Assembly: GCA_009789175.1 (NCBI GenBank)
Contig: CP046866.1
Location: forward strand, 2,046,001-2,110,000
DNA: 64,000 nt
Source of the DNA: Salinibaculum litoreum
GTDB taxonomy: Archaea; Halobacteriota; Halobacteria; Halobacteriales; Haloarculaceae
Direction of reading: 5' to 3'
The position numbers and the translations under genes are program-made. The notes below the pieces were generated by a model. The model was not told the origin of the DNA. It searched no databases and was given only the letters and a program-made list of their open reading frames with translations. Positions 1 through 64,000 of the stretch are shown here, one piece after another (within the stretch, counting starts at the first letter, position 1; each line of letters opens with the position of its first letter).

Positions 1-586
1 GGTTCGTGTCGCCGCTGGCCTCGGCGAAGGCCTCGACGTCCTCCTCGGAGATGACCTTCGAGAAGCGTACCGTATCGCCGACGTCGATACTCTCCTCGTT
101 GCCGAGATACTCGAACTCCCAGTCGTCGCGCTCGTAGGCGGTGTCGACACGGACGCTCGTGCGCTCGCGCTCCTCGTCGGGTTCCTCGTCCCTGCCCATC
201 CGAATCAGATGCGGGAGATACGTCGCCAGGTCTGTCGTCGTGACGATGCCGGCCACCTCGCCCCCGTCGAGGACGGGCAGGCGCTTGATGTTGTGCTCGC
301 GCATCGACTCCGCCGCCTCCTCGATGGGCGCGTCGGCGTCGACGGTAATCAGCGGTTCTCCCATCACGTCCGCCACGGCCGTCGTCTCCGTATCGTACCC
401 CTCGGAGACGACCTGTGAGACGTCGACGTCAGTCATGATACCGACGGGACTACCGTTCTCACAGACGACCAGCGAGCCGATGTGCTCCTCGAACAACTGC
501 GTTGCAGCCTCCCGAACTGTCGCTGTGGGCCGAATCGTCTGGACGGGGGTGTGCATGACCTCCTCGACAGCGATGGGCTCTATCAT
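1..586 (-). CDS. CBS-pair protein with C-terminal MaoC-like domain (3' end outside window)
   Basis: Reading leftwards from the ATG at 586, the protein opens with two CBS motifs: an 'EEVMHTP...GIMTDVDV' half and a 'DVMGEPLITVD...TTDLATYLP' half. These regulatory domains usually bind adenosyl nucleotides. A linker follows, then 'VGDTVRFSKVISEEDVEAFAEASGDTN', given here in pieces: VGDTVRF, KVISEEDVEAF, EASGDTN. This is the beginning of a MaoC/hotdog acyl-dehydratase domain. The fusion suggests an acyl-CoA hydratase or sensor gated by nucleotide charge, but that function is inferred. The gene is cut by the window edge, so the catalytic Asp/His of the hotdog domain cannot be checked. Confidence 0.8.
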   Translation of the reverse strand, partial: MIEPIAVEEVMHTPVQTIRPTATVREAATQLFEEHIGSLVVCENGSPVGIMTDVDVSQVVSEGYDTETTAVADVMGEPLITVDADAPIEEAAESMREHNIKRLPVLDGGEVAGIVTTTDLATYLPHLIRMGRDEEPDEERERTSVRVDTAYERDDWEFEYLGNEESIDVGDTVRFSKVISEEDVEAFAEASGDTN

Positions 587-752
587 CACCGGAGAGTCGT
601 CCGCCGGACTAATCAAATCCCTGCTTGTGTTCGCTGACTGAAATCCTTCATACCGATAATAAGCAATTGTGACCCATACTGTCGCCTATCAATCGATGAA
701 GCCAGTCAGTCCCTCGGGTAGCAGCGTTTGTCAGGGAGCGTAGCCGCCGGTA

Positions 753-1160
753 TCAGGTGTCGACTGGCTGTCCGCCTTCGGTCGGTGGTGCCACGTGGTC
801 GATGAACTCCTCGACGGACGGTTCCTCGACATGGACACGGACCGTGATGGCGCCGAGTTCGCCGGGGTCGTCCGCGACGAAGTTGACGACATCCTCGAAG
901 GCTGCCTGCTTTTTCAGCTGGAACGAGAAGCTATCGCCCCGTCGTTCGTCGAAGAAGACACCGCGTGCGGTGTCGAGAATCTCCTGGCGGTGGAGACACT
1001 CCGAGAAGTGTTCGAAGTCGTGAACACTCGCGCGGAGTTCGCCGTGCTCCAGGTCCGGCTCGGCGGCCGGGAAAACCGCCGTAATGGCGTCTGCCACGCG
1101 GTCGGTCACCTCGGTATCGTACACCGGTGCCGTAATCTCGGCGTCGATGCTGTATATCAT
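753..1160 (-). CDS. UPF0201-family RNA-binding protein
   Basis: This 135-residue protein matches the archaeal UPF0201 (COG1325) family, predicted RNA-binding and exosome-associated proteins. It opens MIYSIDAEITAPVYDTE and carries the segment 'FFDERRGDSFSFQLKKQAAFEDVVNFV' (seen as FFDERRGD, FQLKKQAAF). Its start codon overlaps the stop of the upstream UPF0200 kinase gene by ATGA (1157-1160), so the two are translationally coupled. The same two families occur fused in some archaea (for example Archaeoglobus), which supports a joint role. No catalytic motif is visible. Function beyond RNA binding is unknown. Confidence 0.85.
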   Translation of the reverse strand: MIYSIDAEITAPVYDTEVTDRVADAITAVFPAAEPDLEHGELRASVHDFEHFSECLHRQEILDTARGVFFDERRGDSFSFQLKKQAAFEDVVNFVADDPGELGAITVRVHVEEPSVEEFIDHVAPPTEGGQPVDT

Positions 1161-1720
1161 CGGTCGACTGCCGCTTTGCCGTCGGTCAACAGCGTGCGAA
1201 CGCGGTCGTGAAACGACGCCAGTGAGTCGGTGTTCTCGATGGTCAGGTCCGCGGCCTCCATGGCCTCGCCCATCCCGAAGCCGAGTTCGCGCTCGTCGCG
1301 CTCGGCGAGGGACTCACCGCCTTCTTCGGCGCTTGCGTCCCGACCGCGCAAGTCGAGTCGCTCGGCCCGTGTCTCGAACGGTGCTTCGATGCTCACGAGC
1401 AGGAAGTCGTCGCCGAAAGCGTCCGCGAAGCGGTCGACCTCGGTGTCCGAACGGATACCGTCGATGAGGACGGTGTCGCTGTCTTCGCGGTGGTCCTCGA
1501 TGAGCGGGAGCGAGCGCTCCGCGATAGCGCCGGGACCGTTCTCCTCGCGGAGTGCCTGTGCGACTTCCCCGTGCTGTGTCGCTGGGTCCAGTCCGCGGTC
1601 GCGACACTCCGCTCGGATGACATCGCCCATGGTCACGACCGGGATGTCCAGTTCGCGTGCGACGGTCGCGGCCTCGCTTTTGCCGCTGCCCGGGAGGCCG
1701 ACGATACCGATAACGTTCAT
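1157..1720 (-). CDS. UPF0200 P-loop kinase (dephospho-CoA kinase-like)
   Basis: A 187-residue P-loop NTPase with Walker A GLPGSGKS at residues 8-15 and a nucleoside-kinase-like layout ('IPVVTMGDVIRAE' and a later arginine-rich lid with 'RAERLDLRGRDAS'). It belongs to the archaeal UPF0200/COG0237 group, similar to dephospho-CoA kinase and adenylate kinase; the true substrate is not established. It is the first gene of a two-gene operon and overlaps the UPF0201 gene by four bases. Length is normal for the family. Confidence 0.85.
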   Translation of the reverse strand: MNVIGIVGLPGSGKSEAATVARELDIPVVTMGDVIRAECRDRGLDPATQHGEVAQALREENGPGAIAERSLPLIEDHREDSDTVLIDGIRSDTEVDRFADAFGDDFLLVSIEAPFETRAERLDLRGRDASAEEGGESLAERDERELGFGMGEAMEAADLTIENTDSLASFHDRVRTLLTDGKAAVDR

Positions 1721-1760
1721 AGTGACCTCCTTGGCCGGAAGCCGTCAAAAGCACTGCGTC

Positions 1761-2096
1761 TCAGAAGAGGACGGCGACGAAGGCCACAGCCGCCAGGAGC
1801 ACAAAGAGCACCGAGACGCCAGCGACGAAGTAACGCCGCGGGCCGACAAACTCGGTTTCGGGGTCGAGGAAGAAATCCGAGGGGGTCATGGTGAACCCAC
1901 CACCGACCAGCGAGACGCCGAGCAACAACAGCAACGGGCCAAGGATAGGGTCGGTTCCCGCCGCGAGAGCAGCCCCCAGTGTGATGGCCCCGGCCAGAAA
2001 GACGGTGAGGCCGAGCCAAATGGAAAGCGGTCGGAGGAGGTCCCGCAACGAATCAGGGCGGTCCAGCAGGCGGTCCAGTTCGAATCCGGAGACCAT
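1761..2096 (-). CDS. Small three-helix membrane protein
   Basis: A 111-residue protein if translation begins at the ATG at 2096 (MVSGFELDRLLDRPDSL). An upstream in-frame ATG at 2138 would add 14 residues, but the downstream ATG is preceded by a GGAAG-like sequence and gives a more natural N-terminus. Three hydrophobic segments are visible: LSIWLGLTVFLAGAITLGAA, ILGPLLLLLGVSLVGGGF and YFVAGVSVLFVLLAAVAFVA. Between helices 2 and 3 lies a conserved-looking 'TMTPSDFFLDPETEFVGPRRY' loop (TMTPSDFF, ETEFVGP). I do not recognise a function. It lies alone between the UPF0200/0201 operon and the histidine kinase. Confidence 0.7.
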   Translation of the reverse strand: MVSGFELDRLLDRPDSLRDLLRPLSIWLGLTVFLAGAITLGAALAAGTDPILGPLLLLLGVSLVGGGFTMTPSDFFLDPETEFVGPRRYFVAGVSVLFVLLAAVAFVAVLF

Positions 2097-2314
2097 ATCT
2101 TCCAGTACGAAACCACTCGAAAAAGGTCTTCGGGTCACGTCGTCGTCGGGGGGTCAGTCCTCCACTGGGAACGCTCGCGCAAGCCGTCAGCCCAACAGAA
2201 AAGACAAAGTTCATCGGCTGAAAAGTCTTTCAGGTACTGACGGCTTCGGCACTGCGTTGCGCCATCAATCGGTGGTCGAGCGCCGGTGCCGTGAGACACC
2301 CAGCGGGAGAAATC

Positions 2315-4102
2315 GTGACCAGCGAATCCAACAGCGTCGACGACAAGGCAGTCCTCCAGAACCTTCGGGACAGTGTGTTCGTCGTCGACACCGAGTACAT
2401 CGTTGTCTACGCGAATGCACGGCTCACAGAGACGCTCGCGACCACACGTGACGAGCTACTGGGGCGCACGCTGGAGGACATGGAAGAGTTCGTTGCTGAA
2501 GGGTTCGACACCCTCCTGACCGAAGTCGAGGCAGTGATACAGAACGGGGCGGTCGACAGGCGCGTCGAACTGGAGACGGTCCACCCGGACTCGGCACCGG
2601 CACCGTCACGGCCAGCCGTCGAGGCCCGTATCTCGCCGTTCGAGAGCGACGACGAGCAAGACGGTGCGCTCATCGCCCTGCGTGACATCTCGACGCGCAA
2701 GGAGCGAGAGACGCAACTGCGCGAGCGCAAACAGCGTTTGAGCGCGATGTTCGAAGGCCACAGCGCCCCGATGTTGCTCATCGACCCGGAGTCGGGCACC
2801 ATCGAGGACGCGAACGAGGCCGCGGTCGATTTCTACGGGTACGACGAGGACGCGCTGCAGGCAATGAAAATAAACGACATCAACAACCTCTCCCCGGCAG
2901 CAGTCGCCCGCGAACGCAGACAGGCAAAGCGGGAGGACCGGAACCACTTCATCTTCGAGCACGAACTCGCGTCGGGCGAGATTCGGACCGTCGAGGTACA
3001 CTCCTCGCCGGTGCAGGTCGGCCAGCGGGAACTGCTGTTCTCGATTGTCCACGACATCAGCCAGCGCAAGGAGTACGAACACGAACTGCAGTTGTTCCGC
3101 GAGGCGGTCGAACAGGCCGGGCACGCAGTCATCATCACCGACGCCGAGGGGACCATCGAGTACGTCAACCCCACCTTCGAGGCCCAGACAGGCTATGACA
3201 GTGAGGAAGCAATCGGGCAGACGACCCAGCTGCTGCGGTCGGGCAAGCAGGACGACTCCTTCTACGCAGACCTCTGGGAGACGATTCTTGCTGGTGATAT
3301 CTGGGAATCGACGCTCATCAACCAGCGGAAATCGGGCGAACTCTACTACGCCGAGCAGACCATCGCACCGATTACCAACGACGGGACGATTACGAACTTC
3401 GTCGGAATCCAGTCGGATATCACGAACCGGAGGCTCAGCGAGAAGTGGCTCTCGGAACTCAACCGCATCATGCGACACAACGTCCGCAACGCGCTGACGG
3501 CCATCATCGGCCACGCGGAGGTACTCGCCGAAGAAGTCGACGAGGAACGGGAGTCCCACGTCGAACGGATTCTCGACCAGGCAGACAGTCTCGCTGCGAC
3601 AAGCGAGAAGAGTTCGCTCATTCGCCAGCACATAGACAGCGAGAACAACACCACCGCGACAACCGACCTCGCGGCAGTCGTCGAGGAGGTCGTGGCCGAC
3701 TTCGAGGAGGACTATCCCGACGCGACGATACGGACAGATGTCGAACCCGCGATGGGCGAAATCGGGTCGGCGACGTTTCGGACGGTCGTGACCGAACTCG
3801 TCGACAACGCGGTCCGACACAGCGACCGCGAGTCCCCGACCGTGACGGTTTCCATCGAAACTCCCGACGAATCATCGGCACACGTACGACTGCGCGTCGC
3901 TGACGACGGGCCGGGCATCCCCGAACAGGAACTGTCGGCCGTCGAACTCGGGGTGGACGAACAACTCACACACAGCAGCGGCATCGGGCTCTCGCACGTC
4001 CACTGGGTCGTTACCGACTGCGGTGGGGAAGTGATGATTTCGGACAACGAACCCCGTGGTACCGTGGTGACGCTGTCGTTGCCCCGGGGAGACAGCGCCT
4101 GA
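2315..4102 (+). CDS. Multi-PAS sensor histidine kinase
   Basis: A soluble haloarchaeal sensor kinase of about 595 residues with three PAS domains ('LRDSVFVVDTEYIVVYAN', 'APMLLIDPESGTIEDANEAA', 'AVIITDAEGTIEYVNPTFEA') followed by a PAC segment. The phosphoacceptor box is 'LNRIMRHNVRNALTAIIGHA', and the HATPase domain has N-box 'VVTELVDNAVRHS' and G-boxes 'ADDGPGIP' and 'SSGIGLSHVHWV'. No membrane segment is present, so it senses a cytosolic signal such as redox or a ligand. I chose the GTG at 2315, which has a GGGAG ribosome-binding site, over the GTG at 2291. No response regulator is adjacent, so its partner is encoded elsewhere. Confidence 0.9.
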   Translation: MTSESNSVDDKAVLQNLRDSVFVVDTEYIVVYANARLTETLATTRDELLGRTLEDMEEFVAEGFDTLLTEVEAVIQNGAVDRRVELETVHPDSAPAPSRPAVEARISPFESDDEQDGALIALRDISTRKERETQLRERKQRLSAMFEGHSAPMLLIDPESGTIEDANEAAVDFYGYDEDALQAMKINDINNLSPAAVARERRQAKREDRNHFIFEHELASGEIRTVEVHSSPVQVGQRELLFSIVHDISQRKEYEHELQLFREAVEQAGHAVIITDAEGTIEYVNPTFEAQTGYDSEEAIGQTTQLLRSGKQDDSFYADLWETILAGDIWESTLINQRKSGELYYAEQTIAPITNDGTITNFVGIQSDITNRRLSEKWLSELNRIMRHNVRNALTAIIGHAEVLAEEVDEERESHVERILDQADSLAATSEKSSLIRQHIDSENNTTATTDLAAVVEEVVADFEEDYPDATIRTDVEPAMGEIGSATFRTVVTELVDNAVRHSDRESPTVTVSIETPDESSAHVRLRVADDGPGIPEQELSAVELGVDEQLTHSSGIGLSHVHWVVTDCGGEVMISDNEPRGTVVTLSLPRGDSA

Positions 4103-4210
4103 TAGTGATTACTGCGGTTATTTGCATAGCGAGTCTCGAACGGTGCCGTTTCAACGACTCCCAGCGCGATTGTGGGTGCACTGGCGGTAAAGACTCGCAG
4201 TAATCACTAT
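4102..4210. repeat. Inverted-repeat element (possible MITE), 15-bp perfect termini
   Basis: ATAGTGATTACTGCG (4102-4116) recurs as its exact reverse complement CGCAGTAATCACTAT (4196-4210), bounding a 109-bp unit with no coding potential. The left terminus overlaps the kinase stop codon by one base. I see no clear target-site duplication. It could be a non-autonomous insertion element or a large terminator hairpin; the perfect termini and short internal spacer favour a MITE. Confidence 0.5.
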
Positions 4211-4406
4211 GAGGCGGTGCTGCTACCACCGAGCCCCAACCGTCTACCACAACAACAGGGAGTCGCCACCGGTTCGGGCGAGTGCAGGCAACCCGTCCAT
4301 GCTCGTTCGGGTCAAGGCCAACGAGCCGACCGGAGCGGCCGTCGCCGTTCAGTTGCCACTGGCCGAGTAAGAGACTGCAAGACAGCATCACTGGCGGCCG
4401 GACGAG
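4211..4406. other. Intergenic stretch with possible gene remnant
   Basis: No full gene is visible. On the plus strand a short open frame ends at the TAA at 4368-4370 with a protein-like tail (MLVRVKANEPTGAAVAVQLP, from the ATG at 4299). It has no start context or length to be a gene, and may be the tail of a coding sequence disrupted near the 4102-4210 element. Confidence 0.25.
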
Positions 4407-5246
4407 CTAGCGGTCGCGGACGACGACGAACTCCGCAAGGTCTCTGAGATACACCATGGCTTGTGAGTCCGGGACGTCGACAGAATCGAGCGCGGCAAGA
4501 GCAGCGTCGGCCGTCTCCTGTGCCTGGTCGTTGGCCTCCTCGGGCGTGAGGTCGGTCACCTCGACGATGGAGGGGCGTTCCATTTCGGCGTCGTGGCCGG
4601 TCGGCTTGCCCAGCTGCTCGGGGTCGGCCGTCGCGTCGAGGACGTCGTCACGCATCTGGAAGGCAACGCCGACACGCTCGGCGTACTGGCCGAAGGCTTC
4701 GACAGTGTAGGCATCAGCGTCGGCGGCGATAGCGCCCAGTTCGGCTGCTGCACGAAACAGCGCGCCAGTCTTCTTTCGCGCCAGGGCAAGGTACTCCTCC
4801 TCGGAGACGGGCTGGTCGACGAGTTCGAGGGCTTCACCCTCGCCCAGTTCGACCATCGACTCCGTCACGGCCTGCATCGCCCGCTCGTCGCTGAAAAGGG
4901 CAAACGCCTCCCCGAGCAGCCCGTCAGAGGCGATGATTGCGGGACCGTGCCCGAAGGCCGTCCACGCTGCGGGGCTGTCACGGCGGCGCTCGGACTCGTC
5001 GATGATGTCGTCGATGACCAGCGAGGCGTTGTGGACGAGTTCGATGCCGACCGCGTAGTCGACGGCACGGTCGACATCCCCGTCCAGCGCTTCACAGACC
5101 AGCACCGTCACTGTGGGGCGAACGCGTTTGCCCCCGGCCAGTGCGACGTGTTCGAGTTGCTCGCGGAGTTCGTCGGGTTCGACCGCATCAAGCACCTCCG
5201 TCAGTCGGTTCTCGAACCGGTCCCGACGACGCTCCAGATACTCCAT
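4407..5246 (-). CDS. Polyprenyl (geranylgeranyl-type) diphosphate synthase
   Basis: A 279-residue trans-isoprenyl diphosphate synthase that elongates allylic diphosphates with IPP, supplying archaeal membrane lipids or carotenoid and quinone side chains. It has the first Asp-rich motif DDIID (79-83) followed by ESERRR, the GGKRVRP substrate loop (38-44) and the second Asp-rich motif DDVLD (200-204) followed by GKPTGHD. It is shorter than the ~350-residue main GGPP synthase of haloarchaea, so this may be the second IdsA-type paralogue. Product chain length cannot be fixed from the sequence. It is transcribed divergently from the multicopper oxidase. Confidence 0.88.
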   Translation of the reverse strand: MEYLERRRDRFENRLTEVLDAVEPDELREQLEHVALAGGKRVRPTVTVLVCEALDGDVDRAVDYAVGIELVHNASLVIDDIIDESERRRDSPAAWTAFGHGPAIIASDGLLGEAFALFSDERAMQAVTESMVELGEGEALELVDQPVSEEEYLALARKKTGALFRAAAELGAIAADADAYTVEAFGQYAERVGVAFQMRDDVLDATADPEQLGKPTGHDAEMERPSIVEVTDLTPEEANDQAQETADAALAALDSVDVPDSQAMVYLRDLAEFVVVRDR

Positions 5247-5428
5247 TGGCGCTCAGTTAGGGATTCCGCCGGAAGTACGTGACGACTCTCCCTGCACCAG
5301 TGATACGCTGGTCCAGTCGGGCGGAACAGGTCGATACAGTGGTTGGGCCGAACATGTTCGCTCCATGTCTCGCCGACCGGGAACAGGGTCTCCCCCCTAT
5401 ACGACGGGAGTTCAAATGTCCGTGTGTA

Positions 5429-6580
5429 ATGAGCCAGAAACTCGGGGCGCCCGGCGACGGGCTCTCACGGCGCGAATTTGTTGCGGCGACCGGCGCGACT
5501 GGGATGGCGGCTGCGGCTGGGTGTGCAGGCGCACCGACCGCCGAAACCGACGGCGGTTCACAGCAGAAGGTCGGTGGTGGCCAGAACCAGGCGGACGTAC
5601 CCACGACCAGCCCCCCGGAAGTCGTCAACGTCGACGAGCAGGGCAACGAGGTGACGATCAGTTCCGTGGCCGCACGTCACGATGTCCACCCCGAGGAGAC
5701 GATGGGTGGGCCGGTCGAACTCCCGCGCGTGTGGGCGTTCAAAGCTGACGACGGCGAGCCAAGCGTCCCTGGCCCAATCCTCCGGACGACGGAGGGTGAG
5801 GACATGGAAATCACGCTTGATAACACGGGCCACAGCATGCCCCACACGCTGCACTTCCACGGCGTGACGAAGACGTGGGAAAACGACGGGGTCCCGACGA
5901 CGACGGGCATCACGGTCAAAGGTGGCGAGAAACACACCTACGAGATTCCCGCCAACGTCCCGGGGACCCACCTCTATCACTGTCACTACCAGACCCACCG
6001 CCACATGGAGATGGGGATGTACGGCATCCTTCGGGTCGACCCCAAGGGCTACGAGCCCGCCGACAAGGAGTACTTCTTCACACTGAAAGACTGGGATTCG
6101 GGGCTCTCCCGACAGTTCGCAGGCGAGGACGCCTCCTACAACCCACGCGACCGGAACACCGACATCTTCACGATGAACGGGAAATCAGCACCGCGGACAC
6201 TCCACCCCGAGAAGGGGTCACCGATTATCGTCTCCAAGGGTGATACGGTCCGGGCACACTTCGTCAACGCCGGCTACATGAGCCACCCGATGCACCTCCA
6301 CAACCACCGCTTTCGGACGGTCGAGAAAGACGGTGGACAGGTGCCCGAGGCGGCCCAGCACGACGAGGACGTCGTCAACGTCGCGCCCGGTCAGCGCCGC
6401 ACCATCGAGTTCGACGCCACCGTCGACCCCGGCATCTACCTCATGCACTGTCACAAGGTCAACCACGTGATGAACGGCCGGAGCTACCCCGGCGGAATGC
6501 TCGGCGGTATCGTCTACGAGGAAGCGATGGATACCGACATCTTCGCCAGTCTGATGGACTACGCCGGCTTCGAAGGGTAA
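5429..6580 (+). CDS. Two-domain multicopper oxidase, Tat lipoprotein
   Basis: A 383-residue secreted copper oxidase. I start at the ATG at 5429 because it gives a Tat signal (SRREFVAATG, residues 13-22) ending in a lipobox with Cys32 (AAAAGC). Cupredoxin domain 1 has copper motifs HTLHFHG (~139) and HLYHCHYQTHRHMEMGM (~181-197). Domain 2 has HPMHLHNHRF (~286) and YLMHCHKVNHVMN followed by GGML (~335-355). Type 1-like Cys-His...Met sets appear in both domains, which places it with two-domain laccases/nitrite-reductase-like enzymes that work as trimers. The substrate (phenols, metals or nitrite) is not determined. It faces the outside of the cell. Confidence 0.88.
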   Translation: MSQKLGAPGDGLSRREFVAATGATGMAAAAGCAGAPTAETDGGSQQKVGGGQNQADVPTTSPPEVVNVDEQGNEVTISSVAARHDVHPEETMGGPVELPRVWAFKADDGEPSVPGPILRTTEGEDMEITLDNTGHSMPHTLHFHGVTKTWENDGVPTTTGITVKGGEKHTYEIPANVPGTHLYHCHYQTHRHMEMGMYGILRVDPKGYEPADKEYFFTLKDWDSGLSRQFAGEDASYNPRDRNTDIFTMNGKSAPRTLHPEKGSPIIVSKGDTVRAHFVNAGYMSHPMHLHNHRFRTVEKDGGQVPEAAQHDEDVVNVAPGQRRTIEFDATVDPGIYLMHCHKVNHVMNGRSYPGGMLGGIVYEEAMDTDIFASLMDYAGFEG

Positions 6581-6598
6581 CGTAGCGAGTCGAAACGC

Positions 6599-6604
6599 CT
6601 TATT
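6599..6604 (+). promoter_or_regulatory. TATA-like box of the arginine decarboxylase gene
   Basis: CTTATT lies about 26 bases before the ATG at 6628, the spacing expected for a leaderless haloarchaeal transcript. Confidence 0.5.
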
Positions 6605-6627
6605 CCTCTCCGTCTGCTACACGTGAT

Positions 6628-7107
6628 ATGAGCGTCATCCGGGTCGTGTGGGGCAGTGCCACCGGTCCGACTGCGACGGCCGCCTACGACGCAGCGCTGG
6701 CCGAGGCGAACATCCACAACTACAACCTCGTGACTGTCTCCTCGGTCGTCCCTGCGGACCCGCCACTGGAAGTCGTCGGTACAGCCCCCGACCTCGGCCC
6801 GGTCGGGAACCGGCTGACAGTCGTCCAGAGCAAGGCGACAGTCTCACCCGAGGAGTCAGACCCAGCCGTGGCCGGTATCGGGTGGGCACGCAGCGAGTCC
6901 GGGCGCGGCATTTTCTACGAGGAGGCCGGCTCGGACCCCGAAAGCGTCAGCGAGGCCATCGAGGCAGGGTTGGCTGCAGGCACGGAGCGGCGCGACTGGT
7001 CGGCCATCGACGAGGACGTACTCGTTCGGGCGGCCGACCCCGCCGAGGACGCATACACGACCACAGTCGTCTGTGCCGTCTATGGCGAGAGTTCACCGAT
7101 TCTGTAG
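6628..7107 (+). CDS. pdaD: Pyruvoyl-dependent arginine decarboxylase
   Basis: This 159-residue protein is a PvlArgDC, which makes agmatine from arginine; in archaea agmatine is needed for polyamines and for agmatidine in tRNA-Ile. The self-processing site is visible as NYNLVTVSSVVP, with Ser38-Ser39. Cleavage there creates a pyruvoyl group on the C-terminal chain. The family signature 'VWGSATGPTATAAYDAAL' is at the N-terminus, and 'GIGWARSESGRGIFYEE' fits the active-site region. Length is typical. It stands alone, downstream of the copper oxidase and with its own TATA box. Confidence 0.92.
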   Translation: MSVIRVVWGSATGPTATAAYDAALAEANIHNYNLVTVSSVVPADPPLEVVGTAPDLGPVGNRLTVVQSKATVSPEESDPAVAGIGWARSESGRGIFYEEAGSDPESVSEAIEAGLAAGTERRDWSAIDEDVLVRAADPAEDAYTTTVVCAVYGESSPIL

Positions 7108-7120
7108 GCCAACAGCGTCG

Positions 7121-7423
7121 TCACTGCTCGACAGCGAGGCCGGTGACAGTCCCAGTGACTGTGACCGTTCCGAAATCGAGCGTGACCGCATCACCATATT
7201 CGACGGGCCGACCGTGGAAACGAAGCGTTCCGTCCCGCTGTCTGCTAGCTACGTCGAGTGTCAGCGTCGCGTAGTCTTCACCGGATGGTTCGGTAGGGGA
7301 TACCTCAAAGTCTGTGACGAGGACGGCCCCAGCGAGGAGAACTGAGAGAAGGAGGAGTACGACCAGAGCGTCGACGACGTTTATGTATCCAAATAGACGC
7401 CCCTCGTCGTCGATGATAGGCAT
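7121..7423 (-). CDS. DUF4330-like membrane-anchored protein
   Basis: A 100-residue protein opening MPIIDDEGRLFGYINVVDAL, the signature of the DUF4330 family, followed by one transmembrane helix (VVLLLLSVLLAGAVLV). The short extracytoplasmic beta-rich tail has 'YATLTLDVASRQRDGTLRF' and repeated 'VTVTGTVTG'. It is convergent with the arginine decarboxylase gene, with only 13 bases between the stops. The function of DUF4330 is unknown. Confidence 0.75.
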   Translation of the reverse strand: MPIIDDEGRLFGYINVVDALVVLLLLSVLLAGAVLVTDFEVSPTEPSGEDYATLTLDVASRQRDGTLRFHGRPVEYGDAVTLDFGTVTVTGTVTGLAVEQ

Positions 7424-7545
7424 AGAGATTAGTGGCCGACAGAGTCTCTTGAACCTACTAGTGCCACCATATCATGGTAGTGGTTTGACATTTCCCAGCC
7501 GGCGACTTTTTAACCCCACCGCCCATAGGAGACAGTCACTCCCCA

Positions 7546-7890
7546 ATGTACGGAAACACGCCGTTCGGTGATGAGACGGCCGTGGAACTCACTGCAGACC
7601 AGCGTAAGGCCCTTCGTCGTGACCTCTCGAGTGTCGCGGCACGAACCCGTGAACTCCTGCCCGGCGAGTTCGTCGTGGGTTCGGAAATCACGGAAGGGTC
7701 AGACGGTCCACGCGCCACAGTCGCCGTGCAGCCCCCGGTGGGGTCCGTCGTCTCAGCAGGGTATACGCCCGAAGGCGAGGTCGCCATCGAGGAAACGGAG
7801 CGGGAAGACCTCGCGATGGGACTCGCCGCCAGCGCAGCCCTGCAGATGAAACAGGCGATGCCCGACAACCCCTCTCCGACGGCACAGTAG
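7546..7890 (+). CDS. DUF5811 family protein
   Basis: A 114-residue haloarchaeal protein that I recognise as DUF5811 from MYGNTPFGDETAVEL, 'LSSVAARTRELLPGEFVVGS' and 'VAVQPPVGSVVSAGY'. No catalytic motif or membrane segment is present. The C-terminal helix 'LAMGLAASAALQMKQAM' is conserved in the family as I know it. A TTTTTAA box at about 7507-7513 lies ~33 bases upstream. Its stop abuts the stop of the minus-strand membrane gene with no spacer. Confidence 0.8.
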   Translation: MYGNTPFGDETAVELTADQRKALRRDLSSVAARTRELLPGEFVVGSEITEGSDGPRATVAVQPPVGSVVSAGYTPEGEVAIEETEREDLAMGLAASAALQMKQAMPDNPSPTAQ

Positions 7891-8085
7891 TCACCGATTT
7901 TCCGCGCCCGGCGGTTTATAGAACAGCGCGTAGCCCATGCCCCCAGTCGCGGGAACGCTTCCGGCACCCAGCGCAAGCGGCAGTTTAACCGGCAAGAGAA
8001 CACCCAGCATGGCTGCCAGCACCAGCGACAGGGCAATCCCCGCCAGCAAGAGGTCGTGTCTGGTGAGTGAAGGCTGGGTCGCCAT
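7891..8085 (-). CDS. Small two-helix membrane protein
   Basis: A 64-residue protein with two hydrophobic helices: LLLAGIALSLVLAAMLGVLL, and LALGAGSVPATGGMGYALFY. Short proteins of this type are common next to DUF5811 and infB in haloarchaea. I do not recognise a named family. Its stop codon (TCA at 7891-7893) directly touches the stop of the convergent DUF5811 gene, and its start is 114 bases downstream of the infB stop, on the same strand. Confidence 0.65.
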   Translation of the reverse strand: MATQPSLTRHDLLLAGIALSLVLAAMLGVLLPVKLPLALGAGSVPATGGMGYALFYKPPGAENR

Positions 8086-8199
8086 CTTATTCGGACTGTC
8101 GTACGCGACCTAATTAAATATTATTACTGCCTGTTCCGGCACCACGGGTCCGCTCACAGCAGAGGCTCACCGGGTCGCTCAGCTGAATAAGGGAGAGCC

Positions 8200-10002
8200 T
8201 CACTTCCCCCAGAAGGGGTCACGGTCGCGGTGCTTGTCGAGGTACATCGACAGCACCTCACGCTCGTCGGCGGAGATGTCTTCGGTCAGCTCCTGTTCGA
8301 GAATCTTCGCGTGTTTCTCGGGAATCTCGACCCACAGTTCGTCGCCCTCTTCGATCTGGCGGCCGACCGTTGGCCCGTCGATGGAGACGGCCACGCGCTC
8401 GCCGGTGCGGGCCTCGTCGACATCCTCGCCTTCGTCCTGGATGGTCTTGAGCGTGCCCACACGTTCGGGTTCGTCGCCCGAGAAGTCGACCACGCGGGAG
8501 TTGCGCCGGAGCAACCCCCCTCGAATCTCGACGCCGACGACGGCGGGGTCCGATTGGCGGAACGTGTGGTCGGGCAGGATTTCGAAGCGCGCCGGACGGG
8601 TGATATTCTCCAGTACCTGCTCTTGTTGGGCTTCCTCGATGCCCGTGACGTGGTCCTCGTAGTCCTCGATGAGCTGGTAGATGACATCATGCTCGAACAG
8701 TTCGACATCCTCCTGCTCTGCCATCCGGCGGGCGTCGTCGAGCACGTCGACGTTAAAGGCGAGGACGGTCTGATGGGTCGACTCGTTGGCCGTCTCGGCG
8801 ATACGGACATCCCGCGGCGCAACGTCGCCGACCTCGGCGCGCATGATTGGAATCTCCGCTTCATCGAGGGTCCCGGCAAGCGCTTCCAGGCTGCCAAGCG
8901 TGTCGGCCTTGACGGTGACACCCTCCTCGGTGGTATTGACCTCGATTTCGGCCAGTTCGGCTTCCACCTCGGTGATGACATCGTTCACGTCACGGTCCCG
9001 GACGACGCGAATCGGCGCGCCAGCCATCGCACCACCGAGGTCCGGAGCAGCGATTTTCACGCCGTCGGCCGCAACGACCTCGTCGACTTTCTCGAACTCC
9101 TCGTCGGTCCGAATCTCCGAGAGGGGTTTGGGTTCGAGCAGTGCCCGCACGTCCGTGACGATCGGTTCGGTGAGCCCGCCGACTACAATCTGGTCGTTCT
9201 CGCGGATAGTCCCGTCGTAGACGACAGCGTCGATAGTGGTGCCAAAGCCCTGTGTGTCCTTGACCTCCAGTACGGTCCCGGCACCGGGCCCGTCCACGTC
9301 GATTTCCATCTCCTCTTTCATGTACCGCTGGGACAGGCCCATCAGCACTGTCAGCAGGTCCGGGACGCCCTCGCCGGTCTCGGCGGAGACCGGGACGACG
9401 CCGATGTTTTTCTGGAAGTTCTGGACCCGCCAGTACATGTCCGCCGAGAAGCCGGAGTCGGAAAGCTGGCCGATAATCTCATAGAGGTTCTCGTTGAGGT
9501 CGGACTCGACGCGGTCGGACTGTGCTTCGATGGCGACCTTCGAGGGGCGACCCTCCTCGGGGTTCCACCCGGGGACGGTATCGATTTTGTTGGCAGCGAC
9601 GATGAAGGGGGTCGATGTCCGCTTGAGGATGTCGACGGCCTCGTGGGTCTGTGGCTGGAACCCGTCGTTGACATCGACGACGAGGACGGCGATGTCCGCG
9701 AGCGCACCCCCGCGCGAGCGAAGCGTCGAAAACGAGTGGTGGCCGGGCGTATCGATATAGAGGAGCCCGGGCAGATCGAAGTCATCGGGGTTGACGAGGT
9801 CACCGGCGATATCGGAGATGACATGGAGTGGGACGGCGGTCGAGCCGATGTGCTGGGTGATGGCACCTGCCTCACCCTCACTGACGGCGGAGCCGCGAAT
9901 CCGGTCCAGCAGGCTGGTCTTGCCGTGGTCGACGTGGCCCAGCACAGCGACTATCGGAGTTCGCAGCGTCGCCGTCTGTGCCGTTTCATCTTGCTCAGAC
10001 AT
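8200..10002 (-). CDS. infB: Translation initiation factor IF-2 (aIF5B)
   Basis: A 600-residue GTPase that joins ribosomal subunits at the start codon. The G domain shows G1 GHVDHGKT (22-29), G3 DTPGH (84-88) and G4 NKID (138-141). Downstream are domain II ('[20 protein letters not shown]'), the Rossmann-like domain III ('[16 protein letters not shown]') and domain IV, ending in DPFWGK. Length and order match archaeal aIF5B. The plus-strand frame opposite it is long but is only its mirror. A CTTAAAT box near 10047-10053 (minus strand) is a plausible promoter. Confidence 0.97.
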
Positions 10003-10196
10003 CCCATCTCACCCAGAAGTCTTACTCGAATCCAGCCTCCCTCGGCATTTAAGCGATTCGTCTCCGGGTGGAGTCGGCAGCCGACATCGGGACGTGCGTA
10101 ACCAACGGGAAAGAGGGTGTGAGACGCTTTGGAGGGAGGGCCAAGCGTGTGGGACCGCACAGGATGCAGCGGTCGGTGGAATGGAACGTGGTAAGG

Positions 10197-10222
10197 GCCT
10201 GCCTGGAACTGTGCCGGCAGGC
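10197..10222. terminator. Hairpin below the secreted-protein gene
   Basis: GCCTGCC (10197-10203) pairs with GGCAGGC (10216-10222) across a 12-base loop, 13 bases past the stop of the minus-strand gene at 10235. No T-run follows, so termination is only a possibility. Confidence 0.3.
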
Positions 10223-10234
10223 TAGCCCGCGATA

Positions 10235-10915
10235 CTAGAGTGCGAATTCGAAGGCCGTGTCTGCGATTGACATGGCAGTGATGCGGTCGTCACCGTCGGG
10301 TGTGAGTGCGTTCTCGTCGTCGATGGTGTCCTGTGCGGACTCGTCGGCGTCGATCCACGAGACAGTCTCACCGTCTTCGACCAGGGTCACGTTTTCGGGG
10401 TTGAGCTGCATCGTCATCGACTCGTCAGCCGTGAGTTTCTCGTCGTATACCGGGTTGCTGTCGGTCTCTGCACTATGGATGGTGACATCGCTCTCGTCGA
10501 GGTCCATCGTCGTGATCGAGGATGCGGTGTGGGTCGGCTCGAAGACATCAGTCACGACATCGTTGCGCAAGTCGAGTTTGGCGACGATATCATCCTCGGC
10601 ACCGGCTTCGGCGGCGACGGACACCTGAACGGTGTCCTCACCGGTAACGACGACATCGAAGTGGGGCTGTCGGTAGTCGCCGACTCCCTCCTGGACGGCT
10701 TCGTTCGTCCAGGCCATCGCTATCGCAGCCTCGATATTTGCATCGCTCACCGCGTCAGTGCGGTCTGTGACATCAACGGTGTAGTCGTTTGGGAGTTGCT
10801 GTTCGTCTGAGTGCTGTGGGGCGGAGCCGTCGTTGGCAGTAGTGGCAGCGAGCGCGCCACCGGTGCCGACGACGACCATCGCCACGAGTGCGAGTGTTGT
10901 AAGCGTCCGTTTCAT
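10235..10915 (-). CDS. Secreted protein of unknown function
   Basis: A 226-residue protein with a Sec-type signal peptide (MKRTLTTLALVAMVVVGTGG, cleavage near ALAATTA). The mature part is very acidic, as expected outside a haloarchaeal cell. It contains 'PHFDVVVTGEDTVQVSVAAE' and 'TASSITTMDLDESDVTIHSA', which look like beta-sandwich strands. There is no Cys, lipobox or sortase-like anchor. It is on the same strand as the membrane HTH regulator at 11082-11660 and directly downstream of it (166 bases), so the two may be functionally linked. Confidence 0.7.
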   Translation of the reverse strand: MKRTLTTLALVAMVVVGTGGALAATTANDGSAPQHSDEQQLPNDYTVDVTDRTDAVSDANIEAAIAMAWTNEAVQEGVGDYRQPHFDVVVTGEDTVQVSVAAEAGAEDDIVAKLDLRNDVVTDVFEPTHTASSITTMDLDESDVTIHSAETDSNPVYDEKLTADESMTMQLNPENVTLVEDGETVSWIDADESAQDTIDDENALTPDGDDRITAMSIADTAFEFAL

Positions 10916-11081
10916 TGTATCACCGGAGCGGCACAGCCCGCAGCGACTTCGACTCCCCTGCCGGCCGACCAGTCATCGCGGGGTCGGGCAGTCGACCGCT
11001 CCGGTCTGTCGTTGTAAGAAAGTCCATTTAGGTCCCCGTTGAGCGGTCGTTCCAAACACCGTTTTTCGGCTTTTTCAGGCG

Positions 11082-11660
11082 CTAGAGGAGCATTACGACG
11101 TTTCCCATGCCCCGGCGTTTGCGCTCGACGAGGTTTTTCGTCTCCAGGCTATCGAGCGTCCGACTCACGGTCGCTTTCGAGAGGTCGGTCCGCTCGACGA
11201 TGTCACTCTGTGGGAGCACGCCGTCGGCATCGAGGATGACTTCGTAGATGACCTGTTCGTTGTTGGCGAGCCTGTCGGCGGTCTCTTCCCACTCCTGCCG
11301 TCGAGCCTCCAGCAAGTCCTCGCTGGGTGCTGGCTCGGCCTCCGCGCCGTCTGCCCGAACCGGGTCGGAATGCGTGCCAGCCGGTTTCCGGGTCGTGGCC
11401 GGCGATTCGTCGGCCGCTGTCGCCCAGTCACCCGTGAGCAGGTACGTCCCGCTGGCCCCGAGCGATATCGCCGAGATGGTGATGATTGCCACGTCGCGAT
11501 ACTGGAAGTAGCCACCCAGTTCCGCGACTTCCGTCCCGTCTTCACCGACGGAGACGACGACCGGGGAGGGGTTGATGAGTTGGACAGCGAGGACGACCGT
11601 CGCGGCGACAAAGACGACCGCGGCGAGGAGTTGTGTACCCTGTGGCGGCCGCAAATCCAT
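11082..11660 (-). CDS. Membrane-anchored winged-helix transcriptional regulator
   Basis: I start at the ATG at 11660 (MDLRPPQGTQLL), giving 192 residues. Two N-terminal transmembrane helices (LLAAVVFVAATVVLAVQLI and DVAIITISAISLGASGTYLL) flank a short loop of 'PVVVSVGEDGTEVAEL'. A charged linker leads to a C-terminal MarR/DUF7343-like winged helix: 'VIYEVILDADGVLPQSDIVE' and 'LSKATVSRTLDSLETKNLVE' (recognition helix). The layout suggests a one-component sensor that reads the membrane or exterior and binds DNA. A phased repeat array at 11708-11767 in the divergent promoter is the obvious candidate target, including for self-control. Confidence 0.8.
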   Translation of the reverse strand: MDLRPPQGTQLLAAVVFVAATVVLAVQLINPSPVVVSVGEDGTEVAELGGYFQYRDVAIITISAISLGASGTYLLTGDWATAADESPATTRKPAGTHSDPVRADGAEAEPAPSEDLLEARRQEWEETADRLANNEQVIYEVILDADGVLPQSDIVERTDLSKATVSRTLDSLETKNLVERKRRGMGNVVMLL

Positions 11661-11707
11661 ACTGGGGTATTCTGGAAACGCCCACAAATGCGCATCGGTT
11701 CGGATTC

Positions 11708-11767
11708 CCGAAACCGCCGTGAAACACCTGTGAAACGCCTATGAAACGGATTTCAAACGCGTTTCAC
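11708..11767. promoter_or_regulatory. Phased 11-bp repeat array (candidate operator)
   Basis: GAAAC-type heptamers start at exact 11-bp steps: GAAAC (11710-11714), GTGAAAC (11719-11725), GTGAAAC (11730-11736), ATGAAAC (11741-11747) and TTCAAAC (11752-11758). An inverted GTTTCAC follows at 11761-11767. The array lies just upstream of a TATA-like GACTAATG near 11771-11778, on the secreted-protein side of the divergent promoter. One-turn spacing is typical of sites for a regulator that binds cooperatively on one DNA face. Confidence 0.65.
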
Positions 11768-11804
11768 CGAAGGACTAATGTGGGTTTTCTGGCAACAGTG
11801 ACGT

Positions 11805-12455
11805 ATGCCATCGACGGTCCGACGGCGGCTGTTCGTCATTGTGGTGTTGACAGCGGTCGGACTGAGCGTGGCCGGGGTGAGCGCCGCCTTCGACCTCGGG
11901 GACGCACTCGGGGACACCACCAGGACCGGCGAAATCAACATCTCGGACGACAACGTGACGTTTTCAGACGGTGACCGCGAGGTCCGTCTGCTGAAGAACC
12001 TCTCTACGACGAGCGACATCGAGGTGACCGAGAACGGCGGTGAAATTCGGGTGCGCGAGAGCGACGACGGACCGTTGAGTGAGCGTGAGCGCCAGCTTGC
12101 AGTCGATATTGCAAGGCAGAACGACAGCGTCCGGCAGTATCTCGACGAGGGGGCCACAGCCGAGGTCGAGCCGATCCGCCAGCTCGACGCAGACAGAGTC
12201 AAGACGACGAACCTCACAGTCGAGGCCGAGGTCGAAACGAACGTCTCGGTCCACTCGGCTGAGCAAGTCAGGGTGAGGAACGTCACCGTGCAATACGAGG
12301 ACGACACGGTGACCGTCGACCGGGGTCCGGAATACGTGGACGACGAGGCAGTCGTCGACATCAAAAACAGCGAGACCGGCGAGCGTCGCTACTCGGTCGT
12401 CGTGAATCTAGCCGACGAGCGTATCGAGCGGGTCACCGAGCACGAACCGCACTGA
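11805..12455 (+). CDS. Secreted or exported protein of unknown function
   Basis: A 216-residue protein with a signal peptide (RRRLFVIVVLTAVGLSVAGV, cleavage near VSAAF). The acidic mature part contains several N-x-S/T sites (NVS, NLT, NVT). It has a beta-rich rhythm such as 'NVTFSDGDREVRLLKNLS' and 'VRVRNVTVQYEDDTVTV'. The central 'LSERERQLAVDIARQNDSVR' helix resembles a PepSY-like helix, but I would not assign that family. It is divergent from the membrane HTH gene, with the phased GTGAAAC array in its promoter, so it is probably that regulator's target. Confidence 0.7.
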   Translation: MPSTVRRRLFVIVVLTAVGLSVAGVSAAFDLGDALGDTTRTGEINISDDNVTFSDGDREVRLLKNLSTTSDIEVTENGGEIRVRESDDGPLSERERQLAVDIARQNDSVRQYLDEGATAEVEPIRQLDADRVKTTNLTVEAEVETNVSVHSAEQVRVRNVTVQYEDDTVTVDRGPEYVDDEAVVDIKNSETGERRYSVVVNLADERIERVTEHEPH

Positions 12456-12533
12456 CCCACGCCCGCGTCTGGCGCAGGTCCGAGTCAGGTCGGGGCAGGA
12501 CGGGGACCAGCCCTGCCACCAACCGTGTCGGGA

Positions 12534-13238
12534 CTACACCGTCTCGGAGCCGTTACTGGGCGTATCACTACCGGTGGTCGTCTCCTCCGTCCCACTACCA
12601 GGCGTCTCACCGCCGGGCGTGTCGCTACCGGGCGTCTCATCGCCGGGGGTTTCGTCGCCCGGAGTTTCGTCACCCGGAGTTTCGTCAGCGGGCGTCTCGT
12701 CGCCCGGCGTTTCGCCGGTGCCGGTCCCGCTGTCTTCGACGGTAAAGGTGCCGGTCATGCCGAGATCGCGGTGGACGGCGCAGTAGTATTCGTAGTCGCC
12801 TGGCGTCTCGAAGGTGAACTCGTAGGTGTGGTCCGTGTAGGTCTGGTCCTCGCCGCCGTCGGTGCCCTGCCAGTCCGACCCTTCGGGCATCGAGTCGGGG
12901 ACGATATTGTGCTCGCCCTGCACCCACTCCCACATGACGGTATCGCCGGTGCTGATGGTGAACTCGTCGGGGTCGAAAGAGAACCCGTCGCCGGCACCGA
13001 CCTCGACGGTCTGGGCTGCCTCGCCACCGCCGCCACCGGGTTCGGCAGTCTCGTCCCCGGGTGCAGTCGTCTCGTCGGCTTCGGTCGTCTCGCCGGGTTC
13101 GGTCGTCTCCCCGGGACTGTCGGTCTCACCGTCTGTGTCGTTGTCTGTGTCGTTTCCGTCGTCGCCACCGTCGCCACAGCCTGCGATTGCAAGGGCAACA
13201 CCTGCGGCGAGTGAGCGGAGGGCAGTTCGACGCTGCAT
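12534..13238 (-). CDS. Halocyanin-like blue-copper lipoprotein with repetitive tail
   Basis: A 234-residue exported plastocyanin-family electron carrier. The N-terminus MQRRTALRSLAAGVALAIAGC combines twin arginines with a lipobox (AIAGC). An acidic Thr/Glu-rich linker follows. The cupredoxin domain has copper ligands His in 'GEHNIVP' and Cys, His and Met in 'YYCAVHRDLGM'. After the domain comes an unusual C-terminal tail of about nine 'ETPGD/ETPAD/ETPGS'-type units, likely glycosylated and extended. Tandem DNA repeats (about 12600-12715) encode this tail. It probably carries electrons at the outer membrane face; the partner is unknown. Confidence 0.9.
   Translation of the reverse strand: MQRRTALRSLAAGVALAIAGCGDGGDDGNDTDNDTDGETDSPGETTEPGETTEADETTAPGDETAEPGGGGGEAAQTVEVGAGDGFSFDPDEFTISTGDTVMWEWVQGEHNIVPDSMPEGSDWQGTDGGEDQTYTDHTYEFTFETPGDYEYYCAVHRDLGMTGTFTVEDSGTGTGETPGDETPADETPGDETPGDETPGDETPGSDTPGGETPGSGTEETTTGSDTPSNGSETV
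12598..12715. repeat. Tandem coding repeats of the halocyanin tail
   Basis: Repeating 15-base units of the type GTCTCATCGCCGGGG / GTTTCGTCGCCCGGA encode the (D/S)-ETPG motif on the minus strand. They are in-frame, so repeat-number change would alter tail length without breaking the protein. Confidence 0.7.
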
Positions 13239-13312
13239 GTTCTCGAAGTCGGGCGGCGGGGGGTTATGCGCATGGCCGGAAGAGTGAGGCCACTGGGTGG
13301 GACATGCCCGTG

Positions 13313-13320
13313 GCGTTTAT
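13313..13320 (+). promoter_or_regulatory. TATA-like box of the PRC-barrel gene
   Basis: CGTTTATG lies 26-33 bases before the ATG at 13346, giving an almost leaderless transcript. Confidence 0.5.
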
Positions 13321-13345
13321 GGTCGCCCGCTCAGAACAACGAGCC

Positions 13346-13588
13346 ATGGCAGAGATACTCGCGGAGAATCTCTCCGGCAAGGCCGTCATGGGCTCGGACG
13401 GGGCCGAGCTCGGCATGCTGTACAACATTACGATGAATCTCGATTCGGGGCGACTCGAAAACCTGGTCATCACGCCCAACGAGGACAGGGGTGTCCAGAC
13501 CGACTTCAGGACCGACAACGCGGGTCGGCTCCTCGTCCCCGTCGGACGCGTGCAGGCTGTCAAAGACCACATGATTATCGAACGCTGA
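13346..13588 (+). CDS. PRC-barrel domain protein (CdpB-like)
   Basis: An 80-residue single PRC-barrel protein (MAEILAENLSGKAVMGSDGA...LVPVGRVQAVKDHMII). I start at 13346 because the frame upstream overlaps the divergent halocyanin promoter and lacks family residues. Haloarchaeal stand-alone PRC-barrel proteins of this size (CdpB1/CdpB2) bind SepF and tune FtsZ-based division, so a division role is likely by homology. It lies 7 bases upstream of nob1 and is probably co-transcribed with it. Confidence 0.85.
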   Translation: MAEILAENLSGKAVMGSDGAELGMLYNITMNLDSGRLENLVITPNEDRGVQTDFRTDNAGRLLVPVGRVQAVKDHMIIER

Positions 13589-13595
13589 TTTTCGG

Positions 13596-14054
13596 ATGTA
13601 CGTTCTCGATTCTTCGGCGTTTATCAACGAATATCACACCGACGAGCGCATCGCGACGATTCCGCTCGTTCGGGAGGAACTGGAAGACGAGAGTGCCTAC
13701 CGCTTCGACGCGATGGAAGGGTCAGGGATGCATCTGCACATTCCCGACGCCGAGACCGTCGAACGCATCGAACGGGCAGCACGGGAGACCGGGGACTTCG
13801 AGGAACTCTCCCGGACCGACATCCGACTGGTCGCCGCCGCGTTCGAACTCGACGGTACCATCGTCACCGACGACTACGCGATGCAAAACGTCGCCGACAA
13901 ACTCGAAGTCTCGGTCGACGTCATCGCACAGGACGGCATCACCGAACAACGCGAGTGGACCTTCCAGTGTCAGGGCTGTGGCCGCGAGTTCGACGACAAT
14001 CACGACCGCTGTCCCATCTGTGGCAGCGAACTCTCGCGGAAAAACCCTGCCTGA
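13596..14054 (+). CDS. nob1: Endonuclease Nob1 (PIN domain, 18S/16S rRNA 3' end)
   Basis: A 152-residue PIN endonuclease with the N-terminal acidic site at Asp5 (MYVLDSSAFI), 'LSRTDIRLVAAAF' and 'TIVTDDYAMQNVA' completing the acidic cluster. A C-terminal zinc ribbon has Cys125, Cys128, Cys139 and Cys142 (CQGCG...CPICG). Nob1 cuts the 3' end of small-subunit rRNA during ribosome maturation. Length and architecture are those of archaeal Nob1. It follows the PRC-barrel gene by 7 bases. Confidence 0.93.
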   Translation: MYVLDSSAFINEYHTDERIATIPLVREELEDESAYRFDAMEGSGMHLHIPDAETVERIERAARETGDFEELSRTDIRLVAAAFELDGTIVTDDYAMQNVADKLEVSVDVIAQDGITEQREWTFQCQGCGREFDDNHDRCPICGSELSRKNPA

Positions 14055-14125
14055 GAACACCGCTGTCAGCCACGTCCGATCCGCCCGCCGCTAACGGAGC
14101 CAGCCGGCGTGACTGCGTGGCCCGC

Positions 14126-14275
14126 TCACGCCGCCGCTTCCTCGTCGACCTCGTCCATCCCGAGGTCGATGAGTTGCCGGAGAACTTCCTCTTCGGTGAG
14201 GTCGTACTTCCTGGCCAGTGTCTCGACCTCACGTGCCAGGTCGTCGTCACAAACGACCGTAAACCGGGTCGGCAT
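14126..14275 (-). CDS. Small ribbon-helix-helix-like protein
   Basis: A 49-residue protein starting at the ATG at 14275 (MPTRFTVVCDDDLAREVETL). It has one beta strand and two helices ('LAREVETLARKYDLTEEEV', 'LRQLIDLGMDEVDEE'), the layout of a CopG/Arc-type RHH DNA-binding dimer. An upstream in-frame ATG at 14320 would add a poor N-terminus. No toxin partner is adjacent. Its targets are unknown. Confidence 0.7.
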   Translation of the reverse strand: MPTRFTVVCDDDLAREVETLARKYDLTEEEVLRQLIDLGMDEVDEEAAA

Positions 14276-14392
14276 ATCGTACAGTACACCCCCACATGCA
14301 GTTAAGTACCTGTCAGACAACCGTCGGACAGCAGCAGGGTTCGTCCGGAATACGTACAGAGCAGGAATCGGCGACGCGCTCGACGGCCGATG

Positions 14393-15592
14393 TCACGCCA
14401 TCCCCGCACCGCCGGTGACGCGAGCGTACATCGCGAGAAAGGAGATGGCGTTGAACGCACCGTGGACGAGAATTGGGACAATCAGGTTCTCCGTGCGGGC
14501 GTAGATGTAGCCCAATCCAAGCGAGAGGATGAAAACGGTCGAGAGCGAGACAGCCATCCGAATCGGGTCCGGGTCGGCGTACTGGCCGCCGTGGGTGAGC
14601 GCGAAGAAAATGCTAGCAACTACTATCGCCTGGCGCTCGCTAATATAGTCGTAGAGGTACTTCTGGACGACACCGCGGTAGAGCAGTTCCTCGCTGGGGG
14701 CAATGGCGAGGAAGGAAAGTGGCACCAGCACCAGCAGGAACTCCGGTGTCCCTGAGTTCTTTGCCTCCTCCTCTACGGTACTTTCGATAGCAGGCAGGCC
14801 GAATTCCGAAATAAGTATCGAAACACCCTGTAATACCACCAACAATCCGATGAGACCGGCGGCCGCAACGACCAAATCGCGCCGAGTCGGTACGGCGAGG
14901 TCCAGCCATGCGCGATCTTTACCTAACAAGGAGAGTATGTAGGCAACAACAAGGACGATTGATACTGCCGTAGAGATAGTCAACACTGGATACTCTATAC
15001 TGATTGCTGACCTACCAATTATAGACATGACAGTGCCTGTCAAAACCGTACTAAGAATTGCGCTCACTAAGAAGCCGAGAATACCGCTGAGGGCCGCCAC
15101 GCCGATGCCGCGGGTGATGGCGAACACCCGCCCCGGCGGGACGGCCAGTGCCATCGCAACGCCCATGCCGATGACGGGAATCGCACAGGCCGTCGCCAGG
15201 GGCAACCCCAGGGGCTGGCTCCAGAGACTTACCTCGCCAAAGAGCGTCAGCAGGTCCACCACAGCAGCGACGAGGCCCGTGATAGCGGCGACTACACCGG
15301 CGGGGCGGTCGGGAAGCCCCACGCGGCGGTGGAGGACGAACACCGCGAGCGCGAGGACAGCAGCACCGCGGGCAACCGAGCCGAGTGGGAGGGCAGCGAC
15401 CGTCGTGTCGACGCCCTCGCCGGGGACGAACAGCGCGGCAAGCATGAGACCCGCAGCGACGGTTCCGAGCGTCGAGGCGACCGGCTGGAGGGGTGCCGGC
15501 GGCGCACTGGCGTCGTCCCCGGCGACCGACGCGGCCTCCCGGGAGCCGTCTGCCCGGGTCGTGGGACCATCGGCGGCTGAATCGTCTGCCAT
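14393..15592 (-). CDS. CPBP-family intramembrane metalloprotease
   Basis: A 399-residue polytopic protein from the ATG at 15592 (MADDSAADGPTT). The N-terminal half has about six transmembrane helices of unknown role. The C-terminal half is an ABI/CAAX-type (CPBP) protease with motif 1 'APSEELLYRGVVQKYLYDY' (EExxxR), motif 2 'FFALTHGGQYAD' (His) and motif 3 'ILVHGAFNAISF' (HxxxN). In haloarchaea these are thought to process membrane-anchored proteins; the substrate is not known. The internal TM region around 14800-15050 is notably AT-richer than the rest. Confidence 0.88.
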   Translation of the reverse strand: MADDSAADGPTTRADGSREAASVAGDDASAPPAPLQPVASTLGTVAAGLMLAALFVPGEGVDTTVAALPLGSVARGAAVLALAVFVLHRRVGLPDRPAGVVAAITGLVAAVVDLLTLFGEVSLWSQPLGLPLATACAIPVIGMGVAMALAVPPGRVFAITRGIGVAALSGILGFLVSAILSTVLTGTVMSIIGRSAISIEYPVLTISTAVSIVLVVAYILSLLGKDRAWLDLAVPTRRDLVVAAAGLIGLLVVLQGVSILISEFGLPAIESTVEEEAKNSGTPEFLLVLVPLSFLAIAPSEELLYRGVVQKYLYDYISERQAIVVASIFFALTHGGQYADPDPIRMAVSLSTVFILSLGLGYIYARTENLIVPILVHGAFNAISFLAMYARVTGGAGMA

Positions 15593-15804
15593 TGCGCGAG
15601 GTAGTGCCACCAGCACCAAAAGTGGCTCCGTTACGGACGAGCAGCGTTCGTATCCACAGCTGGTCTAGCCGGCAGTCCGTCTGTTAGCCCTCTGTCGAGT
15701 CTCGTGTAGCTGGATACACGATGCAGACAGTCAAAATCGAAGACCAGGACACACCGAGTGCCGGAGAGATACGACAGAATATGGCTGCGAATTCTTGAGA
15801 GGAA

Positions 15805-17100
15805 CTACTCGATGAGCAGTCGCTCTTTCTCTTCGACGGCATCGGCCTCCTCGAAGTCACCGCCGCCGAGTAACCCACGGGCGGCCCGCTTGCCCCACTC
15901 GACGGCTGGCTGATTGAACGTCTCTACCCCGTAGAGTTCGCCGACCAGCACACAGGCCGCTTCCATCGCGTAGAGCAGTTCGCCGATACCGCGGGCGTCC
16001 AGCGCGTCGAGTTCGATGCGGACGTTCGGGCGGCCGGCAGCGGCCAGGCTGGCCTCGGTCGCCTCGAACTCGGCGTCGAGCAGTTCGCCCAGCCCCGTGC
16101 CGCCGAGGTAGGCGAGGTCGGCAACGTCCGTCTCCGGAATCGTGCGGTCCTCGCGGTCGGTCTCACGGACCAGCGTCACCAGTTTGTCCCGCGGACCAGC
16201 GCGGTACAGTTGCAACTGGGAGTGCTGGTCGGTCGCCCCGAGCGCTCGTGCGGGAGTCTGTCCCAGCCCGTCCTTGCCGAGGCTCTCGGCCCACAGCTGT
16301 GCGAACCACTCCGCGAACGGCTCCAGGCGTTCCGCGTAGGGCATCATCGCATTGACCGACGCGCCGCGCTGGTCGAGTGCGTAGGCGATTGCCCCGTAGG
16401 CGTATGCCGGACAGTCAAACAGCGACGGGGACAGCGACTCCATCGCTGCCTGTCCACCATCGAGTACGGCCCCGATGTCGTGGCCCTGAATCGCCGCAGG
16501 AACTAGACCGACCGCAGAGAGTGCAGAGAACCGACCGGGGACGCCCTCGGGGACAGTCAGCGCGGGCAGGTCGTGTTCGTCAGCGAGCGCACGCAGCGGG
16601 CCATCCTCGCCGGTGGTGACGATAGTGCGCTCGGTCCAGTCGACGCCCGCCTCGGCCATCGCATCCCGGACGACGAGGAAGTTCGACAGGGTTTCCGCGG
16701 TGGTTCCCGAGCGCGAGACGACGTGGACCGCCGTCGAGTCGAGCGGCAGGTCCGCCAGCGTCTCCGAGACGGCCTCGGGGTCGACGTTGTCGAGCACGCG
16801 GTGGGTGGTGTCGCTGGGACCCAGCGCAGTCGAAATGGTGGCGGCACCGAGCGCGCTCCCGCCGATGCCGACCGTGAGAACGGCGTCACTGTCCGCGAGC
16901 GGCGCGACCGCGGACTCGATAGCGTCGGCCTCGGTGCGTTCGGGGAGGGTGAGCGCGGCATAGCCGAACTCCCCCTCGGCCATCCCGCGGTCGATACGGT
17001 CGTGGGCTGTGGCGACGCGGTCATCGAGTGTGTCGAGCGCGGTCTCGCCAACGCCGGGGTCGGCGACGGCGGCCAGCGCGTTACCGATGTCTACCTGCAT
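15805..17100 (-). CDS. pgi: Glucose-6-phosphate isomerase
   Basis: A 431-residue SIS-fold isomerase, interconverting glucose-6-phosphate and fructose-6-phosphate. I start at the ATG at 17100 (MQVDIGNALAAVADPGV); the frame upstream is low-quality extension. Substrate-binding 'TVGIGGSALGAATI' and 'VVSRSGTTAETLSNFLVV' (SIS phosphate loop), 'ALDQRGASVNAMMPYAERL' and 'GATDQHSQLQLY' (catalytic Glu/His region) are all present. It fits the haloarchaeal two-SIS pgi length. It feeds GlmS (34.3 kb) with fructose-6-phosphate. Confidence 0.93.
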   Translation of the reverse strand: MQVDIGNALAAVADPGVGETALDTLDDRVATAHDRIDRGMAEGEFGYAALTLPERTEADAIESAVAPLADSDAVLTVGIGGSALGAATISTALGPSDTTHRVLDNVDPEAVSETLADLPLDSTAVHVVSRSGTTAETLSNFLVVRDAMAEAGVDWTERTIVTTGEDGPLRALADEHDLPALTVPEGVPGRFSALSAVGLVPAAIQGHDIGAVLDGGQAAMESLSPSLFDCPAYAYGAIAYALDQRGASVNAMMPYAERLEPFAEWFAQLWAESLGKDGLGQTPARALGATDQHSQLQLYRAGPRDKLVTLVRETDREDRTIPETDVADLAYLGGTGLGELLDAEFEATEASLAAAGRPNVRIELDALDARGIGELLYAMEAACVLVGELYGVETFNQPAVEWGKRAARGLLGGGDFEEADAVEEKERLLIE

Positions 17101-17241
17101 GACCGGGGACACTGCCGGGGACGCAATAGGTGTCACGATGGCGCGAGCAGGGGCCGATACCCGTCGTGGGTGCCGGCGCTGGCGTAGCCGTCCTGTGGAA
17201 ATACCGGGCTGTTTATCCACGTCCCGGCCAACGTTCTTGCA

Positions 17242-17784
17242 ATGAGCGAGGCGGCAGCCAACGAGTCGACGGAAACCGATGATGACGGATACGGCGGCGT
17301 TCTGGGCACGTACCCCTACGCGTTCCGCCGGAGTCGGTCCCGACTCATGCGGAGTTACGTCGTCCTCGGCGGGCTGTTCACGCTGTTTACGGCCGTGCTG
17401 TTCACGTTCGCGTTCGTGACGACGGTGGCCTCGACGCTTGGTGCCGGCGGTGGGACGTTCACCTTCGTGCGTTCGTTCGTCCTCGTGGTCGGGATGCTCG
17501 TCGTCGTCCCGCTGATGGCACCGGTCATCCTGGTCGCCCGGCGACACCGCCGCGAGGGGTCCACACGCCAGTACGACCGCGCGCTCGCTGCCAGTGGCTA
17601 CCTGCTCGCTGTGGCCGTCTATCTCCTCCTTGTCATCTCGGCACCGCCGGCGCTACGCGATGACCCCTCGGGTGCCCTTGCACCCCTCGTCTCCACGCTG
17701 TATGACCTCCCCGCAGTCGCCGGTGCTATCCCCCCGCTCGTCGCCATCGCTATCGGCTACCTGCTGCACCGAACCTACCGGTAG
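17242..17784 (+). CDS. Four-helix membrane protein, unknown function
   Basis: A 180-residue haloarchaeal membrane protein. After an acidic N-terminus and 'GVLGTYPYAFRRSRSRLMRS' come four hydrophobic segments: VVLGGLFTLFTAVLFTFAFV, VLVVGMLVVVPLMAPVILVA, YLLAVAVYLLLVISAPP and AGAIPPLVAIAIGYLLHRTY. A TTTATCC box lies ~27 bases upstream (17212-17218). I recognise no catalytic motif. It is co-directional with the DUF5812 gene 48 bases downstream. Confidence 0.7.
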   Translation: MSEAAANESTETDDDGYGGVLGTYPYAFRRSRSRLMRSYVVLGGLFTLFTAVLFTFAFVTTVASTLGAGGGTFTFVRSFVLVVGMLVVVPLMAPVILVARRHRREGSTRQYDRALAASGYLLAVAVYLLLVISAPPALRDDPSGALAPLVSTLYDLPAVAGAIPPLVAIAIGYLLHRTYR

Positions 17785-17832
17785 GCTCGCGGTCGGCCAG
17801 TCGAAACCCCCAAAGCCGACGACAGTGTACCG

Positions 17833-18312
17833 ATGACCATGACCGACGGAGCAAAGCGTGGGACGTTCCTCGTCACCGAGGCAGACACCGAGTCAGCAGT
17901 CTTGCGGGACGTGAACGACGGACAGGTCCACACGCTCTCGGAGAATCCGGACGTATCCGAGGGGGACGTACTGGAAGCGGCGGTCACACCGGAACCGCCG
18001 ATGGAGGTCACCTGGCTGGTCGAGGAAGTCATCGAGCAACGGACAGTACCCATCGAGCGCAGTCCCGAGCGCCCGACCAAGCAGGCCCGTGACCTCGCCG
18101 CCGAACAGCCGGTCGGCGAACTCACGCGGCGCGAACGAGCGGGCGAGGGCGAGATTCACGTGATGACAGTGCCCGAAGAACAGACCGAAGCGGCGGCCAG
18201 TGACGCAGTCGACGACGAAACGACGCTGACGCAGGCAGCACGACTGGGCGTGGATCGTGTCGAGGTGCGTGCCGCCGACGGCGTCGTCAGCGTCCGCTAC
18301 CTGCCCAACTAA
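17833..18312 (+). CDS. DUF5812 family protein
   Basis: A 159-residue soluble acidic protein. 'KRGTFLVTEADTESAVLRDV', 'GQVHTLSENPDVSEGDVLEA' and 'GEGEIHVMTVPEEQTE' match my recollection of the haloarchaeal DUF5812 family. The N-terminal half resembles a small beta barrel (possibly RNA-binding) and the middle is a charged helix. The start could be the first ATG (17833) or the second in MTM. It lies 288 bases before secF. Confidence 0.75.
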   Translation: MTMTDGAKRGTFLVTEADTESAVLRDVNDGQVHTLSENPDVSEGDVLEAAVTPEPPMEVTWLVEEVIEQRTVPIERSPERPTKQARDLAAEQPVGELTRRERAGEGEIHVMTVPEEQTEAAASDAVDDETTLTQAARLGVDRVEVRAADGVVSVRYLPN

Positions 18313-18570
18313 CTGCCCATCAAGACAGCGCCCATTGTCCACAGCCAGTCGGATTCGTCGTGAGGGTGTTTCACAGGGCAGTCTTCGTGCTGTTTGTTTC
18401 GTCGGCAGCCAATTGAATCATCCGGTCACTGCGCGTTCGCAAGTACCCCTTTTCGGCCTCGGGTGCGCTCGCTTCGCGTGCACGATACCTGCTCTACGTC
18501 ACCGATATGGGCCGCTACTGGGACTGCTGACGGGCGACCCGTCGAACGTTGCAATCCGTCAAAGGGAAGG

Positions 18571-18576
18571 CTTATT
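18571..18576 (+). promoter_or_regulatory. TATA-like box of secF
   Basis: CTTATT is 25-30 bases before the secF ATG at 18601. This spacing and the poor coding quality upstream decide that start. Confidence 0.5.
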
Positions 18577-18600
18577 CCGGGCGCTCTCACACCACCGCGC

Positions 18601-19461
18601 ATGGTCGACTTTGAGGTATCGGACATCGATTACGAGCAATACTCGAATCGCCAGCTTGCGGCGATACCGCTGGCGATACTCGGGTTGGCGCTGGTCATCA
18701 TTGCCGCATGGTACGTGATGACTGGCGTGCCGGTAGACCTGGGACTTGCCTTCACTGGCGGGACCGAGGTGCGGTTCACTGCCGGAGACGACCTCTCGGA
18801 GGTCAAAGACACCTTCGAGGGAGTTGAGTACGACTCTATCCAGTCTGCTGCGGGCGGGGACACATACATCCTGACCACGCAGGCGGAGGATACGGAAGAA
18901 ATCGAACGCACTGCGAGACAGGCGGGGTATGACGTCGAGCAGGTCCAGGAGCGGTCGGCAAGTTTCGGTGCCGAGTCACAACAACAGGCACTGCTCGGAC
19001 TTGCCATCGCCTTCCTCGGGATGAGCGCGCTGGTCTTCATCCTGTTCCGGACGTTCATCCCGTCTATCGCAGTTGTCCTCTCAGCGTTTTCCGACATCAT
19101 GATTCCGGTCGCGCTGATGAACATCTTCGATATCCCGTTGACGCTGGGGACCGTCGCCGCGTTGCTGATGCTCATCGGGTACTCGGTGGACTCGGACATC
19201 CTGTTGAACAACCACGTCCTCCGGCGTCGGGGCGACTTCTACGAGAGCGCCTACCGTGCGATGGGGACCGGTGTGACGATGACGCTGACATCCATTGCCG
19301 CCATGGCCGTGATGACAGTGGTGGCACGGCTGTTCGGGATTCCGCTCCTGCCCGAAATCGGGCTGATACTCGTCTTCGGGCTGGTGGCCGACCTGATGAA
19401 CACCTACATGCTCAACATGAGTCTGCTTCGCTACTACAAGTACGAGGGGGTCGCCAAATGA
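18601..19461 (+). CDS. secF: Protein translocase subunit SecF
   Basis: A 286-residue RND-fold membrane protein that with SecD assists Sec export using the ion gradient. It has one N-terminal helix (AIPLAILGLALVIIAAWYVM), a P1-type periplasmic domain with 'VDLGLAFTGGTEVRFTAGDD', and five further helices including 'PSIAVVLSAFSDIMIPVALM' and 'LMLIGYSVDSDILLNNHVLR'. The D-x-D-x-L-x-N-N signature of SecF/SecD is intact. I start at 18601 (MVDFEVSDIDYEQYS). SecF precedes SecD here, as is usual in haloarchaea. Confidence 0.95.
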   Translation: MVDFEVSDIDYEQYSNRQLAAIPLAILGLALVIIAAWYVMTGVPVDLGLAFTGGTEVRFTAGDDLSEVKDTFEGVEYDSIQSAAGGDTYILTTQAEDTEEIERTARQAGYDVEQVQERSASFGAESQQQALLGLAIAFLGMSALVFILFRTFIPSIAVVLSAFSDIMIPVALMNIFDIPLTLGTVAALLMLIGYSVDSDILLNNHVLRRRGDFYESAYRAMGTGVTMTLTSIAAMAVMTVVARLFGIPLLPEIGLILVFGLVADLMNTYMLNMSLLRYYKYEGVAK

Positions 19462-19511
19462 GCGCCACAATCGGCGCGAAAGCCAGTCTGACCGGAGGTG
19501 AGCGGGCGTGA
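19458..19511 (+). other. 17-codon mini-ORF bridging secF and secD
   Basis: An ATG overlapping the secF stop (ATGA at 19458-19461) opens MSATIGAKASLTGGERA and stops at TGA 19509-19511, overlapping the secD GTG (GTGA). It contains GGAGGTGA (19494-19501), which is also the secD ribosome-binding site. It may be a translational relay rather than a functional peptide. A similar bridge exists between glmU and glmS. Confidence 0.35.
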
Positions 19512-21082
19512 ACCTCCGCGAGAACTGGCGTATTCTGGTGTTGGTCATCCTGCTCGTCGCAAGTGCCCTCGTTCTGTTCGTCCCCAGCGGCAGTGCGGAC
19601 GGTGGGAACGGAAGCGACGGCGGCCAGATTGCACAGGACCAGGGCGTGACCAACCTCCAGTTCGGGTTAGAACTCTCGGGCGGAACCCGCCTGCGAGCAC
19701 AACTCGTCGGCCTGACCGCCGAGAACGTCGACATCACGGGAGACAATCAGCGTGAAGTCAGACAGACGGTTGCGGCCGAGCTCAACGTCAGCGAAATCGA
19801 CGTGAACGCCCGCGTCGAGTCCGGCACTGTCGAAGTGTACGACGACAACGTCACCGAAGAAGAGTTCGCCGACGCGTTGACCACCGCCGGCATCGACGCC
19901 TCCACCGACCAGATTCGTGCGGGCGTCACCAGCCAGACGTTCGACACCGCGGAGGGCGTGCTGGACAGGCGTATCAACAAGGGCGGCCTCACCGGGGGCG
20001 GTGCCTCGACGGTGCAGGCAGCCACCGGGGAAGACTTCCTCGTCATCGAGGTCCCCGGTGCGAACCGCACGGAGGTCAAAGACCTCATCGGTGAGCCGGG
20101 ACGGGTCGAAATCGTCGCCGGCTATCCGGCCCAGACCGAGAACGGCACCGAGTACAGGACCGAGACGGTGCTGACACAGGGTGACTTTACCCGCATCGGT
20201 CCGGCACAGAACCCTGACCAGGCCCGGCCGGGCGTCAGCGTCACCCTGACCCAATCGGCCGCCGAGGAGTTCCGGACCGTGATGGTCGAGAACGGCTTCA
20301 CCGAGGAGGGCATCGGTAACTGTCGCTGGCAGCAGAACCCCGAGGACCCGGGCTACTGCCTGTACACTGTCGTCGACGGTGAGCGACAGGATGCCGCGTC
20401 GATGAGCGGTGGCAGCGACGGGCTTGCTCCCGTGTTGCGCGATGGGGAGGAGTGGCAAAACGACCCGTCGTTCCGGATTACGACCGCGAACTTCTCGGAA
20501 GCACAGGAGGTCAAGCTCAACCTCGAATCCGGTGCGTTGCCGACCGAACTCGACATCCAGTCCGAGCTGTACCTCGCACCCAGCCTCGCACAGAAGTTCA
20601 AGCCACTCGCACTCATCACTGGCCTCGTCGCGTGGCTGGTCGTCAGCGGCGTGGTTTTCTACCGCTACCGTGAGGCAAAAGTGGCGATTCCGATGCTGCT
20701 GACTGCCGGGGCCGAGGTGTTCATCCTGCTCGGTTTCGCCGCCGCCGTCGGGTTAGCACTCGACCTCTCTCATATCGCCGGTCTCATCGCGGTCATTGGA
20801 ACGGGGGTGGACGACCTCATCATCATCGCCGACGAAATCTTACAACGGGGGGAGATATCCACCGACAGGGTGTTCTCCAACCGGTTCAAGAAGGCCTTCT
20901 GGGTCATCGGTGCCGCCGCGGCGACGACCATCATCGCGATGAGTCCGCTGGCCGTGCTCTCGCTGGGCGACCTGCAGGGCTTCGCCATCGTCACCATTGT
21001 CGGTGTCCTCATCGGCGTGCTCGTCACCCGCCCGGCCTACGGTGACGTGCTCCGGAACCTGCTGCTGGACATCGACGACTGA
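19508..21082 (+). CDS. secD: Protein translocase subunit SecD
   Basis: A 524-residue partner of SecF. It must start at the GTG at 19508: an in-frame stop lies at 19499-19501, and a strong ribosome-binding site GGAGGTGA (19494-19501) is 6 bases away. It has a signal-anchor helix (ILVLVILLVASALVLFV), a large periplasmic region with the P1 head, and C-terminal helices with 'IAGLIAVIGTGVDDLIIIAD' and 'AAAATTIIAMSPLAVLSLGD', the SecD D4/D6 features. 'VLDRRINKGGLTGGGASTVQ' is typical of haloarchaeal SecD. Confidence 0.95.
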   Translation: MNLRENWRILVLVILLVASALVLFVPSGSADGGNGSDGGQIAQDQGVTNLQFGLELSGGTRLRAQLVGLTAENVDITGDNQREVRQTVAAELNVSEIDVNARVESGTVEVYDDNVTEEEFADALTTAGIDASTDQIRAGVTSQTFDTAEGVLDRRINKGGLTGGGASTVQAATGEDFLVIEVPGANRTEVKDLIGEPGRVEIVAGYPAQTENGTEYRTETVLTQGDFTRIGPAQNPDQARPGVSVTLTQSAAEEFRTVMVENGFTEEGIGNCRWQQNPEDPGYCLYTVVDGERQDAASMSGGSDGLAPVLRDGEEWQNDPSFRITTANFSEAQEVKLNLESGALPTELDIQSELYLAPSLAQKFKPLALITGLVAWLVVSGVVFYRYREAKVAIPMLLTAGAEVFILLGFAAAVGLALDLSHIAGLIAVIGTGVDDLIIIADEILQRGEISTDRVFSNRFKKAFWVIGAAAATTIIAMSPLAVLSLGDLQGFAIVTIVGVLIGVLVTRPAYGDVLRNLLLDIDD

Positions 21083-21087
21083 ACCGC

Positions 21088-21117
21088 CGGGGTCGCGACC
21101 CCGAAAGAATTTCTTCT
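21088..21117 (+). terminator. Candidate terminator after secD
   Basis: The perfect 16-base palindrome CGGGGTCGCGACCCCG (21088-21103) lies five bases after the secD stop. It is followed by the AT-rich AAAGAATTTCTTCT, and separates secD from the convergent epimerase gene. Confidence 0.5.
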
Positions 21118-21125
21118 GACCCGAA

Positions 21126-22061
21126 CTACTCCGTCGCCGACTCCGACCGACGGGCAGCCAGTGCTGCCATCCCATCAGCGAGCCCGACTTCTGCTTCGAA
21201 TCCGAGGTTTTGTGCTGCCTTCGCCGTGTCGGCACAGCTGCGCTCGATATCTCCTGGCCGTGGGTCGGTGTGTTCTATCGGGACATCCGCACCGACCGCC
21301 TCACGACACAGCTCCGCGAGGTCGGCTATCGAGCACTCCTGGCCGGTGCCGACGTTGTACGGTTCACCGACGGCGTCGGTAGTGGCAGCGAGCAGGTTCG
21401 CCCGGACGACATCCGAGACGTGAACGAAATCACGGGTCTGGCTGCCGTCCCCCTGAACCGTCAGCGGGTCACCGGACAGCGCCTGGTCGAGGAAGATATC
21501 GATGACGCCGGCGTATTCACCGCCGGTAGCGCGAGGACCGTAGACGTTGAAATACCGGAGTGCGACCGTCTCCAGCCCGTACAGGTCGTGGTACAGGTGA
21601 GCGTAGTGGTCGACGGTTAGCTTCTCCAGCCCGTACGGTGACGTGGGCTGGGTTGGTGCATCCTCCGGCGTCGGAACAGTCTCCGGGTGGCCGTAGACTG
21701 CACAACTCGAGGCCAGCACGACGCGGGCGTCGGCGAGACGAGCCTGTTCCAGAACGGCGAGCGTGGCGTCGACGTTCCGGTCGTGTGAGGTCGCCGAGTC
21801 CTCGATAGAGCGGTCGACGCTGACCTGAGCAGCCTCGTGAAAGATGCAGTCCACATCTGCGGCGAGGTCGGTTAGCACGTCGTCGCGGACGTCGGCCTCG
21901 ACGAACGTCGCCTCGTCGGGGACGTACGAACGGTCGCCAGCCGAGAGGTCGTCGACCACCGTCACGTCGTTGTCCTCGACCAGCGCACTCGCCAGATGAC
22001 TCCCGATGAAGCCGGCCCCGCCAGTGACCAGCACCTGCTGGCCGGTGGGCTGCTCGCTCAT
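21126..22061 (-). CDS. NAD-dependent sugar-nucleotide epimerase/dehydratase (GalE-like)
   Basis: A 311-residue extended SDR. The Rossmann motif is GGAGFIG (14-20), with 'VEADVRDD' for the cofactor. Catalytic Ser/Tyr/Lys are in 'VVLASSCAVYGHP' and 'YGLEKLTVDHYAH' (YxxxK), then 'LRYFNVYGPRATGGEYAGVI' for the sugar nucleotide. It is likely a UDP-glucose/UDP-GlcNAc 4-epimerase-like enzyme, but substrate cannot be set. It is downstream of, and nearly joined to (4 bases), the UDP-sulfoquinovose synthase-like gene, so both act in one surface-glycan or glycolipid pathway. Confidence 0.88.
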   Translation of the reverse strand: MSEQPTGQQVLVTGGAGFIGSHLASALVEDNDVTVVDDLSAGDRSYVPDEATFVEADVRDDVLTDLAADVDCIFHEAAQVSVDRSIEDSATSHDRNVDATLAVLEQARLADARVVLASSCAVYGHPETVPTPEDAPTQPTSPYGLEKLTVDHYAHLYHDLYGLETVALRYFNVYGPRATGGEYAGVIDIFLDQALSGDPLTVQGDGSQTRDFVHVSDVVRANLLAATTDAVGEPYNVGTGQECSIADLAELCREAVGADVPIEHTDPRPGDIERSCADTAKAAQNLGFEAEVGLADGMAALAARRSESATE

Positions 22062-22065
22062 CCTG

Positions 22066-23238
22066 TCACTCGTCTTCCAGCACGCCCGGCAGGAAGCGGT
22101 CCTCGTGGGCCTCGATGACGTCGCTGTACCGGGTCAGCGACGCCAGCACGTCGGCCACGCCGTCCTCGAAGGTCTGGGCCTGGCCGTCGATGATGTCGAG
22201 ATAGCGGTCGTTCTCGATTTCCATCTTGTGGGTCTCGTCCTCGTCGCGGGGGTTCTCGAAGTGTTCGACGGCCACGTCGAGGTCGTGGGCCTCGCCTGCT
22301 TCCGCGATTGTCTCGGCGATTTCGACGATGCTGATAGCACGGGTCACCTGGTTGTAGACGGTAAGGTCCTCCGGGCGCTCGTCGGGGTCCATGAGAGCGA
22401 CCTGTGCCAGCCCCTCGACGGCGTCCTCCAGAGAGATGAAGGGTTTGCGCTGCTCGCCTTTCCCGTAGACGGTCACGGGGTAGCCCGCGACGGCCTGCGC
22501 ACAGAAGCGATGCGCGACCGTTCCGAAGTAGTAGTCGAAGTCAAAGCGGGTCTTCAGGCGGTCGTCCTCGCGGGTCTCCTCGGTTTCGGTGCCGTAGGTG
22601 ATGGCCGTCCGGACATCCGAGATGGGAATGCCGAACTGCTGGCTGGCCAGGCGCATGTTGCCGGCATCGAAGCTCTTTGTCTGGTGGTACCAGCTTCCAC
22701 CCATCGCCGGGAAGGGAACCTCGTCGCGCTCGCCGCTGTGTTCCATGACCGCACCGCCTTCGGGGATGGGGAACTCCGGCGCGCCGTAGACGCCGGTGGT
22801 CGTCGTCTCGACGAAGTGAGTCTCGGTCAAATCGTGTTCTTCCAGCCCCCACAGCAGGTTCCGCGTGGCCTGCATGTTGTTGTGCTGGGTGTAGTTGGCC
22901 CGCTCGCCGTTGATCTGGGAGTACGGCGCGGAGGGCTGTGCCGCAGCGTGAACGACGACAGAGGGTTCGTGAACCGCAAGCAGTTCGTCGACGAAGGACT
23001 TCTCGGCGAGGTCACCTTCGACAAAGGAGAGATTGCGGATGCCGAGTGTCTCCTCGGCGGCGTCGATGCGCTCGTCCATTCCGGCGACCGGTGTCGCACT
23101 GGTAGAGCCGACGTCTTCGACCCACTCGCGGCGGGCGAAGTTGTCTACCGCGAGGACTCGTTCGTCGGTCCGGTCTGCGATACGGAGTGCGGCCGGCCAG
23201 CCAATGTAGCCGTCACCGCCGGTAACAAGGATAGTCAT
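22066..23238 (-). CDS. UDP-sulfoquinovose synthase-like SDR
   Basis: A 390-residue SDR of the SQD1/Agl3 type, which turns UDP-glucose plus sulfite into UDP-sulfoquinovose. The Rossmann motif is 'GGDGYIGWPAALRIA', very close to the SQD1 signature. Other family marks are 'AAAQPSAPYSQINGERANYT', 'VETTTTGVYGAPEFPIPEG' (catalytic Thr), 'GSWYHQTKSFDAGNMRLA' (YxxxK) and 'RFDFDYYFGTVAHRFCAQA'. Sulfoquinovose is known in archaeal N-glycans and glycolipids. It forms a pair with the epimerase gene downstream. Confidence 0.85.
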   Translation of the reverse strand: MTILVTGGDGYIGWPAALRIADRTDERVLAVDNFARREWVEDVGSTSATPVAGMDERIDAAEETLGIRNLSFVEGDLAEKSFVDELLAVHEPSVVVHAAAQPSAPYSQINGERANYTQHNNMQATRNLLWGLEEHDLTETHFVETTTTGVYGAPEFPIPEGGAVMEHSGERDEVPFPAMGGSWYHQTKSFDAGNMRLASQQFGIPISDVRTAITYGTETEETREDDRLKTRFDFDYYFGTVAHRFCAQAVAGYPVTVYGKGEQRKPFISLEDAVEGLAQVALMDPDERPEDLTVYNQVTRAISIVEIAETIAEAGEAHDLDVAVEHFENPRDEDETHKMEIENDRYLDIIDGQAQTFEDGVADVLASLTRYSDVIEAHEDRFLPGVLEDE

Positions 23239-23296
23239 CGTACCTGTGCGGTGTCTTGGGCGGCTAAATATCTTGTCTTGCAGATGACGGGCTCTC

Positions 23297-23932
23297 TCAG
23301 AAGTCGGTCAGGGCAGACTGCTCAGCAGCCGCAAGTGCATCCTGACTGGTCTGCCAGGAGCGGCGGGCACACTCGGGCAACTCGTCGTGTTCGGCCACGT
23401 ACTCGCGGAGGAACTGGCGGGTGTCGGGGTCGCTCGGATAGCCGCTGCCGACAGCGCCGTACTCCGCGGTGAGGCGGGCGACGTGGGCCTCACGGGCCTC
23501 CTTGGCCACGATGGAGGCGGCCCCGACGATGGGGTACGTCTCGTCGGCGCCGTGTTCGGCACGTAGCGCCACCTCAGCATCGACCCGTTCGTCGACGTTG
23601 CCCTCGAAGCGGACGGCGTTGGTGTCGCCGGCATCGGCATACCCCTCGTCACCGTCGACTGCGGCTTTCGAGAGGGCCTCCGCGTGGGCGGCGACGGTCA
23701 GCTCGTTCATATCCGTCTCCTCGCTGTCGATGCGCTCGACGGGAATCTCCGCGAGGCCGACGGCATCGGCCGCCTCGTGGATAGCGACGGCTAGCTGCTC
23801 GCGGCGCTCCGGCGGGATACCCTTCGAGTCCCCGACACCATCGGGCAACTCCTCGGGGTCGGCCCGGACCGCCGCGGCGAACATCGACCCTAGGACGGGG
23901 CCTTTCCCCGCTTCGTCGACGCCCAGACGCAT
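23297..23932 (-). CDS. rnhB: Ribonuclease HII
   Basis: A 211-residue RNase H2 that removes ribonucleotides and RNA primers from DNA. I start at the ATG at 23932 (MRLGVDEAGKGPVLGSMFAA), which carries the D-E-A-G-K-G-P site (Asp6, Glu7). The second acidic region is in 'TYPIVGAASIVAKEAREAH', and a final 'GSGYPSDPDTRQFLREYV' is typical. Length fits archaeal RNase HII. The frame upstream of 23932 only reads into the palindrome at 24030-24112. Confidence 0.93.
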   Translation of the reverse strand: MRLGVDEAGKGPVLGSMFAAAVRADPEELPDGVGDSKGIPPERREQLAVAIHEAADAVGLAEIPVERIDSEETDMNELTVAAHAEALSKAAVDGDEGYADAGDTNAVRFEGNVDERVDAEVALRAEHGADETYPIVGAASIVAKEAREAHVARLTAEYGAVGSGYPSDPDTRQFLREYVAEHDELPECARRSWQTSQDALAAAEQSALTDF

Positions 23933-24027
23933 TGCTATCCGGTTGCTGGCCGTATAAAAAACGGTTGTGCTTGCACGGCTGACGGGCGTCTGCCACGCGT
24001 CAGACCGACTACCGTAGCTGGCACGTC

Positions 24028-24139
24028 GCTGATACTGTTGGCTATACCTTCGTGAAGATATTCGGCACCCCGGTGTGCCGAAATTCTTCATGGCTTATAG
24101 CCGACAGTATGAAAAATATGGACAGTCGGCAGTATCAGT
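24028..24139. repeat. Long imperfect palindrome with nested inverted ends
   Basis: An imperfect inverted repeat centred at ~24071 pairs 24030-24069 with 24073-24112. The arms share TACTGT/GGCTATA, TGAAGA and TTCGGCAC blocks with the complement on the other side. A second inverted match links GCTGATACTGTTGGC (24028-24042) with GTCGGCAGTATCAGT (24125-24139), so the unit may be ~110 bp. The right end overlaps the stop of the small gene at 24135. It could be a MITE or a structured 3' region. Confidence 0.55.
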
Positions 24140-24293
24140 CGTCGGCCAGTTCCGACTCCGCTATCTCCGGTGGCTCTATCTCTTCGTGCTCCATCTCCGG
24201 CAGGTCCATCGCCTCGGCTGGCTCTTCGGACTGGTCTTCGGGTTCGTCGAGCTCTTCCCAGCGGGCTGAGTCGAACTCACGGAAGTGGCACAT
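24135..24293 (-). CDS. Small acidic protein, unknown function
   Basis: A 52-residue open frame on the minus strand from the ATG at 24293 to TGA (24135-24137). It starts MCHFREFDSARWEELDE, then an extremely acidic, Pro/Glu-rich tail (DLPEMEHEEIEPPEIAESE). The Cys-His-Phe N-terminus with an Arg/Trp motif and an acidic tail looks like a conserved haloarchaeal small protein, but I recognise no family. Base usage is protein-like in this frame. It lies directly downstream of pus10 on the same strand. Confidence 0.6.
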   Translation of the reverse strand: MCHFREFDSARWEELDEPEDQSEEPAEAMDLPEMEHEEIEPPEIAESELADD

Positions 24294-24361
24294 GGGTACT
24301 CACCCGACCGTGTTATGGACTGCCACAGAAAATGCGTTTCGAGGTTCTATTTTTTGATACG

Positions 24362-25663
24362 TCAGGGTTCCGTCTCTTCAACGCTCCGGAAGAAATCGTC
24401 GTCCGCGAAGGGTTCGTCTTCGCCCTCCACGTCGAGCACGTCCAGTGCAGTTACCTCGGCATCCACGTCGAGGAGGCCGGCGAGGCTCGGTTCGGTGCGG
24501 CCCTCGTCGCTGCTGACCAGTTCTTTCACGTAGAGCCCGCCCTCACCGTGGACTTCGAGTTCGGCAGTCTCGCCGTCCTCGGCCAGCGTCCCGTCGATAT
24601 CGTACACCTGCCGAACGCGGGTCTTGGAAGCGCGGCGGTGGTCCACTCGCTGGGGCGTGTCCTGCTGAATCGTCGCGCCGTCGAGTTCCGTGAGTGCAGC
24701 CTCGAAGGGTCCCTCGTCGACGGAGTCGCCAAGGGCCACGTCCATCCGGTAGGTCTTGCTGGCGTCGTGTTCCTTGACGCGTTCGACCATCTCGTGGGTC
24801 GCCAGCCGCAGACCCTCCACCTCGACTTTCCCGTCGGCGAAGTCGTTGACCGCCTCCCGTAGCGCCTCGGTGTCGACGTGTCGCGTGCGGGGTTCGTCGA
24901 TTTCCACCACGAAGGGGCGGCCGCCGCCGAGCATGAGCGCATCGACGTCCTCGCGGCCGGCCCCGTGGAAGGTTGCGTCCGAGCCGTCCATCGCCTCCTG
25001 AATCGGCGGCGCGGTCAACTGTTCGACGGACTCGTCGTAGCGATAGCCCGTGCCGTCACAGCCATCACAGAGTTCGTCGCGCTGCCGACCGGTGCCGTTG
25101 CAGTCCCGGCAGGGCCACTCCGTCTGTGGGATGTCCCGCTTCAGTTTGCGATAGCGGCCGTAGACGAACGCGGAGTTGACCTGCACCTCGACTTCGTCCG
25201 TCGAGAGGTCGCAGTGGACCATCACGTCGGGGCGACCAAAGTCCACCGCAGTGTCAGTCAGCCCACCGAAGCGTTTGCCCACCTCGCGGTTGAACGCCGA
25301 TTTCATGAGTTCGCCATCACCCTCTTCTAGCCCGACTTCCTCGCGCAGGAGGACATCGTTTTCTTCGAGCAGCGGCGGGACGCGAGTCCCGACCTGATAG
25401 GTGTCGAACTCGTAGCCGCGGACAGCTGCAGCGGCGGTTTCGGCCCACCAGTCGTAGCGCTGACACTCGCCTTCACAGACCCAACACTCCGTCTCGGGGG
25501 CCTCGTAAGGCTCGTCGTCTTCGAGTGCGAGCGCGACCCGGAGGCTGTGGCCCCGCTCACGGTTGGTCAGGCCGAAACTCCGGTCGGCGACCAGCCGGCC
25601 GAGACAGGGGTCACAGAGCGGCCCCGTCGCGAGCGCGTCGCGGGCGAGCGACAGTACTGTCAT
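24362..25663 (-). CDS. pus10: tRNA pseudouridine synthase Pus10
   Basis: A 433-residue archaeal Pus10, which makes pseudouridine 54 and 55 in the tRNA T-loop. N-terminal zinc-binding cysteines are 'GPLCDPCLGRL' and 'CWVCEGEC'. The THUMP-like domain has 'DVMVHCDLSTDEVEVQVNSA' and 'VYGRYRKLKRDIPQTEWPC'. The catalytic block is 'GREDVDALMLGGGRPFVVEI' with the nucleophilic Asp in the R-E-D-V-D loop. An unusual extra CxxC pair, 'CRDCNGTGRQRDELCDGCDG', resembles a DnaJ zinc-finger knuckle and is common in haloarchaeal Pus10. Confidence 0.93.
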   Translation of the reverse strand: MTVLSLARDALATGPLCDPCLGRLVADRSFGLTNRERGHSLRVALALEDDEPYEAPETECWVCEGECQRYDWWAETAAAAVRGYEFDTYQVGTRVPPLLEENDVLLREEVGLEEGDGELMKSAFNREVGKRFGGLTDTAVDFGRPDVMVHCDLSTDEVEVQVNSAFVYGRYRKLKRDIPQTEWPCRDCNGTGRQRDELCDGCDGTGYRYDESVEQLTAPPIQEAMDGSDATFHGAGREDVDALMLGGGRPFVVEIDEPRTRHVDTEALREAVNDFADGKVEVEGLRLATHEMVERVKEHDASKTYRMDVALGDSVDEGPFEAALTELDGATIQQDTPQRVDHRRASKTRVRQVYDIDGTLAEDGETAELEVHGEGGLYVKELVSSDEGRTEPSLAGLLDVDAEVTALDVLDVEGEDEPFADDDFFRSVEETEP

Positions 25664-25686
25664 CGTCGGAGCGAGGACGGGACGGC

Positions 25687-26820
25687 CTAACTCCCTTTCG
25701 AACCGTCGGAGTCGATATCCGCTGGCTGCGCCGAGAAGGTGTCGTTAACGGCACCGCCGCCAGGACTCTCTTCGGAGAAATGAAGCTCGTGCTGTGGGAA
25801 CGGAATCTCGATGTCCTCGGCTCGGAGGCCGGCGTATATCCCCCGGAGCAGTTCGTCACGGACCCGCTCGCGCAGCCGCGGGTGATCTATCCAACACCAG
25901 AGCTCGAAGTTGATGGCCGAGTCACCGAAGTCGGTGAGAAAGGCCCGGGGCGTGGGCTGGTCGCGAACGGAGTCGCTGTCTTCGGCCACCGAGAGGAGCA
26001 CATCGTCGACCGCCTCGGGGTCGGTCCCGTAGGCAACGCCGACGGGAACCGTGAGCCGGCGATAGCGCTGGGGGTCGGACTCGTTGATGATAGCGGAGTT
26101 ATTGAGCGTAGAATTCGGGATCGTCACGAGAATATCATCGCGGGTGCGGATAACCGTCGAGCGAATGGAAATATCCTCGACACGGCCCCGTTCGCCGGAT
26201 TCAAGCACCACATAGTCGCCGATGGTATAGGTGCCATCAGCATACAGCGCAAGCGAGCCAAAGAAGTTGGCAATGGCGTCCCGGGCCGCCAGCCCGACCA
26301 CGATACCGGCGACACCAGCCGAGGCCAGAAGCGGCGTGACATCGACCTCCCAGAATGAAAGTATCAAAAAGAGGGCAACAGCGACGACAACAGCCGTCCA
26401 GATGTTCTGGAGGATGGGGACGACCTGCCGGTCGAGATAGTTGCTCTCGGTGACCGCCGCCAGCATCTCACCGGACGTCCGAATCAGTGTCCACGCCCAG
26501 ATGAGCGTGATGGCAGTCAACGTCGTGGCGTTGGCCGCCGACAGTAGTGACGATGGCACCGACGACAGCTGGAGCGCACCGAGATACAGCCCTGCAAGCC
26601 CGATTGAACTCCAGATTGCGGTATGGGCTCGCTGCAGGACGATATCGTCCACGTCGCCCGGAATGCGTGCCGCCAAGCGCTTGACGACGATGTCACCGCC
26701 GAGGTGGACGACAGCCGCCACCAGCAGGGACAGCCCGACTGTCAACAGTGCCACCTGCCAGTTCGGCAGGCTCGTACTGCCAGTGATGGCCGTCGCCAGC
26801 CGCTCCCCCAGTGATTGCAT
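25687..26820 (-). CDS. MscS-family mechanosensitive channel
   Basis: A 377-residue small-conductance mechanosensitive channel. It has four or five transmembrane helices, the last being the pore-lining TM3 'LLASAGVAGIVVGLAARDAI' followed by 'ANFFGSLALYADGTYTIGDY', the strongest MscS signature. The beta domain 'RGRVEDISIRSTVIRTRDDI' and C-terminal alpha/beta domain follow. It protects against osmotic downshock, a likely need for a halophile. It is divergent from the tenA operon. Confidence 0.92.
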   Translation of the reverse strand: MQSLGERLATAITGSTSLPNWQVALLTVGLSLLVAAVVHLGGDIVVKRLAARIPGDVDDIVLQRAHTAIWSSIGLAGLYLGALQLSSVPSSLLSAANATTLTAITLIWAWTLIRTSGEMLAAVTESNYLDRQVVPILQNIWTAVVVAVALFLILSFWEVDVTPLLASAGVAGIVVGLAARDAIANFFGSLALYADGTYTIGDYVVLESGERGRVEDISIRSTVIRTRDDILVTIPNSTLNNSAIINESDPQRYRRLTVPVGVAYGTDPEAVDDVLLSVAEDSDSVRDQPTPRAFLTDFGDSAINFELWCWIDHPRLRERVRDELLRGIYAGLRAEDIEIPFPQHELHFSEESPGGGAVNDTFSAQPADIDSDGSKGS

Positions 26821-26880
26821 CGTCGGCGGTTCGGGACGGGGCGTCTTAACTGCTATCGCCGTCGACGGACACGCAGACGC

Positions 26881-26912
26881 GGATATAATTAAATTGTATT
26901 AATAACTAATAT
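26881..26912 (+). promoter_or_regulatory. AT-rich promoter of the tenA operon
   Basis: A block of A/T (TATAATTAAATTGTATTAAT, then AACTAATATC) ends about 26 bases before the tenA ATG at 26938. It stands out against the GC-rich surroundings and must hold the TATA element. No TPP-riboswitch core (CTGAGA-type box) is visible. Confidence 0.5.
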
Positions 26913-26937
26913 CAGGCCGGGGCAACAGACACTGGAT

Positions 26938-27603
26938 ATGGCATTCACTGACGACCTCGCCACGGTCGGCGACCCGATCTGGGACGCCATTCTGGACCAC
27001 CCGATTGTCGAACAGTTGGGTGCAGGAACGCTCGACGAAGAGCCGTTCCGGTACTGGGTTCGGCAGGATTACGTGTATCTCATCGAGTACGGACGCGTGT
27101 TCTCGTATGGGGCCGCAAACGCCCCCGACCTGCAACGGATGGGGACGTTCGCGGAGTTGCTGGACTCGACGATTAATACAGAAATGGACCTTCACCGTGC
27201 GTACGCCGCCGACTTCGGTATCTCCGAGTCAGAGCTTGAAGCGACAACGCCGTCGCCGACGACACGGGCATACACCGACTTCCTCGTCCGGACGGCAGCG
27301 ACGGGCACCTTCGGCGACCTCATCGCTGCGTTGCTCCCCTGCATGTGGGGATTTAACGTCACCGGCAAGCGCCTGGCCGAACAGGGGACACCGGACCACG
27401 AGGGGTACGCCGAGTGGATCGAGATGTACGCCGGTGAGGAGTTCACCGAACTGACGGAGTGGTGCAAAGAACTGATGGACGACGTGGCAGCCGAGGCGAC
27501 GGCAAGCGAGAAAGAGCGCTACCGGAAGCTGTTCCGGACCTCTGGGCGATACGAGTATCTGTTCTGGGATGCCGCCTGGAATCAAGAGGAGTGGCCAGTA
27601 TGA
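26938..27603 (+). CDS. tenA: TenA family aminopyrimidine aminohydrolase (Cys type)
   Basis: A 221-residue all-helical TenA/thiaminase II. Residue numbers coincide with the well-studied Bacillus enzyme: Asp44 in 'VRQDYVYLIEYG', Tyr112 in 'TRAYTDFLV', nucleophile Cys135 in 'ALLPCMWGFN' and a Glu in 'GRYEYLFWDAAW' (Glu206 here). It is therefore a TenA_C enzyme, which salvages degraded thiamine pyrimidines to HMP. Its stop overlaps the start of the second tenA gene by ATGA (27600-27603). Confidence 0.9.
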   Translation: MAFTDDLATVGDPIWDAILDHPIVEQLGAGTLDEEPFRYWVRQDYVYLIEYGRVFSYGAANAPDLQRMGTFAELLDSTINTEMDLHRAYAADFGISESELEATTPSPTTRAYTDFLVRTAATGTFGDLIAALLPCMWGFNVTGKRLAEQGTPDHEGYAEWIEMYAGEEFTELTEWCKELMDDVAAEATASEKERYRKLFRTSGRYEYLFWDAAWNQEEWPV

Positions 27604-28349
27604 CCGACGACGCGAGCGCGACGGACGTACCCGACTCGTACGCACAATACACCGCCAACAAGACGGATGCAGGCTTTACCGACTGGCTCCAGGCGCGGGC
27701 CGAGCCGTCGTGGTCCGAGGCGACAGACCACCGCTTTACCACAGAGTTGCGGGCAGACACGCTGACAGACGAGGTGTTCAAGCGGTATCTCGTCCAGGAC
27801 TACGCCTTTCTGGAGACGCTCGTGGGCGCGTTCGGCCACGCCGTCGGAACGGCGCCGACGATGGCAGCGAAATCGCGGCTGGTCGACTTCCTCGGGGTCC
27901 TGACTGCCGAGGAGAACGACTACTTCGAACGGTCCTTCGACGCACTCGGTGTCGCCCAAGAGACATATACCGACCCCGACGTGACGCCGACGACGCGGGC
28001 TTTTGAGGACCTTCTGGTCCGGGCCGCAGAGGAGGGCGGGTACGCCGAGACGCTGGCTGTTCTGGTTCCGGCAGAGTGGATATACCTGACGTGGGCAACG
28101 CCAGCACCCAAACAGCGACCCGACCGGTTCTACCTCGCGGAGTGGGTCGACCTCCACGCGAACGACGAGTTCGACTCGTTTGTCAGGTGGCTCCGGGCGG
28201 AACTGGACCGCGAGGGGGCTGCGGCGTCCCCGCGCCGGCAGGCCCGCCTCCAGCGGCTGTTTCGTCGGACAGTCGAACTCGAAATCGACTTTTTCGACGC
28301 GGCCTACGACCCGGAGACCCCGGCTTCGGGAGATGATGAGAGATGGTAA
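27600..28349 (+). CDS. Second TenA paralogue (Glu type, no nucleophilic Cys)
   Basis: A 249-residue TenA-fold protein from the ATG at 27600. The Asp is kept (Asp67 in 'LVQDYAFLETL'), but at the Cys position the sequence is 'LVPAEWIYLTW', with Ala158-Glu159 in place of Cys. This is the TenA_E subtype, whose plant members act on formyl- or amino-HMP. Having both subtypes in one operon suggests sequential steps in thiamine salvage. It overlaps the transporter gene start by 7 bases (28343-28349). Confidence 0.85.
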   Translation: MTDDASATDVPDSYAQYTANKTDAGFTDWLQARAEPSWSEATDHRFTTELRADTLTDEVFKRYLVQDYAFLETLVGAFGHAVGTAPTMAAKSRLVDFLGVLTAEENDYFERSFDALGVAQETYTDPDVTPTTRAFEDLLVRAAEEGGYAETLAVLVPAEWIYLTWATPAPKQRPDRFYLAEWVDLHANDEFDSFVRWLRAELDREGAAASPRRQARLQRLFRRTVELEIDFFDAAYDPETPASGDDERW

Positions 28350-29875
28350 GTACCGCCGTGGCGCTTGGACTGACCGTTGTGACGCTCGTGGTGTTCACCG
28401 GTCTCGGCGTCTGGTACTCACGGGGGTCAGTCGAATCAGTCGAGGACCTCATCACGGCCCGGAATTCGGCCGGCGACGGACAGATGACGGCGACGCTGGT
28501 CGCCTCCGTGATGGGCGTGTGGATACTGTTTTCCGCACCCGAGGCGGGTGCCGGGTTCGGCATCGCCGCCGTCGTCGGCTACGCAATCGGGGAGGCGGCC
28601 CCGATGCTCGCGTACTCGAAACTCGGCCCCCGTATCCGGACACTCGTCCCCGACGGCCACTCGCTGACTGAGTACGCCCATGTCCGCTATGGCGACACAA
28701 TGTACGCGTTCGTCCTCGTCGTGAGTGCACTCTACATGTTCGTCTTTCTCGCGGCCGAGCTGACCGGTATCGCGGGCGCACTCTCCTTTGTCGCTGGCGT
28801 CCCACAGTGGCAGACAGCCGTTCTCGTTGGCGGCTTCGTGTTGCTGTACACCGGCTACGGCGGCCTGCGGGCGAGTATCTTTACCGATACCGTTCAGGCG
28901 CTGCTCGTGCTTCCCTTGCTCGTCGTGGCCTTTGCCGGTGCTGTCGTCTCACTTGGTGGCACTGTAGCCATCTACGACGGCATCACGGCCGCCAGCCCCA
29001 CTCTGCTTGACCCCGGATTCACCGCCGGTCTGCAGTTCGGACTCGGACTGTCCTTTGCCATCCTCGGTGCCGAACTCATCAACCAGACCTGGTGGCAGCG
29101 CATCTACGCCGGGAAGGACGACGAGACCGTCCAGCGCGGGTTCCGGAATGCGACAGTGGCCAACAGTCTCATCGTGTTCGTCGCCGCCTTCTTCGGTATC
29201 GTCGCCGTCGGCCAGACATCCATCGTCACGACCCCCGGGCCGGGGTACAACGCCGACATCGCCCTGTTCCTGTTGCTCGATGCGGCCTTCCCCGAATGGC
29301 TCGTCCTCGCAGTCGTTCTCCTCGCGCTCTTGCTCGTGATGAGTTCCGTCGACACACTGTTCAACGCGCTGTCGAGCATCGTCACCGCCGACCTGCCCCG
29401 CATGCTGTCGGACCCGGACGACCGCACGCTCCGCCTCGGTGCCCGGACGCTGACCCTGGTCGTGGGCGTCGCCGCAATCTATGTCAGTCTCCGGGCACAG
29501 AGTGTCCTCAGGCTCTTTTTCCTGGCAGACATGCTGGGTGCGGCCGTGGCCTTCCCGCTGGTCTACGGACTCTATTCAAGAAGTCTCACCGGTCCTGGCG
29601 CGCTGGCAAGTAGCGTCGCCGGGCTGGCTGTGGGCCTGGCGTATTTCCCCGACTTCCGGAGCTATATCACTGCCGTCCCGGTCGTCGGCGACCTGTTGCC
29701 CGCAGCCGACCCGCTGTATCTCACCTCGTTTGCAGGTGCATTCCTCGTCTCGACAGCGCTGACGCTGGTTGTTTCGTGGCTCTCGAACGCCGAGCAGGAC
29801 CTTGAGGCGCTCTCGGGGGAAACTAGCCGGCTGGACGACCCCGCTGTCGACGGTGGCACGGAGGTGTCGGACTGA
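28343..29875 (+). CDS. Sodium:solute symporter (SSS family), probable thiamine-precursor importer
   Basis: A 510-residue transporter with about 13 transmembrane helices and SSS-family marks: 'YGDTMYAFVLVVSALYMFVF', 'VGGFVLLYTGYGGLRASIFT' (helix with TDTVQ), 'GAELINQTWWQRIYAGKDD' and 'LLVMSSVDTLFNALSSIVTA' (sodium-site Ser/Asp region). Overlap with two tenA genes suggests it imports a thiamine breakdown product or pyrimidine, driven by Na+. That substrate is inferred from context only. Confidence 0.85.
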   Translation: MVSTAVALGLTVVTLVVFTGLGVWYSRGSVESVEDLITARNSAGDGQMTATLVASVMGVWILFSAPEAGAGFGIAAVVGYAIGEAAPMLAYSKLGPRIRTLVPDGHSLTEYAHVRYGDTMYAFVLVVSALYMFVFLAAELTGIAGALSFVAGVPQWQTAVLVGGFVLLYTGYGGLRASIFTDTVQALLVLPLLVVAFAGAVVSLGGTVAIYDGITAASPTLLDPGFTAGLQFGLGLSFAILGAELINQTWWQRIYAGKDDETVQRGFRNATVANSLIVFVAAFFGIVAVGQTSIVTTPGPGYNADIALFLLLDAAFPEWLVLAVVLLALLLVMSSVDTLFNALSSIVTADLPRMLSDPDDRTLRLGARTLTLVVGVAAIYVSLRAQSVLRLFFLADMLGAAVAFPLVYGLYSRSLTGPGALASSVAGLAVGLAYFPDFRSYITAVPVVGDLLPAADPLYLTSFAGAFLVSTALTLVVSWLSNAEQDLEALSGETSRLDDPAVDGGTEVSD

Positions 29876-30006
29876 TGGCAGCCATCGGACCGACTCTCTT
29901 TGGGCTTTTGCTGTGGGGCAGCATTTTCGGCGTCTTCCTCGTGTTCTGTTATGAACTCTACATCGTCGCACGCGACGCAGGGTGGATCAGCGCTGACGGG
30001 CGCTGA
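29875..30006 (+). CDS. 43-residue membrane protein, putative transporter companion
   Basis: A very short gene, MAAIGPTLFGLLLWGSIFGV then 'FLVFCYELYIVARDAGW'. It has a single hydrophobic helix and a cytoplasmic charged tail. Its ATG overlaps the stop of the symporter gene (TGATG, 29873-29877), so it is translated with it. Small single-helix subunits accompany some transporters; here the function is inferred. Confidence 0.6.
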   Translation: MAAIGPTLFGLLLWGSIFGVFLVFCYELYIVARDAGWISADGR

Positions 30007-30084
30007 AAGGACACTCTCAGACGACTCCCCGGCTGGTCGGGGTAAATCCGACTGCTTTTCACGCCTGCCGTTTCTCCCCACGAT

Positions 30085-30897
30085 ATGGGTGAATGGCTGG
30101 TCGCCGTCGCCGTCGGACTCGTGCAGGGACTGCTGGAGTGGGTCCCCGTCTCCAGTGAAGGCGCTGTTGCGCTCGTACTTACTGCACTCGAGGCCGACCC
30201 CGATGTCGCCGCACAGTTCGGGCTCTTCTTGCACGCTGGGACTGGCATCGCTGCCACTGTCTACTACCGGGACGTGCTGGCCGACGTACTCGCGGACCTG
30301 CCCGAATGGCGACCCGGCGCTGCCTTCGAGGGTGAGACGGCTGACCTGTCTTTCTTCGGGGTTGCGACGGCCGTCTCCGTCGTCGTGGGTTTTGCGGGCT
30401 ATCTTGCGCTTGCGGAACTCGTCTCCGCGGTGACCGGTGGCGCGTTCGTTGCCGTCATCGGCGGTCTGCTCATCGCAACGGGCATCCTGATGCGCACCGC
30501 GGAGTCACGGGCACGGGAGTTCCGGAACACACCGAGTCTCGTGGACGCCGTACTGGTCGGGGCACTGCAGGGTGTGGCGGTGCTGCCAGGCGTCTCGCGG
30601 TCAGGGACGACCGTCAGCGCATTGTTACTCCGGGGCCACGACGGGCCGGCGTCGCTGCAACTGTCCTTCGTCCTCTCGATACCGGCCGCTTTCGGGGCGG
30701 GCGTGCTGGTGGTACTCGACGACGGGCTGCCGGCTATCGACCCCGCGGGCGCGGCGCTGGCGCTGGCAATCAGTGCCGTCGTCGGTTATCTCACCGTCGA
30801 CGCACTGACGCGACTCGTCGAGCGGGTCGCCTTCTGGAAAGTCTGTCTCGGCTTCGGGACGCTGGCGGTCGTGGGTGGCGGACTCCTCGTGGTGTGA
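30085..30897 (+). CDS. UppP/BacA-like polyprenyl-diphosphatase
   Basis: A 270-residue membrane phosphatase with the UppP signature motifs 'GLVQGLLEWVPVSSEGAVAL' and 'GVAVLPGVSRSGTTVSALLL' (PGxSRSGTT). In bacteria it recycles undecaprenyl diphosphate. In archaea the natural substrate would be a polyprenyl or dolichyl diphosphate of N-glycosylation. It has about eight helices and normal length. It is 78 bases after the transporter companion gene, on the same strand. Confidence 0.9.
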   Translation: MGEWLVAVAVGLVQGLLEWVPVSSEGAVALVLTALEADPDVAAQFGLFLHAGTGIAATVYYRDVLADVLADLPEWRPGAAFEGETADLSFFGVATAVSVVVGFAGYLALAELVSAVTGGAFVAVIGGLLIATGILMRTAESRAREFRNTPSLVDAVLVGALQGVAVLPGVSRSGTTVSALLLRGHDGPASLQLSFVLSIPAAFGAGVLVVLDDGLPAIDPAGAALALAISAVVGYLTVDALTRLVERVAFWKVCLGFGTLAVVGGGLLVV

Positions 30898-30935
30898 GCA
30901 GTCGACAGCGGGACAAAACCGGCGATTCGTCAGTA

Positions 30936-30943
30936 CTTATATA
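30936..30943 (+). promoter_or_regulatory. TATA box of cheF1
   Basis: CTTATATA lies 29-36 bases before the ATG at 30972. It marks a near-leaderless start and rules out the upstream in-frame reading that overlaps the phosphatase gene. Confidence 0.6.
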
Positions 30944-30971
30944 CCTTCACCCGCTACTCCCGGCTAGTCGG

Positions 30972-31844
30972 ATGAGCGAGGGTGAACAGAAACTCGTCGA
31001 CACGTCCGGGGACTACCGGTACGTCGTCAAGGACGGCCGGCAACTCCCGGATGCGGACTGGCAGTCCTGTCGTGTCGTGTTGACGAGCGAGCGGATGGTC
31101 CTTGCCACGAGCGGTGGCAAACAGGCCATCCCACACTCGCGCATCCTCGTCCCCGATGGGGACAGCGATACCGTCCCCGAGAGCGTAGACACCAGTACGG
31201 CCACGCCGCTGCAAATCGGGGACAACGTCATCCTCATCGACGCACAGGGCGTCGATGACTTCGAATCGGAGTACTGTCGGTCGGCGCTGCACGACGAAGT
31301 CATCCTCGTGAAACACCAGGCCGTGGTCGGCGGCGTCATCCAGGAGACGGCCTCGTGGTCGAAATGTCAGTTTCGCCTGAACGACGACACCGTCGTCGTC
31401 GGACTCCCCGGCGGTGACAGCGTCACGTTCGACATCGGCGATGTCGGGACCATCGACGAGGAAGAGCAACAGGTCATGGGCCAGGCACGGACCGTTCTCA
31501 AGGTCGAACACACCGACGACGAGGACCGAAGCGTCGAGACTCACTTCTCGGGGATGGCCTGGCACACCCGGGCGCTGCAGTCGCTGCTCTCGACCGTTAT
31601 CGAGCAGCGACAGGACGACGACTACGAACTCGACGACATGGAGCGACAGGTGCTGATGGCACTCTACTCCGGAGTATCACCTTTCGAAATATCCGATTTC
31701 GTCGGTATCGATGTCGACCGAGTCGAAGAGATATATCAGAAGCTACTGGATGTTGGGGCAGTCGACAAGGTCCGGGAACGCACCGAGGTGACGCTGAACG
31801 CACAGGGGCGGAACATGGCCAGCGAGGCGATGAGCGAGGAGTGA
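30972..31844 (+). CDS. cheF1: Chemotaxis protein CheF (first copy)
   Basis: A 290-residue DUF439/CheF protein, which connects the bacterial-type chemotaxis pathway (CheY) to the archaellum switch. The N-terminal half is a beta-rich PH-like domain ('WQSCRVVLTSERMVLAT'). The C-terminal half ends in a winged-helix-like 'VLMALYSGVSPFEISDFVGI' and 'VEEIYQKLLDVGAVDKVRER'. No other che or arl gene is in this window, so the pair is detached from its usual cluster. Confidence 0.85.
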   Translation: MSEGEQKLVDTSGDYRYVVKDGRQLPDADWQSCRVVLTSERMVLATSGGKQAIPHSRILVPDGDSDTVPESVDTSTATPLQIGDNVILIDAQGVDDFESEYCRSALHDEVILVKHQAVVGGVIQETASWSKCQFRLNDDTVVVGLPGGDSVTFDIGDVGTIDEEEQQVMGQARTVLKVEHTDDEDRSVETHFSGMAWHTRALQSLLSTVIEQRQDDDYELDDMERQVLMALYSGVSPFEISDFVGIDVDRVEEIYQKLLDVGAVDKVRERTEVTLNAQGRNMASEAMSEE

Positions 31845-31923
31845 GGACGACCACAGTACAGTTGAAAGCCAGCAAAACGCCTAATTGGGCGTGTTACAAA
31901 CGACAACACGAGAGTAGGCGGCT

Positions 31924-32784
31924 ATGAGCAACTCAGAGAAGAAAATCGAGGACACGCAGGGCAAGTACATGCGGGCCGTCAAGAGCGGCCACGACATCAC
32001 CGACGCAAGCTGGCAGCAGTGTCGCGTAGTGTTGACCAACCAGCGCATCGCGCTGATTGCCGACGAGAAGATAACGGTCCCACTGGACGATATCGACCAG
32101 ATGGGCGAGCGCTACGATGTGAATCAGGCCGCCGCCAGCGAGACGAGCTATTCGACGCTGTACGTCGGCAACGACATCGTCTTGCTCTCGACGAGCGACC
32201 ACGAGACGTTCCGGACGAACTTCTATCGCGCCATCCTCGATAACGCCGTCATCTACGTCCAGCATCCCGCTGTCAAAGGTGGCGTCGTTCAAAACGCCGA
32301 GTGGCAACGTGGCCGTCTAAAAATCTCCGACGACGCCGTGCGCATGGTGCTGGAAGACGGCCAGAAGTTCGCCATCGACCGCGACGATATCGGGGAACTC
32401 AACACTGACGAGAAACAGGTCGCAGGCGAAGAACGCGCCGTCATCGAGGTCGAACACTCGATGGACGGTGCGAGCGTCGAGACTCACCTCTCCGGCCGGG
32501 AACATCACATCTCCGTACTCAAGCAACTGCTCGAAGAGGGTGCCGAGCGCAACCGGGCAGACCTCGATCTGGAACCGACCGAGCGTCGAGTCATCATGGC
32601 GCTGTACTCCGGCGTCTCGCCGTTTGGCATCTCGGAGTTCGTCGGTATCGATGTCGAGAAAGTCGAAGAAATTTATGACCGCCTCATCGAACTCGACGTC
32701 ATCGAGGTCGTCCGCGAGCGCAAGGAAGTCTCACTGACCGCGCAGGGTCGGAAAGTCGCCGGGGAGGCGATGGGCGAGCGGTGA
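31924..32784 (+). CDS. cheF2: Chemotaxis protein CheF (second copy)
   Basis: A 286-residue paralogue of the gene upstream. It shares the layout and key strings: 'SWQQCRVVLTNQRIALIADE', 'VIMALYSGVSPFGISEFVGI' and 'EVSLTAQGRKVAGEAM'. Halobacterium also has two CheF paralogues that act together; the two copies here are adjacent and have diverged in the middle region. The stop (TGA 32782-32784) abuts the stop of the convergent zinc-ribbon gene. Confidence 0.85.
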   Translation: MSNSEKKIEDTQGKYMRAVKSGHDITDASWQQCRVVLTNQRIALIADEKITVPLDDIDQMGERYDVNQAAASETSYSTLYVGNDIVLLSTSDHETFRTNFYRAILDNAVIYVQHPAVKGGVVQNAEWQRGRLKISDDAVRMVLEDGQKFAIDRDDIGELNTDEKQVAGEERAVIEVEHSMDGASVETHLSGREHHISVLKQLLEEGAERNRADLDLEPTERRVIMALYSGVSPFGISEFVGIDVEKVEEIYDRLIELDVIEVVRERKEVSLTAQGRKVAGEAMGER

Positions 32785-32940
32785 TTACTCCAGTGACTTC
32801 GCGCGGTTCTGAAACGACCCGCCACACTCACACTCGCCAGGATGGGTCTCGGACTCGACGATTGTTCCACACTGCAGACACTCGTATACCGACGCGGACT
32901 CCGGATCGTTCTCGTCTTCGACGTCTTGCCCGTGGGGCAT
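32785..32940 (-). CDS. Small rubrerythrin-like zinc-ribbon protein
   Basis: A 51-residue protein from the ATG at 32940 (MPHGQDVEDENDPESASVYE). The metal-binding part is 'YECLQCGTIVESETHPGECE' then 'CGGSFQNRAKSLE', a rubrerythrin-like domain with four Cys (CxxC...CxC). Many haloarchaea encode such a stand-alone ribbon (DUF7129-like). Its role is unknown. It is convergent with cheF2, with adjoining stops. Confidence 0.8.
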   Translation of the reverse strand: MPHGQDVEDENDPESASVYECLQCGTIVESETHPGECECGGSFQNRAKSLE

Positions 32941-33071
32941 ACTGAGTACTTGCTGATCCAATTATAAATGCGCCTCGCAACGGGAAAGGGAGACGGCGCC
33001 CACAGAGACTGATACGTCGCCAGCGTTGCCCGCCCCAGAAAGTTGAAACCGCCTGCCCGCCACCTTCCCGT

Positions 33072-34265
33072 ATGAGCGTTCAGACTGCGGTTGTCCTCGC
33101 TGCCGGGGAGGGAACGCGGTTGCGCCCGCTGACGCGCAACCGCCCGAAACCCATGCTACCGGCGGCGAACCGCCCCATTCTGGAACACGTCCTCGACGCC
33201 CTCGTCGACGCCGGGATGCAGCGGCTCGTCCTCGTCGTCGGCTACCGCCGCGAGCGTGTCCAGGAACACGTCGGCCCCTCCTATCGTGGCGTTCCCGTCG
33301 AGTACGTCGTCCAGCACAAGCAACTCGGCAGCGGCCACGCCCTGTTGCAGGCCCGCGACGCCGTCGACGATGCCCTCATCGTGGTCAACGGCGACCGCAT
33401 CATCGAAGCCAGCGCGGTCGAGTCCGTCGTCGACGCCTTCGACACCGACGGCGTGCAGTCGGCAGTCGCCGTCCTCGAGCGCCCCGACGCCAGCCGCTAC
33501 GGAGCGGTCACGCTACACGACCGCGACATCGCCGACATCGTGGAGAAACCCGACAGCGACGAGTACCGGCTCATCAACGGCGGCATCTACGCCTTCGGGC
33601 CCGCTATCTTCGAGGCCGTCGACGAGACGCCACGTGCGGCCGGCGAACTCGGGTTGACCGATACCATCGCCACCCTCGCCGACGAGGCCCGCGTCCGTGG
33701 CGTCCGCATCGGGGGCCTGTGGGTCGACGCGACCTACCCCTGGGACCTACTGGAAGTATCTGCGGAAATCCTTGCCAGGGGACGTGTCAACCAGCCACAG
33801 CGCCGCGAGGGCGTCTGGATAGACAACGACGCTAGCGTCCACGACGACGCAACGCTGCGGGGGCCGGTCGTGGTCGGTCCGGACTGTGAGGTCGGCCCCG
33901 GTGCCGTCATCGGTCCCGAGGTCGCACTTGGCCGGAACGTCACCGTCGGACCCAACGCGACCGTCGAGCGGACGGTCCTCGATGTCGATACACGCATCGA
34001 AGCCGGGTCGACCCTGCAGGACACCGTCCTCGGGCAAGATGTCCATCTGGGCGTTGCCACGACGATTCCCGGCGGCCCCAGCGAGGTCCGGGTCAACCAG
34101 CAGGTCTTCGAGAACCAGCGATTGGGTGCCGTGCTGGGCGACCGCGTGCGCGTCCGCGGGGACGCAAGCTTTGCGCCCGGAACGCTCGTCGGCCCGAACG
34201 TGACCGTCGGCACCGGCACACACGTCAGCGGGACCATCGCAGAGGGTGCGGAGGTGGTCCGATGA
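33072..34265 (+). CDS. glmU: Bifunctional-type sugar-1-phosphate nucleotidyltransferase (GlmU-like)
   Basis: A 397-residue protein. The N-terminal pyrophosphorylase has 'VVLAAGEGTRLRPLTRNRPK' (GxGxR and PK) and 'VNGDRI'. Its C-terminal half is a left-handed beta-helix with hexapeptide repeats such as 'VVVGPDCEVGPGAVIGPEVA'. The acyltransferase His of bacterial GlmU is not obvious, and archaeal members often make UDP-GlcNAc or a dTDP-sugar. Position directly before glmS supports UDP-GlcNAc. Confidence 0.88.
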   Translation: MSVQTAVVLAAGEGTRLRPLTRNRPKPMLPAANRPILEHVLDALVDAGMQRLVLVVGYRRERVQEHVGPSYRGVPVEYVVQHKQLGSGHALLQARDAVDDALIVVNGDRIIEASAVESVVDAFDTDGVQSAVAVLERPDASRYGAVTLHDRDIADIVEKPDSDEYRLINGGIYAFGPAIFEAVDETPRAAGELGLTDTIATLADEARVRGVRIGGLWVDATYPWDLLEVSAEILARGRVNQPQRREGVWIDNDASVHDDATLRGPVVVGPDCEVGPGAVIGPEVALGRNVTVGPNATVERTVLDVDTRIEAGSTLQDTVLGQDVHLGVATTIPGGPSEVRVNQQVFENQRLGAVLGDRVRVRGDASFAPGTLVGPNVTVGTGTHVSGTIAEGAEVVR

Positions 34266-34306
34266 GGGGTGTCGTCTCTCGACGAGCAACGGAGGTGACC
34301 GGCTGA
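34262..34306 (+). other. 14-codon mini-ORF bridging glmU and glmS
   Basis: ATG at 34262 overlaps the glmU stop (ATGA). The frame reads MRGVVSRRATEVTG and its TGA (34304-34306) overlaps the glmS ATG as TGATG. It includes GGAGGTGA (34291-34298), the glmS ribosome-binding site. This is the same arrangement as the secF/secD junction. Confidence 0.35.
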
Positions 34307-36099
34307 TGTGTGGCATCATCGGCTGTGTCGGCCGTGACGGCGAGACACTGGAGACGCTCGTCCACGGCCTCTCGAAACTGGAGTATCGTGGCTACGACTC
34401 GGCTGGCGTTGCACTCACCGGCGACGGCGAGACCGTCGAGATTTCCAAGAAGGCCGGCGAACTCGACGACCTCCGGGCGGCACTGGAGGAATACGCACCC
34501 GCAGGCGAGGTGGGCATCGGCCACACGCGCTGGAGCACCCACGGGCCGCCGACCGACGAGAACGCACACCCACACCAGGACTGTACCGGCCGGGTCGCCG
34601 TCGTCCACAACGGCATCATCGAGAACTACCAGGCCCTGCGGGACGAACTCGCCACCAGCGGGCACACGTTCCGCAGCGACACCGACACCGAAGTCCTCCC
34701 CCACCTCGTCGAGGAGGGCCTCGATTCCGGTCTCGACCCCGACGCCGCGGTCCGGCAAGCCCTCACCCGTGTCGACGGAAGCTATGCCGTGGCTGTCGTC
34801 GTCGCCGGCGTGGACGCCGTCTTCGCTGCACGAAACGACTCGCCGCTGGTGCTGGGCGAAGACGATGATGCCGTCTACCTCGCCAGCGACGTGCCCGCGT
34901 TCCGGGATTTCACCGACCGCGTCGTCTACCTCGCGGACGGCGAGTTCGCCCGCCTGGACGGCGAGGGCTGGACTGTCACCAACATCGACGGCGAGACTGT
35001 CGAGAAGACCGTCGACACCGTCGACTGGGACCCGGAGGAGGCCGGCAAGAGCGGCTACGACCACTTCATGCTCAAGGAGATTCACGAGCAACCGCGCGCG
35101 CTCCGGCAGTGTCTGCGTGGCCGCGTCGAGGAACTCGGCGGGAACATCGAGGTGGGAGACCTCGGCGACCTCTCGCCGACCGGGGTGCAGTTCGTCGCCT
35201 GCGGAACCTCCTATCACGCGGCGCTGTACGGTGCCCAGCTATTCCAGCAGGCTGGCATCCCAGCACAGGCCTTTCTCGCCAGCGAGTACGCCAGTTCGCC
35301 GCCGCCCATCGGGGACGCGCTCGTGATTGGCGTGACCCAGAGTGGCGAAACTGCGGATACGCTGTCGGCCCTTCGGGAGGCAGACAAGCGCGGTGCGCGG
35401 ACGCTCGCAGTGACGAATACGGTCGGCTCGACGGCCGCCCGCGAGTGTGACCACGTTTTCTACATCCGCGCTGGCCCCGAAATCGGCGTCGCAGCGACCA
35501 AGACCTTCGCCTCGCAACTGGCGGCCCTGAATCTCCTCGTGCTGGCGATGGCCGGCGGGAACGCGCGGGATATCGTGCCTGCACTGCGAGACTTGCCCGG
35601 CGACGTGCAGGCGTTGCTTGACGATTCTAACGCCGAGGCAATCGCCGAGGTCTATGAAGACTCGTCTGCGTACTTCTTTATTGGCCGTGGCTATCACTAT
35701 CCCGTCGCGCTAGAAGGCGCGTTGAAAATGAAGGAGATTTCGTACAAACACGCAGAGGGCTTCGCCGCCGGCGAGTTGAAACACGGGCCGCTGGCGCTGG
35801 TGACCGAGGAGACGCCAGTGTTCGCTGTAGTGACAGGTGACGGTGAATCGGCGCGAAAGACCATCGGGAACGTGAAAGAAGTCGAGGCCCGGAACGCGCC
35901 TGTGGTGGCCGTCACTGATGGCGCTTCGGAGGTGGAGCGGTATGCGGATCATGTGCTCAGGGTGCCCGAGACGCACCCGCGGGCGGCGAGCGTGCTGGCG
36001 AACGTGCAGTTGCAGTTGGTGTCCTATCACGTGGCGAAACGGCTGGGACGGTCAATCGACAAACCTCGGAACTTGGCGAAAAGTGTGACGGTGGAGTAA
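34306..36099 (+). CDS. glmS: Glutamine-fructose-6-phosphate aminotransferase
   Basis: A 597-residue GlmS making glucosamine-6-phosphate. I start at the ATG at 34306 because it exposes the catalytic Cys2 (MCGIIGCVGRD) and has GGAGGTGA 7 bases upstream. The glutaminase domain has 'GIGHTRWSTHGPPTDENAHP' and 'VHNGIIENYQALRDEL'. The two SIS domains show 'CGTSYHAALYGAQLFQ', 'TQSGETADTLSALREA' and the C-terminal 'LAKSVTVE' typical of GlmS. It is coupled to glmU and supplies amino sugars for surface glycans. Confidence 0.96.
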   Translation: MCGIIGCVGRDGETLETLVHGLSKLEYRGYDSAGVALTGDGETVEISKKAGELDDLRAALEEYAPAGEVGIGHTRWSTHGPPTDENAHPHQDCTGRVAVVHNGIIENYQALRDELATSGHTFRSDTDTEVLPHLVEEGLDSGLDPDAAVRQALTRVDGSYAVAVVVAGVDAVFAARNDSPLVLGEDDDAVYLASDVPAFRDFTDRVVYLADGEFARLDGEGWTVTNIDGETVEKTVDTVDWDPEEAGKSGYDHFMLKEIHEQPRALRQCLRGRVEELGGNIEVGDLGDLSPTGVQFVACGTSYHAALYGAQLFQQAGIPAQAFLASEYASSPPPIGDALVIGVTQSGETADTLSALREADKRGARTLAVTNTVGSTAARECDHVFYIRAGPEIGVAATKTFASQLAALNLLVLAMAGGNARDIVPALRDLPGDVQALLDDSNAEAIAEVYEDSSAYFFIGRGYHYPVALEGALKMKEISYKHAEGFAAGELKHGPLALVTEETPVFAVVTGDGESARKTIGNVKEVEARNAPVVAVTDGASEVERYADHVLRVPETHPRAASVLANVQLQLVSYHVAKRLGRSIDKPRNLAKSVTVE

Positions 36100-36154
36100 G
36101 CGACGAGGGACCAACTGGTCACCACTATGGGTATCACGAGCCTCAGGAAAGATG

Positions 36155-37225
36155 CTACCAGATGTCGGTCGGGTCCGCATCGTTCAGTTCGGCGTTTGTC
36201 TCCATCTTCCGAAGTTCCGTGATACACCGCTTGGCGACGAGTGGATATACTTCGCTGGGGGAGAACGACCTGTCGAGTCGCATCAGTTCTTGCCAGTTCT
36301 CGGCCCAGATGTCCTCGACGACGCGCTCGTGGAGGTCGTCGTTCAGGTGGAGACCGAACTCCCGGTTCTCCTCGACAACCATCTCACGCACCTGCTTGCG
36401 GATGCGAGCGGGCGTGCAGTACGTGGCGACGACGTACTCAGCGCCGGACTCGGCCTCTTCGGGCTGTGTGCCGAACTGCTCGCGGTTCAGTTCCTCGAAG
36501 GCTTCCCGGACCACTTTCACGCGCCGCTCTCGGCTGTCACTGCGGACGACCACACCCTCAACACGGATGTCGTCGGCCAACGAGGAGGTAGGAAACTTGT
36601 AGTTTTCCGGGTCGAACGCACTCCCTGGGCGGCCCAGTATCGTCGCCGGAACGAGAGTGTGTTCTCGTGGCGCGTCAGCGACGGTGATGCGGTCGAGGAT
36701 ATCCTGTACGGCGTCGAAAGCGAGAAACCTCTCGTGAGTCTCTTCGTAAGGGTTGCCGTGGGGCTTGATTCGCTCGATGGCATCGTAAGGTAGCACGTCG
36801 AATCCGATTAGCGCAGGAATCGTGCGCTGGGTGTAGCCGTAATCGAGCGTCGAATAGACCATATTCTCCGCGTAGACGACGAGCGGACACCCGTAGTCGT
36901 CGTGGACCGTCCGGAGGGCCTCGGTGTCGACGCCCTCCCGGAGACAGCGCACGGCACGGTGGAGCGCCCCGTCGATCTCCGAGAGACTGTCCCAATGAGA
37001 GCCACGGATACTCTTGCGCGTTCCGAAGATGAGACTGCCATCGCCGTCCGCATGTTCGGTGACCAGGTCCGGATAGGCGTCCGCGTAGCGCTCGTCGTAG
37101 AGTGTGAACCGGAGCGAGCTTCCGTCAAACTTCTCGACGAGGACGATATCGTCGGTCTCGAAGTAGTCTTCCGGCACTACCGGATGGTCGTAGCGCGGAA
37201 TCTTCGGGTAGACCTTCACGAACAT
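36155..37225 (-). CDS. RNA ligase-family nucleotidyltransferase
   Basis: A 356-residue ATP-dependent ligase of the Rnl2/archaeal RNA-ligase type. Motif I with the adenylated lysine is VEKFDGSS (Lys32). Other motifs are 'VVYAENMV' (III-like), EGVVVR (223-228, motif IV) and VKVV (motif V, about 236-239). The C-terminal ~110 residues are a helical extension. Such enzymes join RNA ends, and this gene sits next to two PIN-RNase toxin systems. The start at 37225 gives the short N-terminus MFVKVYPKIPRYDHP that leads into motif I. Confidence 0.85.
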   Translation of the reverse strand: MFVKVYPKIPRYDHPVVPEDYFETDDIVLVEKFDGSSLRFTLYDERYADAYPDLVTEHADGDGSLIFGTRKSIRGSHWDSLSEIDGALHRAVRCLREGVDTEALRTVHDDYGCPLVVYAENMVYSTLDYGYTQRTIPALIGFDVLPYDAIERIKPHGNPYEETHERFLAFDAVQDILDRITVADAPREHTLVPATILGRPGSAFDPENYKFPTSSLADDIRVEGVVVRSDSRERRVKVVREAFEELNREQFGTQPEEAESGAEYVVATYCTPARIRKQVREMVVEENREFGLHLNDDLHERVVEDIWAENWQELMRLDRSFSPSEVYPLVAKRCITELRKMETNAELNDADPTDIW

Positions 37226-37354
37226 TGCTGGTTGCTGCGTGACAAGAACTGTTTTTGAAGTGTGTTAACACAGTGAAAATCTTCAATTGGAAGCCCTCCC
37301 ATTTCGCGGAATCGGTGCGAATATTTAATCATGTGTAGGAGCTACACATGCGTG

Positions 37355-37756
37355 ATGGCCGAAGACAAAACCCGGGTCGATTTCAACGCGCCCGAGTCCC
37401 TCGTCAGGGAGGCGGATGTCGTTTCAGATCTCCTCGATACGTCCCGGACGAACCTCCTCGTCGAAGGGCTCCGAAAACAGCTCAGCGAGGTTGAATCGGA
37501 CGAGGGCTTTCAGCGGCGGCTCAGAGACGCCTACTACGCTGGACAGCTAGAGTTCGATACCGTCGCGGCCGTCGTCGGCACCGAGGAGGCGATGCGGATG
37601 AAGCTCCTGCGGGAATCGATCGACCGCGAGCCGTCGCTTCCATCGGGTGCGGATGTCGACCTGCCCGCTGACGAGCGGTTCTACGACGGGGAAGTGCCGA
37701 CGTGGACGCCCGAGCATGACACCGACGCGGACAACCATCGTGACGGCAACCAGTGA
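37355..37756 (+). CDS. RHH antitoxin of PIN toxin pair 1
   Basis: A 133-residue protein from the ATG at 37355 (MAEDKTRVDFNAPESLVREA). The N-terminus is a ribbon-helix-helix type (beta strand then helices 'DVVSDLLDTSRTNLLVEGLR'). The acidic C-terminal tail 'DERFYDGEVPTWTPEHDTDA' probably wraps the toxin. Its TGA overlaps the toxin start GTG (37753-37756). This coupling and the partner define an antitoxin. Confidence 0.75.
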   Translation: MAEDKTRVDFNAPESLVREADVVSDLLDTSRTNLLVEGLRKQLSEVESDEGFQRRLRDAYYAGQLEFDTVAAVVGTEEAMRMKLLRESIDREPSLPSGADVDLPADERFYDGEVPTWTPEHDTDADNHRDGNQ

Positions 37757-38313
37757 CGGGGGCGTCGCCCGAAGCCGTCGTCGATACCAACGTCCTGCTC
37801 AACCTCGCCACGCCCGTCGTCGATGGCCTGTCTCGAGCACCCACGGGTGAGGACCCGCTCAAAGCACTCCTGACTGCGTGTGACGTGCATGTCCCATCAT
37901 CGGCCCTCGCGGAGGTAGCCGAGAGCCAGCAGAGCGACGGTTTTCTGGCTGCGGCTGCAACAGCGGTGATGAAGGCATCTCATCATCTCACGACCCACGA
38001 CGTGGCGGCGAGACTCGATGCACCACTCGAATACGGGCTCGACGAGGGTGAGTCACACGCTATCTGGCTGGCCAACAACAGTGATGCGGACCTCTTCGTC
38101 ACGGACGAGTTCGGGACGAGCAACGTACTTCTCGTCTCGCTCGCACTCGACGACGAGCGGATTCTTTCGACGACACCGCAGGTGCTGTGTGTGCTGGCAG
38201 ACCGAGACGTTCTCAGCCCGGAGTATGTCGACGCGACGCTCACCTACCTCTGTGAACTGAAACACTGGGACCGCCAGTACGTCGAACGATTGCGCGAAAA
38301 ATACTTCGGGTAG
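37753..38313 (+). CDS. PIN-like toxin 1 (VapC-like, DUF3368 type)
   Basis: A 186-residue PIN-fold RNase with a GTG start overlapping the antitoxin stop. Acidic residues appear in 'EAVVDTNVLLNLATP', 'SSALAEVAE', 'GLDEGESHAIWLAN' and 'ADLFVTDEFGTSNVLL', the PIN order D-E-D-D. Toxins of this type cut RNA (often tRNA or mRNA) when free of antitoxin. It is convergent with, and abuts, the coiled-coil gene at 38314. Confidence 0.8.
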   Translation: MTGASPEAVVDTNVLLNLATPVVDGLSRAPTGEDPLKALLTACDVHVPSSALAEVAESQQSDGFLAAAATAVMKASHHLTTHDVAARLDAPLEYGLDEGESHAIWLANNSDADLFVTDEFGTSNVLLVSLALDDERILSTTPQVLCVLADRDVLSPEYVDATLTYLCELKHWDRQYVERLREKYFG

Positions 38314-38559
38314 TCATTCGGTGTCGGGAGGGATATCGAATCCATCTTCGATGTCGCTCAGGTCACGTTCGAGACGGTCGACGTGCGCTTCGAGTTCGTC
38401 GATGCTCATCAGGGCGAGGCGCAGGAACTCCTCGTCGCGGTCGGGCATCAACGGCAACTGACTCTCCGCATCCGGGTCGTCGGACGGCTGAGAGCGTTTA
38501 CGGACCAGTTCCTCACGAGCGGCGCGGAGTTCGCGCCGGAGCAGTTCGGCTTCGTTCAT
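38314..38559 (-). CDS. Small coiled-coil protein, unknown function
   Basis: An 81-residue protein from the ATG at 38559 (MNEAELLRRELRAAREELVR). It has two heptad-rich helices ('LLRRELRAAREELVRK' and 'IDELEAHVDRLERDLSDIE') separated by a proline-rich loop. This could dimerise but shows no catalytic residue. An upstream in-frame ATG at 38625 gives an Arg-rich stretch unlikely to be coding. The stop touches the toxin stop. I recognise no family. Confidence 0.6.
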   Translation of the reverse strand: MNEAELLRRELRAAREELVRKRSQPSDDPDAESQLPLMPDRDEEFLRLALMSIDELEAHVDRLERDLSDIEDGFDIPPDTE

Positions 38560-38707
38560 GCTATCACCACGCCACCGAGGACGCCGCCCGCTACGGCCTT
38601 GGGGAGGCGGTCGCGCGGACAGCACAGCGGTGGCGTGGCTTGCCGACCAGCGACTGGCGACGCATCACCTGCCACTCTTGGCGCTCGTTACAAGTATTTT
38701 CTGTCGG

Positions 38708-39511
38708 TTACCCTCTGGATTCGAGGTCATCGAGTGCCTTCTCGTACCGCTGTGCGAGGTAGTCGACCGCCTCATCTGCTCGCCGTTCAAGATACTCGAC
38801 GTGGTCGTCGACCGTCGCATGGTCTAGATTGGCCGAAGCGAGACACTCGACGTACCTATCGAGTGCGGACTGAAAGGTCTGGGAGTAGTGGTCGTACGCG
38901 CCGTCGACGAGATTCATGTTCTCGGCGATGCCTTCGGACAGACCGCGGTAGACCGCCGCAGCCTGCTCGTAGTTGTCGTTCTCTCGGTGACGGTCGGCGA
39001 GGTCGGTGAGCTGTGAGAAGTCGATCGCGCCGGTCACGACGGGATACTCCTGTGTGTGCTGATCGAAGAGACGGTCGACCTCCTGCCGATACTCCTCGGG
39101 TGGCGTCGTGGGTTCCTCGCCGAATTCCGCGAGGAAGCGCTCGCGCATCTCCGGGTCGCGGGCGAGTTCCTCGCGGACGAACGCGCGGAGAGCATCACCC
39201 GGCGCGTTGGCCAATAGGTCGTCGATGCGGTCTGCGTCGTCGGCGGGCACGTCGTCGGCGACAGTCAGCAGGACAGCGACGACGTGTTTGCACTCGCCGG
39301 GGCCGCCGTAGGGGCAGGTACAGTGCGGGTCGAACCCGTCGCTGTCGAGGTGGACGCACGTCTCGTACAGTTCAGTGCCTTGCACGCGGGCCGTGATGTT
39401 GTCGCCAAAGCGGTCGAGTTGGTGGATGCGGCCCTCCTCGCGGTAAGTCTGTCCGCGCTCGAAGACGGCATCGGTACAGAGGTCTCGGATTGTCGGTTCG
39501 TCGATGGTCAC
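38708..39511 (-). CDS. SWIM zinc-finger protein
   Basis: A 267-residue protein with an N-terminal SWIM finger: Cys64, Cys66, Cys74 and His76 in 'HCTCPYGGPGECKHVVAV'. SWIM domains bind nucleic acid or proteins. The remaining ~190 residues are helical with no motif I recognise ('YEQAAAVYRGLSEGIAENM' and 'FQSALDRYVECLAS' suggest TPR-like helices). In haloarchaea such proteins occur near mobile or toxin loci. Confidence 0.85.
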   Translation of the reverse strand: MTIDEPTIRDLCTDAVFERGQTYREEGRIHQLDRFGDNITARVQGTELYETCVHLDSDGFDPHCTCPYGGPGECKHVVAVLLTVADDVPADDADRIDDLLANAPGDALRAFVREELARDPEMRERFLAEFGEEPTTPPEEYRQEVDRLFDQHTQEYPVVTGAIDFSQLTDLADRHRENDNYEQAAAVYRGLSEGIAENMNLVDGAYDHYSQTFQSALDRYVECLASANLDHATVDDHVEYLERRADEAVDYLAQRYEKALDDLESRG

Positions 39512-39652
39512 ACTCGTTTCGCGGATACGATGTGCTGCAAGTTGGCTCTCCCGACTCTCAGTACTAAAAGCATCGTACTCCGAGCAGACGACAAAAGAGC
39601 TGTCTATGAAAGATACTTATCCCATGAGATTATAGTTACTCATGAATAAGCG

Positions 39653-39937
39653 ATGACTCATATCCAAACAGAGGTTCCGGAGGACAAGTACGAACGCCTA
39701 CGAGAGGTTGCAGAACAACGAGGGCTCTCGATTCGAGAGGCGTTACAGGAAGCGACAGCACTGTGGCTCGAAGAGCAGGATGCCGTCAACGCCGACGACC
39801 CGCTATTCACGTCCATCAACGAGCTCAGACGGAGCGAAGGCCACGGTGAGCAGACAAACGTCATGGAGGAAAACAATCTCGTCGAAGAGTGGGAAGGAGA
39901 TGCCGAGTCCGTCTCGCTGGCCGACCCCGACGAATGA
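39653..39937 (+). CDS. RHH antitoxin of PIN toxin pair 2
   Basis: A 94-residue protein (MTHIQTEVPEDKYERLREVA) with an RHH-like N-terminus ('RLREVAEQRGLSIREALQEA' then 'TALWLEEQDAVN'). The acidic, disordered C-terminus ends 'WEGDAESVSLADPDE'. Its TGA overlaps the toxin ATG by ATGA (39934-39937), the usual antitoxin-toxin coupling. The promoter region just upstream (39600-39640) is AT-rich. Confidence 0.75.
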   Translation: MTHIQTEVPEDKYERLREVAEQRGLSIREALQEATALWLEEQDAVNADDPLFTSINELRRSEGHGEQTNVMEENNLVEEWEGDAESVSLADPDE

Positions 39938-40434
39938 CAGGTATCGAAACGGCCATCGGGACGCTGACGCCAGCACACTTCTACGGCGGTGGGGAACACA
40001 CGCCACGGACGTGCGTTCTGGGCCCGAAATTCCTGTACGCACTCTACAATCCTGACGAAGCGTTCCACGATGTCGCACACGCTTTTTTGACGTTCGTCCG
40101 TGACGAGGAGGTCCCGTACAGGCGGTTCGTGGTCAACGACCACACTATTGACGAGGCGGCGACGCGGTTGAAGAAACGCGCCGGTATGCCACAGGCCACG
40201 ACCTTTCTCCAAGCGTTGGCAGAAAGCGAGTACTTCGACGTGTGCCCTGTGACCGACGAGACGTTCAGGACGGTCCGAAAACGGTTCGTCGACTGGGACG
40301 ACAATTCCGCCTCGTTTACCGATTTCGTCATCGGCGTCCAGATGGAAGTCCGAGGAATCGACCACGTGATGACCTTCGATTCCGATCTCGAACTGTTCGA
40401 TGTGACGACCCATCCACCACTCGAACGCAGTTAA
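39934..40434 (+). CDS. PIN-domain toxin 2 (VapC-like)
   Basis: A 166-residue PIN RNase (MTGIETAIGTLTPAHFYGGG). Acidic residues fall in 'CVLGPKFLYALYNPDEAFHD' (the usual first Asp is replaced, noted below), 'NDHTIDEAATRLKKRAG', 'SFTDFVIGVQMEV' and 'HVMTFDSDLELF'. The order resembles VapC; the first catalytic Asp is not in its usual place, so activity should not be assumed. The start overlaps the antitoxin stop. Confidence 0.7.
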   Translation: MTGIETAIGTLTPAHFYGGGEHTPRTCVLGPKFLYALYNPDEAFHDVAHAFLTFVRDEEVPYRRFVVNDHTIDEAATRLKKRAGMPQATTFLQALAESEYFDVCPVTDETFRTVRKRFVDWDDNSASFTDFVIGVQMEVRGIDHVMTFDSDLELFDVTTHPPLERS

Positions 40435-40499
40435 TCTTCGATGAACGTGAGCAAATGCTCAGAAAAGCTGGTTCATGAACGGAATGCCTGAATTCCCAC

Positions 40500-41675
40500 T
40501 CAGTACGTCTGTGGCGGACGTTCGAGAATCTCGAAGATTTCTTTCGCGCGGTACTCCCGGTTTCGCTCTTTGCCAGTCACTTCCTCCAAAAGACCATCCG
40601 CTTGCAGCGACTCGATAGCCCTGTACGCCGTCGCGGGCTGGACATCGAATCGTTCGGCGACCGAGCGAGCAGTGACGTAGGGTTGCTCGAAGAGGCTACA
40701 GGCGAGTTGATTGGCCGTATAGGAGACGCCACCGTAGGTCTCTTGGTACTCGCGGCGAAGGTCGTCGAGTTCGAGCGTACGCTCGACTGATTCTCGGGCC
40801 TGGTACCGGACGCCGTCGATGAAAAACGAGAGCCACTGTTCCCACGCCCCGGTCGCTCGAACGCTGTCCATCCGGTCGACGTAGGTCTGTTTGTTCCGGT
40901 TAAAATACTCACTGAGATAGAGGTTCGGCCGTTCAAGATAATCCGTGTCGTACAGCTGAAGTGTGATGAGCAGGCGTCCGAGTCGACCATTGCCATCGCC
41001 ATACGGGTGAATCGTCTCGAACTGGTAGTGAAAGAGGGCAATATCGACGAGCGGATGATAGCTGCCACCCGTCCGGTAGTAGGTCATGAGAGCGTCCATC
41101 GCTCCCTCGACAGCGTCGGGAACGGGGGGGAGGAATTCACCCATGCGATTTGGCGTCGTCTTGAACGCCCCGATAGTATCGGTGTCGACGCGGTCGTCCG
41201 GGACATCCGTCAGCAATCGCTCGTGCAGCGAGTGCAAGAGGTCGATCGTAATCTCGTCCCCAGCGTCGAGTGTCTCGATGCCAGCCTCGACTGCCCGCTC
41301 GTAGTTCAGGACTTCCTGCACGTCTTTCGTCTCGTCCGCGGCGGATGGCTGGGCTCCGTGGTCCTGTTGCCCGTGTGCTGTGCTGGTTTCGAAACTGTAC
41401 AGGGCGTTGTAGTCGACGTCGGCCCCTTCAATTTCGGCCGATTCCATGGCTTCCTTGCGGAGGAGTGACGTGTACAGCACCGCCGGAAAGTCGACTTCTA
41501 GACTGATGCCGCTGAGTTTGCCGAGCCAGAAGGTGGCGTCTGACAACCGCTCGTAGAACTCGGCGTCGAGTTCCAGTTCCCGGGACGGGGGCAGTGGCTC
41601 GGGTTTGTAGTATGGTCGTCGGCCGTACGGGACGAGTTCCCCCGGCGCATCGTCTTCTAATTCGTCTACCCACAT
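40500..41675 (-). CDS. Fic-family protein with N-terminal inhibitory motif and winged helix
   Basis: A 391-residue Fic enzyme that would AMPylate or otherwise modify proteins. The active-site loop is HPYGDGNGRLGR (from His223), where the family's usual HPFxDGNGR has Tyr for Phe. An inhibitory motif, Ser79-x-x-x-Glu83-Gly84 (SAEIEG), sits in the N-terminal part, as in class II Fic proteins that are held inactive. The C-terminus has a winged helix ('ARSVAERFDVQPATAYRAIE'). It could be a toxin with built-in control or a regulator. Confidence 0.85.
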   Translation of the reverse strand: MWVDELEDDAPGELVPYGRRPYYKPEPLPPSRELELDAEFYERLSDATFWLGKLSGISLEVDFPAVLYTSLLRKEAMESAEIEGADVDYNALYSFETSTAHGQQDHGAQPSAADETKDVQEVLNYERAVEAGIETLDAGDEITIDLLHSLHERLLTDVPDDRVDTDTIGAFKTTPNRMGEFLPPVPDAVEGAMDALMTYYRTGGSYHPLVDIALFHYQFETIHPYGDGNGRLGRLLITLQLYDTDYLERPNLYLSEYFNRNKQTYVDRMDSVRATGAWEQWLSFFIDGVRYQARESVERTLELDDLRREYQETYGGVSYTANQLACSLFEQPYVTARSVAERFDVQPATAYRAIESLQADGLLEEVTGKERNREYRAKEIFEILERPPQTY

Positions 41676-41758
41676 GCAATCATAGAGTTCTATTCACTCT
41701 ACAATATTAACTTCGGCTGTTTGAATGTAAACTACATCGTGAGACAGCCCGCTTGTTT

Positions 41759-42111
41759 TTAATTCTGGGCAGGGCCAGCAGCGTTGAGAGCGGTGTTGAG
41801 GGCAAACAGTTCTTCGACGACCTCACTCTGCGCGACCCGATACCGACGGGGTGACGTGTTCGGGACCTCCTCAACAACATCGGCCTCCAGTAGCAGGTCG
41901 ATGTAGTTACTCACAGTCTGTCGGGTGACACCAGCGTGGTCCGCAAACTCCGTCTTGTGGAATTCCCGACCCGGCGGCAGGGTAAGGAGAGCGTCCAGGA
42001 GAATAGGAACGCTCTCGTGTTGGAACAGATGGAGATGCCACTGGGATTCTCCAGCCGAGCCTCCTTGGTGTCTTTCTCCTCCGCCGGGTTGGTCAGCGTT
42101 GACTCGCTCAT
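41759..42111 (-). pseudogene. Winged-helix regulator, frameshifted near its N-terminus
   Basis: From an ATG at 42111 the frame gives a normal start (MSESTLTNPAEEKDTKE). Around 42053-42063 the protein continues in another frame as 'SAGESQWHLHLFQHESVPIL', then the helix-turn-helix 'EFADHAGVTRQTVSNYIDLL' and 'RRYRVAQSEVVEELFALN'. The second frame has no ATG or GTG start nearby, so one base appears to be missing between the parts (or the sequence has an error). Haloarchaeal relatives usually join these pieces. The intact version would be about 117 residues. Confidence 0.6.
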
Positions 42112-42202
42112 GTGTATGCTGTACCGGTTGGCGTACATAGTTTTTTACTTTGCTGTAACAGCTGTTAACAACGGTTATCAGAGAGGGCACAGAGAGAAGG
42201 GT

Positions 42203-42514
42203 ATGCGCAAGCCGTCGGTGAAATGCGCTCTCCTCGCAGCGATGATCACCGAGCATCGCTGGGGGTCGCCGATCGTCGAAGAGAACCTGCTCTCTATCGC
42301 TGCCATCGAGACGGCCGATTACGCTACTGCAAGCGAAGTCTTCGACGAGCTCCGAACCGCCCCATATATCGCCAGCCGGGGGACGCGCGGCATCGAACTC
42401 ACCAACAGTCGGTTTGACGAGTTGGCTGGTGTCCTCTTCCACGAGTGCGGGTGGGAGCCGTTCGAAATCAGAAGTCGATTGAAACACTACGAAGGGTGGG
42501 ACCAACACGAATAG
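42203..42514 (+). CDS. Hypothetical protein divergent from winged-helix gene
   Basis: A 103-residue protein (MRKPSVKCALLAAMITEHRW), soluble, with 'LSIAAIETADYATASEVFDE' and 'RGIELTNSRFDELAGVLFHE'. Its start is 91 bases from the divergent frameshifted regulator, which suggests it may be that regulator's target or partner. I recognise no family. The sequence is well behaved, with normal composition for a haloarchaeal protein. Confidence 0.6.
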   Translation: MRKPSVKCALLAAMITEHRWGSPIVEENLLSIAAIETADYATASEVFDELRTAPYIASRGTRGIELTNSRFDELAGVLFHECGWEPFEIRSRLKHYEGWDQHE

Positions 42515-42560
42515 GCGTGAAGAACGGTTACCAACAGGCTGCACAGTTATTGATCGATAA

Positions 42561-42821
42561 TCAATCGTCAGTCATCGTCATCTGATCAAACTCACGGAGT
42601 TTCTCCCCTGTGGCCGCAACGAACTCGTCAAGCGGTGCGACGGTGGCAGCACTCGGCATTGCGCCGTAGCCATCCCACTCTCGGGCATACCGGACGACCA
42701 TCCCGGTTGTCACACCCTCCTCTGCTGCCGTGTCGTACGACTCGTATCGCCGGTCGATTCCCAAGACCAGCACCTCCCCCTCTTGCTGGTGACTGTAGAT
42801 GCTCTCTGCTTCGAGCTCCAT
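42561..42821 (-). CDS. Hypothetical small protein
   Basis: An 86-residue protein from the ATG at 42821 (MELEAESIYSHQQEGEVLVL). It has a compact beta start (VLVLGIDRRYESYDT) and a C-terminal helix ('FVAATGEKLREFDQMTM'). 'GVTTGMVVRYAREWDGYGAM' is its most distinctive part. I recognise no family. An upstream in-frame ATG at 42860 would extend it into a poor region. Confidence 0.55.
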   Translation of the reverse strand: MELEAESIYSHQQEGEVLVLGIDRRYESYDTAAEEGVTTGMVVRYAREWDGYGAMPSAATVAPLDEFVAATGEKLREFDQMTMTDD

Positions 42822-42914
42822 ACCAGACGTTCTACGTGGGATGACATAGTTTCTTACCAAGTCACAGTGACGTGCTCACTCAAATACCAGCGACACCCAC
42901 GGTGACGATGCTCA

Positions 42915-43526
42915 TCAGCGATTTGAATCGTCTGAGGGCTTCGATTCCGGTGGTTCGAGTGCAGCGACCAGAGACCGGTAGGTCACTGACTCGGTACACT
43001 GTTTCCAAGACACGCGGATGCGCGTCCCGAGGGCCGCGAGAGCGATTCCGACGAGGCGGACAGTTAGCCCGGTCGTGTCGAGTGTGCCGACGGCAAGGAC
43101 GACAGCGAGGTTCGTGAGAAGGGCTGCGAGGGCGACCAGCGCCACGGTTCGAATCGGGTGCTTGCGGAATGCGTCACGTGTTGTGTCCGTCAGGGAGCCG
43201 GTCCGTGCAGTGTGCCACCCCGAGGAGAGCGCGTCCGTGATGCGATCGAGGACAGCGAGGAGTGGGCCAACGGTGTACGTCTCGCGCAGGTCGATGACGA
43301 TGACTTCGGGGTCCGGTTCGGCCGTGAACCAGCGATAGAGCGCGGACGCGCGAACCCAGCGGGCGAGAACGGTACCGATGGTCGCCACGACAGAGGCTCG
43401 GAAGGCAGTCGAGAGGCGGTGGGATTGTGTTTCAGTCCGCGAATTGGCTGGCGACAACCGCGCAGTGAGGTGCTGCCAGGCAGCGACGACGACAGAAGTA
43501 TCGGTCAGTGACGACCTATCGCTCAT
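42915..43526 (-). CDS. Membrane protein, unknown function
   Basis: A 203-residue protein with a long N-terminal cytosolic part and one or two clear transmembrane helices (TVALVALAALLTNLAVVLAV; TVRLVGIALAALGTRIRV). The phrase 'EVIVIDLRETYTVGPLLAVL' precedes them. It resembles membrane genes often found at haloarchaeal integrated elements, but I recognise no family. It is divergent from the small membrane gene at 43753. Confidence 0.6.
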   Translation of the reverse strand: MSDRSSLTDTSVVVAAWQHLTARLSPANSRTETQSHRLSTAFRASVVATIGTVLARWVRASALYRWFTAEPDPEVIVIDLRETYTVGPLLAVLDRITDALSSGWHTARTGSLTDTTRDAFRKHPIRTVALVALAALLTNLAVVLAVGTLDTTGLTVRLVGIALAALGTRIRVSWKQCTESVTYRSLVAALEPPESKPSDDSNR

Positions 43527-43752
43527 GTATCTACGTTTTCGGCCCGGTACTAAGATGTGTTCCCACGCGCTGCGCGGGAGCGATGATTTCTATTATCGCG
43601 TGCAGTCTTCGGGTCCAATCTGGGGTGTCGAAACATCTGCCCCTCTCGGAAAGGCAACTGTTGCCACCTCAGACAACAATGCAGCGTTCCGAGTTGGTGA
43701 AACATACTTTATTGGCGGGACACAATATCAAATGGATTCCACGGAGGAGTAT

Positions 43753-43938
43753 ATGAAAACACGCATCGATCCGTCGCTCTGGTTGGTTGTCGGGTCGCTT
43801 GCGATTGTAATCGGCGTCTCAGAGGTGATGCCCACATTAGCGATGAGTATCGTCGCGATCGCCATCGGGAACGTCTGTCTCGCTCGGGTGTGGATCCCAG
43901 GCCTTCGCGACTGGCGTAAACGACACCGTACACACTGA
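43753..43938 (+). CDS. Small two-helix membrane protein
   Basis: A 61-residue protein (MKTRIDPSLWLVVGSLAIVI) with two hydrophobic helices, LWLVVGSLAIVIGVSEVM and LAMSIVAIAIGNVCLARVW, and a basic end. A GGAGGAG sequence just upstream and an AT-rich TATA region near 43701-43712 support the ATG at 43753. No family recognised. Confidence 0.55.
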   Translation: MKTRIDPSLWLVVGSLAIVIGVSEVMPTLAMSIVAIAIGNVCLARVWIPGLRDWRKRHRTH

Positions 43939-44017
43939 CCCCTCTTTCGCCTGGGGATAAACGGCTGGGCGTCGTCGGTGAGTCAGGGCCCGAGACAAGA
44001 ACTACCGTCCGCGCTGC

Positions 44018-44335
44018 CTATCGTTGCGTCGTTTCCACACTGAGGTTGGTGACGCGTTCTCGCCCGACGGGGCGCCATCGACAGCCGGTCCAGACGACCT
44101 CGATGCGCCACCACTCGTTAGCATCAGCGTCACGTGGCTCGAATCGAAGTCGTCGCGTCGTGTGTGACTGGTCAGTGTACGTGATCTGGAACTCGTCCTG
44201 CGTGGTGTCGTCCATGGGTGTCGTGGCTGCGAGGCTCGTTGCTTTGGGATGGTTCGCTGGCGTTGCAGCTGGAGTGAGTTGGTTCGATTCAGGATTCGTT
44301 GATTCACAACGTGACATTCCATCACCGCCACCCAT
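44018..44335 (-). CDS. Small hypothetical protein (complete copy of a duplicated gene)
   Basis: A 105-residue frame (MGGGDGMSRCESTN...), possibly starting later at the ATG at 44215 (MDDTTQDEFQITYTDQ). The core has 'RRLRFEPRDADANEWWRIEV' and 'RPVGRERVTNLSVE'. Its upstream two-thirds are repeated at 45483-45678, where the copy is cut short. It lies just downstream of the TumE-like toxin gene. Function unknown. Confidence 0.5.
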   Translation of the reverse strand: MGGGDGMSRCESTNPESNQLTPAATPANHPKATSLAATTPMDDTTQDEFQITYTDQSHTTRRLRFEPRDADANEWWRIEVVWTGCRWRPVGRERVTNLSVETTQR

Positions 44336-44345
44336 CTTTCCTCAA
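44150..44345. repeat. Direct repeat A (left copy)
   Basis: About 190 bases highly similar to 45483-45678, same orientation and offset by 1333 bases. Identical blocks include TGTCGTGGCTGCGAGGCTCG and ATTCGTTGATTCACA. It brackets the TumE/HTH pair with copy B. Confidence 0.7.
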
Positions 44346-44419
44346 AATGGTCTGATAATGGGCTTCCCTGACTACTGAATACAGCTCATCCAATTACGGC
44401 TACGGATCAAGATACCGTC

Positions 44420-44848
44420 TCACTCCATTTCCCACAGGCTCTCAATCCGGTCCTGAATGTTCGCTAGCGTACGGGTGAGCATCGCTGATGGATGCTGATC
44501 TGCTGGCGTGTCGGGGATCGCAGCCGCCGAGTCAGCGTTAGGTGGTGGATGAAAGTGCGTGCGCTGCGTGTGCGGATTTTGGTGTCGGTCCCAGCGGCAC
44601 TGCCAGACATCGTCGGGGTATGTCTCGATGTAATGGAAATTGTAGTCGTCGTTCGTGTACCATCGAACCTCAAGGCGAGCCCCCGCGATGTGTGCTGGAT
44701 ACTGGTCACGATCACACTGTAAACACACGAGCGAAAGTGTGTTTCCCGTTCGTTCAGTTCTGACAGTTGCCGCCAGTGGATGTGTGTGGAGCCGGGTCTC
44801 CATCTCTGACAGAATAGCAGCATCGACTGGAGCGGATGACGCGCTCAT
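44420..44848 (-). CDS. TumE-like toxin (DUF6516-type)
   Basis: A 142-residue protein from the ATG at 44848 (MSASSAPVDAAILSEMETRL), two bases after the HTH gene. The core 'LEVRWYTNDDYNFHYIETYP' and 'WQCRWDRHQNPHTQRTHFHP' match the TumE/DUF6516 pattern (Y-x-F-H-Y, R-W-D, H-F-H-P-P). The C-terminal helix 'IQDRIESLWEME' also fits. TumE proteins are toxins controlled by an HTH antitoxin. The match is by eye and should be tested by profile search. Confidence 0.65.
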   Translation of the reverse strand: MSASSAPVDAAILSEMETRLHTHPLAATVRTERTGNTLSLVCLQCDRDQYPAHIAGARLEVRWYTNDDYNFHYIETYPDDVWQCRWDRHQNPHTQRTHFHPPPNADSAAAIPDTPADQHPSAMLTRTLANIQDRIESLWEME

Positions 44849-44850
44849 TT

Positions 44851-45387
44851 TTACGCAGTGAGTTCGTCGTCCTGCTCCCGTGCGATCCGTAGTGCTTGTT
44901 TGTACCGGCTGATTGATTTGCGAACTGTCTGCCACTCTGAGAGAGTTTGGAGACGCTGTTCGAGTTCTGCATGCGTTGCATCCTCCGGCAACGGTACGTC
45001 TGCGGGCGTCTCGTACTCGAAGTTCGTTTTGTATTGTTCGTCCTGCGATTCAAGTTCTCGGAGGTCAGCAAGCAATTGCTCGACTGTCTGTGTGGTCGCC
45101 AGTTCGTTTGCGCGCCGCCACCGAAAGTAGGCATCGTTGCGTACATAGCGTGTCCCAGTCTCAGCCACACGTTCCTGTGCCACGCCGAGTTCGACGAATT
45201 CGGTAAGATGTTTTCGGGCAGCGTTCGGTGAACAGTTGGCCCGGTCTGCGACATCTGTTACTGTTGTCGGTTCGTGCAGCCCCGTAATAACGGCCCGAAT
45301 CCGCGCTCGAGTGTCTTGGCCTTCGGCCCATGCTGCATGTTCGTCCGCGAGTGCAGTATCGGAGGGTGCTGGATCGAAGTCTGCCAT
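44851..45387 (-). CDS. HTH protein (DUF7342-like), probable antitoxin
   Basis: A 178-residue protein (MADFDPAPSDTALADEHAAW) with a winged helix in the first half: 'PTTVTDVADRANCSPNAARK' then 'HLTEFVELGVAQERVAETGT'. A helical, charged second half (YKTNFEYETPADVPLPEDA, then LEQRLQTLSEWQTVRKSIS) may form a dimer. It lies 2 bases upstream of the TumE-like gene, so the two form an operon in antitoxin-toxin order. Repressor and antitoxin roles are inferred. Confidence 0.7.
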   Translation of the reverse strand: MADFDPAPSDTALADEHAAWAEGQDTRARIRAVITGLHEPTTVTDVADRANCSPNAARKHLTEFVELGVAQERVAETGTRYVRNDAYFRWRRANELATTQTVEQLLADLRELESQDEQYKTNFEYETPADVPLPEDATHAELEQRLQTLSEWQTVRKSISRYKQALRIAREQDDELTA

Positions 45388-45389
45388 AC

Positions 45390-45668
45390 TCAGATATATG
45401 CAGTGGTTGTGTAAATATATTTGCCTCTGGTTGAGAGTTCTTCGTTGCTGGAGTCCTTAGTGCCACACGACTCGAAGCGGAGACGACACAACCTGTGTGA
45501 GTTGTCTCTGCACGTGATTTCGAGTTCGTCGGGTGTCTCTATATGCATGAGTGTCGTGGCTGCGAGGCTCGCTGCTTTGGGATGATTCGCTGGCGTGGCG
45601 ACTGGAGTGATTCGGTTCGATTTGGAATTCGTTGATTCACACCATGACACTCCATCACTACCACCCAT
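45390..45668 (-). pseudogene. Truncated copy of the 44018-44335 gene
   Basis: The frame MGGSDGVSWCESTN...'RLRFESCGTKDSSN' matches the complete copy for about two-thirds, then diverges into a low-quality tail (TRGKYIYTTTAYI). It ends three bases before the HTH start. The 3' part was probably lost when the TumE/HTH module was placed, or by recombination. Confidence 0.55.
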
Positions 45669-45678
45669 GTTCGTCAAA
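45483..45678. repeat. Direct repeat B (right copy)
   Basis: Counterpart of 44150-44345, roughly 80-85% identical by eye. Recombination between the copies would remove 1.33 kb, including the whole TumE/HTH module. Confidence 0.7.
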
Positions 45679-46859
45679 GTGGAGGGGAATGGACTTCACA
45701 CACGACCCTGATACGACTCCAGTCAGTCACATTAGCAGATGAGGCCACCCTTTCCAGGGTGAGAGTGGGCACAGCGACAGGGTGAAAGGCACGGTGAGTC
45801 CCATGACGAGACAGTGTACAGTAGTGAATGGGATGCTCATTGCAAACCGCTAGACTGCAGTCAGTGATAAGGATCAAATCACGACTTATGACACCAACAC
45901 TGACAGGCAAAAATGTGTGAGTATCCAAGCGTGAGTAACAACCGGTGAGTATGGTCCCACTGCATCCTTAGCTAGGACCACTACATATCAACTGCCACCC
46001 AGCAGAGACCTCTGCACCCAACGGACCCGACAATTCAAATACAGATAGGAGATATCAGTTCTGCCAAGACAACTAACGTAGGCCGGGGAGGACATTAGAC
46101 AACTCTTCACATGGGTATAGTAAGGTCACGATGTGGGTGCATCAACTGCACAAACTGCTGCGAATAGGTCACCAGCCTCGGATTACTCTCAACGACACGT
46201 CTGACTGTCGTAGTAGTGGTAGTGGTATACCAACTCCGTCATACCGGTACACTCGTCTTAGGATTCCGCTCGGATATCCGCATGACATGGCCTCGTCTGA
46301 GAGGGATGGACTGGCATCCTTCCCTACCAATACGTCGAGAACCGCCACGATATCGCCGCGTCGCTGGTCAAGTACATGGCACAAATGTCTGTCGAGAAAT
46401 TCGGCTATTGCTCGCTAGCCTTCTTGGGGAATCGGTCTGGACGTGGTGGTCACCACGATTGAACGGCGTGTCGTTCTAGCACCACTCCGATATGAGGGTG
46501 TGGTCTTACTCACGTAGAAGTCAGACGAATAATGCCGGGGTAAATTATACTGGCTCGGTAAGTCCGCCCCAAAGGCAGGAGAGTCAGTCACCACCAGCCT
46601 TGGTGTTGTCATCAGTCGCAATTGTTTCCCCTTCACCGACCCGCGTCATGCGGTTTGCATCCAGTCTGCCACGCACGCAGAGGCTGTCCCTACACATGGG
46701 TTTCACCATGGGTGGAATGGGAGAGACGAGACATAATCAATGTGTACGATTGGGGTTATCACGGCGTAGAAGACACAGAAGCTAGACCTTGCAGTGAACT
46801 ACTCCGGGGTCAAGCTCCGAGACACTCTAACTGTTATCTCTGGAGAGAATCCAGAATCC
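45679..46859. other. Gene-poor, decayed region
   Basis: About 1.2 kb at lower GC with no convincing gene. Short frames exist on both strands but lack haloarchaeal composition and start context. One protein-like patch on the plus strand, 'PYQYVENRHDIAASLVKYMA' (about 46320-46380), ends at a TGA at 46462 and may be the tail of a broken gene. I see no RNA gene or repeat here. Confidence 0.4.
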
Positions 46860-49031
46860 TCAACGGTCCCACTCCTCAAAACGGTCGTCATCGTCACCTG
46901 CAAACGGGAGGTCCGGAGAGACCATGTCACGCGGCCACTGCCACGTCCGGCTCGCATAGAAGGTCTGCTTTCCAACCTCCTCGTTATTTTCTTTCGTCTC
47001 GATATCCTCCGGGCGGTGAATCCCGAAGTAGGACTTGTTCGGGAGCTTACGAGCAGTCTGGGCTTCATACCACGCATCGAAGTGGGCACGGAGTTCCTCA
47101 TGGGGAATCTCGACATCATCGCCCATCTCAGCAGTAAACTGCTCGAAGTACTTCGCCTCCGCGGCCTCGTACTGACGAGTGATTTGCTGGCTGTCATCCG
47201 CGAGCTTCCAGGAGGCCTCGACATCGGTCGGCTGGTAATCTTCGATGTTTTCACCGTCGAGGTACTTAATCGTGCTACCCTGGAGGTAGGTGATTCGCGT
47301 CGGGACAAACGGAAGCCGGATGAATTTCCACTCTTCTTCGAGTGCTCCCTTTGTGGTATACTCACCCACGACGTTTCCATCGCGGTCGCGCACGATATGC
47401 TGGCCGTTCTCGACTGTATACTGGGCCGTCTCGTAGTCGTATGTGGCCACGGACTCGTCGATCGGCCCAGTTGCGCGAACGTCCCCATCCACGATGAGTT
47501 TGAGCGGGCCAGTTGGGACGTACCACCACTCACACTCTCCGGCCGCCTTTGGAAGAACTGGTGTGCTCTCGTCGTTCCGATCTAATGTCTCAGACTGGTT
47601 ATAAAATCGTGTTCGAGAGTAATCTCGGTCGTAGACGGGATCCCGAAGGAGATCGAGTATCTTCTGTGGGTGTGCCTCGCAGACAAAGGTGACATCGAAG
47701 CCATGATACGCGGCACGCGCCGCGTTAATCAGAATGTTTGCTGGCTTGGATTTGTTCCAGATTTCCACTTCGACGAACCGGCCGATGCCGTCTTTCCGGA
47801 CAGAGAGGTCAGGCACTGACCCCTCCTCTTCTTCGTCGGTCACGACAACAGTGTATCCGCGGTTCTTGTAGAACCGCTCGATCCGATATTTCAACGCGAC
47901 GTGCGCATCACCTCCTTCGTCGCCAGCCCGATTCTCTGACACGGCGGGTCGCTCGTCTCCCAACGCCTGCAAGATATCCGACTCGTCCTCAATGGTCTGA
48001 CTCCGGACGATATCCGGCGGGCCTGCACCGGCAAGTTTGTCCCAGGGGGAGAACTCGTACTCGTAGGTAACGAGGCCGAGAAAATGGCGGAGATTACGGG
48101 GAGCACACCGTATTTTCGTGAAATAATCTTTGGTCCGGTACAATTCCTTAAACGTAAGGTCGTTGTCGTGGCCTGCCACGTACAGATCATGGCACTGATG
48201 CGTGCCTTTGAGGAGCTTGCGTGCGGCTTCGACGTGGTACTCGCTTGCATTCCGACGTGAGTGGACGTGTGGTGTGCCGTCCTCATCGGTCGAGATACGG
48301 AAGTATCGACTATCATCCAGCGCGAAGTTCGAGGTGACGTGCCCGACAGAATCGTCGAAATACTCTTGCAGGTCAAACGCCGGTCCGCCCTGAAGATGCC
48401 GGGCAAAATCTTCCTCGGTTGCAATGCCATACTGCGGTTCGTACACCGCCAGGCGAACCGATATCGCAAACCGGTCTGCGCTTGGCTTCGACACAACCAT
48501 CTGGAAGATGTAGGGCACCTGTTCGGTGTACAGATCAGCACAGAGTGCCACCACTGGATGAGAATTTGGCTTCCCAAGGCGAGCTAAATCGGTTGACTCG
48601 CGTGCTGCAAGGCGACAGGTCGGCACAGTCATCTCCTCGATCGGCGAAAAGTCGAGCGTACAATTCGCGAACTCATATGCCGGCGGTAGGTTGTCTTCGC
48701 AGGCATTCCGGACGGCACCGACGACTTGCTTGCGGGCGTTGGATGGTGTGTACGACCGGGTCGATGACTTGTCAGCAGTCTCACCACCGCAGTCATCAAG
48801 CCGCTGTTGGTAGGTCTCGTCAGGCGGAAGAGTCGTCCCTTCGGGCGTGAGCACGTGTTTGGCCTTGCCCTTTGCAGGCCAGTGGTTGTAAATGAGACGG
48901 TCCAACCCGACATCGGCCGCAAAAGCGTCACTGTAGGTGTCAAATAACCCGAGCGATACATCAACAATCGGGTTGTCGGTTGCGTCGTCGGACCGCTCTG
49001 GGATGACTTCGATGCTATCTCTGAGTTTCAT
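46860..49031 (-). CDS. Large accessory protein with PD-(D/E)XK-like segment
   Basis: A 723-residue protein, last gene of the five-gene operon. Residues about 400-480 read as a nuclease-like fold: a helix ('ALKYRIERFYKNRGYTVVVT'), 'SVPDLSVRKDG' (the PD) and 'RFVEVEIWNKSKPANIL' (E-x-E rather than E-x-K), then 'YHGFDVTFVCEAHPQKILDL'. The rest shows no motif I know: an N-terminal half with 'IYNHWPAKGKAKHVLTPEG' and a C-terminal half with 'YFGIHRPEDIETKENNEEVG'. It may be a mobile-element or defence protein; a domain search is needed to decide. Confidence 0.65.
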   Translation of the reverse strand: MKLRDSIEVIPERSDDATDNPIVDVSLGLFDTYSDAFAADVGLDRLIYNHWPAKGKAKHVLTPEGTTLPPDETYQQRLDDCGGETADKSSTRSYTPSNARKQVVGAVRNACEDNLPPAYEFANCTLDFSPIEEMTVPTCRLAARESTDLARLGKPNSHPVVALCADLYTEQVPYIFQMVVSKPSADRFAISVRLAVYEPQYGIATEEDFARHLQGGPAFDLQEYFDDSVGHVTSNFALDDSRYFRISTDEDGTPHVHSRRNASEYHVEAARKLLKGTHQCHDLYVAGHDNDLTFKELYRTKDYFTKIRCAPRNLRHFLGLVTYEYEFSPWDKLAGAGPPDIVRSQTIEDESDILQALGDERPAVSENRAGDEGGDAHVALKYRIERFYKNRGYTVVVTDEEEEGSVPDLSVRKDGIGRFVEVEIWNKSKPANILINAARAAYHGFDVTFVCEAHPQKILDLLRDPVYDRDYSRTRFYNQSETLDRNDESTPVLPKAAGECEWWYVPTGPLKLIVDGDVRATGPIDESVATYDYETAQYTVENGQHIVRDRDGNVVGEYTTKGALEEEWKFIRLPFVPTRITYLQGSTIKYLDGENIEDYQPTDVEASWKLADDSQQITRQYEAAEAKYFEQFTAEMGDDVEIPHEELRAHFDAWYEAQTARKLPNKSYFGIHRPEDIETKENNEEVGKQTFYASRTWQWPRDMVSPDLPFAGDDDDRFEEWDR

Positions 49032-49152
49032 CGTTTTCGTGATTGTGGCGTGACCGCAGTGGTGGTTGACGGGCTATGACGGACTCCTCTGGTGGAGTTA
49101 TGCCACGCACAGTGGCAGGCTGGCCAGGTGTAGCGGCGTGGTCTGTCATCGG

Positions 49153-50229
49153 TCAATGCTCGGTTGCTGTCGCTTGCTGTATCGTTGCTTGGCGCGTGAG
49201 TGTCGGGTGGTTCCAGTCGCCAATCCGACCGAGATCATAGTTCGGGTGATAGGCGAAAAACTCTCTCAGCGACGAGGCGGGAATACGAACGGTCGGCCGC
49301 ACGTCCAGCTGCCGATATGCACGGCGGAGCGGGTAACGGTGTTTTTTCAGCCCACGCAAACGCTCGTACTCGTAATCGGTCATTGCGACCTGCCACGCGG
49401 CTTTCGCCTCTGCCTCAGCCGACTCGGGAAGCCTGCGAGTGTTCAAAGTAAGAAGATCCTGCTCTCGTGGAGCCGTGGCCGGGCGGTGGAGCGTCCAGTG
49501 GGACTTTCGGAACAGTTCGAAGTTCGTCGTTGTTGGCGTTTGTTTACAGACCTGCGAGAGGTCGTACCCGAGGTTGTTCCGGACGATAGCGACAACCGCA
49601 GGCGTCGACAGTGCAGTGTCGTTCCTGTCATCGTGAGCAGCAGGTGTGTCAGCGGTCCCACTGGACCGTCGCGTGCCGAACATCCCAACACGCATCTCAA
49701 CCTCGTAGGTGGATGCATCTATATTGGTAATACATAGGTGGATGAGATGCGGTTCATCTGCCGCTGTGAGTTGCTGAATCGAAGTCGTGAGCGGACTTCG
49801 GTTGAACGAGGATTGACGGAATGAGCGACCGACCAGCCGTTCGACCGGGACTGGCGTCGTCCCAAGCGGGCTCAGATCGAGACGGACCAATTCGAGGCCG
49901 AACATATCAGGAAACTGCTCTGCGAGTCGGTCCGCAACGGCTACTGTGACCGATTCATGTACGTTGCTGCTCGACTGGGTGGTGATTTGTCCGGCTACAG
50001 TCCGCGGTCGTGTATCCGAATCAATCCGTGGCGCCAGGCAGAGTTCTTGCCACTGTTCACCAGCAAACGAAACGACATCGAATGCGACGAGGCCAGAAGA
50101 TACCTGAAAAAGGCCTCTGATGGGCTGTGCTAAGAGTGACTGTAGCTGGCTTGCAATGCGGTATTTCTCGTGCGAGACCCCTGGTGGGATGAGTCGTATC
50201 CAGGTTCGGTTATGCGTCGTCTGGGTCAT
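49153..50229 (-). CDS. Accessory operon protein, unknown function
   Basis: A 358-residue soluble protein (MTQTTHNRTWIRLIPPGVSH). It has basic regions such as 'LRGLKKHRYPLRRAYRQLDV' and beta-rich parts ('SQVCKQTPTTTNFELFRKSH'). No catalytic motif is seen. Its ATG overlaps the stop of the small upstream gene by ATGA (50226-50229), so it belongs to the same transcript. The unusual phrase 'VPVERLVGRSFRQSSFNRSP' is a possible fingerprint for homology searches. Confidence 0.6.
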   Translation of the reverse strand: MTQTTHNRTWIRLIPPGVSHEKYRIASQLQSLLAQPIRGLFQVSSGLVAFDVVSFAGEQWQELCLAPRIDSDTRPRTVAGQITTQSSSNVHESVTVAVADRLAEQFPDMFGLELVRLDLSPLGTTPVPVERLVGRSFRQSSFNRSPLTTSIQQLTAADEPHLIHLCITNIDASTYEVEMRVGMFGTRRSSGTADTPAAHDDRNDTALSTPAVVAIVRNNLGYDLSQVCKQTPTTTNFELFRKSHWTLHRPATAPREQDLLTLNTRRLPESAEAEAKAAWQVAMTDYEYERLRGLKKHRYPLRRAYRQLDVRPTVRIPASSLREFFAYHPNYDLGRIGDWNHPTLTRQATIQQATATEH

Positions 50230-50417
50230 GTGTTGGCGTCGTGAAATGGCCTTTGATGAGGGTCAGTCGCTGGTGTACTGAGTTCGGTCAGTTGGAAGCG
50301 AACTGCGAGTAGTGCCGAAGGCAAAGGACCAAGCAGACTCGCAGCTGGGTCATCGATCGTTGGCTGTGTGCTGGTTAGTCCTGCGTGTCTTTTGGGACCT
50401 CCAGTGGATACCGCCAC
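50226..50417 (-). CDS. Small accessory protein
   Basis: A 63-residue protein (MAVSTGGPKRHAGLTSTQPT). It overlaps the 50375-51301 gene at its 5' end by 43 bases and the next gene by ATGA. A mildly hydrophobic 'SLLGPLPSALLAVRFQLTE' is present. The overlaps favour a real gene, but its composition is weak evidence. Confidence 0.45.
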   Translation of the reverse strand: MAVSTGGPKRHAGLTSTQPTIDDPAASLLGPLPSALLAVRFQLTELSTPATDPHQRPFHDANT

Positions 50418-51301
50418 GTACGGTCGGCGAGAGTCAATTGGTACCCGTCAGTGGTCGGTCCCCTCTGCACCGTGGCAGCCTGTGGGAGTGCCTGACTAAC
50501 CCACGACAGGCTAGATTGTAATTCGCTCTCGGCGAGGTCCATACATGCTGCCCAGCAACAGTGAAACTCACGAAGAGGAATCGCCTCCCCTTTGCGGGCT
50601 ATGGTGAATGTCTCATAGAAGGTCGACACAGAGTCGTTGAGACGGTGTGCGCGCTCTCCTGCTGGAGGCGAAACGTCCGAATCGAATCCCAATAGCTCTC
50701 CGGACTCGGCATAGAAGATTCGGATTTGTTCCCAGACCTCCGGACCAATTGGGTCTGCATATTCCCATATCGGCTGATACTTTTCCTGCCAGTCAGCGCG
50801 GTCAGAGTGGGTTTCGACCACGTTGTCAGCAGCATCATAAATCCTCCACTGAGTCTCATCTTCGTTAGGGCTTGCGCGTGGCACGGGTGCGTCGGCGAGT
50901 GCGTCGGAATCATCCAAGTAGATGTCATCACGCCCATCGCTGAGTGACAGTCGCGCCCGACCATCCGGTGTGACGGTCAATTCAGGACAGTCATCAAGTG
51001 ACAGGAGGTAATCCCCATCAGCCGTGGTCAGTATTCCCGTAGTTCTGTAGGGTTTAATTTCATCTGGGCTCATTCCAGAAAATGGAAAGCGGATGTGTTC
51101 AACGGTCTGTCTCGCAACCATCCAGTGAGGCGTCAGGATAAATACATTCTTGTGGTCGGTGAGTTTCCGCCTGATATCCTCAATAATCAACCCTGGTTTG
51201 GTACGAGTTTCCTCCGCGACAACGAGTGCCGCAGTCGTATCTGGATTATGATCGGTACAAGAGTGTTTGAGTTGCTCGAGCGCGGTATGACTGTCACTCA
51301 T
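50375..51301 (-). CDS. Accessory operon protein with nuclease-like helix motif
   Basis: A 308-residue protein from the ATG at 51301 (MSDSHTALEQLKHSCTDHNP). Its N-terminal 'ALVVAEETRTKPGLIIEDIR' and 'NVFILTPHWMVARQTVEHIR' resemble the second half of the PD-(D/E)XK-like segment in the 46860 gene (KP-x-x-I...V-x-F-x). The remainder is acidic with 'FPFSGMSPDEIKPYRTTGIL' and a C-terminal 'TDGYQLTLADRTWRYPLEVP'. No family recognised. Confidence 0.6.
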   Translation of the reverse strand: MSDSHTALEQLKHSCTDHNPDTTAALVVAEETRTKPGLIIEDIRRKLTDHKNVFILTPHWMVARQTVEHIRFPFSGMSPDEIKPYRTTGILTTADGDYLLSLDDCPELTVTPDGRARLSLSDGRDDIYLDDSDALADAPVPRASPNEDETQWRIYDAADNVVETHSDRADWQEKYQPIWEYADPIGPEVWEQIRIFYAESGELLGFDSDVSPPAGERAHRLNDSVSTFYETFTIARKGEAIPLREFHCCWAACMDLAESELQSSLSWVSQALPQAATVQRGPTTDGYQLTLADRTWRYPLEVPKDTQD

Positions 51302-51503
51302 TAGAATCACCCCGCAGTGAGTTGTCGGGCACGAGCGTATCCATCATGTTGGCTCGTGGATCTGCGGAAATGAGAGACCAGTCCTCAGCTGACTCGATCT
51401 GAGGAGTTTGACCCGTGACGGTTTGGGGTCGATACTTTGGTGCGGAGTTGGCAGTCAACGTGAGTGGCGCCAGCACTCCGGTTGCAGGTAGTTGTGTGAG
51501 CAT
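51294..51503 (-). CDS. Small first gene of the accessory operon
   Basis: A 69-residue protein (MLTQLPATGVLAPLTLTANS) ending just inside the next gene (8-base overlap, 51294-51301). The body is Pro/Thr/Ser-rich, 'KYRPQTVTGQTPQIESAEDW'. The AT-rich stretch upstream (51505-51560) could hold the operon promoter. Function unknown. Confidence 0.5.
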   Translation of the reverse strand: MLTQLPATGVLAPLTLTANSAPKYRPQTVTGQTPQIESAEDWSLISADPRANMMDTLVPDNSLRGDSNE

Positions 51504-51611
51504 CGCATTGATATACGACGGAGTGAGTTAGTATATAAACGAGCGAATATTTGGGCGCAACTGGCGACTCTGGAATTGTCTTCAGCTCCGCCGGTACAGA
51601 ATTTCCACCAG

Positions 51612-51622
51612 GTTTTATATAT
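51612..51622 (+). promoter_or_regulatory. TATA-rich promoter of the 51735 gene
   Basis: GTTTTATATATC centres at about 51617; transcription would begin near 51643. This leaves either a TTG at 51645 or an AT-rich leader to the ATG at 51735. Confidence 0.45.
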
Positions 51623-51734
51623 CAAGAAATACTGAGAATGGAGATTGGACTCAGACAGTCATCGTACACAACTGCCTGAGTATGAGGTAGAGAGTCCATT
51701 AGTATTAATAAAACAGAAACAAAACGAACAAAAT

Positions 51735-52433
51735 ATGTGTGGAGTGGACCCGCGGGAAAAATTAGCTCAGGAATTTCCAGATCTCGTCAACCGGTTGAAA
51801 GAGCGTGACGATTGTAGCCCTCTACATGATCCAGACGTGTATAGTATCATGGAGACAACGTACAACCAGTACAGGGAAGATGGAACAAAAGCATATACGG
51901 ACGATGACCTGATGCAGGCAGTCGGTTGGTCTTCTGGAAAAAGTCGGGGTCGTCAGAAGGCGGAGATACTCGCTGAAGAGGGATGGTTTAGCAAGGGAGA
52001 CAGAAACGGTAAAAACCTTTACACCACCAATATTCCCCCAGAAAAACCGTCTAAGAGGTCGACAGTATGGGATGTGAACTGGCTACCAGTAAGTTTGGAT
52101 CGACAGCCGATAGTCAAAGATCCGATACAAGAGAGGCTACCAAGCTATGGGTATGTGCGCAGCCAGATCATCTCGAAGGTTGATCAGGCTAAAAATCTTG
52201 GAAATGTTGTCTCCGCTGCTGAGCCGCCTGTTAATCCTAACGTCGGGCACAAACAACAAGCCGATTATTCGATGAAACTCATCCACATATTCAGTTTTCT
52301 TGGATTTCTTTCGCTCTTGGCTGGCGCAGTCTTCCCTGCCGCTATGGCTACTGCCGGTTTCTTCGCTGGCGTGAGTCTTTTTATGTCTGCTAAATTCCTG
52401 GACGCTATTTCGACTCGTCAGCTATTAGGTTGA
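51735..52433 (+). CDS. Accessory protein with two C-terminal membrane helices
   Basis: A 232-residue protein if started at the ATG at 51735 (MCGVDPREKLAQEFPDLVNR). An in-frame TTG at 51645 would add 30 residues and would be nearly leaderless, so the start is uncertain. The middle 'DDDLMQAVGWSSGKSRGRQK' and 'AEILAEEGWFSKGDRNGKN' looks like a winged helix. The end has two hydrophobic helices (IFSFLGFLSLLAGAVFPAA, GFFAGVSLFMSAKFLDAIS). Composition is more AT-rich than the core genome. Function unknown. Confidence 0.6.
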   Translation: MCGVDPREKLAQEFPDLVNRLKERDDCSPLHDPDVYSIMETTYNQYREDGTKAYTDDDLMQAVGWSSGKSRGRQKAEILAEEGWFSKGDRNGKNLYTTNIPPEKPSKRSTVWDVNWLPVSLDRQPIVKDPIQERLPSYGYVRSQIISKVDQAKNLGNVVSAAEPPVNPNVGHKQQADYSMKLIHIFSFLGFLSLLAGAVFPAAMATAGFFAGVSLFMSAKFLDAISTRQLLG

Positions 52434-52947
52434 GAATCCATTGAGTTCCGCGCTACAGTTATCTGATCCCGACAGCGAATCCGAAACGTTAGTCACCCAC
52501 ATTTCTACTCGGAACGAGAGCTTAGTGGGGGAGGGGAACTGTTGCCAATGATAGGTGTCTGGCTTTCGTATAGATAACGCAAGATCGATATTCGAGATCC
52601 TTCTACATGAGAGACATGGAACGTGAACAACACATATCTGAGGTGTCTCAGCTATCGTGAAGATTCAGTATACGGCCCAGGAGAAGGAGGTACTCGCCGA
52701 CGGTTACGATTTGAGTGGGGGACCGACGGCCCTGGCTGGTGGCACATTAACAAGGAGTGGTAGGTGCCACTGGCGGCCGGGTAGACAGGAGATTGGAGTA
52801 GATCTTCACCTGGGTACGGTAAGTAGTATTGGAACGAACAAAGTATAGGTCCGATGAATCCACACCAATGGTGGCAGAACCGCGTGTGACAGGTGTGGGC
52901 TTATCCTCAAAAAATCGTCCAACCACAGGATTTGTATCCGCTGGCGG
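52434..52947. other. 514-bp region without a clear gene
   Basis: No full gene. A GTG-started 63-codon frame (52657-52848) reads VKIQYTAQEKEVLADGYDLS and then becomes Arg-rich, so it is more likely a remnant than a gene. The sulfate adenylyltransferase promoter must lie at the right end, where CTTATCC precedes a run of A (52900-52914). Confidence 0.4.
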
Positions 52948-54117
52948 GTGATGGGTGGGCAACGAATGCTCTCACCCCACGGAAACGACCTGGTTGACCG
53001 CTGTCTCTCCTCGGACAGGAGCGACCAGGTCCGCGCGGACTTCGACGAGTTCGTCACGGTCACGCTGGACCGGACACTACTTTTCGACTTCGCTAACATC
53101 GCTCGCGGCGTCTACAGCCCGCTCAGGGGCTTCATGTCTCGCAACGACTTCCTCAAAGTCATCAACGACCTTTCGCTCGAAAACGGCGTCACCTGGCCAC
53201 TGCCGGTCGTGCTCGACGTCGATACCGACCTCGCGAATCAGATGGAACCAGGCGACCGCATCGGACTCCGCCGGTCCGACGGCGAACCAGTCGGTGTCAT
53301 GGACGTCGACAGCGTCTACCGCTACAACGAGACCGAAACCTGCGAGCAACTGTTTGGGACCACCGACGACGACCACCCCGGCGTCAGACTGCTCGCCGAC
53401 AAGGAGCCCTTCTTCGTCGGTGGCCCAATCAAGGCATTTTCCGACGCCATCCCCCGCAACGGTTCACACGACATCTCGCCACGGGAGGCACGGGTCCTCT
53501 TCAAGAAGAAGGGCTGGAACTCCATCGTCGGCTTCCAGACCCGCAACGTGCCCCATCGCGCTCACGAGTACCTCCAGAAGTCCGCGCTCGAACACGTCGA
53601 CGGGCTGTTCATCCAGCCGAAAATCGGCGAGAAGAAGCCGGGCGACTACACCAACGACGCCATCATCGAGGGCTACGAGACGCTCGTCGAGGGCTACTAC
53701 TCCACTGAGATGGTCACGCTCTCGATGTTCAAATCGCGGATGTGGTACGCGGGACCGCGTGAGGCTGTCTTCGACTCCATCGTCCGGAAGAACTTCGGTT
53801 GTACCCACTTCATTATCGGCCGCGACCACGCGGGCGTGGGCAACTACTACGGCGACTTCGAGGCCCAGGAACTGTTCGCCGCCGTCGGCGACATCGGCAT
53901 CGAACCGCTGTACTACCACTACGCCTTCTACTGTACGGTCTGTGACGGCATCGTCTCCGAGAAAATCTGCCCTCACGACAGCGAGCACCACATGGAGCCA
54001 AGCGGGACGAAACTTCGCGGGATGCTCGGTGACGGAGACAGTCCCCCGGCAGAACTGATGCGCCCGGAGGTCGCCGAAAGGGTATTGGAACTGGACGGGG
54101 TATTCGTGGAGGAATAA
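52948..54117 (+). CDS. sat: Sulfate adenylyltransferase (ATP sulfurylase)
   Basis: A 389-residue monofunctional Sat, forming APS from sulfate and ATP. Active-site motifs are 'GFQTRNVPHRAHEYLQKSAL' (QxRN plus HRAH, about residue 197) and 'FIIGRDHAGVGNYYGDFEAQ' (GRDH, about 291). A C-terminal zinc-like cluster 'CTVCDGIVSEKICPHDSEHH' is present. The ATG at 52948 is used here; MLSPHGND at 52966 is a good alternative. The stop shares one base with the APS kinase ATG. Confidence 0.93.
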   Translation: MMGGQRMLSPHGNDLVDRCLSSDRSDQVRADFDEFVTVTLDRTLLFDFANIARGVYSPLRGFMSRNDFLKVINDLSLENGVTWPLPVVLDVDTDLANQMEPGDRIGLRRSDGEPVGVMDVDSVYRYNETETCEQLFGTTDDDHPGVRLLADKEPFFVGGPIKAFSDAIPRNGSHDISPREARVLFKKKGWNSIVGFQTRNVPHRAHEYLQKSALEHVDGLFIQPKIGEKKPGDYTNDAIIEGYETLVEGYYSTEMVTLSMFKSRMWYAGPREAVFDSIVRKNFGCTHFIIGRDHAGVGNYYGDFEAQELFAAVGDIGIEPLYYHYAFYCTVCDGIVSEKICPHDSEHHMEPSGTKLRGMLGDGDSPPAELMRPEVAERVLELDGVFVEE

Positions 54118-54737
54118 TGTTCACGCTCTGGTTCATGGGCCGACCGGCCTCCGGGAAGTCGACGCTGGCCAGCCGCGTCGAAGACCAGCTCGTCGACCTC
54201 GAGTATCCAGTCGAGAATCTCGACGGTGACGACATCCGCAAACACCTCCACCCCGACCTGGGCTTTTCGCGGGAGGACCGCCGCACCAACAACCGCCGCA
54301 CTGCCTACATCGCCAAACTGCTCAATCGCAACGACATCCCCGTCATCGTCGGGATGATTACGCCGTTCCGTGACTCCCAAGAGCAGGCCCGAGACATCAT
54401 CGAAGAGGAAGGCGAATTCGTCCTCGTCTACGTCAAGTGTTCCGTCGACACCGCCGCAAAACGGGACCCGAAGGGCCTCTACGAGCAGGCCCGCGACGGC
54501 AACATCGAGAAGTTCACCGGCGTCAACCACCCCTTCCAGGAGCCGCTGAACCCCGACATCGTCGTCGACAGCGAGGACTTCTCCGTCGAGGAGAGCGTCG
54601 GCCACGTGATGACCCGCCTCGACGAGATGGGCGTCTTACAGGAACACTTAGATGAGGGGTATAGCTTCTCGCTCAGCCGTGACGAGGAACAGGAGATTAC
54701 CGACCGACTGCAGGAGCTGGGTTATCTGGACGAGTGA
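54117..54737 (+). CDS. cysC: Adenylylsulfate (APS) kinase
   Basis: A 206-residue APS kinase converting APS to PAPS. Walker A is GRPASGKST (residues 8-16), the APS pocket 'LDGDDIRKHLHPDLGFSRED' is conserved, and 'VKCSVDTAAKRDPKGLYEQA' is the family lid. It follows sat immediately (TAATG overlap), so PAPS is made from sulfate in two steps. PAPS then serves sulfotransferases or assimilation. Confidence 0.92.
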   Translation: MFTLWFMGRPASGKSTLASRVEDQLVDLEYPVENLDGDDIRKHLHPDLGFSREDRRTNNRRTAYIAKLLNRNDIPVIVGMITPFRDSQEQARDIIEEEGEFVLVYVKCSVDTAAKRDPKGLYEQARDGNIEKFTGVNHPFQEPLNPDIVVDSEDFSVEESVGHVMTRLDEMGVLQEHLDEGYSFSLSRDEEQEITDRLQELGYLDE

Positions 54738-54779
54738 GTGCGACGCCCGTTCCGACTCTCGGTCACGCGCCCGAGTCGG

Positions 54780-55658
54780 TCACGCGCTCGGGAGCGGGCG
54801 ACGGGCACCAGCGCGCTCCCGGAGTTTTTCGAGATGGTCGGCACCCAGTCGGACCTCACCGATTCGGAACTTCCCCGAATCGGGACCATGACAGTCCGAG
54901 CCGCCGGTGTGTAGCAGGTCGTACTCGGTGGCGATGGTAGCCGCGTCTGTCGAGTCAATATCTGCGTAACTGTCGCTGGAGACGGCCCCGTATGGATACG
55001 GAACCTCGATGGCGTCCAGCCCTGCCTCGACGAGTGTCGAGACAATCGATTCGATATCGGCGGTCCTGATGCGGCCGGGATGGGCCAGCGAGACGACGCC
55101 CCCAGCACCCCGAATCGCCTCAATGATCTCGGCGGCAGACACTCGTTCCATCGGGACGAATGCCGTACCGTCGGCACCGAGGTATTCGTCGAAGGCCTCG
55201 CCGACAGAATCGACGACGCCCTCGTCGACGAGGACACCCGCGATGTGTGGTCGTCCGAGAATACCGTCGGCCGTTGCTCGCACGTCCTCGTAGGACCGCT
55301 TCAGTCCAGCCAGGTCCCGGAGACATTCGACAAGTCGGCGGTTCCGGTCGCGGCGGTACTCCCGGACCTGCTCGAGGACTGCGTTCAAACGCTCATCAGT
55401 CGGGTCGACGTAGTACCCCAGGAGTTCGACTTTCGTGTCCTTGACGCCCGCCCGCACCTCGACGCCGGTGACGAGTTCGATGTCACTGTGGACGCTGAAA
55501 CGGCCGTCGAGGTCCGTCGAAATCGTGTCGTGGTCCGTAACGGCGATGGCGCTAAGGCCACGCTCCTGGGCCTGGTCGACGCGATCCGCAACCGAACAGG
55601 TCCCGTCAGAAGCAGTGGTGTGCATATGCAGATCAGCAACACCCTCAACAAGACTCAT
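54780..55658 (-). CDS. PHP-domain phosphoesterase (candidate PAP phosphatase)
   Basis: A 292-residue PHP metal-dependent phosphoesterase. Metal ligands appear as 'VADLHMHTTASDG' (His11, His13), 'VTDHDTI', 'VTGVEVRA', 'GRPHIAGVLVDEGV', 'VVSLAHPGR' and 'GGSDCHGPDSG'. Some members are 3',5'-nucleoside bisphosphate phosphatases that degrade PAP. Position opposite sat-cysC makes that role attractive here, but it is inferred. Confidence 0.85.
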   Translation of the reverse strand: MSLVEGVADLHMHTTASDGTCSVADRVDQAQERGLSAIAVTDHDTISTDLDGRFSVHSDIELVTGVEVRAGVKDTKVELLGYYVDPTDERLNAVLEQVREYRRDRNRRLVECLRDLAGLKRSYEDVRATADGILGRPHIAGVLVDEGVVDSVGEAFDEYLGADGTAFVPMERVSAAEIIEAIRGAGGVVSLAHPGRIRTADIESIVSTLVEAGLDAIEVPYPYGAVSSDSYADIDSTDAATIATEYDLLHTGGSDCHGPDSGKFRIGEVRLGADHLEKLRERAGARRPLPSA

Positions 55659-55801
55659 ACCAGAACTTCCTCATCTAGCGAGCAAGAGCGCACTGATTTG
55701 GATATGTTTCAGAATTCATACACACAACCTAATGCACTTTGAGAGATACGGAGTTTTTGCTTTCGACGGGATTATCACGGCGTCTCGGGATACGTATTGG
55801 T

Positions 55802-57607
55802 ATGCCGGACGAAAATACGGACCTGACGCGGCGCGAGCAGGCACGAACCGTCTATCGCGCCGCGCAGTTTCGCCCGGGCCTTGCGGCCGGGATTATTCTC
55901 TGTAGTCTGGTCGCTGCCGCACTCGAGGGGCTTGGACTGACCTTTCTGCTCCCGATTCTGGAACTGGCACAGAACCCGGAGGCCGCCCAGGATGCAGGTG
56001 GCGAACTCGGCATCTTCGTGTCCGCGTTCGAGTTCTTGCAGATTCCGTTCGAACTGGAGTCCGTAATGTTGGTCGTCGGGGCCGTCTTCGTCGTGCGATA
56101 CACGTCGAGTTTTCTGGTCGGGTGGCTACGGGCACTGCTGGGACAGGACTATACGCGGTATCTACAGAAGGAAGCCTACAGCAAGGCGCTCAACGCGGAA
56201 GTGGCGTACTTCGACGAGCAGGGTTCCGACGACATTTTGAACACGATCGTGACCGAGGCCAGCCAAGGCTCGACTGTGGTGACTCAGGTCACGAAGCTCT
56301 TAGAACAGGGGATGTTAGCGGGGATGTACCTCGCAATTGCAGTCTACGTTTCCCCTGTGTTGACACTGTTAGCGGCAGTATTGCTCGGTGGCCTGACCCT
56401 CGTACTGCGGTGGGTCGTCGAATCCGGATCGACAGTCGGAAATCGCGTTGCCGAGGCGAACCGTCGTATCCAGAAGAGTGCCCAGGCGGGAATGCAGGGG
56501 ATTCGTGACGTGAAGCTGTTCGGGATGGTCCCGGAGCTGTACGATACGTTTGAGGAGTCCGTGGACCAGAGGAAAGCCTCCCAAGTGAAATTGCGGCGGA
56601 ACGAGACGGCGATGAACAAGTTCTACGATCTGGCCACAGTGCTGACGCTTTTGTTTCTCATCTACTGGGGCCTCGTCTTCTCGGGGCTGTCGCTGGCTGC
56701 ACTCGGTGTGTTCCTGTTTGCGATGTTTCGGCTGGCTCCACGGGCGAGCACGCTCAATAGTTACTTCTACAAACTGGAAGGAAAGATCCCTCACCTCTAT
56801 CGAACACAGCAGTTTCTGGGTGAACTCGACAACAGGCAAGAGCCAGAGAGTGACAATAAACCAGTGCCAGACGACATCGGCGAAGTGACCTTCCAGAACG
56901 TGTCGTTTGCGTATAGCACCGGCGAAGTCATCTTCGAGGATCTGTCCTTCACAATTGGAGGTGATGATTTCGCAGCGTTCGTCGGCCCGTCCGGGGCGGG
57001 AAAATCCACGATCGCGGCACTGTTAAGTCGCATGTACGAGCCTGATGGCGGAGAAATCCGTGCCGATGGCACGCCAATCAGGGAGTTTGACATCGACGAG
57101 TGGCGGGAACAAGTGTCCGTGGTGCGGCAGCATCCGTTCATCTTCAACGAAACGCTACGACGCAACGTGACGATTGCGAACCGGGGGGCGAGTCACGAGG
57201 AAGTCGAGCGTGTCTGTGAGATTGCACAGGTGACGGAGTTTCTGGACGAGCTGCCCGAGGGCTACGATACGAAACTCGGTGAGGAGGGCGTCCGGCTGTC
57301 AGGGGGGCAAAAACAGCGGGTCGCACTGGCACGGGCGCTGTTGAAAGACGCCGAACTGTTGGTACTCGACGAGGCGACCAGCGATCTGGACGCCAATATC
57401 GAAGAGACGGTTCAACAGGCCATCGAAGCGATGGACCGTGATTACGCGATGCTGGTGATTGCCCATCGGTTGTCGACTGTGATTAATGCTGACTGTATCT
57501 ATGCCGTTGAAGATGGAGAGATTGTTGAGTCGGGCACCCACGACGAACTGATATCGAGTGGTGGGACGTACTCGGAGCTGTACGAGACGCAGGCGCAGAG
57601 TGTGTAA
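55802..57607 (+). CDS. ABC exporter (transmembrane-ATPase fusion, MsbA/PglK-like)
   Basis: A 601-residue half-transporter from the ATG at 55802 (MPDENTDLTRREQARTVYRA). It has an N-terminal six-helix domain and a C-terminal ATPase with Walker A GPSGAGKST, signature LSGGQKQR, Walker B LLVLDEATSDLD and H-loop IAHRLSTV. The fold group includes lipid and lipid-linked oligosaccharide flippases. Its place beside PAPS and glycan genes makes a flippase likely. Composition is slightly more AT-rich than sat and cysC. Confidence 0.88.
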   Translation: MPDENTDLTRREQARTVYRAAQFRPGLAAGIILCSLVAAALEGLGLTFLLPILELAQNPEAAQDAGGELGIFVSAFEFLQIPFELESVMLVVGAVFVVRYTSSFLVGWLRALLGQDYTRYLQKEAYSKALNAEVAYFDEQGSDDILNTIVTEASQGSTVVTQVTKLLEQGMLAGMYLAIAVYVSPVLTLLAAVLLGGLTLVLRWVVESGSTVGNRVAEANRRIQKSAQAGMQGIRDVKLFGMVPELYDTFEESVDQRKASQVKLRRNETAMNKFYDLATVLTLLFLIYWGLVFSGLSLAALGVFLFAMFRLAPRASTLNSYFYKLEGKIPHLYRTQQFLGELDNRQEPESDNKPVPDDIGEVTFQNVSFAYSTGEVIFEDLSFTIGGDDFAAFVGPSGAGKSTIAALLSRMYEPDGGEIRADGTPIREFDIDEWREQVSVVRQHPFIFNETLRRNVTIANRGASHEEVERVCEIAQVTEFLDELPEGYDTKLGEEGVRLSGGQKQRVALARALLKDAELLVLDEATSDLDANIEETVQQAIEAMDRDYAMLVIAHRLSTVINADCIYAVEDGEIVESGTHDELISSGGTYSELYETQAQSV

Positions 57608-57785
57608 TCCATCCACGTAGCGAGACGTTGTTCGAGAACAAAGATACTCCCAGAGATACGGTTCCTCGATAGGCGAAAGTCTCAATATCGTGCTCAAACA
57701 TTGAAGAGACTGTTCCGTTGAATCCAATGACAGCAGCAGGATAGCGTCGCTCTGAAGACGGAAGCAAAGCGGAGAGGGTGAATGT

Positions 57786-58315
57786 GCCTGAAGTCCTCTT
57801 CCGCTTCGTTAAACAAGCCGCATCACTCGCTCAAAAGCGCTGTACTGCCACCCCACGGCGGTGGTAAGCGACCTGGCTGGCAACGGTTTTGACATCTGGA
57901 AGCATCTGACGTTACATCTCCTGCGGATTCACATGGGTGCCACCTGCCGCGAAATCGTCGGCTGGGCCAGCGAGATAGATCGAATGCGCACCGTTTTGCA
58001 GTTGGCCCGCACCGCGTTCCCAGCACCCTCAACGCTGTGGCAGTCGTTTGAGCGGGCACCGACCCGTATCTGGCGCCAACTGTTTGACCGGTCGGCGGCC
58101 AGGTGCGACCCCAGCGACTCTGGCGCAGTGGATGCCACGTTTTTCGACCGCCAGGCGGCATCCAGCCACTACATAGGCCAGCGGATCGCCACATACGGAC
58201 GCTGAAAACGACGGTTCTGGTCGATACAAACTCGTGTGTTGTCCTTGACCTGCCTTATTCGGCACACTGGGCCGACGACACACAGGTAGGGCCATCGGTG
58301 GCGCTGCACTTTTGA
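57786..58315 (+). pseudogene. IS5-family transposase remnant, frameshifted and truncated
   Basis: The pieces run VLFRFVKQAASLAQKRCTAT (57790s), then in other frames 'VSDLAGNGFDIWKHLTLHLL' and 'VDATFFDRQAASSHYIGQRI' (DDE region start: DATFFDR). After another frame change it reads 'LKTTVLVDTNSCVVLDLPYS' and 'ADDTQVG'. This is the N-terminal half of a haloarchaeal IS5-type transposase; the C-terminal catalytic Glu part is missing. It marks the boundary with the low-GC region. Confidence 0.75.
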
Positions 58316-58441
58316 CGAGCGAGAATAGTTCCTCTGTGAGGCAGGTAGTGATGTTCATTCCAAACGCCGCTGACCCGCCTCAATTCCTTTGGTTTACCGA
58401 CCTACTGCCGCGAGGTCTAGTGGTTCAATGGATCAATCTAT

Positions 58442-60172
58442 TCACTCTCCTTTCAATTTCCACGATTCTGCACGCTCGTATTTATCCTTCAAACTTACCC
58501 CCATGTAATCCTCAACTCTGACATCAGGTGCATATGTTTCAAGAAATTCATTCAGTAATTTAGTTGCGATGAGATATGAGACGACGCCGCGGGACTTCGA
58601 GGGGTTATTGTAGAGTTGAAATGGAATTAGGCTTGAGAAGTGCATGGCCTCGTTGAAATGGACTCGCATCATCGTCTCATGAGCGGACTTAGAAGTGAAT
58701 TGCGTAAAGAGATCTTCCAGTTCTGACTGTATCTGGTGATACTCGCGTAATACCTCTTTTTGTGTAAAGTCAACAGATGCAGTTAATTTGTCTCCAGATA
58801 GCTCGTAATCAAGTTTGAAGTTCTGAGTATCGATGAAGTCATATAGACCGTTGACTGAATGAGAAATTTTCCCCAAGTCGTAGTACGGGTCACAGGCATC
58901 GTATCCCCGAGGATCAACCAATATGAAATCTTTAATCTGGTCGCTTACCAAGATATTCTGGAAGTGCATATCGAAATGTCCGAAAGAGCTGAGTTCTTTC
59001 GGTGTTACCCCTTGGCAGATCTCTTCATTGTCCTCGATACACGAAATGAGGGGTGGGATATTGACGTATTCTCGACCGTTGAACTCAATCGAATCGCACC
59101 TCAGGAAATCAGAAAATATCTCTGCATCCCTCTCTGCACGATACAACCGGTACCAGACTCTATTGAAGTGTATCCGCTCAAGGTATTTCTCGTCGGGCGG
59201 CGTCATTTCGTGATTGTACATATTGTTGAAAGAGAAGTGCAATAGAGCATTTAATTGCTTCAACGCATCCTGATGGTTGAACACTCCATTAAACAAAAGG
59301 TCGCGAAGGGAGGGGCGATCACAGAATTCCTGCTCGAGCCAGACCCTATCTTCACCGATGTAGTAGTCTTTCATCCGTGGGAAATGCTTCGCCACACTCT
59401 CGGGAAGATGCCGGTAAAATTCGATTTCGTCTTCTAACTTCGCGAGTCCTCTCCCCTGGACTTCCTTTCTGAAATACACGGGCTTCTTTATAATTGCGTA
59501 TGAGCTCCCCGTTATTGACTTGGTTTTTTGGCTGGAGCCGCCAGGAATGCTACTTTCATCGACATATATGTCGAAATCAGAGGAGAGATCACCAATAATA
59601 TCGACTATGCTACGATTGGTATCAGTCTGAGTAAATATTTCTCGAAGGATCGTACTGGCCAGCACCGGGTTGACTTTTGCGATGCCTGAATAGAGATACC
59701 ACGGGTAATCGTCTCTGGGTACCGTACTGCCAGCAGCTGAAACAACAGATTTTGAGGTCTTGATGCGTTCTTGACCAGCCGAGATACTTTTAGCGGGATC
59801 TACGACTAGTTCGTTCTGATACGGCGAATTAGAAAGCCGTCTAAGCTGTTTCGGATTAATAATTACGTCCCCATTGATGAGAAGGATACTTTCATCATCT
59901 TGCTCAGTAGATTTATCCAACGCACCTAATAAATGACTTATTTGACCTAATTCAGTAATGATAGTACTGTCGGTACTTCGCTCCTCTAGATCGGAAATAT
60001 AGTCGACCTTCCTCTCTAAATCATTAATGGTGATATATATATCCTCTATGCCAGCACTCTTCAGTTTTCGGTGTTGTTGCTCGATGAGAGTTTCGTTCTC
60101 AACTTGGAGCAAACAATGAGGTGTATCGCCAGGAAGAGTTGGACTACCGCCAGCTATAATGAGAGCCTTCAT
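58442..60172 (-). CDS. Nucleotidyltransferase-kinase fusion
   Basis: A 576-residue protein. The N-terminal ~230 residues are a sugar-nucleotidyltransferase fold ('MKALIIAGGSPTLPGDTPHC', 'DDESILLINGDVIINPKQLR'), but the usual GxGxR and PK residues are replaced (GGSPTL; PHCLL). The C-terminal part is an aminoglycoside/choline-kinase-like fold with 'FGHFDMHFQNILVSDQIKDF' (HxDxxxxN) and 'LVDPRGYDACDPYYDLGKIS' (metal Asp). Such pairs activate small groups for surface polysaccharides. Composition is strongly AT-rich, unlike the core. Confidence 0.8.
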   Translation of the reverse strand: MKALIIAGGSPTLPGDTPHCLLQVENETLIEQQHRKLKSAGIEDIYITINDLERKVDYISDLEERSTDSTIITELGQISHLLGALDKSTEQDDESILLINGDVIINPKQLRRLSNSPYQNELVVDPAKSISAGQERIKTSKSVVSAAGSTVPRDDYPWYLYSGIAKVNPVLASTILREIFTQTDTNRSIVDIIGDLSSDFDIYVDESSIPGGSSQKTKSITGSSYAIIKKPVYFRKEVQGRGLAKLEDEIEFYRHLPESVAKHFPRMKDYYIGEDRVWLEQEFCDRPSLRDLLFNGVFNHQDALKQLNALLHFSFNNMYNHEMTPPDEKYLERIHFNRVWYRLYRAERDAEIFSDFLRCDSIEFNGREYVNIPPLISCIEDNEEICQGVTPKELSSFGHFDMHFQNILVSDQIKDFILVDPRGYDACDPYYDLGKISHSVNGLYDFIDTQNFKLDYELSGDKLTASVDFTQKEVLREYHQIQSELEDLFTQFTSKSAHETMMRVHFNEAMHFSSLIPFQLYNNPSKSRGVVSYLIATKLLNEFLETYAPDVRVEDYMGVSLKDKYERAESWKLKGE

Positions 60173-60985
60173 AACTTGCTGAATCCGCTGACAACGTATT
60201 AGCGTTGTGCTCTATTACATTCTGCCCTCGTAAAACGGCGAACAATATGAGATACGGATCAACGACTCGGTATTTTCTGTATATTAACCTCGAGACACTA
60301 TAGTTGAGGAATTATTATATTTATACCATGATAACTCAGCGCAGTTCACCTGGCCCACTCAGTTCTGAATCGTAGCATCTGTGCCGTCAGGAATTACTAT
60401 CAGGGGTTTCGTATTCACATTAGATATATCTGTGTCGTCGTCGGAGAACTCACAGCGAAGCGCTACATTCGAGGTGGTGGATTTGTATCGACCTCACAGA
60501 ATTGCCGACCATTTTGGCGTTCATCCGGTATCCCTGAGCAAACGCTTCATTCCAGTGCGATGGTTTCAGCCAGCAGGTGCTGAGCGTATTATCACCCCGG
60601 ATTAGCGAGTTGTTTCTGACTGTCGATAGTGTGAGCCATGCTGTGAGGTGAGCGGGTTGACACTGAGCGCTTAGAACTCGTGCTTTATACTATCCGTAGA
60701 AGTCTCGGTCACCGTTCGATAGCAGGCCGTCCGAGTTCTGGGGAATGACCCTAGCCAGGCGCCGACACTCCCCAGCGAGGGCTGACAGCGACAGCCGTCT
60801 ATAGGAATCGATTTTTGAGGTTAGCCGCTTCACCCGAGTTTTCACAAAGTAACCCGCTCTTCATTGAGACACTGAGTTGTTGTAGGATGCTTAACCATCC
60901 AGTCCAGTCAAGCGTGTCGGGTGGGTCAAAACCGTCAAAATCCCCAACCCACAGATTAATTTTCCATCGATTCCCATCCCTAAGC
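60173..60985. other. 813-bp region between divergent glycan genes
   Basis: No intact gene. The first ~160 bases are AT-rich and must carry the promoter for the fusion gene. The rest holds short frames of poor composition on both strands. A possible transposase tail lies at 60799-60935. The last 60 bases lead into the aldolase start. Confidence 0.4.
60799..60935 (-). pseudogene. Possible transposase C-terminal remnant
   Basis: On the minus strand, 'DTLDWTGWLSILQQLSVSMK' then 'SGLLCENSGEAANLKNRFL' ends at a stop. The helix-like, Ser/Gly tail reminds me of insertion-sequence transposase ends, but I cannot name the family. Confidence 0.25.
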
Positions 60986-61981
60986 ATGTCGGTTCAGTTG
61001 CTTGATTGTACGCTACGAGAGGGAGCACATCTCAATGACGGGGAGTTCGGGAGAAAGACAGTCATCAACATCATAAACAGCCTATCAAAAGCTGGCGTCG
61101 ATTTTATCGAACTTGGTTTTCTTCGGGAAGTCGAAGATAACCGAGACTCGACAATATACAATTCGATTGAAAAAGTGAATACATTGCTTTCTGAGTGTGA
61201 TACATCGGAGGCGGCAGAATACGTCGTGATGGTCCGTCCGGGCCGTTTCGATATAAGCAATCTCACCGAACCAGAAGGTCAGTGTTCTACTGTACGAGTG
61301 GCCTTCTACAAACACCGGTTAGAGGCAGCCATCGAGTATGGGAAACAAGCACGAAAACTAGGATACGACGTATTCCTGAACCCAATAGCCATCTCAAGTT
61401 ACGACGACAGCGAAATTCGGAGTCTAATCAAGCGGGCCAACGACTTCGATCCGAGAGGGGTAAACATGGTTGATACGTTCGGCGCACTCGACCATGACAG
61501 ATCAGCAGAACTGTACGAACAGTATACTGCGCTGGACGACGACATCAAGATTGGACTCCACTATCATCAGAATCTAACACTACAGGTTGGGAATTGTATT
61601 AACATCATCACGGATACAGACTCAGAGAAGCGTATCACCGTCGATGGTTCGTTGTATGGAATGGGTAGATCACCCGGAAATCTACAAATAGAGGTGATTT
61701 CTGAATACCTGAACAGTAACTACGGTGCAGAATATGAAATTGATGCACTCTTTGATGTGATAGAAGATGTAATAAAGCCCATGAAACATGAGTACGACTG
61801 GGGTTATTCACCTGCTTATTTCATATCTGCGATCCACAACGTCCACCGAACGTATGGTGAGAAGCTCAAGGACAAGAGTATACCGTTGGCAGAAATTGAC
61901 GACTTTTGTCGTTCAATCAGTGGTACTGAGGCCGCAATGAGTTACGAGGAGGGCATTGTAGACGATTACTTCGATGTCTGA
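60986..61981 (+). CDS. DRE-TIM-type aldolase (HOA-like)
   Basis: A 331-residue TIM-barrel protein starting at the ATG at 60986 (MSVQLLDCTLREGAHLNDGE). The DRE-type start 'LLDCTLREGAHLND' resembles DxTLRDG (Asp-x-Thr-Leu-Arg-Glu). Metal His residues fit 'IGLHYHQNLTLQVGNCINI', and 'VDGSLYGMGRSPGNLQIEVI' (GMGR/GN) is typical of 4-hydroxy-2-oxovalerate aldolase-like proteins. In surface-glycan loci this group makes unusual carbon chains. Its stop overlaps the HAD gene. Confidence 0.8.
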   Translation: MSVQLLDCTLREGAHLNDGEFGRKTVINIINSLSKAGVDFIELGFLREVEDNRDSTIYNSIEKVNTLLSECDTSEAAEYVVMVRPGRFDISNLTEPEGQCSTVRVAFYKHRLEAAIEYGKQARKLGYDVFLNPIAISSYDDSEIRSLIKRANDFDPRGVNMVDTFGALDHDRSAELYEQYTALDDDIKIGLHYHQNLTLQVGNCINIITDTDSEKRITVDGSLYGMGRSPGNLQIEVISEYLNSNYGAEYEIDALFDVIEDVIKPMKHEYDWGYSPAYFISAIHNVHRTYGEKLKDKSIPLAEIDDFCRSISGTEAAMSYEEGIVDDYFDV

Positions 61982-62621
61982 ATTTACTGAAATCATATTT
62001 GACTTCGACGGCGTGTTAGCAGACTCAAATGAGCCAAAACTCGATTGTTTCAGACGGGTTGCAGCATCCTATGATCCTTCCGAAGCGGACGAGTTTCTAT
62101 CATATTGTAAATCTTCACCAGATAAGTCACGGTTCGAACTGATGCAGGCATTGGAGGACAAGTTGATAAAAAAAGGAATCTCGGTCACTTACGAAGAGTT
62201 GCTGAACGAGTACTCTGATTGTGTTCAAAAAGTCTATCACAGAGTGGACCGGGTGAAAAATCTAGATGAGTTGAAAAAAATGGACCCCGAACTAACTTGG
62301 AGCATAGTGTCGGCAGCACCACAATCGACGCTGCGGGAGTTATTACGAGACCAGGGAGAACTGGAACTGTTCGGGGGCGGTGTGTACGGGTCGCCACGGA
62401 GTAAAGAGCAAATATTCACCGAGGAGTACGATCCCGAACATTTAGTGAACAATGCACTCTTCATCGGAGATAGCGCATCTGATAAGAATGTCGCAGAGAA
62501 ATTTGATCTCGAATTCATCTACGTCGAGAAGTGGTCACGAGAGCGGGATAAGTGGTTAGCAGATGAAGCGGACGTTCCCACCTACAGAAACGTCAAGGCC
62601 GTGTTCGCTGATCGCGTATGA
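61974..62621 (+). CDS. HAD-family phosphatase
   Basis: A 215-residue haloacid-dehalogenase-fold hydrolase. Motif I is DFDGVLADS (nucleophile Asp), motif II 'WSIVSAAPQSTLREL', motif III Lys in 'GSPRSKEQIF', and motif IV 'ALFIGDSASDKNVA'. It has a C1 cap. It overlaps the aldolase gene by 8 bases (61974-61981) and probably dephosphorylates the aldolase product. Composition is AT-rich like its neighbours. Confidence 0.85.
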   Translation: MSEFTEIIFDFDGVLADSNEPKLDCFRRVAASYDPSEADEFLSYCKSSPDKSRFELMQALEDKLIKKGISVTYEELLNEYSDCVQKVYHRVDRVKNLDELKKMDPELTWSIVSAAPQSTLRELLRDQGELELFGGGVYGSPRSKEQIFTEEYDPEHLVNNALFIGDSASDKNVAEKFDLEFIYVEKWSRERDKWLADEADVPTYRNVKAVFADRV

Positions 62622-62724
62622 ATATACAGAATTCTCATATATATCTTCCTTTTCGCTAATTTTTTCTATACAGGACAGGAAGGGAACGGTACATTGAAAC
62701 AACTGCATATACTTTCTGACGGTA

Positions 62725-63456
62725 ATGATACCGGCTTTGGTGATTGGAAGGGAAGGGAGTAGAAGCTTTCCGAGTAAGAACGTTACAGAAGTGCTAGGCC
62801 GACCACTCTGTTGGTACCCGATGAAAGCGGCAAAAGAAAGCGATTCCGTCGATACCACGTATGTTTCGACAGACTTTGATGAAATTATGGCAATCGCGGA
62901 GGATTTGAATCTAAATACGATCGAACGGGATCCCGAGTTAGCAACCGACAAGGCTTCCGGCTGGGATGCGTTCAAAGATGGCTATGAAACGATTTCCGAG
63001 CGCGAATCCGAAGACGTAGAGGCTATCGTCTTGTTGCTCTGCAATTGTCCAACACTAACGGCCGACATGATAGATGAGGGGATAAGGATGTTACGGCAGG
63101 ACGAAGACCTTGATTCGGTTGTCCCGGTAAGTAAATACAATATGCGGAGTCCTGTTAGGGCGAGAAAAATCGAAGAGGAACGACTTGAGCTATTTATGTC
63201 GGTCGAGGAGATAGAAGGTGCATCTTCCCATCGAGATACACAGGCTAATACGTACTTTGCGGATGGTACGTTCATCATTCGCCCACACTGTTTCAACATG
63301 GACAATGGAGATCCACATCTGCCAGTCATCGGAACAAACGTGAAACCTCTAAAAAACGAGGCTGGTCTAGATGTTGATTTCGAATGGCAGCTCCCGCAGG
63401 CAAAGTACTGGTTACAGGAACACGGCTTTACCTCAGACGATACACCATATAATTAA
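62725..63456 (+). CDS. CMP-sugar synthetase-like nucleotidyltransferase
   Basis: A 243-residue protein of the acylneuraminate cytidylyltransferase (NeuA/KdsB) type. The CTP-loop is 'ALVIGREGSRSFPSKNVTEV' (R-x-G-S-R-x-x-x-K-N), followed by 'GRPLCWYPMKAA' and 'STDFDEIMAIAEDLN'. A later 'DADW...'-like acidic loop ('VDFEWQLPQAKYWL') fits the family. It would join CMP to an acidic sugar. A TATATATC-rich stretch at 62637-62645 lies upstream. Confidence 0.82.
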   Translation: MIPALVIGREGSRSFPSKNVTEVLGRPLCWYPMKAAKESDSVDTTYVSTDFDEIMAIAEDLNLNTIERDPELATDKASGWDAFKDGYETISERESEDVEAIVLLLCNCPTLTADMIDEGIRMLRQDEDLDSVVPVSKYNMRSPVRARKIEEERLELFMSVEEIEGASSHRDTQANTYFADGTFIIRPHCFNMDNGDPHLPVIGTNVKPLKNEAGLDVDFEWQLPQAKYWLQEHGFTSDDTPYN

Positions 63457-63506
63457 GATCGCTCTTGGGTAATCGATTGTTGGTGACGCCATTCTATAAC
63501 ACCCTC

Positions 63507-64000
63507 TTATTCTGAGATAATCTCGTATAAATCTACACGTTCGTATATATCAAGTTCACCACCGAGAGTAGCATTATAAATGTCAATATTCTTGTCATCA
63601 AGTATGCGATAGGATACGAGATGGGATTTTTTTATCTCAGTTTCCACCTTTGAACCATCACGGATATTCAAATTAGAGTCATATTTAGAAGAGAAATGAT
63701 CATTGTCATAAATAGTGTATATATAATTTAATATTCCATCGCTGCAGTGATGGACTATTTTCATTGCTAATGCATTTATTATAGATTGGATGAGCACGTC
63801 AGCATTAAACGCTTCACGGAGATAGTCCAACGTGCCCCCTTGGTATTTATACGGGTCTAGTCCAAGTTCAAAAATCATGTGTGGATCTACATATTCAAAA
63901 CCCAAATCACAGCCAAGAAGATAAATCTCATCGAATCCCATATAGGATACCAATTGCATTACTCCATACATTGTGTGATAATGATAGAGGAAATTTGCAG
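63507..64000 (-). CDS. DUF115/MptE-like protein, 5' end outside window
   Basis: The frame is open to the window edge (about 164 residues seen). The key motif is 'LVSYMGFDEIYLLGCDLGF' (GFDEIYLxGCD), as in DUF115/MptE-like and polysaccharide-associated glycosyltransferase-like proteins. The ATG at 63971 is internal, because the frame continues upstream with 'ANFLYHYHT'. Composition is the most AT-rich of the window. It is convergent with the CMP-sugar synthetase gene. Confidence 0.65.
   Translation of the reverse strand, partial: ANFLYHYHTMYGVMQLVSYMGFDEIYLLGCDLGFEYVDPHMIFELGLDPYKYQGGTLDYLREAFNADVLIQSIINALAMKIVHHCSDGILNYIYTIYDNDHFSSKYDSNLNIRDGSKVETEIKKSHLVSYRILDDKNIDIYNATLGGELDIYERVDLYEIISE

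Follow-up and report, generated by a model that had tools for sequence, protein, structure and literature searches.

PAP is a toxic by-product of sulfation. Two archaeal PAP phosphatases, MtPAPP and the Pyrococcus yayanosii pApase (PyapApase), are encoded beside ATP sulfurylase (Sat) and APS kinase (ApsK), according to the accessible parts of the papers that describe them (PMC10322725, PMC8268124). The available text of the second paper also reports pAp hydrolysis by CV1693 of Chromobacterium violaceum, a 3',5'-nucleoside bisphosphate phosphatase (PMC8268124). Sulfated surface glycans are known from haloarchaea, and in the characterized route, described in a source available in part, they are sulfated in Halobacterium salinarum by the sulfotransferases Agl30 and Agl31 (PMC11980604). 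In the main text of the paper on that route, the term PAPS has 0 occurrences (PMC11980604). Here we describe a haloarchaeal locus that we read, with a probability of about 0.72, as a PAPS-sulfation module that includes its own PAP phosphatase, a member of the PHP family.

The window that we analyzed is a stretch of 64,000 nucleotides (C1:2046001-2110000) from a haloarchaeal genome of 3.73 Mb. On its forward strand, sat (52966..54117; 383 amino acids from ATG 52966) is followed by apsK (54117..54737; 206 amino acids), and a PHP phosphoesterase gene lies on the reverse strand (54780..55658; 292 amino acids). Profile scans bore out these three identities, which had been assigned in the original prediction. 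Sat matched PF01747 (276 bits) and PF14306 (PUA_2) and scored 355 bits against a cut-off of 323 for TIGR00339, placing it among the ATP sulfurylases (sulfate adenylyltransferases); the protein contains the stretches QTRN...HRAH and GRDHAG, which we take to be ATP sulfurylase motifs. ApsK is an APS kinase by both PF01583 (178 bits, cut-off 21) and TIGR00455 (179 bits, cut-off 139), and the PHP protein exceeded the PF02811 cut-off of 26.4 with 36.7 bits. The gene content was thus as originally described, but the start given for sat was not retained: the reading frame is open upstream to that GTG, at 52948, and because the Sat homologues of relatives open with M-x-x-P-H-G-N, ATG 52966 is the likelier start. 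Within TAATG, sat ends and apsK begins on one common base, an arrangement that suggests coupled translation. The PHP gene, said to lie directly opposite, is indeed on the opposite strand; more precisely, it is convergent with apsK, tail to tail, with a 42-base gap between the stop ends.

Divergent from the PHP gene is a gene for an ABC exporter of the MsbA/HepA type (55802..57607, forward strand; PF00005 and PF00664, with the HepA and MsbA models scoring below cut-off), which is at most a candidate part of the module. It is followed by a probable surface-glycan island (starts 58442..63456) with genes for an NTP transferase (58442-60172, reverse strand) and, on the forward strand, an HMGL-like aldolase (60815-61981), a HAD phosphatase (61974-62621), and a CMP-sugar synthase-like protein (62725-63456). 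The row formed by the last three (60815-63456) suggests an unusual CMP-activated acidic sugar. The island runs beyond the window, where it includes glycosyltransferase genes of GT61 and GT4 as well as genes of the sulfatase superfamily; epimerase-like ORFs also belong to it.

The genome carries a second copy of the module at C1:1299924-1302600, with the same gene order and strands. Amino acid identity between the copies is 94% for Sat, 93% for ApsK, and 73% for PHP, and at the DNA level the two are about 87% identical across Sat-ApsK and 75% across PHP. Since the Sat-ApsK-PHP layout recurs in this copy and in other genomes, it is more than chance. The original prediction had looked to the sequence past 64 kb for sulfotransferases; a whole-genome search for PF00685 and PF13469 found no gene of either family near the window copy and one near the second copy. 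This gene encodes a Sulfotransfer_3 protein (346 amino acids, 83 bits), lies 5.3 kb from the second-copy sat, and is the sole PF13469 match in the genome. A sulfotransferase in the island downstream of the window copy was considered and rejected, as 10 selected ORFs scanned there (GT61, GT4, sulfatase superfamily, and others) contained no PF00685 or PF13469 match. The surroundings of the second copy include two sulfatase-superfamily genes, a flippase gene, and glycosyltransferase genes. Genes of the sulfatase (alkaline-phosphatase) superfamily occur near both copies (L055:9026-10429, L055:14683-15945, L003:12594-13964, and L004:5697-7034). Agl30 and Agl31 of Halobacterium, glycan sulfotransferases according to the available part of their description (PMC11980604), belong to the same superfamily.

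A Sat search of genome contigs gave 4 loci, with relatives named Natronomonas and Halovenus. Of 293 genomes sampled from the order, 9 had a Sat match, as did 13 of 392 in a larger draw that includes the Sat genomes of the earlier set and 5 of 14 named control genomes, Haloferax volcanii being among those without. Sat and ApsK occurred together in 11 of the 392 genomes, at 12 loci, and adjoined each other at all 12, so that ApsK-paired Sat modules are sporadic in haloarchaea. The ORF picker in our script was crude, leaving gene ends approximate in unnamed loci and joining or missing genes in some (e.g., L061, L080, and L091); for this reason the counts rest on tblastn matches and hmmscan.

The Sat-ApsK pair was closely associated with sulfotransferases. 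A PF00685 or PF13469 protein was encoded within 10 kb at 11 of the 12 loci (the second copy in our genome, G196, G216, G011, G186, G224, G244, G304, G324, G354, and G373), the window copy being the exception, so that each of the 10 genomes of this draw that share the pair with ours had one; the protein in G304 was called by its 79% identity to a scanned Halovenus rubra protein. Among the 293 genomes, PF13469 was present in 14, which included all 7 with ApsK beside Sat (Fisher p 1e-10, kinship ignored). Strong ApsK matches (E below 1e-40) were found in 21 genomes, which hold 13 of these 14 (p 2e-16, kinship uncorrected), the exception being G227; ApsK matches of any strength occurred in 289 of 293, mostly as weak P-loop matches. 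The Sulfotransfer_3 match in G227, which had no strong ApsK or Sat match, lies in a 1,494-amino-acid ORF (L082:5720-10204).

In the pathway that we propose, Sat would convert sulfate and ATP to APS, and ApsK, probably cotranslated with Sat, would phosphorylate APS to PAPS. PAPS-dependent sulfotransferases, of the kind encoded near the second copy and in relatives, would then move the sulfate onto an acceptor, and the convergently encoded PHP protein, as a metal-dependent phosphatase for 3',5'-bisphosphates, of the CV1693/RNase AM type, would hydrolyze PAP to AMP and phosphate and so relieve product inhibition. We infer these reactions for the organism from the genes described above. The original prediction had proposed sulfation of surface glycans rather than assimilation; the choice of sulfation is well supported, and the sugars of a surface glycan, built by the products of the neighboring glycan genes, are the most likely acceptor, to judge from those neighbors.

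The structural evidence places the PHP protein close to CV1693 and RNase AM. Its AlphaFold model (pLDDT 90) matched 3e0f (Z 32.0), 9etk (29.1), 2yb1 (28.8), and 7ug9 (24.3), with the next match at 15.9. For RNase AM, the available part of the published description gives H13, E72, D255, D20, H45, and H257 as metal ligands, together with a phosphate-binding R201, a 5'-phosphate pocket of R107/R110/R141, and a stacking F161, much as in CV1693 (PMC9410882). The counterparts in the window PHP protein are H11, E67, D255, D18, H43, and H257 for the ligands and R196, R102/R105/R136, and F156 for the pocket, and all of the named positions were kept in the 9 Sat-linked PHP rows of our alignment. By its fold, ligands, three arginines, and stacking phenylalanine, the protein thus falls into the CV1693/RNase AM structural group, with one substitution, at the position of H83, where it has E78; this residue was Glu in the Sat-linked and unlinked rows, Asp in the general and class II rows, and His in four reference enzymes. 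The same positions, pocket residues included, were kept equally well by all 22 of the general haloarchaeal PHPs among the matches listed, and they are therefore a trait of the wider family and not proof of PAP as the substrate. The best NCBIfam model was that for 3',5'-nucleoside bisphosphate phosphatase (NF041577), at 152 bits against an equivalog cut-off of 400, which leaves the protein outside that family as defined. It matched only PF02811 and PF13263 and is not an archaeal PAP phosphatase of the DHH/DHHA1 type.

PHPs at any distance were present in 290 of the 293 genomes, and close homologues of the window protein (E below 1e-60) in 8. Because the placement of long reference branches was unsure in a first tree, a second was built without reference sequences. 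In its 40 rows, 9 Sat-linked and 3 unlinked PHPs split with 100/100 support from 28 general and class II PHPs (the 22 general rows being among the matches listed); the Sat-linked rows alone formed no supported clade (36/0). A member of this clade lay within 5 kb of Sat at 9 of the 12 Sat-ApsK loci of the 392-genome draw. Of the 7 Sat-ApsK genomes in the set of 293, 5 had the clade PHP (Fisher p 7e-8, kinship ignored), and in all 5 it lay within 5 kb of Sat: downstream and convergent in our genome and G196, upstream and divergent in G216 and G011, and 4.4 kb away in G186. A prediction set beforehand held in three fresh Sat genomes out of three (G324, G354, and G373), in each of which we found a sulfotransferase and, no more than 5 kb away, the PHP; the fourth new Sat genome, G304, was left out as already seen. 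No clade PHP was found anywhere in the genomes of G224 and G244, which had only distant PHPs, or in the searched neighborhoods of G304 and of Halovenus salina locus L013. Conversely, G238, G060, and G048 (64% complete) carry a clade PHP and had no Sat or strong ApsK match; that of G238 adjoins sulfatase-superfamily matches and a glycosyltransferase gene.

Two lines of doubt bear on this pathway, one about the fate of PAPS and the other about the PHP protein. PAPS might be made for assimilation, being reduced to sulfite and then to sulfide, and the genome does encode both an NIR_SIR (PF01077) protein and a PF01507 protein. The nearest NIR_SIR gene is ~137 kb from the module and scored best against nitrite-reductase models, below cut-off, and the sole PF01507 gene, at C1:337220, is 1.76 Mb away and was rejected as a PAPS reductase gene, its product being CysD-like. 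No CysH model scored above cut-off in the genome. Among the ORFs that we scored around the module, none encoded a PAPS reductase, a sulfite reductase, or another assimilation enzyme; the original prediction had named adjacency of such genes as grounds for abandoning sulfation. In relatives, at two loci lacking ApsK (G025 and G037), a Sat of 44 to 46% identity adjoins a nitrite/sulfite-reductase-family gene, and the fetched stretches contained no ApsK, sulfotransferase, or PHP match, whereas the ApsK-paired Sat accompanies sulfotransferases. Assimilation is therefore very improbable as the purpose of this module. At L001:967-1986, a CysD-like PP-loop protein carries PAPS_reduct as its sole Pfam label, in a genome with no CysH above cut-off.

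The role of the PHP protein in a sulfation module is less firmly fixed. It might be an exoribonuclease acting 5' to 3', like RNase AM, or a general nucleotide phosphatase, with PAP cleared by a DHH/NrnA or IMPase/CysQ enzyme. The accessible parts of the literature describe the proven archaeal PAP phosphatases as DHH enzymes (PMC10322725, PMC8268124), and our genome has six DHHA1 matches, five of them above cut-off, as well as two proteins of the IMPase family, which scored weakly as CysQ; each of these could take the place of PHP in clearing PAP. The fold is equally close to RNase AM (9etk, Z 29.1) and CV1693 (Z 28.8), and four Sat-ApsK loci (G224, G244, G304, and L013) have no clade PHP nearby. 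Against this stand the tight linkage to Sat in all five genomes with both, of the 293, in varied orders and strands, and the separation of the clade from typical haloarchaeal PHPs; we consider a nuclease or general phosphatase unlikely, while giving it more weight than assimilation. PHP-fold tyrosine phosphatases go with capsule genes in Gram-positive bacteria, and the ABC exporter and glycan genes next to PHP would suit a protein-tyrosine phosphatase of the CpsB/YwqE type, one that controls the export of polysaccharides and lies near the PAPS genes only as a fellow member of glycan islands. The model, however, gave Z scores of just 8.4 (3qy6) and 7.7 (2wjd) against tyrosine-phosphatase folds, compared with 24.3 to 32.0 for the NBPase/RNase AM group, and the nucleotide-pocket residues are retained, making this the least probable of the alternatives. 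Co-occurrence, adjacency, the modeled fold, and the conserved pocket point indirectly to the PHP protein as the likely hydrolase of PAP.

PHPs also occur beside APS kinase in another setting. In 14 further genomes, at 15 loci (L067-L081; e.g., L069:8608-11651), we found another type of ApsK, about 40% identical, in an operon that encodes a 407-amino-acid sulfotransferase-family protein, then ApsK, and then, mostly, a YqcI/YcgG protein. In the one member scanned, ApsK is fused to an NMNAT/CTP_transf-like domain and the YqcI/YcgG protein shows a weak likeness to the N-hydroxylase GntA. An argininosuccinate synthase or look-alike ORF lies beside the operon in L076, L077, and L081, and a search of these genomes found no Sat match. 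The operon has the appearance of a pathway that yields a small molecule bearing sulfate. A PHP of a separate clade (100/100) was found within 10 kb at 6 of the 15 loci. The occurrence of PHPs beside APS kinase in two settings, whose loci are interrelated and not independent, strengthens the case that they act in PAP turnover. Tentatively, PHPs may have been recruited as PAP phosphatases at least twice in haloarchaea, in the Sat-ApsK-sulfotransferase module, with Glu78, and in the fused-ApsK operon, where the fused nucleotidyltransferase domain might even stand in for ATP sulfurylase; such recruitment, if real, would provide a PAP-clearing route apart from DHH and CysQ and PAPS-dependent sulfation apart from Agl30/31.

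The module thus offers a complete candidate route, comprising activation, transfer, and by-product removal, in identified carriers. Like Agl30/Agl31, it would serve surface-glycan sulfation in a haloarchaeon; its sulfotransferases are of PF00685/PF13469, whereas those two, in the accessible text, are of the alkaline-phosphatase superfamily. The PHP protein, which from its place beside the activation genes probably clears PAP, shares with CV1693 (PDB 2yb1/2yb4, the structure solved with AMP and phosphate) the PHP fold, at Z 28.8 over 265 aligned residues, as well as the phosphate-pocket arginines and stacking Phe. It differs from CV1693 in overall sequence (29% identity over the structural alignment), in having Glu78 rather than His at the position of RNase AM H83, and in being archaeal and linked to PAPS synthesis and sulfotransferases. 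RNase AM (YciV) of E. coli and Vibrio cholerae (7ug9, 9etk) has the same fold, metal ligands, and R107/R110/R141/F161 but is a 5'-3' exoribonuclease, and the available text on it does not name sulfate genes in connection with it. MtPAPP and PyapApase, as described in the accessible portions of their papers, resemble the proposed PHP enzyme in removing PAP and in having Sat and ApsK gene neighbors, and differ from it in being DHH-DHHA1 enzymes of a fold unrelated to PHP; MtPAPP serves assimilation and PyapApase comes from an assimilatory-type cluster, whereas we read the window module as one for sulfation. We found no publication on a Sat-ApsK-PHP module in the open-access literature, a coverage that takes in few subscription journals. 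Since the archaeal PAP phosphatases known next to Sat and ApsK are DHH enzymes, the logic of the neighborhood is familiar and the family is different: the PHP enzyme is a candidate archaeal PAP phosphatase besides the DHH kind and, if confirmed, would be new for archaea as far as the accessible sources go.

Follow-up and report, generated by a model that had tools for sequence, protein, structure and literature searches.

Three adjacent genes of the haloarchaeon Salinibaculum litoreum probably encode the front end of a PEP-independent pathway for a CMP-activated 3-deoxy-2-ulosonic acid (Kdo-, Kdn- or sialic acid-like), which a Maf/MptE-like enzyme would transfer to a surface glycan. The genes occupy positions 60986-63456 of the 64,000-nucleotide stretch of contig CP046866.1 that was analyzed (positions 2,046,001-2,110,000; the window), where three intact plus-strand open reading frames in a row encode an HMGL-like (DRE-TIM) aldolase, a HAD phosphatase and a cytidylyltransferase (Table 1); the open reading frames and their Pfam matches confirm the order in which a preliminary description of this DNA had listed these enzymes. 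In the proposed pathway the metal-dependent DRE-TIM aldolase would join pyruvate, as its enolate, to an aldose that probably carries a phosphate; from the resulting 3-deoxy-2-ulosonic acid phosphate the HAD protein would strip the phosphate group and so pull the reversible aldol step forward; the cytidylyltransferase would join the 2-ulosonic acid to CMP; and a Maf/MptE/GT42-fold transferase encoded by the adjacent gene would pass the sugar to a glycan or protein of the cell surface that the remaining genes of the island (below) would build. We infer each of these reactions, their order, the pyruvate donor, the CMP product and the transfer from features that were computed, namely the gene identities, the intact catalytic motifs, recurrent linkage, gene fusions and the absence of NeuB and DAHP/Kdo8P-type synthases. 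Because the linkage recurs across phyla, fusions occur and NeuB and KdsA are absent from the genome, the genes may be read as one functional unit in which the aldolase would replace NeuB/KdsA. The same evidence favors the condense, dephosphorylate and activate logic with a different aldolase that had been put forward for these genes; its reference to nonulosonic acid synthesis, which implies nine carbons, goes further than this evidence, and 3-deoxy-2-ulosonic acid, with the carbon length left unspecified, is the safe wording.

Table 1. Features in and next to the gene set, with positions in the window.
Feature	Position	Strand	Evidence
Aldolase, DRE-TIM/HMGL-like, 331 aa	60986..61981	+	Open reading frame list, Pfam, NCBIfam, structure alignment
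HAD_2-type phosphatase, 215 aa	61974..62621	+	Pfam; motifs read from sequence
NeuA/PseF/KdsB-type cytidylyltransferase, 243 aa	62725..63456	+	Pfam, NCBIfam
Maf/MptE-like glycosyltransferase candidate, 307 aa	63507..64000 in window, gene to 64430 (L002:6508-7431)	-	Motifs, homologue fold
Degenerate nucleotidyltransferase domain plus APH/choline-kinase-like kinase, 576 aa	58442..60172	-	Pfam, NCBIfam
Truncated transposase remnant	57861..58205	+	Left edge of low-GC island; 37% identical over 107 aa to transposase at L002:11598-12425

All three proteins exceed the Pfam gathering scores of their families: the aldolase scores 65.3 versus 29 bits with HMGL-like PF00682 and has the HxH and R-D/E positions (R11-E12, H192 and H194), the HAD protein scores 43.5 versus 23.8 bits with HAD_2 PF13419, and the cytidylyltransferase 41.2 versus 22.6 bits with CTP_transf_3 PF02348. 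The aldolase reading frame opens at 60815 and its homologues start at the ATG at 60986; the first 8 bp of the HAD gene lie within the end of the aldolase gene. The sequence of the HAD protein shows the complete set of four HAD motifs (DFDGV, S, K and GDSxxD), and the cytidylyltransferase retains the N-terminal REGSxxxPxKN nucleotide loop and the C-terminal DxD. The best NCBIfam match of the aldolase is 4-hydroxy-2-oxovalerate (HOA) aldolase at 89 bits versus a cut-off of 229, and it also falls below the equivalog cut-off of TIGR03217, of the same name (87.6 versus 286 bits). The best matches of the cytidylyltransferase are PseF, NeuA and KdsB, and the highest of its NCBIfam scores is 68.4 bits versus the equivalog cut-off of 205.7 for PseF TIGR03584, a low score that counts against the proposed pathway. 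Because these scores are far under the cut-offs, the two proteins are, judged by sequence, distant relatives of HOA aldolase and PseF and not those enzymes themselves.

The ulosonic-acid pathways to which we compared this gene set (Neu5Ac, Pse, Leg, Kdo and Kdn) all start with a PEP-dependent NeuB/KdsA-type synthase. The host genome (G000) has no match to the NeuB family PF03102, which is present in 20 of the 97 genomes of a class sample, and none to PF00793, which covers DAHP/Kdo8P-type synthases including KdsA, so nothing else recognizable in this genome appears to supply a 2-ulosonic acid; its only CTP_transf_3 gene is the one in the window. As in the Kdo pathway (KdsA, KdsC, KdsB), the predicted steps are condensation, HAD dephosphorylation and CTP activation. 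Unlike KdsA, which uses PEP and is absent here, the condensing enzyme would be a metal-dependent barrel of the pyruvate-aldolase DRE-TIM type, and the window HAD protein is of the HAD_2 and not the KdsC type. NeuB/NeuA-type pathways such as the legionaminic acid pathway of Halorubrum sp. PV6 (PMC6137143) resemble the present case in having a NeuA/PseF-type CMP-transferase in a haloarchaeal surface-glycan cluster, and a homologous CMP-transferase adjoins NeuB in at least two other haloarchaea (G196, locus L029; G083, loci L031 and L112); they differ in that the host genome is without NeuB/LegI, and the aldolase appears to occupy the place where NeuB would be.

A contig scan for relatives of the aldolase gave 80 loci, mostly from Lachnospiraceae and Oscillospiraceae and also from Melainabacteria, Bacteroidota, Spirochaetota, Akkermansia and Campylobacter, and the bacterial proteins are 31-41% identical to the window aldolase; two archaeal relatives from the same phylum carry a C-terminal extension. 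Linkage was counted over the 72 loci with a readable neighbourhood by comparing flanking genes with genes five or more away in the same loci. A CMP-transferase lies directly beside the aldolase in half of these loci, at 0.25 per flanking gene versus 0.009 for the distant genes (Fisher p 3e-20, which overstates independence as the 72 loci are mutually related, so that the contrast between near and distant genes of a locus is what counts), and a KdsC- or HAD-type phosphatase lies beside it in nearly half (0.098 per flanking gene for the KdsC type and 0.133 for the HAD_2 type, versus 0 in both cases at five or more genes). Across the same 72 loci neither epimerases (0.035 versus 0.028) nor GT2 genes (0.028 versus 0.009) are in significant excess beside the aldolase. 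The spacing is also tight, with 34 CMP-transferase genes ending -73 to +46 bp from the aldolase start. The CMP-transferase, aldolase and HAD genes are consecutive in Campylobacter coli (L087), KdsB-like transferases and KdsC-like phosphatases adjoin several bacterial relatives, and polysialyltransferase-family (PF07388) and DUF115 genes lie near several. Phosphoribosyltransferase-domain proteins that differ in their N-terminal part are also found near the aldolase in C. coli (L087:1557-2672) and in Treponema (L032:1772-3187).

The aldolase itself is fused to partners in some relatives. In L072 a HAD domain (Hydrolase_3, E 9e-37) is joined to the aldolase (E 1.6e-18) next to a CMP-transferase. 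(This locus is from a Bacillales MAG; the fusion gene spans 585-2372, and one gene on there is a cytidylyltransferase-NUDIX fusion at 3336-4559.) A C-terminal domain of roughly 190 aa is attached to the aldolase in about 70 relatives; its best Pfam match is CST-I, below the cut-off. An AlphaFold2 model of this domain from 47 sequences (pLDDT 91.5, pTM 0.90) aligns with MptE/HPPK (Z 13.3, rmsd 3.0, 159 aligned), Maf (Z 12.4) and the sialyltransferases 2wml (Z 12.1), CstII 1ro8 (Z 11.6) and CstI 2p2v (Z 11.0), after which scores drop to Z 4.3. The model thus points to a sialyltransferase/Maf/MptE fold, and sharing a fold does not establish activity. Assignment of the domain to the DUF115 family was rejected, as the profile match is only weak, and the shared fold alone is claimed.

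We also surveyed NeuB and KdsA in 30 bacterial genomes, many of them drafts, that have the aldolase and CMP-transferase together. Full-length NeuB (at least 230 bits) was found in 7 and KdsA above its cut-off in 9, with one genome having both; 15 have neither, although these absences rest partly on draft assemblies, and the 15 include the isolates Niameybacter massiliensis, a Paenibacillus and Mediterraneibacter glycyrrhizinilyticus. In 14 of the 30 genomes NeuB matched weakly; these matches were not accepted as NeuB, as they coincide with sub-cut-off KdsA matches and look DAHP-synthase-like. Chances seem evenly balanced that these loci represent a widespread, undescribed PEP-independent route to CMP-activated 3-deoxy-2-ulosonic acids. 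The place of NeuB/KdsA would there be taken by a DRE-TIM pyruvate aldolase, which is in many cases joined to a sialyltransferase-fold domain and in one case to a HAD phosphatase; the route would extend over Firmicutes, Melainabacteria, Bacteroidota, Spirochaetota, Campylobacter and one haloarchaeon, and its product may be an unknown acidic sugar. We found no description of such an aldolase-HAD-CMP-transferase pathway in the open-access literature. If the aldolase can replace the synthase, surveys that count NeuB or KdsA miss producers of acidic surface sugars, among which would be many Lachnospiraceae and Oscillospiraceae of the gut. The haloarchaeon, with neither NeuB nor KdsA, offers a clean case for testing this. 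A search of viral contigs with the single aldolase protein gave no match, and phage and plasmid searches returned only distant HOA aldolases and a few capsule-type relatives. A Streptomyces plasmid (L024:6656-9750) has a related aldolase gene with HAD and dihydrodipicolinate-synthase-like genes as neighbours, which may form a natural-product cluster.

Could the aldolase and the cytidylyltransferase be neighbours for another reason? The aldolase product might be a hydroxy-oxo acid or a branched-chain sugar that the CMP-transferase does not use; the latter enzyme would activate some other sugar, the two genes being adjacent since both feed one polysaccharide. The family is indeed not tied to CMP-sugars, because about one fifth of the relatives are in RfbH/TPP-enzyme clusters without a CMP-transferase, where epimerases also occur; in addition CTP_transf_3 is diverse and has members that act on other sugars, and HAD enzymes are widespread and of broad specificity. 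In the phylogenetic tree, however, the window aldolase groups in a 37-row clade with support of 100/98, and 27 of these rows are near a CMP-transferase; within the clade it belongs to a five-row subset (98/98) together with L032, L034, L072 and L087, on a long branch that leaves its exact sister uncertain. The RfbH/TPP-linked aldolases are mostly in a separate group, and therefore the family has more than one use. CMP-transferase adjacency to the aldolase is moreover far tighter than that of other glycan genes, the host genome has no other recognizable 2-ulosonic acid source, and the domain fused to aldolases is predicted to have a CMP-sialyltransferase-like fold, all of which make separate substrates for the two enzymes unlikely. 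The second context (L076, L082, L089, L092, L098-L100 and L102), with RfbH and/or a TPP-dependent enzyme and often a HAD and an epimerase, is probably another branched or dideoxy sugar pathway.

The active site bears on the reaction that the aldolase might catalyze. Among solved structures the protein is closest to a putative aldolase (3dxi) and to HOA aldolases, and R11, E12, H15, H192 and H194 align with conserved catalytic or metal-site positions of the HOA aldolase 4lrs. R11, R104, D163, H192 and H194 are invariant across 85 relatives, while position 12, Glu in the window protein, is Asp in all 85, which counts against the proposed chemistry. Homocitrate synthases use Glu at the corresponding position, so metal binding by the window aldolase despite E12 is plausible. 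The same substitution could be taken to mean that the protein works as a phosphonomethylmalate-type enzyme or as a Claisen-type synthase (isopropylmalate/homocitrate-like) and that the CMP-transferase acts on a phosphonate or some other acid; phosphonate pathways do contain HMGL-like synthases and CMP-transferases, and isopropylmalate synthase and homocitrate synthase models do match the aldolase. They match it more weakly, however, at 48 bits versus nearly twice that for HOA aldolase, the host genome has no PEP mutase above the cut-off, and the PseF/NeuA/KdsB character of the cytidylyltransferase also argues against a phosphonate route, so that we regard this alternative as quite improbable. 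With HOA aldolases (DmpG, BphI, HsaF) the protein shares the fold family and aligned catalytic and metal positions. That the protein is a catabolic HOA aldolase brought together by chance with unrelated HAD and NTP-transferase genes in a transposon-rich island, as its best NCBIfam model and the surrounding transposases might suggest, is very improbable given its score far under the family cut-off, the lack of an acetaldehyde dehydrogenase partner among the neighbouring genes scanned, its glycan-gene surroundings and the recurrence of the gene set in unrelated bacteria.

The 307-aa product of the gene that follows on the opposite strand is the candidate transferase. It has the motifs GNGPSL and IYNATLGG (GNGPSL and IYNATxGG are common to its bacterial homologues), and its match to PF01973 (MptE/DUF115) is sub-threshold at 27.7 versus 34.6 bits, which counts against the assignment. 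A structure model of its L051 homologue (pLDDT 75, from 6 sequences) aligns with the Maf glycosyltransferase 5mu5 (Z 15.9, rmsd 3.5, 196 aligned), with C. jejuni sialyltransferases (Z about 11-12) and with MptE/HPPK (Z 11.7), and unrelated folds drop to Z 4.4. The Maf/MptE/GT42 fold is thus predicted both for a homologue of this gene and for the domain fused to bacterial aldolases, although the fused domain is shorter. A Maf enzyme has been reported to accept CMP-Neu5Ac and CMP-Kdo (PMC11339370).

On the other side of the aldolase, the 576-aa protein has an intact kinase domain (HxDxxxxN and D motifs), and in L034 its homologue directly follows the CMP-transferase and aldolase genes, so an accessory role is possible. 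An obligate role in the pathway was rejected, because 6 other haloarchaea have homologues and no aldolase lies nearby in the four of these whose surroundings were read. These nucleotidyltransferase-kinase fusions form a family in haloarchaeal genomes (the window gene and L123-L126), of which L124:8809-10623 keeps the canonical nucleotidyltransferase motif and the others look degenerate.

The region had been described as a low-GC island, and the measured values agree: the GC content of 60986-63456 is 0.459, below the minimum of 0.517 among same-size windows in the 1-52 kb region (mean 0.617, SD 0.034), most of the window is about 63% GC, and GC3 of the genes is about 0.49-0.51 versus 0.82 for the nearby ATP sulfurylase gene. 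Reading past 64 kb, as had been proposed, shows about 30 kb more of the low-GC glycan island. This part encodes GT4 and GT61 glycosyltransferases, sulfatases, NAD-dependent epimerases and several transposases, and the GC climbs again at a UDP-glucose dehydrogenase gene; ABC transporter and ATP sulfurylase/APS kinase genes lie upstream of the aldolase set. Searches of 292 genomes of the class Halobacteria and of the 145 other family genomes, one of which belongs to the same genus, yielded no close relative of the aldolase. The low GC had been taken as a mark of recent transfer: a foreign origin is likely because of the GC content, the transposases and the absence from the 145 family genomes, but "recent" does not follow, as the nearest relatives are only about 36-41% identical and no close donor was found.

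From their translations, transposase-like genes or remnants are numerous in the island (in addition to the remnant in Table 1, L002:7620-8504, 11598-12425 and 13414-13926; L003:908-2119, 2751-3920, 5671-6540 and 15088-16341), and a TnpB-like protein is among them. The ATP sulfurylase and APS kinase genes near the island lie back to back at 52948-54737, which suggests PAPS supply for sulfated surface glycans, and two sulfatase-like genes lie farther along at L002:17595-18965 and L003:10698-12035.
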